From a virus: a stretch of 32,844 bases of DNA. Under the pieces are notes generated by a model. That model was not told the DNA's origin and ran no database searches. It saw only the letters and a list, made by a program, of their open reading frames with translations. The stretch is from positions 56,414 through 89,257 of IMG/VR virus record IMGVR_UViG_3300001351_000005. One strand, 5' to 3'. The position numbers were made by a program, and so were the translations under genes. Below are positions 1 to 32,844 of the stretch, in pieces; the first letter of the stretch is position 1; the number at the start of each line of letters is the position of its first letter.

Positions 1-3000
1 AGTCTTCAAACTATCTTTTACAGCAAGAGCTATTAAAGGAGAAAGAGATGTTAATCCATCTAATGTATCTATTTTATAACCATCATATTTTTTAAATACA
101 TCAGGTGAAGAAGTAACTTTAGGTAAAAGATCAGTTGAGCCAACTATTGGTAAGTCACCTTTTCTATTTTGATCAGCTACAAATTTTGTAACACCTCTTG
201 TAAAGTTTCCACCAGCACTGTGTGTATCACCAAAATTAGATTCATTACCATAAATACCAAAAGCAATTCTAGCAATATCATTATATACATCACTAGGTAT
301 ACCTGCCTCTACCATTATTTTCTTTTTGTTATTTACTAAAGAATTTATAAATGGTTTAGTTGAGTTTTCTTGTTCTTCTTTATCTGAGGAGTCTGAAGTA
401 AAAAAATTACCAATGGACTTTAGAGTACCCGTTTCATTATATACTTCCTCTTCAAAAGATTGTTGATCAAACACTGGACGTATAGGTTGGTAGTTTAATG
501 TATTTACTGAATAATTAGATCCTTGTTGAGTTTGCTCTTTACCTTTAGAATCTATATAATTAGAAGTATATTTTTCTCTATTATCCTCTGACATTTTTAA
601 TACAGCTTGTCCATCAACCCATTGAAAATTATTACCATCATCTTCTGGTAATACATATACCGCTGTACCTGCAGGCATTCCTAGATCATACAATGCTTGT
701 AAATCAGTACATTGACCATTTATACAACCATTACTTGCTCTATTGTTTTCAACATTTCCATCATCAAATAAACCTTTTCTACCAGAAGTAGGGCCATGAA
801 TAGCAGTAGCTACATCTATGTCAGTACCATCTGTAAATAAATTAAATGAAGGAACTCCCTTACCACCATATTTATCTGGTGAGTCAGCATAACTTTCTTT
901 TATATAATACTTACCTGCACCAGTGTTTTTGTTTCCAGCACTCCAGTTAGGAATCCATTTACCATTTCTTTTATCTTCATCTGTTATCTTACCATCTTGG
1001 TTAAAATCCCACATCTTTGTTACAGTCAAAGCATCACCTTTATTAGCACCTGTAAGAACTTCAAAGTCTAATATTGACTTTCCACCTCTCCAAACTTCTA
1101 ATCTCTTTGTTTTTTTATTTACTATAACATAATGACCATTAGGATCATTAACCATTTGAGCTTTCTTTATTATATCCTCATCAGCTGAATCATTAATATT
1201 CTTTCTGTCTTCATCTAATAAATCAACGTCCTGCCATGTTTCTTCAATTTCTTCTACTTCCTCATAATTAGATTGAGGTATAACAATATCTTGACCAGCA
1301 AAAATTTCATTAATGTTTTTAATTGAACTATTAGCTTCTACAATTTTTCTAAGAGGAACACCAAATCTTGTTGCTATCCTACCTAATGTATCTCCTGACT
1401 TAATATCATAATTAAGAAATTTAGTTTTAGACTTAGGTAATTTTAATTCTTGATTGATATCTATTTGACTAGGGTTATCAATATTATTTAACTTTGCAAT
1501 TTCATCTACAGAAGTACCAAATTGTTCTGCTATTCTTGTCAGGTTATCTCCTGACTTAATTGTATAAGTTGTCAGATTATCATCTTCTTGTTTAGGCTTT
1601 TCCTCAGCTTGTCTAAAAGGACCCATATAAGGAGTAACTGGTTCCTGTACATAATTATCTTGTTGCCACATTTCAGGAAGATAAAAACTTTGTTCTTCTT
1701 CTGCTTCTTCTTGTCTAATGGGACCTGCATATTGTTTTACCGGAAGACTATCTTGGTCATTTATATCTTTATAATTATATAACTGCTTATAATAGTCATA
1801 AGCTTCATCAGTAGTTGTCTTTAAAAAGTTCTCCTGTACATTAGGTCTGCCTTCTGTATTTTTATCATACAGAATCATATCAATGTAATCTTGAGTTTCC
1901 TGTGGAAGTCTAGATACCCATTTTACATCATTGTATATATCTTCACCCTCTTCTTTTAATTCATTTAATAAGTCTAATGTATTGCCTCTGCCCCAGTTAT
2001 ATGCAGCTAAAGTTTTAATTAATCTTACATCATCATCTTGATTTTCTTTATTAATAAATGAAGAGTTGTATAATTCATTCATTGACCACTCTTGAACTTT
2101 ATAATTTTGTTCAGGGTCATAAGGATCTATTTCATCTACCTTATTTGCTTTTTTATAATCTGTTATAAGGCTATCTCCTATTTGACCAAGACCCATATAT
2201 CCTTTATTGCTTTTGGCTTTTGGATCTAGATTAGATTCAACAAAAGCTTGCTTGTATAAAAGATTTGAGTCTACCTTATTTTTTGTTTTTTCTTTTTTAT
2301 CAGAATCTTTAGGTATGTAAATCCTATCATAAAATTCATATGGCTTTATACCTGCATTTGCTATGCTGTTAAAATCATATTTATCATACATAGAAAGATA
2401 CTTCTGATCTCTTTCTTTATCATAACCAACCTGTACCTGAAAGTTTTGAAGTGGATCTGTATCCATAAACTTACTACCGCTTTGTCCAGTTGCCTCAAAA
2501 TAAGCTTCTTTCATATATGGTAATAAACCATCTACTGTTTGTTTCTCACCAATAGCCATGTCTTGGAAATCCAATAAGAAACCTTCTTTATCAAATATCT
2601 CATCAGATATTTTATAGTACTGAACATCACTATCTTTAGCCGTAGTTGGTTTGTATTCTGTTTGCTGTTTTATATACTTATCCTTAGTTGGAATTTTTAA
2701 TGCACGTGCCCATGCCTCTTCAGAAAAATCAAGATCCCCGTCTTTATCAAGTGAAGGAGATTCAGGATCTGTTAAACCTAATGCATCACCTATTAATCCA
2801 AATCCTTCATTAACAATACTTCCAAACCCCGGATAAGAAACAGGTCTTACTTGTTCAAACATTTTTAATCTAGTTTCTATATCAAGATCTGGACTCATTA
2901 AATCCTTAGTTTGTTTACCTAGCCATGTAGAAAATTCATCTGCCTTTTCAGCTGCTCCTTCTAAAACAGGAATGACTGCCTCATCTAATGTATTATTACC

Positions 3001-4734
3001 TCTATTACCTGTTTGTGCTTTTGGAATTGCACCGCCTTTTTGTGCATACCTTGATTTAGAATCTTTAGATGCATCTGATACAGTATTAAGCATATCAAAT
3101 ATTTCATCATCACTATATATATCTTGCAACTGTAATAAAGGATTATAACCACTATCTTCTCCTCTATCTAAATCTTTCACTCTAGATTTTAATTCTTGAT
3201 ATTTTTCTGGAGTTAACTTTTCCGTAAAAGGATCATATATACCTAAATCTTGTGCTGCTGATCTAATTGTATTTAATCTAGTTCTAGCTTCTGTTGGTTC
3301 AGACACATAATCAGCCCAACTATCTTTAGAAATACCTATAGATCCTTCTTGTATAGTCCCATCCCTGTTAAACTTTACTATAGGATTACCTTTATCATCA
3401 TATTTCTCATAGTATGCTTCATCATAATTATTTATTATAGGAACTCCATTATCATCATAACCCTCTATATTAAGTCTTTCATCATTAAATCTTTTAACAG
3501 TTTTTTCAGGTATAAGCCTATCTGTACCCAGATTTTTTGTAATCTGCATACCTCTTCTTTGTAAATCATTTAATGGTTGGTCAGTTAAAAAATTATATCC
3601 TGCATTTGCTAAACTAACAAAAGGTGATGTCATTGAACCAGTAAAATTTGCTAAAGCTGCTTTATCCTTTAAAGATAAATTTACCATATATTTAGCCCGT
3701 GTGTCGGGCCCTACTCTATCACTACTATGACCTATTTCATGTTCAGCAGTATTTACATGAACATGATCTTGATCCAAACCAGCTTGTGCTGGTTCATAAA
3801 ATTTAATCTTTCCATTATTATTATATGATACTGCAGCTGTTCCCTCATTTCCTTCTTTTACACCATCTTCAAGCTCAAGATTTATATTTTCTAAATTAGA
3901 TTTTCTACCAAAAGTTATAAAGTCAGCGTCATCATTTGGGCCAACTTCATTTGCTAAGATTTCCTTATACATTGGTGAATCTAACCACTGACTTTGAAAT
4001 GAATTTTTAACAACATCATCATCAATTTTTACTCCTATGTCCTCACCTGCATTTTGAGCTTTTGGTAATGCACTACCACCACACTTGTGACATGTAGAGA
4101 CATCAGCTCCACCATCTGCAGCTTTCCATTTCCAACCACAACTATTGCATTCCATGGTTTTATCTAATAAACCACCACCAAGTTTCATTTTAGGTTTCCA
4201 AGAACCTTTACCAAACTTTAATGCACGTTCTTTATCTTTTCCAAAGTCTATAATCTCACCTCTTCTTTTAGCTTCTTCATATACAGGCTTCCAGTCTATT
4301 TTTGCTTGTTCAGACATGTCAACCCAAGTACCATCTTCATCTTGAAATAATGTAGGAAAAGAAAACCAATTTTTACCATCTAAAGTTTCAGTTGCCATAA
4401 GATGTGTGGACACAGAACCATCCTCATTGTCCCTAACACCATTTCTTTTTGGAACTTCATAACCTGTCTGTGCCATAGGTACTTCTAACACACTATCTCC
4501 TGGAAACTGATAGTTATTACCAGGCATCATTATCTGACTATTACCTAGATTATCTGTTCCCATAACAGGAAAATCTACATCCTCCATTGTTATTGAACCT
4601 GACTCAATGATATTAACCGGATTGGTTTTATCAGAGCTAGTACGTTTATAACCATCTACAGATATATATTGTGTTATATCTTGAAGATATTCATTTGGTC
4701 CTCCCGGTAGTCCTATGCTTTTTTTACGTGCCAT
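1..4734 (-). CDS. giant multidomain peptidoglycan-processing virion protein (partial, continues past the left edge)
   Basis: The minus-strand frame starts with ATG at 4734 and stays open for 1578 codons to base 1, so the C-terminus is missing. Read by hand, it shows a Lys-rich start; a Cys4 zinc ribbon (C196-x2-C199, C215-x2-C218); an HEIGH motif (332-336) typical of zinc metallopeptidases; an EF-hand-like loop (661-672); a transglycosylase/lysozyme-like SLT domain (about 825-955, candidate catalytic Glu833 in VESN, then GLGQIG and AAYNWGRG); two LysM domains (1056-1100, 1108-1152); an L,D-transpeptidase/YkuD domain (about 1195-1360, His1313 and Cys1337 in SNGCIN) with an EF-hand-like loop at 1243-1254; and a second lysozyme-like segment from about 1485 (Glu1498 in GNESNFG). 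The start overlaps the muzzle-like gene's stop by one base (TAATG), so translation is probably coupled. Domain calls are by motif; placement in the virion and a role in wall penetration are inferred. A secreted lysin is less likely because I see no signal peptide. Confidence 0.92.
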   Translation of the reverse strand, partial: MARKKSIGLPGGPNEYLQDITQYISVDGYKRTSSDKTNPVNIIESGSITMEDVDFPVMGTDNLGNSQIMMPGNNYQFPGDSVLEVPMAQTGYEVPKRNGVRDNEDGSVSTHLMATETLDGKNWFSFPTLFQDEDGTWVDMSEQAKIDWKPVYEEAKRRGEIIDFGKDKERALKFGKGSWKPKMKLGGGLLDKTMECNSCGWKWKAADGGADVSTCHKCGGSALPKAQNAGEDIGVKIDDDVVKNSFQSQWLDSPMYKEILANEVGPNDDADFITFGRKSNLENINLELEDGVKEGNEGTAAVSYNNNGKIKFYEPAQAGLDQDHVHVNTAEHEIGHSSDRVGPDTRAKYMVNLSLKDKAALANFTGSMTSPFVSLANAGYNFLTDQPLNDLQRRGMQITKNLGTDRLIPEKTVKRFNDERLNIEGYDDNGVPIINNYDEAYYEKYDDKGNPIVKFNRDGTIQEGSIGISKDSWADYVSEPTEARTRLNTIRSAAQDLGIYDPFTEKLTPEKYQELKSRVKDLDRGEDSGYNPLLQLQDIYSDDEIFDMLNTVSDASKDSKSRYAQKGGAIPKAQTGNRGNNTLDEAVIPVLEGAAEKADEFSTWLGKQTKDLMSPDLDIETRLKMFEQVRPVSYPGFGSIVNEGFGLIGDALGLTDPESPSLDKDGDLDFSEEAWARALKIPTKDKYIKQQTEYKPTTAKDSDVQYYKISDEIFDKEGFLLDFQDMAIGEKQTVDGLLPYMKEAYFEATGQSGSKFMDTDPLQNFQVQVGYDKERDQKYLSMYDKYDFNSIANAGIKPYEFYDRIYIPKDSDKKEKTKNKVDSNLLYKQAFVESNLDPKAKSNKGYMGLGQIGDSLITDYKKANKVDEIDPYDPEQNYKVQEWSMNELYNSSFINKENQDDDVRLIKTLAAYNWGRGNTLDLLNELKEEGEDIYNDVKWVSRLPQETQDYIDMILYDKNTEGRPNVQENFLKTTTDEAYDYYKQLYNYKDINDQDSLPVKQYAGPIRQEEAEEEQSFYLPEMWQQDNYVQEPVTPYMGPFRQAEEKPKQEDDNLTTYTIKSGDNLTRIAEQFGTSVDEIAKLNNIDNPSQIDINQELKLPKSKTKFLNYDIKSGDTLGRIATRFGVPLRKIVEANSSIKNINEIFAGQDIVIPQSNYEEVEEIEETWQDVDLLDEDRKNINDSADEDIIKKAQMVNDPNGHYVIVNKKTKRLEVWRGGKSILDFEVLTGANKGDALTVTKMWDFNQDGKITDEDKRNGKWIPNWSAGNKNTGAGKYYIKESYADSPDKYGGKGVPSFNLFTDGTDIDVATAIHGPTSGRKGLFDDGNVENNRASNGCINGQCTDLQALYDLGMPAGTAVYVLPEDDGNNFQWVDGQAVLKMSEDNREKYTSNYIDSKGKEQTQQGSNYSVNTLNYQPIRPVFDQQSFEEEVYNETGTLKSIGNFFTSDSSDKEEQENSTKPFINSLVNNKKKIMVEAGIPSDVYNDIARIAFGIYGNESNFGDTHSAGGNFTRGVTKFVADQNRKGDLPIVGSTDLLPKVTSSPDVFKKYDGYKIDTLDGLTSLSPLIALAVKDSLKT

Positions 4735-7700
4735 TATCTTTGTGATAGTAAAAGTTTAGTATTATTTAATCTCAATAACATCTTTCTGTTTCCAGATACA
4801 TTTCTACGTAAAATAACATTATTAGAATAATGTCTAAACTTCTTACGTTGAGTAGCACTCTTTGCATAATTAATGTTAATGTAATTTAATGGTCTTACAT
4901 AACCATTACATGATGTATCAAATATAGGCTGCTCTGCATTTGTGAATTCTCCTCTGTCATTAGTTACATCCCAAAATTGATTAAATCTAAATTTGTGTTC
5001 TACTTTAGAAACTAGTATTTGTATACCATTAAATTGTAAAGTTGGAAAGTCTAAGTTTGTCCAAGGACTATTAACTGGTTGTGGATTTAATAATAGTAAA
5101 CCTGATGTTTGATCATTATTATAAATAATAGAAGCATCAAAGTTAAAATCTAAATCTTCCCATTTATCTCCACCACACATATTATATTGTGGGTCTCCTT
5201 TATATACATAAGTTTCTAATTGATATTCAAAACTTCTTACTGTATTAACAGATTGACCTGTATTAGATATTAAATCTATTTCCCAAGGATAGTCTTCACC
5301 ATAATAATTTACAAATGAATCACATCTTACATTGTGTCTCCAAAATCCTCCTACATTATAATTAGGTGTTACAGAATCAAAATAGAAATAATTACATATT
5401 AATGGTGTTGGATCTATCCAAGTTGGATCTCCAATAATAAATATACCAGGAGCTGTATCTGGACATGTTCCTGATTGAGTTGTTGTTGATCCTGGAACTG
5501 TTGATGTTGGACATTCACAAGTTACCTTTCTACATATTGGAGGAGTTACGTCATCACATGCACCAGATGTTGCAGTATAAGTAGAAGTAACCGGATCTAA
5601 AAATACTTTAGTATATCCTGCTGGACAATCACAAGTAAAATCAGTACCACATACAGCTCCTGCAATTGCTGTTGCTACACTTTGAAAAGTTGTTGGGTCA
5701 GATGCATTAATACCAAATTGAAATGGATCAACATTTACTGGCCCATTTGACATAGATATATCATTCAATACACCCGGAGTTGGTGGTATTGAAGAAGTTG
5801 CACCACAATACATTGCATAAACAAATTGATATGCTGGAGCAGTACCTGCACCAACAGATGTAAAAGTTTGACCAACATTATTACCTGGTGCACTAGTTGT
5901 ATCTGTAATAAGAATCTGTATAGCTCTATAATTAGGTTGTGATGTTCTATCACCTAATGTTGAATTAGCTGGATTAGTTAGTATGCCATTACCAGTCTGT
6001 AATCCTAAAAGTACATTAGTTGAGCCACCAGTCCAGTTTGCATTATACCAAGCAGTAGCTTGCGCTTCTGTTATTGTATGACTCATTGTTACACCTCCCG
6101 GCATAGTATAAACACGTGCTGCACCATCCCATACATCAAATCCAATTTGCATTTGACTGTTGGACATAAATGTTTGTATTTGTGGATCATTTAAAAATGC
6201 AGTCAACCAAGTTTGTTGAGCCGCTCTTCTACCAAACTGATTAGTACTACCAGATACATCCATTGATATTACTACATCAACTAAACAATTTACAGGACCA
6301 CCTCCTATTGTAGCTGCAATGTTTTCTATAGTTACTTCAGCAGGTATTGATTCATTAATCCCTATCTCACATAATCCAGTAGTAGAATTAAAATTATATC
6401 CCGGAGGACATTGTGGTATTGTAGTAGTTACTGTCTTAGTTGTAAAGAAATGATTTATACTAGGTAAAGCTAACTCAGGATGCCAGTCATGAAAAGATAT
6501 CCATGCTTTAGACTTTGGATCATAAGACACTGTCCATGAGCAATCATCAAAATATACTGGATCACCAATATCAATACTTACTGGTACTCTTGCCTCTCCT
6601 CTTATTTCTACAGGTTTAAACGGTCTATCAACAAATGTTGCTTGACCTATGTAGTCAGGCTTCAATTGATAATCTTTTTTCATAAAGTAGACTATATCAT
6701 CTACTGAATCATACATTACTTGACATCCTACTCCTGCTACAGGATTATCTGTCCATTGTGTATTTTCTGAACTTGGAAATTGTTTTATAAATCTAGAAGG
6801 TAAGTATTTGTTAAACCACCATTTCATTCCATTATTAGATATAGGGTCCATACCTTTACCAGCATATTGAAATATTTTACCTTGTTGTTGAGATATAAAA
6901 AATAATCCTAATGGTGTATTAATAACACCTCTTAAACTTTCACATGATCCATACTCATTTGACAAATCTGCATTTGCAACATTTTGGAACGGTTGACTAA
7001 ATAAACCTCCGTCACCTATAGTAAGCTTTGTGTCTAGTTGAGTCTTTAATGTATCAAGACCTTGAAACATTTGAGGAGATAAATAAGGGAAGAATATTAA
7101 TGCTCCATTCTTATTTATAGGTTTAATAACACTTACTTCATTTTTAAAATCTTTATAGTTATTATTTAAAAACACTCTCCAGTAATCTCTTTTTGATTCT
7201 TCCTGTGCTTGTAATGAATAAATTAATCTTTTTGGATAACTAACAAAACATGTCTCAGAAACATATGGGTCATAATCCCTAGGTTGCACCTGACCAAATG
7301 AAGTCATTTGAGTTGGAAACTTTGATCCAGACAATGAATCATCATACTTATAAAAGTTATCTGCTTTAATATTATCAGCATGAAATAGTACACCTAAGTC
7401 ATTATACTCATAAGCGTCATAGAATCTTTTATCTGGTGAATCTTCCCAATCTCTATATGCTAAATTAACTTCTGACTCTACAAAGAATTCATTAATCCCA
7501 TTTATATGAGTATACATATATGCCCTTTTCATTTGAAAAGCAGGATTTAAATTTCCACCTCCACCTGAACCTCCAAACAGACTTCCAAAAAGATTTGTGC
7601 TTTGACAGTTTCCAGATCCTCTATCTAAATAAAATTGATTTGTTGGTAAAGCATCTTCCCATGACCCTGAAGCTAAACCTAATGTTGCAACTTCACGTGC

Positions 7701-10700
7701 CATATTACTTATGTCAAACTTAGTTGAGTTTAACCAAAATCTTGGATAAGGTATGTTTACATATAAACTATAATCAAATGCATGACCGTTGGGTTGCCCT
7801 TTTAAGAAGTTTGTAAAAATAGGCATTATACATTTTTCAGTATATCTATTAATTGACACATCTCCACTAAAGATTGGTTTAGATGTATATAAAGCTTCAG
7901 GTGGTAAGTTATTATCTAATAACTCAACACAACCTCTCATTTGTATTTGCTTTATACCATCTAATTGACCATACTGATTATCAAAGTTAAACTTTAAAGC
8001 ACCGTATAATGCAGATATACTTGTTTGTCTTTCTGCTTTACTAAAGTCTTTAATTAAAGAATTTTGAAAATCATTAACGCTACCATCAGTTCTTACATAA
8101 CCACCAAGTGCAAAACGTGAATAATCAACTGTAGTAGGTATAGCTAATTCTTTTTCTGTTGAAACAGCTACAGTAGATGGTCTAAATAAATTATTAATTT
8201 TATATTTAATACCATCAAAAGTTTGAAATGATGATCCTATATAATTAGAATCATTATTTTTTGTTCTAAATATATCGTTCTGATTAATTTTTGCAAAATT
8301 ATTAAAGAATCCAGTAGAGTTATATTTTAAAACAAAGTCATAAAAACTAACCATGTTATAAAATAAATCAATGATTTCATCACCACCTATTGCAATATTC
8401 TTTTGTGCCATTGATACACCAATGATTCCTCTTAGAAGACTTGGCATTGCTGCTTCAGGTTTATCATAAACTGTTCCTTCTTCAATACCACCACCTTGAG
8501 TACCAGGGACTGCAGTTTTTACGAAGTTAGTTGCACCCTGAATATTTAATTGTGTTGATGAAACAATTCCACCTGCATATATATCTGCAAAATCTACAAG
8601 GTCATCTAATAGTGTATCTAATAAAATATCCCATATTGCATTACCTATTGCTAAAGCACCTATTGATGCTGGGGCAGCAGTAAATCCACCTGTTACAGTA
8701 CCACCATTAGTAAAACCTCCAACAAACCATGGTGCATATACTGGATTCAAACCTTGAACCGGTAATGCTTTCTTGTTTGTAGTACCCTGAACAGCATTAA
8801 GAGCATATCCAATTCCTATTACTACTGCAAGAGATGCAGCAGCAGGTCTTAGTAATTTAAATTGTGGGTGATCTTCTGAAGGAGTAAACCTGCCTGCAGA
8901 CTTGCCATGAATGTTACCATATATTTTAGTTTCATATGCATTTAAAAATGGTTTAGCAAACATTAAATCTGGAGCATGAAAAGAAAACACATCCTTTGTA
9001 AATCCCTTTAAAGGTTCATAATGATTTATACTTCCTGTAAAATCTCCTTGATCACAAAAATTCTCTGTGGTTTTATTTCTAGTACCATCTTGAAAAAATA
9101 CATCATGCTGCAAAGAGTTATAAGGATAGTTAGGATACAACCCTTGTGAATTTCCTAGTATATTTTCAGAATCTGGTATATCATATTTACGCATGTTTTT
9201 AAACATACCTTTTGCCAAAATAGATCTTGCTCCTTGTCTAGACCCTCTTAGTATTTCATAACCTACAACATTTTCAATATAAGATCCGTCATTATATTTA
9301 GGTCTACCAATATTAGTAAATTCAACACCTACTAAATTTATATTATCACCATCAGTAGTACTAATATGTAATGGAGAGTTTGCACCCCCTATTGACTCAT
9401 CAGGCATCTTGTGATGTCTTATAGGTTTACCACATAGATTACCCCAAATATCTGGTCTGTTAGATGGATAAAGTTCTGTTGATTCCCAATAGCCCATTTT
9501 ACCTCTTGCAATAACTAAACTATTATCTTCTTGAGGTTCGTTAAGATTTAAATTTGTTGCAGTTGCAGTATTATATACTTTAAATAAAGGTTCTCCATCA
9601 GTATTTAATACATTATCTCCAAATACAATTTCATTCTCCATAGTACCATTATAGTTTTCTGGAGCCCTTCCGGGTATATGATATGAAGAAGATCTTTCAC
9701 CTGTATTATATATCCATCTAATAAAAAATGCATATTGCTCATCACGCATGAAACCTAACTTGTTTCCACCTAATGTGTAATACTTACTAGACAAAGAATT
9801 TATAACCCAATTTGTTTGGATTTGATTTGCAATAGGTTGATAATTAAAATCAAATTGTTCAGTTGGTCCTTGTCTTATTAACCAATCATTTACAACAAAC
9901 ATAGACTCTGACTTTTCATAAGCCGGACTTCTAAGAGGTATTAATTTTAAATCTATAGCAGGTAATGCTGGATCTATAAAATCAATATTAATGTCTGATT
10001 GTTCTGTGCTATATAAACCAATTCTCTTTGCTAGAGTTTGGCCTTGGTTTCTCATTAATAGTACTAATTCATAATAATAATAATCTTGATCTAAATTAGA
10101 AACTTTTATATTTAAAGAACTATCTGAACCTTGGTGACTAAATAAAGATTGTAAATTAGATATACCAATATAGTCTGTAACTTTTTGTTCATTCTCTACA
10201 TATGCAATAAATGCTTGATACGTTCCATTACGTAACATACCACCGTCTGTTGCTTTATCTAATTCTATACAAGGTGTATCTACTAGTGGAGCTAATCTTA
10301 TTTCTTGACAATCTAATTTTTTAGGTTCTATGATTTCATATCTAACACACGGGTCTCCATCAATATCCGGACCTGTAATTTGAACTTTTTTCCAGGGTAT
10401 ATCATCTATATTTAAAGCTCTTGATGGATTGTTTGCATCATCCCAATATACTTCCCAAGTACAATCAAAATTTTCTTTTGCTGCACCTGTAATTAAATGT
10501 TTTTTAGTAAAATTTAAACACGGGTCATTAACTAATGTAGTGTACTTACATTCACTATCATCAAACCTTCCTATTTCAGAACTTACATTATCAGTTGAAA
10601 AAACTATCCACTCATCACCATATCTATGTATAGCACCTATAACTGTATATGGAATAACACCACATGATAAGTTTGATGGCTCATTGCCAATCATTCCTAT

Positions 10701-10865
10701 ATCTCCATCCTCAGAATTATTTGCTGCATTCCTTGCATGCCACCATGCTTGTTGACCTTCAAATGAAGGAGCAACATCTTTATTCATACCTTTAGTAAAT
10801 GTATTTATATTTACTGATGATGAACCTTTGCCCTGTGGTTGAGGAGGTGTTTCCTTTTTAGCCAT
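4734..10865 (-). CDS. muzzle/stabilisation-type tail protein with inserted von Willebrand A domain
   Basis: This is a 2043-aa protein. The N-terminus (NTFTKGMNKD at about 21-30, then EDGDIGMIGN) resembles the 'stabilisation'/muzzle proteins of crAss-like phages, which form the distal tail around the DNA exit channel; this is recalled family resemblance, not a search result. Two hydrophobic stretches occur at about 675-692 and 734-756. A vWA domain lies at about 1525-1740 with a MIDAS motif DVSGS near 1536, flanked by Cys-rich segments that begin CPPGY (about 1486) and CPAGY (about 1745). The C-terminal 200 residues look beta-rich and end in a basic tail. It follows the 304-aa ring-type gene by 6 bases and overlaps the next ATG by one base, so it sits in the tail operon. 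The leader has no Shine-Dalgarno. The large size and the vWA insertion are the unusual points. A tail-tip adhesin is the main alternative role. Confidence 0.9.
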   Translation of the reverse strand: MAKKETPPQPQGKGSSSVNINTFTKGMNKDVAPSFEGQQAWWHARNAANNSEDGDIGMIGNEPSNLSCGVIPYTVIGAIHRYGDEWIVFSTDNVSSEIGRFDDSECKYTTLVNDPCLNFTKKHLITGAAKENFDCTWEVYWDDANNPSRALNIDDIPWKKVQITGPDIDGDPCVRYEIIEPKKLDCQEIRLAPLVDTPCIELDKATDGGMLRNGTYQAFIAYVENEQKVTDYIGISNLQSLFSHQGSDSSLNIKVSNLDQDYYYYELVLLMRNQGQTLAKRIGLYSTEQSDINIDFIDPALPAIDLKLIPLRSPAYEKSESMFVVNDWLIRQGPTEQFDFNYQPIANQIQTNWVINSLSSKYYTLGGNKLGFMRDEQYAFFIRWIYNTGERSSSYHIPGRAPENYNGTMENEIVFGDNVLNTDGEPLFKVYNTATATNLNLNEPQEDNSLVIARGKMGYWESTELYPSNRPDIWGNLCGKPIRHHKMPDESIGGANSPLHISTTDGDNINLVGVEFTNIGRPKYNDGSYIENVVGYEILRGSRQGARSILAKGMFKNMRKYDIPDSENILGNSQGLYPNYPYNSLQHDVFFQDGTRNKTTENFCDQGDFTGSINHYEPLKGFTKDVFSFHAPDLMFAKPFLNAYETKIYGNIHGKSAGRFTPSEDHPQFKLLRPAAASLAVVIGIGYALNAVQGTTNKKALPVQGLNPVYAPWFVGGFTNGGTVTGGFTAAPASIGALAIGNAIWDILLDTLLDDLVDFADIYAGGIVSSTQLNIQGATNFVKTAVPGTQGGGIEEGTVYDKPEAAMPSLLRGIIGVSMAQKNIAIGGDEIIDLFYNMVSFYDFVLKYNSTGFFNNFAKINQNDIFRTKNNDSNYIGSSFQTFDGIKYKINNLFRPSTVAVSTEKELAIPTTVDYSRFALGGYVRTDGSVNDFQNSLIKDFSKAERQTSISALYGALKFNFDNQYGQLDGIKQIQMRGCVELLDNNLPPEALYTSKPIFSGDVSINRYTEKCIMPIFTNFLKGQPNGHAFDYSLYVNIPYPRFWLNSTKFDISNMAREVATLGLASGSWEDALPTNQFYLDRGSGNCQSTNLFGSLFGGSGGGGNLNPAFQMKRAYMYTHINGINEFFVESEVNLAYRDWEDSPDKRFYDAYEYNDLGVLFHADNIKADNFYKYDDSLSGSKFPTQMTSFGQVQPRDYDPYVSETCFVSYPKRLIYSLQAQEESKRDYWRVFLNNNYKDFKNEVSVIKPINKNGALIFFPYLSPQMFQGLDTLKTQLDTKLTIGDGGLFSQPFQNVANADLSNEYGSCESLRGVINTPLGLFFISQQQGKIFQYAGKGMDPISNNGMKWWFNKYLPSRFIKQFPSSENTQWTDNPVAGVGCQVMYDSVDDIVYFMKKDYQLKPDYIGQATFVDRPFKPVEIRGEARVPVSIDIGDPVYFDDCSWTVSYDPKSKAWISFHDWHPELALPSINHFFTTKTVTTTIPQCPPGYNFNSTTGLCEIGINESIPAEVTIENIAATIGGGPVNCLVDVVISMDVSGSTNQFGRRAAQQTWLTAFLNDPQIQTFMSNSQMQIGFDVWDGAARVYTMPGGVTMSHTITEAQATAWYNANWTGGSTNVLLGLQTGNGILTNPANSTLGDRTSQPNYRAIQILITDTTSAPGNNVGQTFTSVGAGTAPAYQFVYAMYCGATSSIPPTPGVLNDISMSNGPVNVDPFQFGINASDPTTFQSVATAIAGAVCGTDFTCDCPAGYTKVFLDPVTSTYTATSGACDDVTPPICRKVTCECPTSTVPGSTTTQSGTCPDTAPGIFIIGDPTWIDPTPLICNYFYFDSVTPNYNVGGFWRHNVRCDSFVNYYGEDYPWEIDLISNTGQSVNTVRSFEYQLETYVYKGDPQYNMCGGDKWEDLDFNFDASIIYNNDQTSGLLLLNPQPVNSPWTNLDFPTLQFNGIQILVSKVEHKFRFNQFWDVTNDRGEFTNAEQPIFDTSCNGYVRPLNYININYAKSATQRKKFRHYSNNVILRRNVSGNRKMLLRLNNTKLLLSQR

Positions 10866-10871
10866 AATATA

Positions 10872-11786
10872 TTATCTCTTTGGTCCTGTTACTACTTGAG
10901 GGTTAGCAGGCGCATAACTTAAAAACATATTGTAATAATTATGATACTGTGCTCTTCTGTTCATATTCCAAACTTTTCTCATTTCTTGGAAGTTTGGTGT
11001 ATTAACAAAACCTAATGCGTTATTTCTTGCTCCTCTTAGTCTACTTTCTACTAGCTGTAATTGTTGAGATACATTCTCACCATTCCAAACCATATTTTCT
11101 AATATTCTTTGTTTTATTGCATACTCATAATATTCATTGCAATATGGTTGATCTAATACTAATAAATCACCCTCTGCATTTTCCATAGCACCTTGGTAAC
11201 TTAAATAGACTTTTCCTGTATTAAACGTAGTTATTAAAAAACCATCTTTTACTTCTGCTATATCTACTGCTTGTGCACCTAGACTAGGACAGTAACAAAC
11301 TTTATCATTAACGTCTTTGATTCTTAATTCAGTCCAAGTATTAAATGTTCTAAATTGACCACCCCCTATTCTCTGAACTAATTGATAACTATCTTTATCA
11401 TTACATGTTTTAACAACACATACATCTTTACATACCTTTCCATCTTCACATGGTGCTACATCACCAGGAGCAGGAACATATGGTACGTCATTGAATGTTT
11501 CAACATGGGTTCCTGATGGCATTGTGCTATTTACAGTGTATGATCCACATCTAAATGCGTAGTTTAAATATTGAAAATCAAAAGGTAATTGACCTTTACC
11601 ATGTTCTATATCTATAATAACTTCTTTAGTTCTATGTATACGTAACCCTAAATCATAATTTACACGTGTTGCAACTTTAATAAGTTGAGCAGGTTCAATT
11701 AATCCTTCAAGTGCATACGTTGAAAAATCAATGGAAACATCTTCCATCAATTGACTAAAAGTTCTATATTTTTGTGATACCCCCAT
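10872..11786 (-). CDS. ring/head-tail connector-type structural protein
   Basis: A 304-aa protein. The start (YRTFSQLMEDVSIDFSTYA) and the C-terminal part (QQLQLVESRLRGARNNALGF, then an Asn/Tyr-rich tail) resemble conserved ring or tail-tubular proteins encoded next to the muzzle gene in Bacteroidota phages; I recall this pattern but cannot search it. A Cys-rich loop lies near residues 112-133 (CEDGKVCKDVCVVKTC) and may bind metal or form disulfides. No signal peptide or membrane segment is visible. It lies 11 bases after the 224-aa gene and 6 bases before the 2043-aa gene, suggesting a co-transcribed tail-neck set. The expected role is a ring linking portal and tail; other tail components remain possible. 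Confidence 0.85.
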   Translation of the reverse strand: MGVSQKYRTFSQLMEDVSIDFSTYALEGLIEPAQLIKVATRVNYDLGLRIHRTKEVIIDIEHGKGQLPFDFQYLNYAFRCGSYTVNSTMPSGTHVETFNDVPYVPAPGDVAPCEDGKVCKDVCVVKTCNDKDSYQLVQRIGGGQFRTFNTWTELRIKDVNDKVCYCPSLGAQAVDIAEVKDGFLITTFNTGKVYLSYQGAMENAEGDLLVLDQPYCNEYYEYAIKQRILENMVWNGENVSQQLQLVESRLRGARNNALGFVNTPNFQEMRKVWNMNRRAQYHNYYNMFLSYAPANPQVVTGPKR

Positions 11787-11797
11787 TGTTGTATTTT

Positions 11798-12472
11798 TTA
11801 AGTTCTTGCTATGTTACGTTTGTTATCTGAATCTTCAGATGGTATTTGTAATGTACCTGACATAGTAGCAATAACTTGGCTTTCTATTTCTGCAAACAAT
11901 GCTTCTGGTATGTAAATTTCTTGCTCATATCTAGGGGTGCAATCATTTTCTGTATCACAATCCCATTTAGTTATATCTGAGTCAAATACACCTTCTACTT
12001 TAATTGCATCCCATGCAATGTTTGGACAGTAGATGTAACCATCTAACCACCAAAAATATAATGTTTTGTTATATCTAAAAGAAGTACTTTTTGTTAATGA
12101 TGTATATGTACCAGGTTGGGTTCCTTGCAGCTCTTGTGAACCATCTATTGAACTAATGGTACGTATTAATGGACCCCAGTAACCTTCAAACATTGAAGGT
12201 AATCTATGTTTTGAACGTTTTATTGTACAACCACTTTGTATTCCAGCACAATGAGCTTCAACTTTATCTACTTCAATTAATTCTACATATGGTAATGTTT
12301 TCCATACTGAATTAAATTTTAATAATTTATTTGCATAATCTTGCCTTCTCATTAAAAACTGAGCATACTTTTCAATTAAGCTATAGATATATCTATCAGT
12401 GACAAAAGCATCTTGAACTCCTGCTTTTACTTGGCCTCTAATTCTTGATACTACGTCTGCTATTGTTGCCAT
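11798..12472 (-). CDS. tail-tubular/ring-type structural protein
   Basis: A 224-aa protein. The N-terminal helix region (IADVVSRIRGQVKAG, then VTDRYIYSLIEKYAQFLMRR) followed by a beta-rich body with paired cysteines (HCAGIQSGC) and a TLYFWWLDGYIYCPN segment matches the layout I associate with T7 gp11-like tail-tubular or ring proteins of Bacteroidota phages. That assignment is from memory of the family; the sequence directly shows only length, layout and context. It starts 5 bases after the 188-aa conserved gene stops and is followed 11 bases on by the 304-aa ring-type gene. The leader (AAAAATAAAAAAC) has no Shine-Dalgarno. Confidence 0.85.
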   Translation of the reverse strand: MATIADVVSRIRGQVKAGVQDAFVTDRYIYSLIEKYAQFLMRRQDYANKLLKFNSVWKTLPYVELIEVDKVEAHCAGIQSGCTIKRSKHRLPSMFEGYWGPLIRTISSIDGSQELQGTQPGTYTSLTKSTSFRYNKTLYFWWLDGYIYCPNIAWDAIKVEGVFDSDITKWDCDTENDCTPRYEQEIYIPEALFAEIESQVIATMSGTLQIPSEDSDNKRNIART

Positions 12473-12477
12473 GTTTT

Positions 12478-13044
12478 TTATTTTTCAAATTCATTATAAT
12501 ACTTTAATGCTTTAATGGTTTCTTCAGGGTTTTCATCATAAAGATGAGCCACCTTGTATTTATTTTTCATTACTACATATTTGGTCCAATTGATGGGGTA
12601 AGTTTTTGCAACAGTTCTTTTAAAATCTCTGCATGCTACAAATCTCCACAACTCCCTATTTTTAAATCTATATTTAGTTGAGTAATTTGTATAAAATATT
12701 TTACCTAAATTTCCATCTGTTTCCCAGTTTTTATTTTGTAAGACTTTACCATACTGATTTGAAAGAGCATAATTAGTATTCACTGATTTTGATGAAGGAC
12801 ATGTACCAATAAATAGATACCCTAATGAATCAGGCAACTCTACACCATCTCTATTCTCTACTACAGCATTCCAAAGTCTAACATTATATATATTTATTAT
12901 CTTTTTTAATTTAACGTTATCTATGTCAGAGTATAAAGGTTTCTTGTCTTTAAACTCTTTGATTGTTTCTTCATTTAATAACCCCATTCTTTTCTCTCTA
13001 TATCTAGGAGCTTTCAAATCAGGTTTTTTGAAATTGTTGATCAT
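12478..13044 (-). CDS. conserved phage protein of unknown function (KAPRYR type)
   Basis: A 188-aa basic protein. It begins with a short segment containing KPDLKAPRYREKRMGLLN, has a central LGYLFIGTC and a conserved-looking NYSTKYRFKNRELWRF followed by FKRTVAKTYP. I recall closely similar proteins beside ring-protein genes in crAss-like and other Bacteroidota phages, where function is unassigned. It is rich in Lys, Arg and aromatic residues, which would suit nucleic-acid or structural contacts, but no catalytic motif is evident. It is the first gene after the terminator at 13066-13101 and probably leads the transcript for the two ring-type proteins, the muzzle-like protein and the giant wall-processing protein. 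Confidence 0.85.
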   Translation of the reverse strand: MINNFKKPDLKAPRYREKRMGLLNEETIKEFKDKKPLYSDIDNVKLKKIINIYNVRLWNAVVENRDGVELPDSLGYLFIGTCPSSKSVNTNYALSNQYGKVLQNKNWETDGNLGKIFYTNYSTKYRFKNRELWRFVACRDFKRTVAKTYPINWTKYVVMKNKYKVAHLYDENPEETIKALKYYNEFEK

Positions 13045-13048
13045 ACAG

Positions 13049-13069
13049 TTATATTTATAATTTACAAAA
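13049..13069 (-). promoter_or_regulatory. candidate phage promoter motif
   Basis: On the minus strand the bases read TTTTGTAAATTATAAATATA, just upstream of the 188-aa gene and directly after a terminator T-tract. Very similar sequences precede the 744-aa gene (17308-17330) and the 191-aa gene (29009-29029). The position suits a promoter for the tail operon. It does not clearly match the Bacteroidota -33/-7 consensus, so a phage-specific promoter is possible. Confidence 0.4.
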
Positions 13070-13101
13070 AAAACCCCACTTAAAGAAATTTAATGTGAGG
13101 T
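13066..13101 (-). terminator. rho-independent terminator after the phosphoesterase gene
   Basis: On the minus strand, ACCTCAC pairs with GTGGGGT (one G-U pair) around an inner TTAAA/TTTAA stem, followed by an 8-base T tract. It begins 2 bases after the TAA of the 13104-14327 gene and precedes the 188-aa gene. Confidence 0.8.
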
Positions 13102-13103
13102 CT

Positions 13104-14327
13104 TTACAATGCTTGATAAGTTAATTCACATATATTACCCATTGTAGGGTGTTGTATTTCTAGTTTACCTGAACGTCTATTGCCTACATATTTGTTACTA
13201 TAATGATAGTAATCTGTTTTACCCAGGCTAGGTAACGTCTTTTCTATAAAACCTGCTGTTTCATTTGATGTCATATATTCAACCTTTCTGTCTGTATGTA
13301 TATGACCTTTAAATAATGTTCTGTTTGTTGTGTCACCCCAAGCTTTTGGATACTCTGATGCATATATTAAAGGATTATTCTTGCTACGCTTATCCCCATG
13401 TTCAAATGCATTAAAGTTATTATGCCATACATGAACCTTTCTTTCTTCATATTTTACATCCCATGTTATCTTATCACAGTCTATTGATCTTGAGAGAGCA
13501 TGAGCTAAATGATAAGAAGAAAGTCTATCATGATTTCCCGGAACATATACTACTACTAATTTGTCACAAAAAGATTTAATATATGTTACAGCCCAATGCA
13601 TTGCATCAAATGCTTGTACATAAGCCTCTGTAGCGCTCATACAGTTGTCTAAAAGTGTTCCGCTTGTAGTTGTGCCCTGGAAGGTATCCATGTTGATTAA
13701 ATCACCTCCTACAACAAAGTACATAGTTTCTATGTGATGTATAGCATTTGCTCTACTAACTAAGTTCTTAACTGTATCTTCAAAATCTTTATCTATGGTA
13801 TCATTACCTTCTTTGCCAAAATGAATATCTTGTAGAGATATTACTGCACAATGTGGATCATCAGTAAATTTATTTTTATAAGGTATATTTGATATTTTGT
13901 ATTTTTTGGGAGTCCAGTTTTTTAGTAAGTCTTCAAATAGTTTTTCTTCTGGATTTTTTATTTGTGATACTAATGCTGAAACTCTCCAGTGATCACCCAT
14001 TTGTTTATTCCAATACTGAGACAATTTCCATTTATCAGTGTCTATCTTTAGTAAGATTATTATTTCTTCTGCACTTTTAGGCTCATGATCAAAAGTTCCA
14101 GATAACTTCCCAGTTCCATTTTCTAAATCAATTGCTTCTGCAATTTGTGCATTGTCTGCAGCTTTACTAAAAAATATAGATTTCTTTCTTTTGTTTTTTC
14201 TTTCTGCTAATAATTCTTTTTTTACTTTCTTATATTGCTTTTCTGTAATGTTCAGTTTTTCAGCACAATAAGATGGGTGCTTTTTCCATTTTAAACTGTC
14301 AAGAACTTTTTGCTTTATATTATCCAT
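13104..14327 (-). CDS. calcineurin-like metallophosphoesterase
   Basis: A 407-aa protein with the full set of metal ligands of the calcineurin-like (MPP) superfamily: LQDIHFG with D167 and H169, VGGDLIN with D209, PGNHDR with N265-H266-D267, H310 in EHGD, and KGHIHTD with H342 and H344. This fold coordinates two metals and hydrolyses phosphoesters; members act as nucleases, protein phosphatases or cyclic-nucleotide phosphodiesterases, and the sequence does not say which. The first 45 residues look like a small helix-turn-helix (Lys-rich, LNITEKQYKKVKKELL), suggesting a nucleic-acid substrate. It is flanked on both sides by terminators inside the structural region, so it is probably an independently regulated single-gene unit. 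The short spacer to the upstream terminator leaves about 36 bases for its promoter. Confidence 0.93.
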   Translation of the reverse strand: MDNIKQKVLDSLKWKKHPSYCAEKLNITEKQYKKVKKELLAERKNKRKKSIFFSKAADNAQIAEAIDLENGTGKLSGTFDHEPKSAEEIIILLKIDTDKWKLSQYWNKQMGDHWRVSALVSQIKNPEEKLFEDLLKNWTPKKYKISNIPYKNKFTDDPHCAVISLQDIHFGKEGNDTIDKDFEDTVKNLVSRANAIHHIETMYFVVGGDLINMDTFQGTTTSGTLLDNCMSATEAYVQAFDAMHWAVTYIKSFCDKLVVVYVPGNHDRLSSYHLAHALSRSIDCDKITWDVKYEERKVHVWHNNFNAFEHGDKRSKNNPLIYASEYPKAWGDTTNRTLFKGHIHTDRKVEYMTSNETAGFIEKTLPSLGKTDYYHYSNKYVGNRRSGKLEIQHPTMGNICELTYQAL

Positions 14328-14363
14328 AAGTTAAATAATTTGATTTTTTTATTGTAAAGATAA

Positions 14364-14397
14364 GAAAAAAAAAGAGACTGGAATATATCCAGCCTCT
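14364..14397 (-). terminator. rho-independent terminator after the fibre cassette
   Basis: The minus strand reads AGAGGCTGGA, loop TATAT, TCCAGTCTCT (10-bp stem with one G-U pair), then a run of nine to ten T. It lies about 50 bases after the stop of the 186-aa protein and ends the fibre-cassette transcript. Confidence 0.9.
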
Positions 14398-14445
14398 TCC
14401 AACGTTTGTAGTAGAAAACCAACAAACCACCACGTGTTGTTTTTT

Positions 14446-15006
14446 TTATGCTGACAGAGTTGAAATAAGTATTTCAATTGGTTTACATCCTGTGTTACCA
14501 GCATCTACAACTTTAACTTTATATGCTGTACTAGCAGTTAAATTTGTTATAGTAAAGTTATTTACTGTAGGTACAATAGGTCCTAGTGGATTAGCTAATG
14601 TCCATCCTACAGGTGATATTTGTTCATCAACATATACATTTAAACCTGTGCTGTTACTCCATATTCCATCCCATATAACTGAAATAGTACTACCTGTTAC
14701 TGCACCTGCATAAACATTATATGGATCATGTTGTACATCATTTGAAGTACATGTCCCAAGGCCGTTAGATAATATCATAGAAAACTTTTGTATAATAGAA
14801 TCTAATCTTTCACCAGAAGTTATAACTATTCTACTACCAGGATCACCTATTTGAAAAGATGTTCCACAATAGCTTACACATGAAGCACACTGCACATCAT
14901 CACACCTTTCACTACCTGTACTACAATCAGTATAGGTACATGCATTAGTTATTGCTGTGTCAGCACAACTACATTTTTGACTACATTTTGTACAATTACA
15001 TGCCAT
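14446..15006 (-). CDS. Cys-rich virion protein with FN3-like C-terminus
   Basis: A 186-aa protein. The first 47 residues hold 11 cysteines in CxC, CxxC and CxxxC spacings (C3, C5, C8, C12, C14, C23, C28, C35, C40, C43, C47), a pattern suited to zinc or disulfide clusters. A segment SGERLDSIIQKFSMILSN follows, a short helix also recalled from other Bacteroidota phage fibre proteins. Residues about 98-186 form a fibronectin type III-like beta-sandwich (TISVIWDG, then TNLTASTAYKVKVVD). It starts 26 bases after the 744-aa fibre gene and is the last gene before a strong terminator. It is probably a small fibre or fibre-attachment protein; a free signalling protein is unlikely given the context. 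No signal peptide is visible. Confidence 0.85.
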   Translation of the reverse strand: MACNCTKCSQKCSCADTAITNACTYTDCSTGSERCDDVQCASCVSYCGTSFQIGDPGSRIVITSGERLDSIIQKFSMILSNGLGTCTSNDVQHDPYNVYAGAVTGSTISVIWDGIWSNSTGLNVYVDEQISPVGWTLANPLGPIVPTVNNFTITNLTASTAYKVKVVDAGNTGCKPIEILISTLSA

Positions 15007-15032
15007 TGTTTATTTTTTTATTTTTATTTATT

Positions 15033-17267
15033 TTAGGTTAATGGAGTACTGCCTCCACAACCAGATATTATTAAACTAGATATTGTACTTGGATCAGTGC
15101 TCGTAGTATACGTAGCTCCTGTTCCAGTTGCAAGCTCTCTCCAAGGATATACTGCTGGACTTATTGTTCCACCATTATCCCAATCCATATTAACACCTGC
15201 TCCCATACAGAATACTTTAATTCCATTATTATTACATGTTGTTATCAATGACAGGATTCTAGAGTATGTTGTCATATTCATTATATCTTCATCTCCTCCC
15301 GGTAAATTATCTGTAATTAGTATAACATATTTTGCAACATTGTTTCTAAATGCTCCATTAAATGCAGCACCTCCAACTACTTGTTGTAGTGCTAAATCCA
15401 TTGGTTCAGCTCCACCTGCTCCTGATCCCATGTTAACACAAGTACCATCTACACCTCCAGCTAATTTATTTAGCTGAGTTGTAAATGCAGTTCCGTTATC
15501 ATTGGCAAACATTTCCCAAGCAGTATATATTAAATTAGTTCCGGCAGAACCAGCAACAACTAATCTTTGTGTTGTTGGAAGAACTGTGTAATCAGCACAA
15601 GTACCATAATTTGGATCTCCACTAGTTTCATCTACAGTAGTTAAACCTATTCTATAATTATTTGATCCTGATGAAGAATCTATTGTACTTACTAAATTAG
15701 CCGCTCCTGATTGTATTGTTTGAATTTGAGATGTCATACTACTTGTATAATCTACTAAGAATACTACATCCATACCTTGACTACATGGTGCATCTGCTGT
15801 GAGTGTTTCAATTGCTATATTTGGACAAACATTTGACCCTCCACTTATAGATACCGTTAATCTAATATTATATACTGTTTGTGGTATTAAACCTGAAAAT
15901 GATCCTGTTACGCTAGATCCTGGGTTGTTTATAGTATCTGTAGCTACAACTGTACCAGAAGAATTAATTACTTCTATAAGGTATGTTGCTGTAGTTCCTA
16001 ATAAATTATTAAATTGGAAATTAAAAGAATTCTGTGTTATACTACTTATAGTCATAGATGGACAAGGAATAATTCCTGTTATTAAACTAGATTGCGTTTC
16101 AACACATGTATCATTTCCATCTGTAACACTAAACTCAACTGTTGCAGTTAGATCTGTAGCAGTATCTAATGATGCTACATTTACACTTATACCTGTAGAA
16201 TTATTCTGTAATGATGATACACTAACAATTTGCTGAGTTGAAACACCTTTAGAATCAACTATTGTGATTTTACTAAAACCTGCACTATCATTAAATGTAC
16301 TAGGTATAGATGAGTTTATAAAGTTAAATACTACGTCTGTTATTAAACCTGTACCACCACTGATAGTATTTGCAGTAGTATATGAGAATATAATTCCATC
16401 ACATCCTCCAGGACAACAATTTGTTTGAATGCTTGTAATAGCTGAATACATATCATCAATCACAACCCATGCGTTTTGCATAGACTGAGCTAATGTAGAA
16501 GCTGAATTATTCCATCCAACTATACCACTATATGATGCATCACTATTTGATAACTGAGTATATGAACCTGTTATTGCAGATTGTGAAATTGCAGAATTTA
16601 TAGCAGATGGAAATCCAACTGCATTTCTTAATTCACAAAACGCACTTTCTAATGCTAGTACAACTACTGAAACATTAGTTAAAACCCCTACATTACTTAT
16701 ACATGTAGGTACAATTTGAGCTTCTACAACAGCACCACTACAAGGTAATACACAAGCTTCTAGTACATCTATTCTTGTATTTAAACTTGTTAATGTTGAA
16801 TTGATTGTATTAATACTTGCTAAATTAGTACATACTTGATTTGCTATAAGTGTAGCAAATTGATCTAATGGAAGTTGAGTTACTGGATTACCGCTTGCAT
16901 CATTATACTGCATACATGCAGGTAATGTCATTATAGGAAGAGAAGCAGTAGATTTATCATTTCCACTACCACTATCTGCATTTAAACATATTTGATTAAC
17001 CATTGCCTGTAAAACAGGAACAAGTTGAGTAGGCGTAGCACCTCTAACATTTAAACAAGTAATATCTAACCCAGTAAGATTAGGGTTCATATCTACACCA
17101 CTTTCTAAAAGGTCACAAACCTTAGTTGCAAGTTTAAATACAACTTCACTAATAGAGTCACCATTACATAGGTCTATACAAGAAATATCTGGCCCTTGCC
17201 ATATTACACAATTAGAAGATATATTATCACATCCATTTGTGGTGCCGCTTGAGTTCGTTGGGATCAT
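15033..17267 (-). CDS. fibre/adhesin with FN3-like domains and C-terminal von Willebrand A domain
   Basis: A 744-aa protein. The N-terminal third contains CVIWQGPDISCIDLCNGD and the helical SISEVVFKLATKVCDLLES, with low-complexity Ser/Thr/Asn-rich segments after it. FN3-like beta domains lie at about 292-400 and 402-490. A vWA domain follows at about 500-735: MDVVFLVDYTSS carries a DxTxS MIDAS motif with D506, and YVILITDNLPGGDED supplies the usual later strand and acidic loop. vWA domains with MIDAS bind ligands through Mg or Mn. The gene is the first after a 129-base spacer with an inverted repeat and a candidate promoter. The role as host-binding fibre is inferred from domain layout and neighbours; no search was run. 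Confidence 0.9.
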   Translation of the reverse strand: MIPTNSSGTTNGCDNISSNCVIWQGPDISCIDLCNGDSISEVVFKLATKVCDLLESGVDMNPNLTGLDITCLNVRGATPTQLVPVLQAMVNQICLNADSGSGNDKSTASLPIMTLPACMQYNDASGNPVTQLPLDQFATLIANQVCTNLASINTINSTLTSLNTRIDVLEACVLPCSGAVVEAQIVPTCISNVGVLTNVSVVVLALESAFCELRNAVGFPSAINSAISQSAITGSYTQLSNSDASYSGIVGWNNSASTLAQSMQNAWVVIDDMYSAITSIQTNCCPGGCDGIIFSYTTANTISGGTGLITDVVFNFINSSIPSTFNDSAGFSKITIVDSKGVSTQQIVSVSSLQNNSTGISVNVASLDTATDLTATVEFSVTDGNDTCVETQSSLITGIIPCPSMTISSITQNSFNFQFNNLLGTTATYLIEVINSSGTVVATDTINNPGSSVTGSFSGLIPQTVYNIRLTVSISGGSNVCPNIAIETLTADAPCSQGMDVVFLVDYTSSMTSQIQTIQSGAANLVSTIDSSSGSNNYRIGLTTVDETSGDPNYGTCADYTVLPTTQRLVVAGSAGTNLIYTAWEMFANDNGTAFTTQLNKLAGGVDGTCVNMGSGAGGAEPMDLALQQVVGGAAFNGAFRNNVAKYVILITDNLPGGDEDIMNMTTYSRILSLITTCNNNGIKVFCMGAGVNMDWDNGGTISPAVYPWRELATGTGATYTTSTDPSTISSLIISGCGGSTPLT

Positions 17268-17307
17268 AAATGTTTTATTTTACTATAATGTACTGCGTTG
17301 TTGTAAA

Positions 17308-17330
17308 CTATACATTTATAATATACAAAA
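17308..17330 (-). promoter_or_regulatory. candidate phage promoter motif upstream of the vWA fibre gene
   Basis: The minus strand reads TTTTGTATATTATAAATGTA, 40-60 bases upstream of the 744-aa start. The first 13 bases (TTTTGTATATTAT) are identical to those ahead of the 191-aa gene, and the match to the 13049-13069 site is close. It overlaps one arm of the inverted repeat at 17324-17376. Confidence 0.45.
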
Positions 17331-17376
17331 TTTTTTAAAACCAAACAAGTTAATGCTAGTTTTAAAAAATTTTGTA
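17324..17376. repeat. perfect 18-bp inverted repeat in the 17268-17396 spacer
   Basis: The arms at 17324-17341 (TACAAAATTTTTTAAAAC) and 17359-17376 are exact reverse complements with a 17-base spacer. It lies just after the 86-aa gene and before the 744-aa gene. It could act as a weak terminator hairpin, an RNA processing site or an operator; the A/T-only stem without a following T run argues against a standard terminator. Confidence 0.75.
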
Positions 17377-17396
17377 AACAGTTATGAGAATAAAAT

Positions 17397-17657
17397 TTAA
17401 GCTTTTTCTAAAGGGGTGTCTTCTTTCTCAATATCAGATATAGTACCATCTTCAAGGCTAATATTAACTGAACCATATTTTGTCTCTAATGATTCACTTA
17501 CAGTTTTCCATTCAGCTTGCAGTTCTGAATGTTTAGATACTAATTGATTCTTAACTAGTTCAGCATTACCTATATTCATAAGTAATGTATTAATTTGATT
17601 TTGAAGATCTTTAACTTCTTCTAATTCCTTTTTAGAAATCTTTTTTGCTTTTGCCAT
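17397..17657 (-). CDS. small coiled-coil protein
   Basis: An 86-aa protein. Residues about 8-62 show heptad-like spacing of Leu/Ile/Val (KELEEVKDLQNQINTLL, then LVSKHSELQAEW), predicting a coiled coil, and the C-terminus is acidic (SVNISLEDGTISDIEKED). I recall similar small phage proteins with a coiled coil followed by a YGSVNI-type tail in marine phages, without assigned function. It lies 54 bases after the Lys-rich 143-aa gene. The leader has AAAACC 8 bases from the ATG (see findings). A fibre chaperone or trimerisation partner is possible, but that is a guess from context. Confidence 0.8.
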   Translation of the reverse strand: MAKAKKISKKELEEVKDLQNQINTLLMNIGNAELVKNQLVSKHSELQAEWKTVSESLETKYGSVNISLEDGTISDIEKEDTPLEKA

Positions 17658-17711
17658 TATAATTGGTTTTTAAAATTTGTATACTCTTCAAAGATAATGA
17701 TATTTTAGAAA

Positions 17712-18143
17712 CTACCAAGGAAGATCAACAACTAAATTTGTTTCAGGTAGTAAATCTTTCTTAATTACATCCTGCATTCCTGTTATATAGTCATTACGTA
17801 AATACTTTACTAAGAATGTTTTTACATCATTTTTAGATAATGATTTATAATCTTGCGTTGTTACAACTCCTTCATCAGTATCTTTTACAATATATGATCC
17901 ATGTACAGTTACACTTTTCTTTTCATATGTTGATTTTAATGACTTAGGTATAACTAATGAACCTGTATAAGTAAATATTATTTCTTTTATCAAAGAGTTA
18001 CCATCTGTCACTAAAGACTCTATATCAAAATAAAACCTTTGAGATAGCTGCTCCTGTACTACAGGTGCCTCTACCTTTTTAATTACCTTTTTAGCTACCT
18101 TTTTAGCTACTACCTTCTTTTTAGTTGTTTTTTTCTTTTTCAT
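17712..18143 (-). CDS. protein with Lys-rich histone-like N-terminus, unknown function
   Basis: A 143-aa protein. The first about 25 residues are a Lys/Val/Ala-rich stretch (KKKKTTKKKVVAKKVAKKVI) like histone H1 tails and able to bind nucleic acid or acidic surfaces. The rest has no recognised domain; it is mixed beta/alpha with Tyr and acidic residues (RFYFDIESLVTDGN at about 36-49). It sits between the 1168-aa collagen-like fibre (stop 20 bases before its start) and the coiled-coil protein. The leader contains AAAACC 7 bases from the ATG. It could be a fibre-associated or DNA-contacting virion protein. I do not recognise the family. Confidence 0.8.
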   Translation of the reverse strand: MKKKKTTKKKVVAKKVAKKVIKKVEAPVVQEQLSQRFYFDIESLVTDGNSLIKEIIFTYTGSLVIPKSLKSTYEKKSVTVHGSYIVKDTDEGVVTTQDYKSLSKNDVKTFLVKYLRNDYITGMQDVIKKDLLPETNLVVDLPW

Positions 18144-18163
18144 AATAATGGTTTTATAAATTA

Positions 18164-21100
18164 TTAAAATTCACAGTTACTTAATAATATACAAGTACTG
18201 GTTCCATCTTCAAAAGTTATACGTAAGAATGCAGTTTTACCTTCTGTAAAAAATTCTTGTGATTTTATTGTTGTTGACTTTCCATTCAAATAAATATCAC
18301 CACCACCATCTTGACCGGGAGGACCCTGTGGTCCAGTGGCACCAGTAGCACCAGTAGATCCCGTATTACCTTTAGAACCTGCAGGACCTTGTATTCCCTG
18401 CGGGCCTTGACTCCCTGTTGGACCAGTTAAACCTTGAGGTCCTCTTGATCCGGTTGGTCCTTGACTACCTGTAGGTCCTTTATCACCTTGTGGTCCCTGT
18501 GGTCCTTGGCTTCCTGTAGCTCCAGTTAATCCAGTTGCACCCCTTGGTCCAGTGGCTCCTGTTGCACCCGGTGCTCCGTCATTTCCATCAGATCCATTAG
18601 TTCCGGCAGGTCCTTGAGAACCCGTATTTCCTTTAGCTCCAGCCGGACCCTGAGATCCTGTAGCACCTTGAATACCCTGAATACCTTGTGAACCGGTGTC
18701 TCCTTTAGGTCCTGTTAAACCTGTGGGATTACCAACCCAATCACCTTTAATATTAATTACTTGATTACCATCTATAGCCACAGAACCAGCGTCAACAACT
18801 CCTTTAACTTTTAATTTACCGGAAGTTGTTAATGACATAGCACCATCATTATTTCCCTGACCTTCATATTTCCAAACCCATCCACGGTCTGCATCATTAT
18901 TCATTTGGAATACTGTAGCATAGTCATTTAAATAACCATAAGATTGACCGGACACCATTCCTATACCATAAGTAGCTGAAGTACCCCAGAATCTATATTT
19001 ACTTGCATTATCACCTGAATTAGTATAATGGTATGTTCCGCCATTAGGTCCTGCTGGACCTTGTGATCCAGTATCACCCTTTGCACCCTGTGATCCTGTG
19101 TCCCCTTTTGCTCCGGCTGCACCAGCAGATCCTGTTGCTCCTCTAGCTCCAGTATCTCCCTTAGCACCTGCTGCACCAGGATTTCCTTGTATACCTTGAA
19201 GACCTCTATCTCCAGTATCTCCTTTGGCTCCCGCTGCTCCAGCTGCTCCAGTTAATCCTTGTATCCCTTGTATACCTTGACTTCCTGTATCACCTTTGGC
19301 ACCGGCAGCTCCTGCAGCTCCGGTAAGACCTCTAATACCTTGATCACCTTGATCTCCCTTGGCACCAGCGGAACCTGTAACTCCTTGTATACCTTGTATA
19401 CCCTGATCACCTTTAGGACCCTGCGGTCCTGTATTAGTTGGCATTGTTACAGAATTACTATCACTAATAGTAAGTGTTTGTCCTACTACGGATAATGTTT
19501 GCTTATCGGCACATATAGATACAGTCTGTGCTTCTGGATCAATTTCTACATTTGTTCCTTTACAACCTAAAATAGTTAAAGTATCATTGTTACCTTTAGC
19601 TACAATAGTAGCAATCCCATTAGTTACATTTTTAAATATATCTTGAGAAGAACCTCTATCTGTATTTGTAATAGTAATAGTACCTCCACTAGTTGTAGAA
19701 GTCATTTCTGATTGTATACCACTACCTTGTGCTATTGTTAATGTTTCACCATTTGTAACAGCTGTACTTTCTGTTCCATTTCCTTCTTTAATAGTCCATG
19801 AAGACATTGTTCCTTGTGGTACACTAAAAGATGTTGTTAAAGTACCACCATCTCTTTGTGTTAATGTTAAAGTCTTTGTTGAAGATCCACTATCAGAGAA
19901 TCCTGTAATAGTATTATCATATGCAGAATTAGATTCTGCTGAACTACCACCACTCCAAGTTACCGCACCACTAACAGTTAAAGCATTTGTACTGCCATTA
20001 AATGTTAATCCTGCATCACTTGTAATGTTAGATGAGCCATTCCAATATGCTACTCTACCTGATGAACCACTACCTGTTACATTACCTACTTGAGTATTAT
20101 CTATCTTCTGCCAAGCATCTGTAGCTTGATCAGAAAATACTGCCCAGTCACCTACTGCCCAGTCAGTAATACCATCTAAATTTGTATTACCTGCTGTAGA
20201 TACAATATAATATTCACCTACATTTCCTATTCCAGTTTGCAGTGCTGGTAAATTAGCAGATGCATTCCATGTTCCCATATATTTTAATACTCCTGTTACA
20301 GCTTTATCAATGGCTGCTGATATCTGAGCACCTGTTGCTAAATTAGTAGAAGTAGAAGTTACAATACCGGTATTTGGTGTCAACGTTACTGATGTTGTAC
20401 CACTCTTAGTTAGTGTATTAGCATTACCAGTTGCAACACTTGTTACACCTGAACTTGAGCTGGTACCTGCACCAATTAATGTTCTAACTTCTGCAGCACT
20501 AATTCCTGAATTAAGAGATGGAGTAGTTCCATTTGAAAGTATTGCTGGCACACCAGTATCACTAACCTTAAGATTATTTTTACTAATATCTGATGCTTGA
20601 CCACTTGTAATAGTTGTTGTATTACCAGCCATTGCAGTTGTAGAGGTAGTTCCAATTACTAAATTAGATGATCCATTACCTGTACCTGCCCCAATAAGAT
20701 TTCTCATTTCTGAAGCTGATATTCCTGAGTTTAGTGAAGGAGTAGTACCATTAGATAAAACTGCTGGTGTTCCACTATCTGTTATTTTCTTATTGTTATT
20801 TGCAATATCTGTAGCTTGTTGAGCAGTGATAGTTGTAGTGTTACCTGCCATTGCAGTTGTTGATGTTGTACCAATAACTAAGTTAGAACTACCATTTCCT
20901 GTTCCTGCTCCTATAAGGGATCTTACCTCTGAGGCACTTATTCCTGTATTTAAAGTTGGACTTGTACCATCAGATAAAATTGCAGGTCTACCAGTATCCG
21001 GCAATGTATTAGTAATAGTTATAGTTCCACCACTACTTGTTGATGTCATCTCAGATGTAATACCTGTACCTTGAGCAATAGTAAAAGTCTCTCCGTTAGT

Positions 21101-21670
21101 AACAGCAGTTGACTCAGTACCATTACCTTCTTTTATTGTCCAAGAGCTCATGGATCCTGAACCTGTTCCAGCTCCAATTAATGACCTTACTTCTGCTCCA
21201 GTTACTCCGGAAGCTAAAGTTGGTGTACCTCCACCACTAAATATACCTGGCTCAGCATAAATAGTTGAACTATTAAACGCATTAGATCCAAATGTATATG
21301 TTTGATTTGTAGTACCACTAACACTAAACGTAAGTGTGTTACCTGATTTAGTTATACCATTAAGATAAAAGTTTGATGCAGAGGTTAAATATCTACCATC
21401 TAAATCTACTGTAAGATCTCCTAGACCTGAACGTGTCAATGTTAAAACTCCATTTGTTGTATTAAAGCTAATACCTGATACATAATTATTTGTACCTGTT
21501 TTATCATCAACCCATTCTACAGTTGTACCTGTTGTACTAAGAATCTGACCTTTAGTACCAGCAGACCCTGAATGATCAAACAACCTACCACCTGTCCCTA
21601 AAGAAACAGTAGTATCTACAGTGTTACCTTCTAAAGATAATAATCTTTGTGAGCCAGTTATTGTTGCCAT
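18164..21670 (-). CDS. long tail fibre with collagen-like repeats
   Basis: A 1168-aa protein. The N-terminal half is Ser/Thr/Gly/Asn-rich beta-type fibre shaft with near-identical repeats of about 75 residues (about 143-410; [12 protein letters not shown], then [12 protein letters not shown]). A segment at about 10-100 resembles one in the 522-aa fibre ([11 protein letters not shown], then [10 protein letters not shown]). Two Gly-x-y collagen-like blocks lie at about 747-877 and 984-1123, separated by a globular segment (YHYTNSGDN, then WKYEGQGNN). The C-terminal 45 residues form a small cap ([20 protein letters not shown]). Collagen-like stretches in phage fibres usually form trimeric rods. 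It follows the 581-aa gene directly (one base between stop and ATG). A GAGG about 15 bases upstream lies inside the previous gene's Lys/Arg codons, so I do not call it an RBS. The role in host recognition is inferred. Confidence 0.93.
18303..18720 (-). repeat. collagen-like Gly-x-y repeat block 2
   Basis: Codes for about 139 residues of Gly-x-y triplets ([20 protein letters not shown] and similar) near the C-terminus of the 1168-aa fibre. The repeat makes the DNA locally repetitive, so it is prone to slippage and recombination with the other block. Confidence 0.9.
19040..19430 (-). repeat. collagen-like Gly-x-y repeat block 1
   Basis: Codes for about 130 residues of Gly-x-y triplets, with AGAKGDTG occurring repeatedly, upstream of a globular insert of about 105 residues and the second block. 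Confidence 0.9.
20440..21010 (-). repeat. near-identical tandem repeats in the fibre shaft
   Basis: Units of about 70-75 codons share GISA(S/A)E(V/M)R and [16 protein letters not shown] with only a few substitutions. At least three copies lie here, and a degenerate one at about 21150-21240. Recent duplication or ongoing exchange between copies is the simplest explanation. Confidence 0.85.
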
Positions 21671-21671
21671 A

Positions 21672-23417
21672 TTATTTCTTTTTTCCTCTTAATTTAAACT
21701 TAGTCATTTTTTGTTTAATTGCAGGATCCATTTCTGCTGCATACTTAGTTCCAAACAGTATAAAATCTTCTGTATCACTCATCTTATATGCATTTTTAGA
21801 TATATCACCTGATGCAGATATTTTTACTAAAAGCTTATCCCCTTGTTTTGAAAATGTATGCTCTCCCGTATCTGTTCCTGAATATATTTCCCACGTTACT
21901 CCATCATCATTAGATACATAGTAACTAAGTGTACATCCATTAGGAACAAAATAATCTACTCTATTCCAAAAAATAAAATCAATAGACGCAGAATTATCTA
22001 ATGTATAAGGACCATATACCACTTCCCAATCAGGAAAAAAATGATTAGCATATTTTGCATCCCAAATTCTAAAACCATGCCCATCGTATCCATAACCCAT
22101 CTGAATCCACCATTCTTCACCATTTGTTGAATACATTCTAGTAATGTTACAGCCATAATCAGCTCTATAAGATCTACCCCTTCCTTCTGATGTAGTATCT
22201 TCAACAACTGTATCATGTCTACGTAATGCAACATACCTGTTATTATCTGGATCTAAGAATCCTGGTATCATAGCTCCACCTCTATCTGCTGCAGTAGGGA
22301 TAAAATTAGGATGACCAATCATCTTATCAGTTGGTTGACCACCTTGAACATCTTGATACTTTGTGCCTGCCCTCATTAAAATAGCATAATTATTACCAGG
22401 ATTAGTACCACCTTCATATGTAATCTGTAAAACTGTTACTTTTGTCCCAGTAAAACACGGTGTTACATCAACTAGACTATGCCTACCAGCTGCCCCAACC
22501 CAAAATATATTTGGTTCATTTATTGGATCAGGTATAAACCATCCTTGTTCATATCCATCATCTCCTTGTCCTGCATCACCCATATCAACATAAACTGATT
22601 TAGGATTAGCTGTTGATGCATCTAGTATCAAAGAAAAATTTGCATTATGATAATAAGCATATAATATTCTGTCATTTATTGAATCATACATAATCCAACC
22701 TCTATATCCATTTCTATCTACAGGTGCTGAACCTTCAAGCATTATGTTTCCTGCTGTTGCATCCATATACAATCTTTCTTCAACACCAGTCTTCATATTT
22801 CTACGCATGCATCTTTTATAATGTCTTGCATCATAGTCAGATGCATATGCCCATTCTCCTGCTGCACATAAGCCTCCTACATAATATAACCCTGTGCTTT
22901 CTACATAACCTCCACCAGTATCTTGTGATCCTATATATATTTGAGGATTACTGTGTGTTGGTCTTGGGTCTTTAACAAAGGTTGATCCTCCATTCATAAG
23001 ACCGCTGTAGTCAAATGTAGTATAGCCATTAACATTATAAGTCATAACTACACCTTTCTTATTTTTTTTATCAATACAAATAGATTGAATGTGGTTGTAT
23101 GTACTACCTGAGTCTCTCCATAGAAAATTAGAATCAAAAAACAACCTAGTCATTGAGCCATCATCATTAAGTCTGCGTACTGCAAACCCGTCACCCCAAC
23201 CTACTGTAAAAAGCAAGTCACCATCTATTTCATAAGCAGTTGTATAACCGATAAGTCTATCTCCACCATCATATTCACCACCACCTGAAGACACAGTAAC
23301 ATTACTCATACCTCTTTTAGTTACAGGTACAATAGCAACTTGCCCACTATAATTATTAGAGGCACACCCTACAATGGACTTTATATTACTTTTACTTACG
23401 TTAGTTGCTTTAAACAT
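21672..23417 (-). CDS. probable beta-propeller-like tail protein
   Basis: A 581-aa protein. It is rich in Gly, Asp, Tyr and Trp with repeated short beta motifs ([53 protein letters not shown]), suggestive of a propeller or sialidase-like fold, though I see no Asp-box or catalytic signature. The C-terminus ([19 protein letters not shown]) looks like a small beta-sandwich, and the last residues are Lys/Arg-rich. The start overlaps the end of the 60-aa gene by 22 bases. Neighbouring fibres suggest a host-contact or receptor-binding role. I do not recognise the family. Confidence 0.85.
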
Positions 23418-23578
23418 TCTTGTATTTCAAATTGTAACATTTTAATCATACTATCATTAGAACCTGCAGGAGCTACGTTTACCATATTTAACTCTTCAGC
23501 TAATGCTTCTTCAAATTCAGCTAGACAGTCTAACCAGTACTGTCTATCATCTGTTGTTTCAGTTCCTCTTTCTGACAT
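23396..23578 (-). CDS. small acidic helical protein
   Basis: A 60-aa protein. It is acidic at the start (MSERGTETTDDRQYWLDCLAEFEEALAEEL) and predicted mostly helical. The upstream fibre gene's TAA ends 1 base before its ATG, and its own 3' end overlaps the 581-aa start by 22 bases in another frame, a tight arrangement typical of real, translationally coupled phage genes. Function is unknown; a chaperone or connector for the adjacent fibre is a guess. Confidence 0.75.
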   Translation of the reverse strand: MSERGTETTDDRQYWLDCLAEFEEALAEELNMVNVAPAGSNDSMIKMLQFEIQECLKQLT

Positions 23579-23579
23579 C

Positions 23580-25148
23580 TTATGTTGTTATTACTTCCAC
23601 CCAAAACTGATGAAAATTTCTACTTGCTCCTACATTATGCATGTAAGATGAATTCATTCCACTATAAACTAATAATGCATTACTTCTTGATAATGCAGCT
23701 TTTGTAGGTTGTGAGTCCATATATATTTCTATATGGTCTATAAACCTTGATAAAGGTAAATCATATTGAACATAATATGCAGATGGTAACTGTATTACTG
23801 ACATATTGATCACAGACAGTACACCTGAACTATATGCTTGACTTACTAAAGTAGGACTTGAATATATACCTTCTTTAACAGCATACACTCTATATGACAT
23901 TGTACCACTAGTATTAAATGTAGTGTCTACAATAGTCATTGTACTAGCAAAATCATCTTGTGGTACTTGACCTATAATACCAAAATCTGCACCATCATCT
24001 GATGACCAAACTTGATAGTAATCTATACTACTTGTTGATGATTTACCAAATATAACTTCTATTGTTTGACCAACTACTGAAGCTGATACATTGGAAGGAG
24101 CACCTGGCATTGGAGGTCTATAATTGCTTATAGCATTATCTACATATGTTTTACTTGTTGCATCTGTACCAGATGAAACTGTGTCTACACCTTGTATTCT
24201 TCCTGTACCACCAAGAGTAATATCACCACCTGATACTATTATATCATTGGCAAAAGTAGAATTACCACTTGTGTCATTTATTGTTGTTGTTTTTCTATTT
24301 GCCCATCCAGTATTCCAGTTATCAGGAGAAGAGTTTATCTGCAATCCTGATTCAGCATTTATATAAAGAAATTCATTTGTTTGTCCTGTTGCTACAGAAT
24401 ATGCTTCACCTGCATTTAATACAAGTTGTTGTCCACCACCTCTAAGATAACCGTTAAATTGTGTGTTACTTGTAAATGTTTTGACACCACCTATTGATTG
24501 TGTGCCTGAAGTTCTTACTACGGTGCTATCTACTTCAATTGTACCTGTTGAGGTTATTGTACCACCTGTAATACCGTTTGTAGTAGCTATAGAAGTAACA
24601 CCTGAGCTTGTAACATATCTTCCGTCAAGATCAACTGTTACTGCACTAAGACCAGATCTATTAAGTGTTAATACACCATTAGATGTACTAAAAGATGCAG
24701 AACTTAAATAATAATTTGTTGTTGTATCTTTAGAAATAATCTCAATAGTATCTGTAGAAACATCTGTCTTTATTGTAATGTTAGCACCTGCCTTAAATGT
24801 AAGTGTATCATTATTATTATCTGCAACAATATCAGATTGACCAGCTGCTGCAATATTTTTAAATATGTTTTGAGCTGAACCTCTATCACTGTTTGATAAA
24901 GTTATTGTACCACTTGTTGTTATTGTTCCTGTACCAGATAAACCATTAGAACCCGTAACAGTAACTGAGGTTATAGTACCTGTTCCACTTCCTGCACCAA
25001 TATCAGATAAAAGTTGTGCTTTAGTTCTATACTTCAATGCTGAACCATCCCATACTAATATACCAGTATACGTACTATTATCATTACCTATACTAGTAAC
25101 ACTAGATGATCCATTTATTTCTATTGAAGATAAAAAACTTATAGCCAT
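23580..25148 (-). CDS. tail fibre with FN3-like module
   Basis: A 522-aa protein. It is a Ser/Thr/Gly-rich shaft with segments shared with the 1168-aa fibre (YYLSSASFSTSNGVLTLNRS, then [12 protein letters not shown]). A TYVDNAI-type element found in many phage tail fibres lies near residue 335, and an FN3-like beta-sandwich at about 349-435 (PGAPSNVSASVVGQTIEVIF). A second beta domain ends the protein. The stop is followed after 1 base by the 60-aa gene. The 5' end lies close to the strong terminator at 25184-25231, so it likely has its own promoter (a motif resembling the candidate sites occurs at about 25166-25192). Host recognition is inferred. Confidence 0.92.
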   Translation of the reverse strand: MAISFLSSIEINGSSSVTSIGNDNSTYTGILVWDGSALKYRTKAQLLSDIGAGSGTGTITSVTVTGSNGLSGTGTITTSGTITLSNSDRGSAQNIFKNIAAAGQSDIVADNNNDTLTFKAGANITIKTDVSTDTIEIISKDTTTNYYLSSASFSTSNGVLTLNRSGLSAVTVDLDGRYVTSSGVTSIATTNGITGGTITSTGTIEVDSTVVRTSGTQSIGGVKTFTSNTQFNGYLRGGGQQLVLNAGEAYSVATGQTNEFLYINAESGLQINSSPDNWNTGWANRKTTTINDTSGNSTFANDIIVSGGDITLGGTGRIQGVDTVSSGTDATSKTYVDNAISNYRPPMPGAPSNVSASVVGQTIEVIFGKSSTSSIDYYQVWSSDDGADFGIIGQVPQDDFASTMTIVDTTFNTSGTMSYRVYAVKEGIYSSPTLVSQAYSSGVLSVINMSVIQLPSAYYVQYDLPLSRFIDHIEIYMDSQPTKAALSRSNALLVYSGMNSSYMHNVGASRNFHQFWVEVITT

Positions 25149-25183
25149 GACATTTTATTCTTTGTTTGCAATATACGTATTTT

Positions 25184-25231
25184 TAAAAAAAAGGGGAAAC
25201 ACTAAATTCTAGATTTAAATGCTTCCCCTTT
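25184..25231 (-). terminator. rho-independent terminator after the 800-aa fibre gene
   Basis: On the minus strand AAGGGGAAGCA pairs with TGTTTCCCCTT around an A/T-rich loop that contains a CTAG core, followed by eight T. It begins about 15 bases after the stop of the 800-aa gene and separates it from the 522-aa fibre. Confidence 0.85.
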
Positions 25232-25246
25232 AAATTCTACTCTTTA

Positions 25247-27649
25247 TTATCCTACAAGTTGCATTACTACTGTAATATTATTTGCACCTAAATTACTAGT
25301 TGCAGTAAATGTTACAGTTCCCGTTGTTTGATCAGCAAGAACATCCATAAATACCTGTCCACCTTTACTATCATAAGTTTGAATAATCCAAGGTCCGTTA
25401 GCTAATCCATGAACACCTGTTGCAATTGAAAAGGTGTTTGTATTAGTTGCTGGATAAGTACCTGTGTATGATCTTTTAGATTGAGCACTTGCTAATGTTG
25501 CTGGTGTTACATATCTAAATGTATCTGTTCCTGCATCTACTTCAGTTTGTGTTGCAATCTCTGTAACACCAACTGATCCTGTTGCAGCATTAGGTAATGT
25601 TCTTTTACTCATTGATGTAATAACACCATCAGTAACATTAATCTGATCTACAACATCTACATTACTTGTATCAAGATCTGTACTAGTACCAATCTCTTTG
25701 TTAAATGTACTTGCTAGTTGAGCATCACTAATTCCACCTGCTTTAACAGTAATGAATCCAGTTGCTGTACCAGCAAAAGTTGCACTACTAAATCCAGCAA
25801 CACCTTTTTCAGTTGCTCCATCTGTAGCACCTACACCCGCAATGTTTTGATCTTGTATTACTATAGCATAATCTGAAGCTGGAGGATTAGAACTTGCTGC
25901 AATTGTTTGATTAGCATAAATTGTATCACCAACCTCTACTGCTACCGTGCTTCCATTAAATGTTATAGTACCATCTTTAGTAACAACAAAGAAATCACCC
26001 GTTGTAAGAGCAATATTACTTGCTCCTGCTATTGCTGGTGAGTTTGTAGATGCATCATATCCACCTTGGAATACACCAACTCCGGCTACAAGTGCTTGTA
26101 CTTGTCCTAAGTTAACACCATCTGTGCCTGCAGTACCTGATGCTACACTAGTTAATTTTTCCCCACCTATACTTAAAGAAGCAGTTGGAGTTCCAAGTAC
26201 ATTAAGTGGTATGTCTACTAAGGGTGCTTCTACAACTGCTCCTCCAGCACTATCATCACCTAATAAGATTTTATCATCTGATTCTGCAAAACCGCTATGT
26301 CCACCTGCAGAAGCAACTATACCAGCTGCAGAGTAATCAACTTCTACATTAGGTACTGTTGTTGCTGTTCCTGTTACTTTAGCTCCATTTGATGCAGTAA
26401 CGCTAGTAACTGTACCAACTGTGTAAGTTCCTAAAGTTAAATCACCCAATATTACTTGAGAAGAAGAACCTGCTCCAGCAATATTAATTGTACCTGAAGT
26501 AGTAATAGGACCTCCAGTAATTGTTAATGCATTACCTGTTTCAGTAATTTCTATACTTGTTACACCTGATCCAGAGTCATTAACCCATTCTACTACACCC
26601 GTTGAAGAAACAGCAAGTCTTTGCCCGTTTCCACCAATTCCTAATGTAGCTAATGAATTTGCAGCATCTGAAAATAATATATCTCCTTTAGTATATGATG
26701 ATTTACCTGTACCACCATTTGCTTCAGTTAATGTACCAGCTAGTGTAATTGTTCCACTAGTTGTAATAGGACCACCACTTGTTGTTAAACCTGTAGTTCC
26801 ACCACTTACATCAATAGAAGTTACAGAACCTGCACCTGCATTGATATAAGTTGCAACTTGAGATAAGTTTGCAAATTTAGCATTGCTATCTTTACTATCA
26901 GAAAATATAACTTTATCTATTGCTTGTAATGTAACAGCTGTTCCATCTGCTGCTGCTAATACAACGTTATCTGTACCTGCATAATCAACTGCTAATGTTC
27001 CAGCTCCTGTAACAGGACCACCAGTTAAACCAGCTCCAGATCCTACAGAAGTTACTGTACCATCTTTTCCAAAACCAGGAAACTTACCTAGTTGTTCATA
27101 ATAGATAGTTTGATCATCTGCTGCAGAGTACCATAGAAAGTCTTCATCTGTAATTACTCGTTGAGTTGTTGCTAAAATAGCATTTGCTGCACCTGAATAT
27201 GCAATGTTTACTGTTGGAGTATCTGTTGTTTTTCCGGTTACACTAATACCTGTTCCAGAAGATACATCAGTTACTGTACCATCAAACTCATCATTTGATG
27301 TAACTGTTAGTGTATTACCAGATCTAGTTACAGTTGTTGTACCAGCTCCTACTATTAATACATCATCATTAGTTCCGTCTGATCCAACAAGTCTTACACC
27401 TGCTGTTCCATTTGTTGAACCAACACCTGATAAATCATAAGTTGTGTCACCATCTGCACCTGTTGTTATATCAACCCATGCACTACCATCATATAACTTT
27501 AGATTATTTGATGTTGAATTATAATATATTTTACCAGCTACTCCTGTTGGGTCGGCCCCAAGAGGTTGAATTATTACATTCTGAAGCTGGTTACTGTTCA
27601 GGTTAATATTACCTGAGACATTTAAACCCGTTAGAAATTGTACTGCCAT
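25247..27649 (-). CDS. large tail fibre/adhesin
   Basis: An 800-aa protein. It is a Gly/Ala/Ser/Thr-rich beta shaft with many repeated ITTSGTI and TVTSV-type strand motifs, a VASGTAGTDGVNLGQVQAL element (about 487-520) typical of phage tail fibres, and a C-terminal small beta domain (about 710-800: TNTFSIATGVHGLANGPWII, then ending VVMQLVG) that resembles in layout the tip domain of the 180-aa protein just upstream. The 28-base spacer to the 180-aa gene and the A/T-only leader suggest co-transcription. Terminated by 25184-25231. Receptor binding is inferred. Confidence 0.9.
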   Translation of the reverse strand: MAVQFLTGLNVSGNINLNSNQLQNVIIQPLGADPTGVAGKIYYNSTSNNLKLYDGSAWVDITTGADGDTTYDLSGVGSTNGTAGVRLVGSDGTNDDVLIVGAGTTTVTRSGNTLTVTSNDEFDGTVTDVSSGTGISVTGKTTDTPTVNIAYSGAANAILATTQRVITDEDFLWYSAADDQTIYYEQLGKFPGFGKDGTVTSVGSGAGLTGGPVTGAGTLAVDYAGTDNVVLAAADGTAVTLQAIDKVIFSDSKDSNAKFANLSQVATYINAGAGSVTSIDVSGGTTGLTTSGGPITTSGTITLAGTLTEANGGTGKSSYTKGDILFSDAANSLATLGIGGNGQRLAVSSTGVVEWVNDSGSGVTSIEITETGNALTITGGPITTSGTINIAGAGSSSQVILGDLTLGTYTVGTVTSVTASNGAKVTGTATTVPNVEVDYSAAGIVASAGGHSGFAESDDKILLGDDSAGGAVVEAPLVDIPLNVLGTPTASLSIGGEKLTSVASGTAGTDGVNLGQVQALVAGVGVFQGGYDASTNSPAIAGASNIALTTGDFFVVTKDGTITFNGSTVAVEVGDTIYANQTIAASSNPPASDYAIVIQDQNIAGVGATDGATEKGVAGFSSATFAGTATGFITVKAGGISDAQLASTFNKEIGTSTDLDTSNVDVVDQINVTDGVITSMSKRTLPNAATGSVGVTEIATQTEVDAGTDTFRYVTPATLASAQSKRSYTGTYPATNTNTFSIATGVHGLANGPWIIQTYDSKGGQVFMDVLADQTTGTVTFTATSNLGANNITVVMQLVG

Positions 27650-27677
27650 TATTTTATTTATTTAGTTGTTATTATAT

Positions 27678-28220
27678 TTAATTTAAAAAGACACATCCTG
27701 AAAAAGATGCAGCAAATGTTATTTTTAATTGTTGTGAACTTATATATTCTACATTACCTACTACTACTGTATTTGCACTATCTACTACTGTTACGGAAGG
27801 ATACTCTCCTAAGTTATGTGTAACTGTCCAAATAGATGACGCTACTTCAAAACATTCTGTATATGTACCTTGATCTGCTAATACTCCTTCTAGGTCAAGT
27901 ATTGTACAAACACTACTTGGTGTCTCAGGACAACTTACACTTGCTTTTAAGTTAATCTTTGCTAAAGGTTCTACAAATACCCCGGCTGTTTCTGTTGCAG
28001 CTACTACTTTATTACTAGATGCATTTTGCCAATCACATAAATCTTTTCTAATAACTGCTAATTCCATATCTGTGTAACAGCATGCTTCAATGCCAAATCT
28101 AATAGATTGAAAATTTGCATATACTTGTTTTGCAAATGTTTGTTCTACATTTATTTGTTTTAGTAGTGCAAGTTCTTTTACTTTTTCAGCATTAGAATAA
28201 GATCTTATTGCTTTAGCCAT
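27678..28220 (-). CDS. small virion protein with fibre-tip-like C-terminal domain
   Basis: A 180-aa protein. The N-terminal half is helical (SNAEKVKELALLKQINVEQ), followed by Cys-rich pieces (EACCYTDMELAVIRKDLCDW). The last about 50 residues (VTHNLGEYPSVTVVDSANTV, then LKITFAASFSGCVFLN) match a widespread small beta domain found at the tips of many phage fibres, usually with a HNLG...P pattern. The start follows the 59-aa gene's TAA by one base. A short fibre or adaptor that presents a binding tip is likely. Confidence 0.85.
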   Translation of the reverse strand: MAKAIRSYSNAEKVKELALLKQINVEQTFAKQVYANFQSIRFGIEACCYTDMELAVIRKDLCDWQNASSNKVVAATETAGVFVEPLAKINLKASVSCPETPSSVCTILDLEGVLADQGTYTECFEVASSIWTVTHNLGEYPSVTVVDSANTVVVGNVEYISSQQLKITFAASFSGCVFLN

Positions 28221-28221
28221 A

Positions 28222-28401
28222 TTATTTATTTCTTAAATCTTGTATCTGTTGCCTAGCCAATTCTCTATTCAAATTACTTGAGGTAGATACATCTGCTTCA
28301 GCTTTTGTTTTACATTGTTTACATACAATAACTCCATTACCTAATGAAGCTTTTTGACATCCACAAGTAAATTGTTTATTACAGTGAGCACAGTTTGCCA
28401 T
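28222..28401 (-). CDS. 59-aa Cys-rich zinc-finger-like mini-protein
   Basis: ATG at 28401, TAA at 28222-28224. The translation begins MANCAHCNKQFTCGCQKASL and continues with VCKQCKTKAEAD; cysteines at 4, 7, 13, 15, 27 and 30 give two CxxC pairs and a CxC. This pattern suits a small treble-clef or zinc-ribbon fold. The rest is a short helical tail. The gene starts 12 bases after the stop of the 191-aa gene and ends one base before the 180-aa start, filling the space exactly. The leader has AAAACC 9 bases from the ATG. It may be a virion or assembly factor; I do not know the function. Confidence 0.85.
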   Translation of the reverse strand: MANCAHCNKQFTCGCQKASLGNGVIVCKQCKTKAEADVSTSSNLNRELARQQIQDLRNK

Positions 28402-28413
28402 TTCTTTTTGGTT

Positions 28414-28989
28414 TTACATTAAATATTTTGAACTAGATCCACAGTCTCCTGATGGACAAGATATTTTATTTAGTCTACTTTTAGCATAGTTATAAAGTTG
28501 CATACCATGTGCAGCAGATTGACAATATTCTACATTGGCAACAGCAGCATCAATAACAGTTCTTATATAACTCATTTCAGCCAATAGTGATTGTTTTTCT
28601 GAATCTGGCTGACAAGCTTGAACTTCTAAATCACATAATACTTCATAATAAGTAGTTAGTAATCTAGTTACTCTTAAATGATTATATTCTACATAAACTT
28701 TAGAGTTAGGTGATACACTATACTTAATAATATAAACACCATCAGGAATCTTTTCTTGTGTAGTTCCACAACCGGTAGTTTGCAAAGCCATTGTACATGC
28801 CGTAAGACACATATCAAAATCTTTATCAACCTTTATAAGAACAGGAACACTAAAGCCTGGGAGAGTAATTAATAACTCTTCACAATCCACAGCAAGCTCT
28901 GAACTATATTGACTTGTATCTTTAATACATAGTAAATCACAGTTGGATACTGTGGGTATTTCTAAACTTAATATATGTTTGCTTGCCAT
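28414..28989 (-). CDS. Cys-rich conserved phage protein, unknown function
   Basis: A 191-aa protein. It has 11 cysteines (17, 21, 36, 61, 65, 74 and five more near 118-185), a conserved-looking core IPDGVYIIKYSVSPNSKVYV and a helical C-terminus (YIRTVIDAAVANVEYC, then MQLYNYAKSRLNKI). I recall similar sequences in other Bacteroidota phages without assigned function. It is the first gene after the strong terminator of the 400-aa gene and has the TTTTGTATATTAT motif 20-40 bases upstream. A virion or head-tail component is likely from position. Confidence 0.85.
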   Translation of the reverse strand: MASKHILSLEIPTVSNCDLLCIKDTSQYSSELAVDCEELLITLPGFSVPVLIKVDKDFDMCLTACTMALQTTGCGTTQEKIPDGVYIIKYSVSPNSKVYVEYNHLRVTRLLTTYYEVLCDLEVQACQPDSEKQSLLAEMSYIRTVIDAAVANVEYCQSAAHGMQLYNYAKSRLNKISCPSGDCGSSSKYLM

Positions 28990-29008
28990 TTTTTAGTACT
29001 TTATTACA

Positions 29009-29029
29009 CTATATAGATAATATACAAAA
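29009..29029 (-). promoter_or_regulatory. candidate phage promoter motif
   Basis: The minus strand reads TTTTGTATATTATCTATATA, 20-40 bases upstream of the 191-aa start and downstream of the 29045-29078 terminator. It shares its first 13 bases with the motif at 17308-17330. Confidence 0.45.
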
Positions 29030-29044
29030 AATAACAGACAATAT

Positions 29045-29078
29045 AAAATAAAAAGAGCAGGAGATTTCTCCCCTGCTC
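29045..29078 (-). terminator. strong rho-independent terminator with GNRA loop
   Basis: Minus strand: GAGCAGGGGA, loop GAAA, TCTCCTGCTC (10-bp stem with one G-U pair), then TTTTTATTTT. The GAAA tetraloop is a stable GNRA type. It lies about 28 bases after the stop of the 400-aa gene. Confidence 0.93.
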
Positions 29079-29106
29079 AATTATTTCAACTATAAAGTCT
29101 TAGAGT

Positions 29107-30309
29107 TTACCAGTAAGCATTCTCTTCAACAGGAACATCATTACCTTTTGCAGTTGCCCACGCAGATAAAGCATCCATTAGTTTTTCAACTTCTGCTTGT
29201 GCAGCAGCATCAGAACATTTTACATAGATCTTATATACATACTGATCATTATCAAACACTCCAGAAGGATTGTTGAATCTTGGTACAGAATGTTGGATGT
29301 AATATGCTTTGTATGTTGCAGTACGGTCTACAGCAGATAAGAGCTCATCAGACATTTCAATCTCTCTCAATCTAGCACTATCAGCATTTCCTTGGTTATA
29401 AGGAGACTGACGGTATCTTTCTGACATGATTAAATCTCTAACTACTTCTTCACCTTGAGTTTGTTGCATTGAACCTGGAGTTCTTGAAGCAACACCACAG
29501 TCATTACATACTTCACCTGTTTCATCCAATTCAGAAACAATGATTTCAACTGGTTCAGCATTAAAATGATCTCTTGTGTCAAAAGAACAGTTACCAAATA
29601 CAGTATCAACATAGGCTCCAACAAAGTTGGCAGCAGCACTTACTTGGTCAGCAACTGGATCAGTTGAAGGTGTGTAAGTTCCGTCTAAAGCCTCAGCAAT
29701 AGTGTAAGTTGTAGCAACACCTGCTACAGTAGCAACAATACCACCTCCTGATGCTTCAGCAACAAAAGGCTTGATTAATGGATCAGCTAAAGCCATTTGA
29801 GCCATAGTAGCTAGTACTAATACTGGATCAATATACTCTTGTCCATCAATGCAGCAAATGTTTGCTGAATCAGCAATTGCATAAGCATTGTGATTTAAGA
29901 ATCTTAGTGCAGGTGAACCCTTTACATCAATTCTCATAAATTGAGTTTTACCACATGGTGCACAATCAGCTGCTAATGAAAGACTAGCTGTTGCTTGAGA
30001 TGCAGTAAGGCAATTTGCTTGCCATAATCTTGTAATATATCTTGGGTTGATCCCTTTAGATTTTACAGATTCTTTGTACCCACCGTGTCCAGGATTGTTT
30101 CCAATAGTATCTTTAGAATAGAATGAACCTTGTACAACGTAGCCAAGTGCTCCTGCAACAGGTGCTCCTGGTAATGCTACTGATGCCCAAGTGGAATCAT
30201 CTACTAAAGCTACTTGACCAGCGGTAAGAGCGCTTGTTGCAGTACCTGCTGTTGCCAGCGTGCTGTCTGCAATAAACGTCTTGTTAAACGCATGATTAAA
30301 ATAAGCCAT
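29107..30309 (-). CDS. abundant virion structural protein (400 aa)
   Basis: A 400-aa protein rich in Ala, Gly, Asp and Cys, with a motif MRIDVKGSPALRFLNHNAYA (about 126-145) that I recall from uncultured Bacteroidota-phage structural proteins, and VPRFNNPSGVFDNDQYVYKI near the C-terminus. The gene has a dedicated 125-base upstream spacer, the strongest terminator in the window, and visibly more G/C-ending codons than its neighbours, all fitting high expression. Candidates are a major capsid-associated protein or a tail-tube-like protein; I cannot decide. The position between the ring/adaptor-type gene and the Cys-rich 191-aa gene supports a virion role. Confidence 0.88.
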   Translation of the reverse strand: MAYFNHAFNKTFIADSTLATAGTATSALTAGQVALVDDSTWASVALPGAPVAGALGYVVQGSFYSKDTIGNNPGHGGYKESVKSKGINPRYITRLWQANCLTASQATASLSLAADCAPCGKTQFMRIDVKGSPALRFLNHNAYAIADSANICCIDGQEYIDPVLVLATMAQMALADPLIKPFVAEASGGGIVATVAGVATTYTIAEALDGTYTPSTDPVADQVSAAANFVGAYVDTVFGNCSFDTRDHFNAEPVEIIVSELDETGEVCNDCGVASRTPGSMQQTQGEEVVRDLIMSERYRQSPYNQGNADSARLREIEMSDELLSAVDRTATYKAYYIQHSVPRFNNPSGVFDNDQYVYKIYVKCSDAAAQAEVEKLMDALSAWATAKGNDVPVEENAYW

Positions 30310-30434
30310 AATTATTAATTTTGTGTAAGGACCATTACCCTCACTGGTTATAAATAAAGATTTTAACAGTTTACTCTGCTCGTAACTTATGTGTTACTAT
30401 AATAATATAATCAATTTTTATTAAAAATCATATA
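30310..30434 (-). promoter_or_regulatory. 125-bp spacer before the 400-aa gene
   Basis: It holds a short A/T inverted repeat (30414-30428, ATTTTT-ATT-AAAAAT) just after the 234-aa stop, possibly a weak terminator, and an inverted repeat GTAAC-N6-GTTAC (30382-30397) that could be an operator. A promoter for the abundant 400-aa protein must lie here or further upstream; TTGATTATATTATTATAG is one candidate, with no certain match. Confidence 0.4.
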
Positions 30435-31139
30435 TTAATTATTTCTTTCTGCTGCTTGAACACCTCTTTGTGCTTGATACATATTTTCTATATCACCAGC
30501 AATTAATGCTGCAGTGTCATCTAACATAACTTCTACTAAGTCATCTTTAAATTGACAATTTACATTTGTGGTACTTGTTAATCCTGTATAAGGATCAACA
30601 CAACCTTCTACTTGTATTAGTACAGGTTTTTCATAATAAGTCAATATAGGATTAACAATATTAAAATTGCTAGTCCTATATATTCTTATTGTATTTCCTA
30701 GCATAGTACAAAATGTTTCACCCCAATCAAAATCTGGATTTTTTAATGGATCCCTTAATAACAATGATACATTTGCTTCTTCAGCTAAATATACAGTCAT
30801 TGACCTTGGTGTACAACAATCATCTTTTGCTTGTGTAGTAACACGTTTAAATTCAAGATATGTATCTACTGGAAAATTATTTGACTGAAAGTAATCATCT
30901 GTCTCAGCACCAGTAAGGCTTAACTCTCTAAGTAATGGTTGTAAATCATCTATTCTTTTTTTAGATAATTCATCACCTTCCTTATACATGTTTCCACCAT
31001 GTAGATTTCTTCTACACCACTCTATTTGTGCTTTATTAAAAGCCTCAACAAATTGCCAACACTCTATATTATCATAGTCATTGCTGTCTAGCTTATTAAG
31101 CCTTTGTTTTAATTTAATTAAGAGTGTACTATTTTCCAT
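30435..31139 (-). CDS. ring/adaptor-type structural protein
   Basis: A 234-aa protein. The N-terminus (LLIKLKQRLNKLDSNDYDNI, then ECWQFVEAFNKAQIEWCRRN) is a helical segment that I recall as conserved in head-tail adaptor/ring proteins of crAss-like and related phages. The body is mixed alpha/beta (SLTGAETDDYFQSNNFPVDT, then YLEFKRVTTQAKDDCCTP). It begins 11 bases after the 339-aa gene stops and ends before the spacer of the 400-aa gene. A head-tail ring role is inferred from resemblance and position. Confidence 0.85.
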   Translation of the reverse strand: MENSTLLIKLKQRLNKLDSNDYDNIECWQFVEAFNKAQIEWCRRNLHGGNMYKEGDELSKKRIDDLQPLLRELSLTGAETDDYFQSNNFPVDTYLEFKRVTTQAKDDCCTPRSMTVYLAEEANVSLLLRDPLKNPDFDWGETFCTMLGNTIRIYRTSNFNIVNPILTYYEKPVLIQVEGCVDPYTGLTSTTNVNCQFKDDLVEVMLDDTAALIAGDIENMYQAQRGVQAAERNN

Positions 31140-31150
31140 TAGTTATATGT

Positions 31151-32170
31151 TTATGAATTCCAATATGGTTCTATCTTATCCATTAAAGAAAGAAGTTCAT
31201 CTTCATTATCCGGCTTCTGTAAAAACTCAAGAACTTCAGATGGTCTTTTACCCATTCTGATACCACTATCAATTGGTTCAATCCATCCTCCAGCTTTTGT
31301 TGTAATAAACCTATAATATAAACCATCTTTAATTAATGCTCTAATTTTTAATTCTTCCATATCAAGTTGAGAAACATCTAAAAACTGCTGTGCAGCTCTT
31401 TTTTTGTTTGACTCTCCACCATGACCATTAACGTATGCATCCATGTTTTCATACATAACATCATTGGGTGTATTCTTTGTATACTGTACACTGTCTACAT
31501 CTGCTACTTTAGCTACATACATTAATTTTGTAGGATTAGTATCATACAAACTTTGTAAAGCAGATAAAGCTTTATTCTTTAATTTAGTTAATTCAGTTCT
31601 TGTTGTAAGAGTTTCTTCAACAGTATCTAAATAAAACTTAGGATTATTTTGTGATTTCTTAGCTTCTTTCAATGATCCTGCAACAATAGAAAATCCACCT
31701 GCTCTAATTGCATGAAGTTTAATTCTATCATATGGATCTACTTCACCATCTAAAAACACTGGATCATTACCACATCTTAAACTAATTTTATCCCAAAATT
31801 TAGAGTTATCTGGCTTCATGACAGTTAACTTATTCCAAAAATCTTTATCATCTGGATCAACTACATTTGCAGCTAACTCAGCTTCAAGCTCAGAAACTAC
31901 TTTTCTAATTTCTGCAATTTTAGCCTTTTTTTCTTTGGGAGGTAACATTTTTACTTTTGGATCAAATTCATTCAATCCAGTAATGTACCTCTTCACTCCG
32001 TTCATTTCTAAACATGCAAGTGACTCCTCATGAAATACCCCATCATGTAGGGATAGACCATAAGTTTCTAAACCCATATTTTCCTTATTAGGATTAAAGT
32101 ATGGTCTTATAGCAATAGTGCTGGTCTTTTTTGTATGTTGATACTTTTCAACAATTGTGTAATCTTCCAT
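31151..32170 (-). CDS. conserved structural-region protein, unknown function
   Basis: A 339-aa soluble-looking protein. It starts EDYTIVEKYQHTKKTSTIAI then RPYFNPNKENMGLETYGLSL, has a Lys/Glu-rich coiled segment (about 75-100, PPKEKKAKIAEIRKVVSELE) and a helical C-terminal half with DMEELKIRALIKDGLYYRF and GGWIEPIDSGIRMGKRPSEV. No catalytic motif or membrane segment is evident. It lies between the capsid-side genes and the 234-aa ring-type gene; the leader has AAAACC 6 bases from the ATG. A head-completion or scaffolding-type role is a guess; I do not recognise the family. Confidence 0.85.
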   Translation of the reverse strand: MEDYTIVEKYQHTKKTSTIAIRPYFNPNKENMGLETYGLSLHDGVFHEESLACLEMNGVKRYITGLNEFDPKVKMLPPKEKKAKIAEIRKVVSELEAELAANVVDPDDKDFWNKLTVMKPDNSKFWDKISLRCGNDPVFLDGEVDPYDRIKLHAIRAGGFSIVAGSLKEAKKSQNNPKFYLDTVEETLTTRTELTKLKNKALSALQSLYDTNPTKLMYVAKVADVDSVQYTKNTPNDVMYENMDAYVNGHGGESNKKRAAQQFLDVSQLDMEELKIRALIKDGLYYRFITTKAGGWIEPIDSGIRMGKRPSEVLEFLQKPDNEDELLSLMDKIEPYWNS

Positions 32171-32213
32171 TTTTTGGTTTTTAAAAATTAATAATTATTA
32201 CTCTGGTCAAATT

Positions 32214-32229
32214 GTATACCGTAGTATAC
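32214..32229. repeat. GTATAC inverted repeat, possible operator
   Basis: GTATAC at 32214-32219 and again at 32224-32229 with a CGTA spacer, 45-60 bases upstream of the 339-aa start. Each half is itself palindromic. Its position suits a regulatory site or promoter element. Confidence 0.35.
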
Positions 32230-32255
32230 GCTTCTATTATTACTAATATTTCTAA

Positions 32256-32275
32256 AGCAAGGTTTAACCCTTGCT
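32256..32275 (-). terminator. weak terminator-like hairpin after the 84-aa gene
   Basis: AGCAAGG pairs with CCTTGCT around a 6-base loop, starting about 12 bases after the stop at 32287. Only TTTAG follows, so it may instead attenuate or protect the RNA end. Confidence 0.4.
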
Positions 32276-32286
32276 AAAGTATTTGA

Positions 32287-32541
32287 CTATACTTCTTCAA
32301 CTACTGGTATAACAACTTTAAGTAAGCCTGCTGTATGATATATATCTCCTGTCTTTAGTCCTGCTGCAATTGCTGCTGCATTATCTAAATACGAAGAAGA
32401 AACAGCCACATCACGTATCCAAGATATTACTTCATTTACATGTAGTAATCTTGCGTTTCCTGTTTCTGCTCTTGATACACCGTCATAAGCTGGGCTCTCA
32501 AATTGTTGCTTCAACTTAGTTATTTGTTTTGGTGCTGCCAT
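32287..32541 (-). CDS. small head-region protein, unknown function
   Basis: An 84-aa protein. It has a helical N-terminus (KQITKLKQQFESPAYDGVSR) and a C-terminal AAGLKTGDIYHTAGLLKVVI motif of the kind seen in small phage structural or fibre proteins (GLxxGxIYxTxxxLxV). It starts about 30 bases after the terminator of the right-edge gene. Possibly a decoration or head-fibre component; not recognised for sure. Confidence 0.75.
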   Translation of the reverse strand: MAAPKQITKLKQQFESPAYDGVSRAETGNARLLHVNEVISWIRDVAVSSSYLDNAAAIAAGLKTGDIYHTAGLLKVVIPVVEEV

Positions 32542-32570
32542 GATTGTTATATTTATTAGTTAAAAATAAA

Positions 32571-32601
32571 AAGGGAGGAGGTATTAGCCCCTCCCCTTTA
32601 A
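32571..32601 (-). terminator. rho-independent terminator after the right-edge structural gene
   Basis: Minus strand: AAGGGGAGGGG, loop CTAATA, CCTCCTCCCTT (near-complete stem with one mismatch), then TTTATTTTT. It begins about 10 bases after the TAG of the right-edge gene, as expected for a highly expressed gene. Confidence 0.85.
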
Positions 32602-32610
32602 TTATGGTTC

Positions 32611-32844
32611 CTAGAATGATCCTCCTGTTACAGGGTTTCTCATTACAATTTTAAGAACTTTGGTTGGATCCTTAACCCAAATAGCTGGCATAGTCTGAGT
32701 CATATAAACTCTATATCCATTAAACTGACCAGTAGATGCAAACCCTTGAGTTCTTCCCATGTAGTCCATAGTACCATTTTGGTAGAACCACTTAAGTTGA
32801 TTATCCCAAGAAAGTTTCAACAAGTGAATGTTGTCATTTCCTTC
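32611..32844 (-). CDS. C-terminus of an abundant virion protein, possibly the major capsid protein (partial)
   Basis: Seventy-seven residues ending in TAG at 32611; the frame stays open to the right edge, beginning EGNDNIHLLKLSWDNQLKWF, so the N-terminus lies outside. The TTG at 32823 is not a start, since upstream codons continue in frame. The tail includes FASTGQFNGYRVYMTQTMPA and ends VMRNPVTGGSF. The gene has a strong terminator immediately downstream and sits just ahead of the predicted head-completion and ring genes, which in crAss-like phages places it near the capsid gene. The capsid identity is an inference from position and expression signals. Confidence 0.75.
   Translation of the reverse strand, partial: EGNDNIHLLKLSWDNQLKWFYQNGTMDYMGRTQGFASTGQFNGYRVYMTQTMPAIWVKDPTKVLKIVMRNPVTGGSF

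Follow-up and report, generated by a model that had tools for sequence, protein, structure and literature searches.

In phi-crAss001, the gene for capsid auxiliary protein gp36 is followed by a homing endonuclease gene and then by the genes for tail-hub proteins gp38 and gp39. These two proteins form the hub on which the tail fibres dock, and disulfide bonds join them to one another as well as to the barrel (PMC10172136). Here we examine a 32,844-nucleotide stretch (the window) at the right end of the IMG/VR virus record IMGVR_UViG_3300001351_000005, which is 89,257 bp long. The phage is crAss-related, and in the window a short frame, zn59, lies between two Cys-rich genes, g191 and g180 (Table 1). 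A preliminary description had proposed this frame as an overlooked gene for a zinc-finger-like protein. The observations below leave us in practically no doubt that zn59 is a true gene, and we give a probability of roughly 0.4 to the reading that its product is a small accessory protein, folded round zinc, that helps virion morphogenesis when fibres are attached.

Table 1. Genes and AAACCAA elements discussed in the text, in window coordinates.
Feature	Position	Strand	Description
AAACCAA before 86-aa ORF	17663-17669	-	Found in a scan of the 89-kb record
86-aa ORF	17397-17657	-	Preceded by AAACCAA; no Pfam match at E up to 0.01
g180	27678-28220	-	180 aa, 7 Cys; conserved N-terminal module; C-terminal domain common to phage PHROGs of unknown function
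zn59	28222-28401	-	59-aa basic protein, CxxC-x5-CGC-x11-CxxC plus a C-terminal helix
AAACCAA before zn59	28408-28414	-	6 nt from the start codon; 5' end overlaps the g191 stop codon
g191	28414-28989	-	191 aa, 11 Cys; constant upstream neighbour of zn59
g400	29107-30309	-	Counterpart of phi-crAss001 capsid auxiliary protein (gp36) by predicted fold
g234	30435-31139	-	Virion structural protein family match phrog_29507 (3.1e-5); position like crAss001 ring proteins
g339	31151-32170	-	Next after the presumed major capsid gene; has the AAACCAA start element
AAACCAA before g339	32174-32180	-	AACCAA in 26/27 distinct upstream regions

Conservation of the zn59 frame and its place after g191

Reading of the sequence confirmed the layout previously described: the frame has an ATG start, 59 codons and a TAA stop (28222-28224), is separated from the end of g191 at 28414 by 12 nt (28402-28413) and from the g180 ATG at 28220 by 1 nt (28221), and encodes six Cys, at residues 4, 7, 13, 15, 27 and 30. 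Its length is by itself no evidence, since plus-strand frames of 61 and 64 aa (TTG starts) and 78 aa (ATG start) occur within the same 4 kb, and conservation of the frame across relatives is what decides that zn59 is a gene. A search with the zn59 protein alone found 53 IMG/VR loci, which together with the window comprise 32 distinct DNA sequences coding for 28 distinct proteins. Compared to the window, pN/pS is 0.05-0.25 in homologs at 83-97% identity with at least one amino-acid difference and 0.23-0.59 in remoter ones, the ratio climbing with distance to about 0.8 for L052 and L053, where dS is greater than 1. For example, zn59 of L006 differs from that of the window by 14 synonymous changes on 34 sites and 3 non-synonymous changes on 140, and that of L009 by 20 synonymous and 6 non-synonymous changes. 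Differences at codon positions 1, 2 and 3 among 21 distinct ungapped copies number 1994, 1388 and 3657 (counts that share ancestry and hence are not independent), and both other forward frames are interrupted by stops in every one of these 21 copies.

The constancy of its position was measured by a neighbour test that leaves the zn59 sequence aside: relatives of g191, of which IMG/VR holds at least about 546-547, were collected, and the ORF downstream of each was then read in two sets of the best 80. In the first set, the closest 80, one locus runs off its contig and a small Cys-rich ORF comes next in 79/79 readable loci; 76 of these fit the strict pattern, and in three the last CxxC is replaced by C-x5-C. 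The second set was gathered around a divergent query, to which its members are 55-100% identical, and 19 of its 80 loci are also in the first; a zn59-like ORF is present in 80/80 (77 strict and, again, three with C-x5-C). In a third set, collected around the lineage that diverges most, zn59 is present in 6/8 loci. The two loci without it, L283 and L284, belong to one lineage in which g191 is followed after 17 nt by a protein that begins with the g180 module, and no zn59 was found elsewhere in these two records, which may be fragments, at E up to 1. Conversely, among 82 loci found with zn59 itself g191 is present in 82 and g180 in 81; the g180 module is 2.1 kb beyond zn59 in L052, and the L053 sequence is cut about 0.7 kb past zn59.

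The frame is thus conserved, under purifying selection and fixed between g191 and the g180 module. That it might be a chance open reading frame has in its favour that this AT-rich window yields short ORFs of such a size at random, but the bias of change towards synonymous sites and third positions and the recurrence of zn59 after g191 in 79/79 and 80/80 loci of two overlapping sets already refute this explanation. The proposal that the frame is a gene is borne out: related loci have the same Cys-rich ORF after g191 with mainly synonymous change, and the absence of a conserved frame from related genomes, which the preliminary description had named as the refuting outcome, did not occur.

Two observations on individual lineages may be added. 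In L052 (6201-10619) and the related L278, L279 and L280 a very large Cys-rich ORF follows zn59, the match to the g180 N-terminal module comes about 2 kb downstream (in L052 inside a 1473-aa ORF), and zn59 still follows g191. Among 17 pattern matches in bacterial genomes there is one zn59 relative, on a phage-sized contig of 114,697 bp (L197, WLWP01000004.1) in a Pseudomonadales metagenome-assembled genome (MAG); this is probably a phage contig binned into the MAG by mistake, and so gives no host.

Probable metal ligands, charge and predicted fold of the zn59 family

Two sets of zn59 proteins, described below, together contain 106 distinct proteins of 38-72 aa, and all keep CxxC, C-x-C and [C/H]xxC. 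In an alignment of 63 distinct proteins C4, C7, C13, G14, C15, Q16, G23 and C30 are invariant, with the qualification that the searches behind this alignment partly required F[TG]CGCQK. Residue 27 is Cys in 48 and His in 15 of the 63, with no third letter, and the other five Cys are fixed. The second g191 set was gathered without the CGC requirement; of its 59 distinct proteins 57 have CGC and two have CNC, with His at residue 27 in 33 and Cys in 26; its counting pattern admitted only C-x-C and only Cys or His at 27, and the three looser loci have CGC. On a g191 tree built by a quick method from 75 rows, the Cys/His choice switches at least five times, and three of these switches are forced by well-supported branches. 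A position that varies between Cys and His alone behaves as a metal ligand does.

An AlphaFold2 model of moderate mean pLDDT (76) and low pTM (0.47) places strands at residues 17-19 and 25-27 and a helix at 28-58. Its fold neighbours are LIM, FYVE, GATA, RING and PHD-like fingers, mostly treble-clef and all weak: the best matches, both at Z 4.2, are 3vd6_C (GATA1; 36 residues, rmsd 1.8) and 7poh_B (ZAD domain; 58 residues, rmsd 2.8), and Foldseek matches have E of at least 0.47. Two features of a treble clef can be followed, an N-terminal CxxC knuckle (C4 and C7 in 63/63 aligned proteins) and, in the model with moderate confidence, a hairpin and then a helix that bears the second ligand pair. 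Ligand pattern, Cys/His exchange and model together argue strongly for a protein folded round one zinc held by Cys4, Cys7, Cys/His27 and Cys30, and zn59 is very probably a zinc binder, as the earlier term zinc-finger-like predicted. It would form a treble clef of knuckle, short hairpin and helix with a basic surface, in which Cys13 and Cys15 would be an extra conserved pair. The earlier label Cys4 suits the four finger-spaced ligands, 4, 7, 27 (or His) and 30; it does not suit the protein as a whole, which has six Cys including the conserved C-x-C at 13/15.

The fold class is a known one, and the family is without a convincing match in the libraries searched: Pfam, PHROGs, NCBIfam and PDB gave weak, scattered matches, where a family not listed is not necessarily absent. 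The LIM domain (PF00412) has two zinc sites and eight ligands, whereas the window protein has seven Cys/His in total and a single modelled finger; PF00412 matched 1 of 28 members, at 0.011. Matches to zf-BED (PF02892) at E up to 1 occur in 18/28 members (best 0.00029), but the window protein scores 18 bits against a curated cut-off of 20.6 and only over residues 17-46. tblastn with zn59 against 50,697 annotated phage records found nothing, and a divergent member gave only E of 2 or more; searches of open-licence PMC papers listed no description of the gene.

Some of these matches bear on whether zn59 acts on the host, for example by mimicking or binding zinc domains of the ClpX or DksA type, with its gene a mere passenger in the late operon. 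Chains listed as ZBD (2ds5, 2ds6 and 2ds7), presumably ClpX zinc-domain chains, appear low in the fold list at Z 2.8-2.9, and DksA/TraR C4 (PF01258) matched 2 of 32 members, at best with E 0.001, and was not listed for the window protein. All such matches are weak, however, and zn59 is strictly linked to g191 and not to early or host-takeover genes, so that we rank a host-directed role last among the functional readings and consider it improbable.

Net charge (K+R-D-E) is positive in 106/106 distinct proteins, with a mean of +5.6 and +3.1 in the finger core, while that of the neighbours is -6 for g180 and -7 for g191. The C-terminal helix motif LELARQQIQDLRNK is found in the lineages nearer the window; other lineages end differently or stop soon past the finger, and several of those without the motif retain both neighbours. 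Contact of this helix with the g180 C-terminal domain was considered and rejected, since L171/L172 and L196 keep the domain without the motif and there is thus no strict link between the two.

The AAACCAA element at gene starts

AAACCAA lies 3-6 nt from the start codons of zn59, g339 and the 86-aa ORF. AACCAA occurs in 25/28 distinct 30-nt regions upstream of zn59 (28 loci chosen for diversity), against a background of 1.2% of 30-mers, and in a wider set it is within 24 nt of the start for 46 of 59 distinct zn59 proteins. Within 30 nt upstream of the other genes, again in diversity-chosen loci, it was found in none: g234 0/27, g400 0/25, g191 0/27 and g180 0/26. Among the 71 genes that a simple ORF picker gives for the 89-kb record, g339, the 86-aa ORF and zn59 score at least 12 and three more score 9-12; on both strands of the record 22 element sites score above 9, most of them not at gene starts. 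The longer TTWAAAACCAA occurs 2-4 times per record in 10/10 records, compared to 0-2 times for a reversed control, and in other records the element also precedes the scaffold-position gene. AAACCAA probably directs the expression of a small group of genes, and may be a non-canonical start signal or one for late expression. Its presence before zn59 is independent support for expression of zn59 as a gene of its own.

These observations are also relevant to the main rival of the accessory reading, that zn59 is a nucleic-acid-binding regulator of late-gene transcription or translation that is merely housed in the virion operon, in the manner of Com of phage Mu, a translational regulator that binds a leader RNA. 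The uniformly positive charge of the family, the weak fold match to DNA-binding GATA fingers and the sharing of the conserved element by the zn59 and g339 starts are as such a regulator would have them, and in one zn59-less record, G011, the copy before g339 is AAACCTT, provided that translation starts at the first ATG. In the same record, however, the scaffold-position gene keeps its element, AAAAACCAA before its ATG; the element is thus not dependent on zn59, and a dedicated AAACCAA binder is rejected as the sole explanation. Com was not among the Pfam families listed for the window protein or the members searched, and a fixed site between two virion-region genes would be atypical of a regulator. 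We place this explanation second, and on balance regard it as unlikely.

Virion-region neighbours, proposed role and known systems

zn59 sits in a run of virion genes downstream of the portal, presumed capsid and capsid-auxiliary genes. In a related 116-kb record the order is GroES, terminase (phrog_6681), portal (phrog_6547), a 441-aa scaffold-position gene and presumed major capsid, and onward from the capsid g339, g234, g400, g191, zn59, g180 and fibre-type genes; the scaffold and major capsid genes are assigned by position. Crassvirales would be recognised by portal, terminase, ring, muzzle and auxiliary capsid genes in order, and some counterparts of these were seen. The portal of the related record is 22-32% identical to those of crAss-like, Cellulophaga and Leptolyngbya phages (among the 20 matches listed), and relatives of ring proteins were found for the phage. 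A model of g400 superimposes on the phi-crAss001 capsid chain 7qof_a with Z 14.9 and rmsd 4.3 over 304 aligned residues, this chain being identified as auxiliary protein gp36 by its 333 residues; profile comparison of g234 with crAss001 gp34 gave a weak match. Several other genes of the region were noted. The window's own record has a GroEL gene (L294:13544-15172; PF00118, 7.7e-78), and a related record, L088, has GroES (12178-12489; PF00166, 4.2e-18) and a further small Cys-rich protein (9795-10124; 109 aa, phrog_13558, 3.9e-7) encoded upstream of terminase. Several virion-region proteins are Cys-rich, among them g186 (14446-15006, minus strand; 13 Cys, 7%, N-terminus MACNCTKCSQKCSC) and g744 (15033-17267, minus strand; 25 Cys), the latter with a VWA match just above its cut-off.

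The accessory reading, which we rank first, is based on the two neighbour tests, the basic charge of zn59 against the acidic g180 and g191, the capsid-auxiliary fold of g400, and the place of the hub genes after the gp36 gene in crAss001. The basic finger would dock on the acidic, Cys-rich products of its constant neighbours, and the C-terminal helix, where present, may assist this docking. Against it stand the survival of g191 and the g180 module without zn59 in L283/L284, the lineages that lack the helix motif yet retain both neighbours, the weakness of the fold matches (Z at most 4.2, pTM 0.47) and the absence of the word 'zinc' from the main text of the crAss001 atlas (PMC10172136). So, too, does the comparison with the hub: g191 as THA (gp38) and g180 as THB (gp39) found no support by sequence, either with single sequences or with profiles of 9 and 7 crAss-like phages, so that the two are putative hub counterparts by position and Cys content only.

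The Cys of these neighbours, 11 in g191 and 7 in g180, also permit a different role for zn59, as a thiol- or zinc-switch helper whose C-x-C guides or protects their disulfide pairing during assembly. The C-x-C is present in all 106 distinct proteins (CGC, or CNC in two), which is beyond the need of a single zinc, and the crAss001 hub and barrel are disulfide-bonded (PMC10172136). But g191 of the zn59-less L283 and L284 retains 10 Cys, so there is no co-loss of zn59 and the g191 Cys; no redox relative was found, the C-x-C might simply serve structure or bind metal, and part of the sampling required CGC while the second-set counting pattern required C-x-C. We consider such a helper rather improbable and rank it third, a little ahead of a host-directed role. 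There is also a slim chance that zn59 is the first member of a novel class of phage assembly factors: a zinc-finger microprotein, its C-x-C pair obligate, that would sit on the fibre-docking proteins encoded next to it and time or proofread their thiol/zinc state (disulfide pairing) before fibre attachment.

Whichever role applies, more than 100 distinct proteins of 38-72 aa, present in nearly all relatives read (79/79, 80/80 and 6/8), form a family with no convincing model in Pfam, PHROGs or NCBIfam, next to a partner with at least 547 IMG/VR relatives. zn59 lies where the capsid genes give way to the fibre genes, and its function may therefore bear on fibre attachment in crAss-related particles.

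Among described systems, phi-crAss001 resembles this locus in that gp38 (215 aa, 11 Cys) and g191 (191 aa, 11 Cys) both come after the capsid auxiliary gene; it differs in that it has no small finger gene there, its gp38 and gp39 overlap, and gp39 has 2 Cys and no similarity to zn59. Leptolyngbya phage Lbo-JY46 is the top-listed portal match among annotated phages (32%) and has a similar gene order and a 174-aa product weakly similar to g191 (48% probability); a pattern scan of its structural region found no zn59-like ORF. With treble-clef fingers (LIM half-domain, FYVE, GATA, the ClpX zinc domain and DksA/TraR C4) zn59 would share, on the evidence of its model, the CxxC knuckle, the hairpin and a helix that starts with the second ligand pair, as well as Cys/His exchange at one ligand, but it has an extra conserved loop C-x-C, the spacing in the window is C-x2-C-x19-C-x2-C, and the window protein has no sequence-family match above a curated cut-off. 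Finally, the one-domain zinc-finger micro-proteins of prokaryotes are likewise single small zinc-finger proteins; those described in PMC6562870 are cellular genes of Haloferax, whereas zn59 is a phage gene at a fixed position in the virion region.
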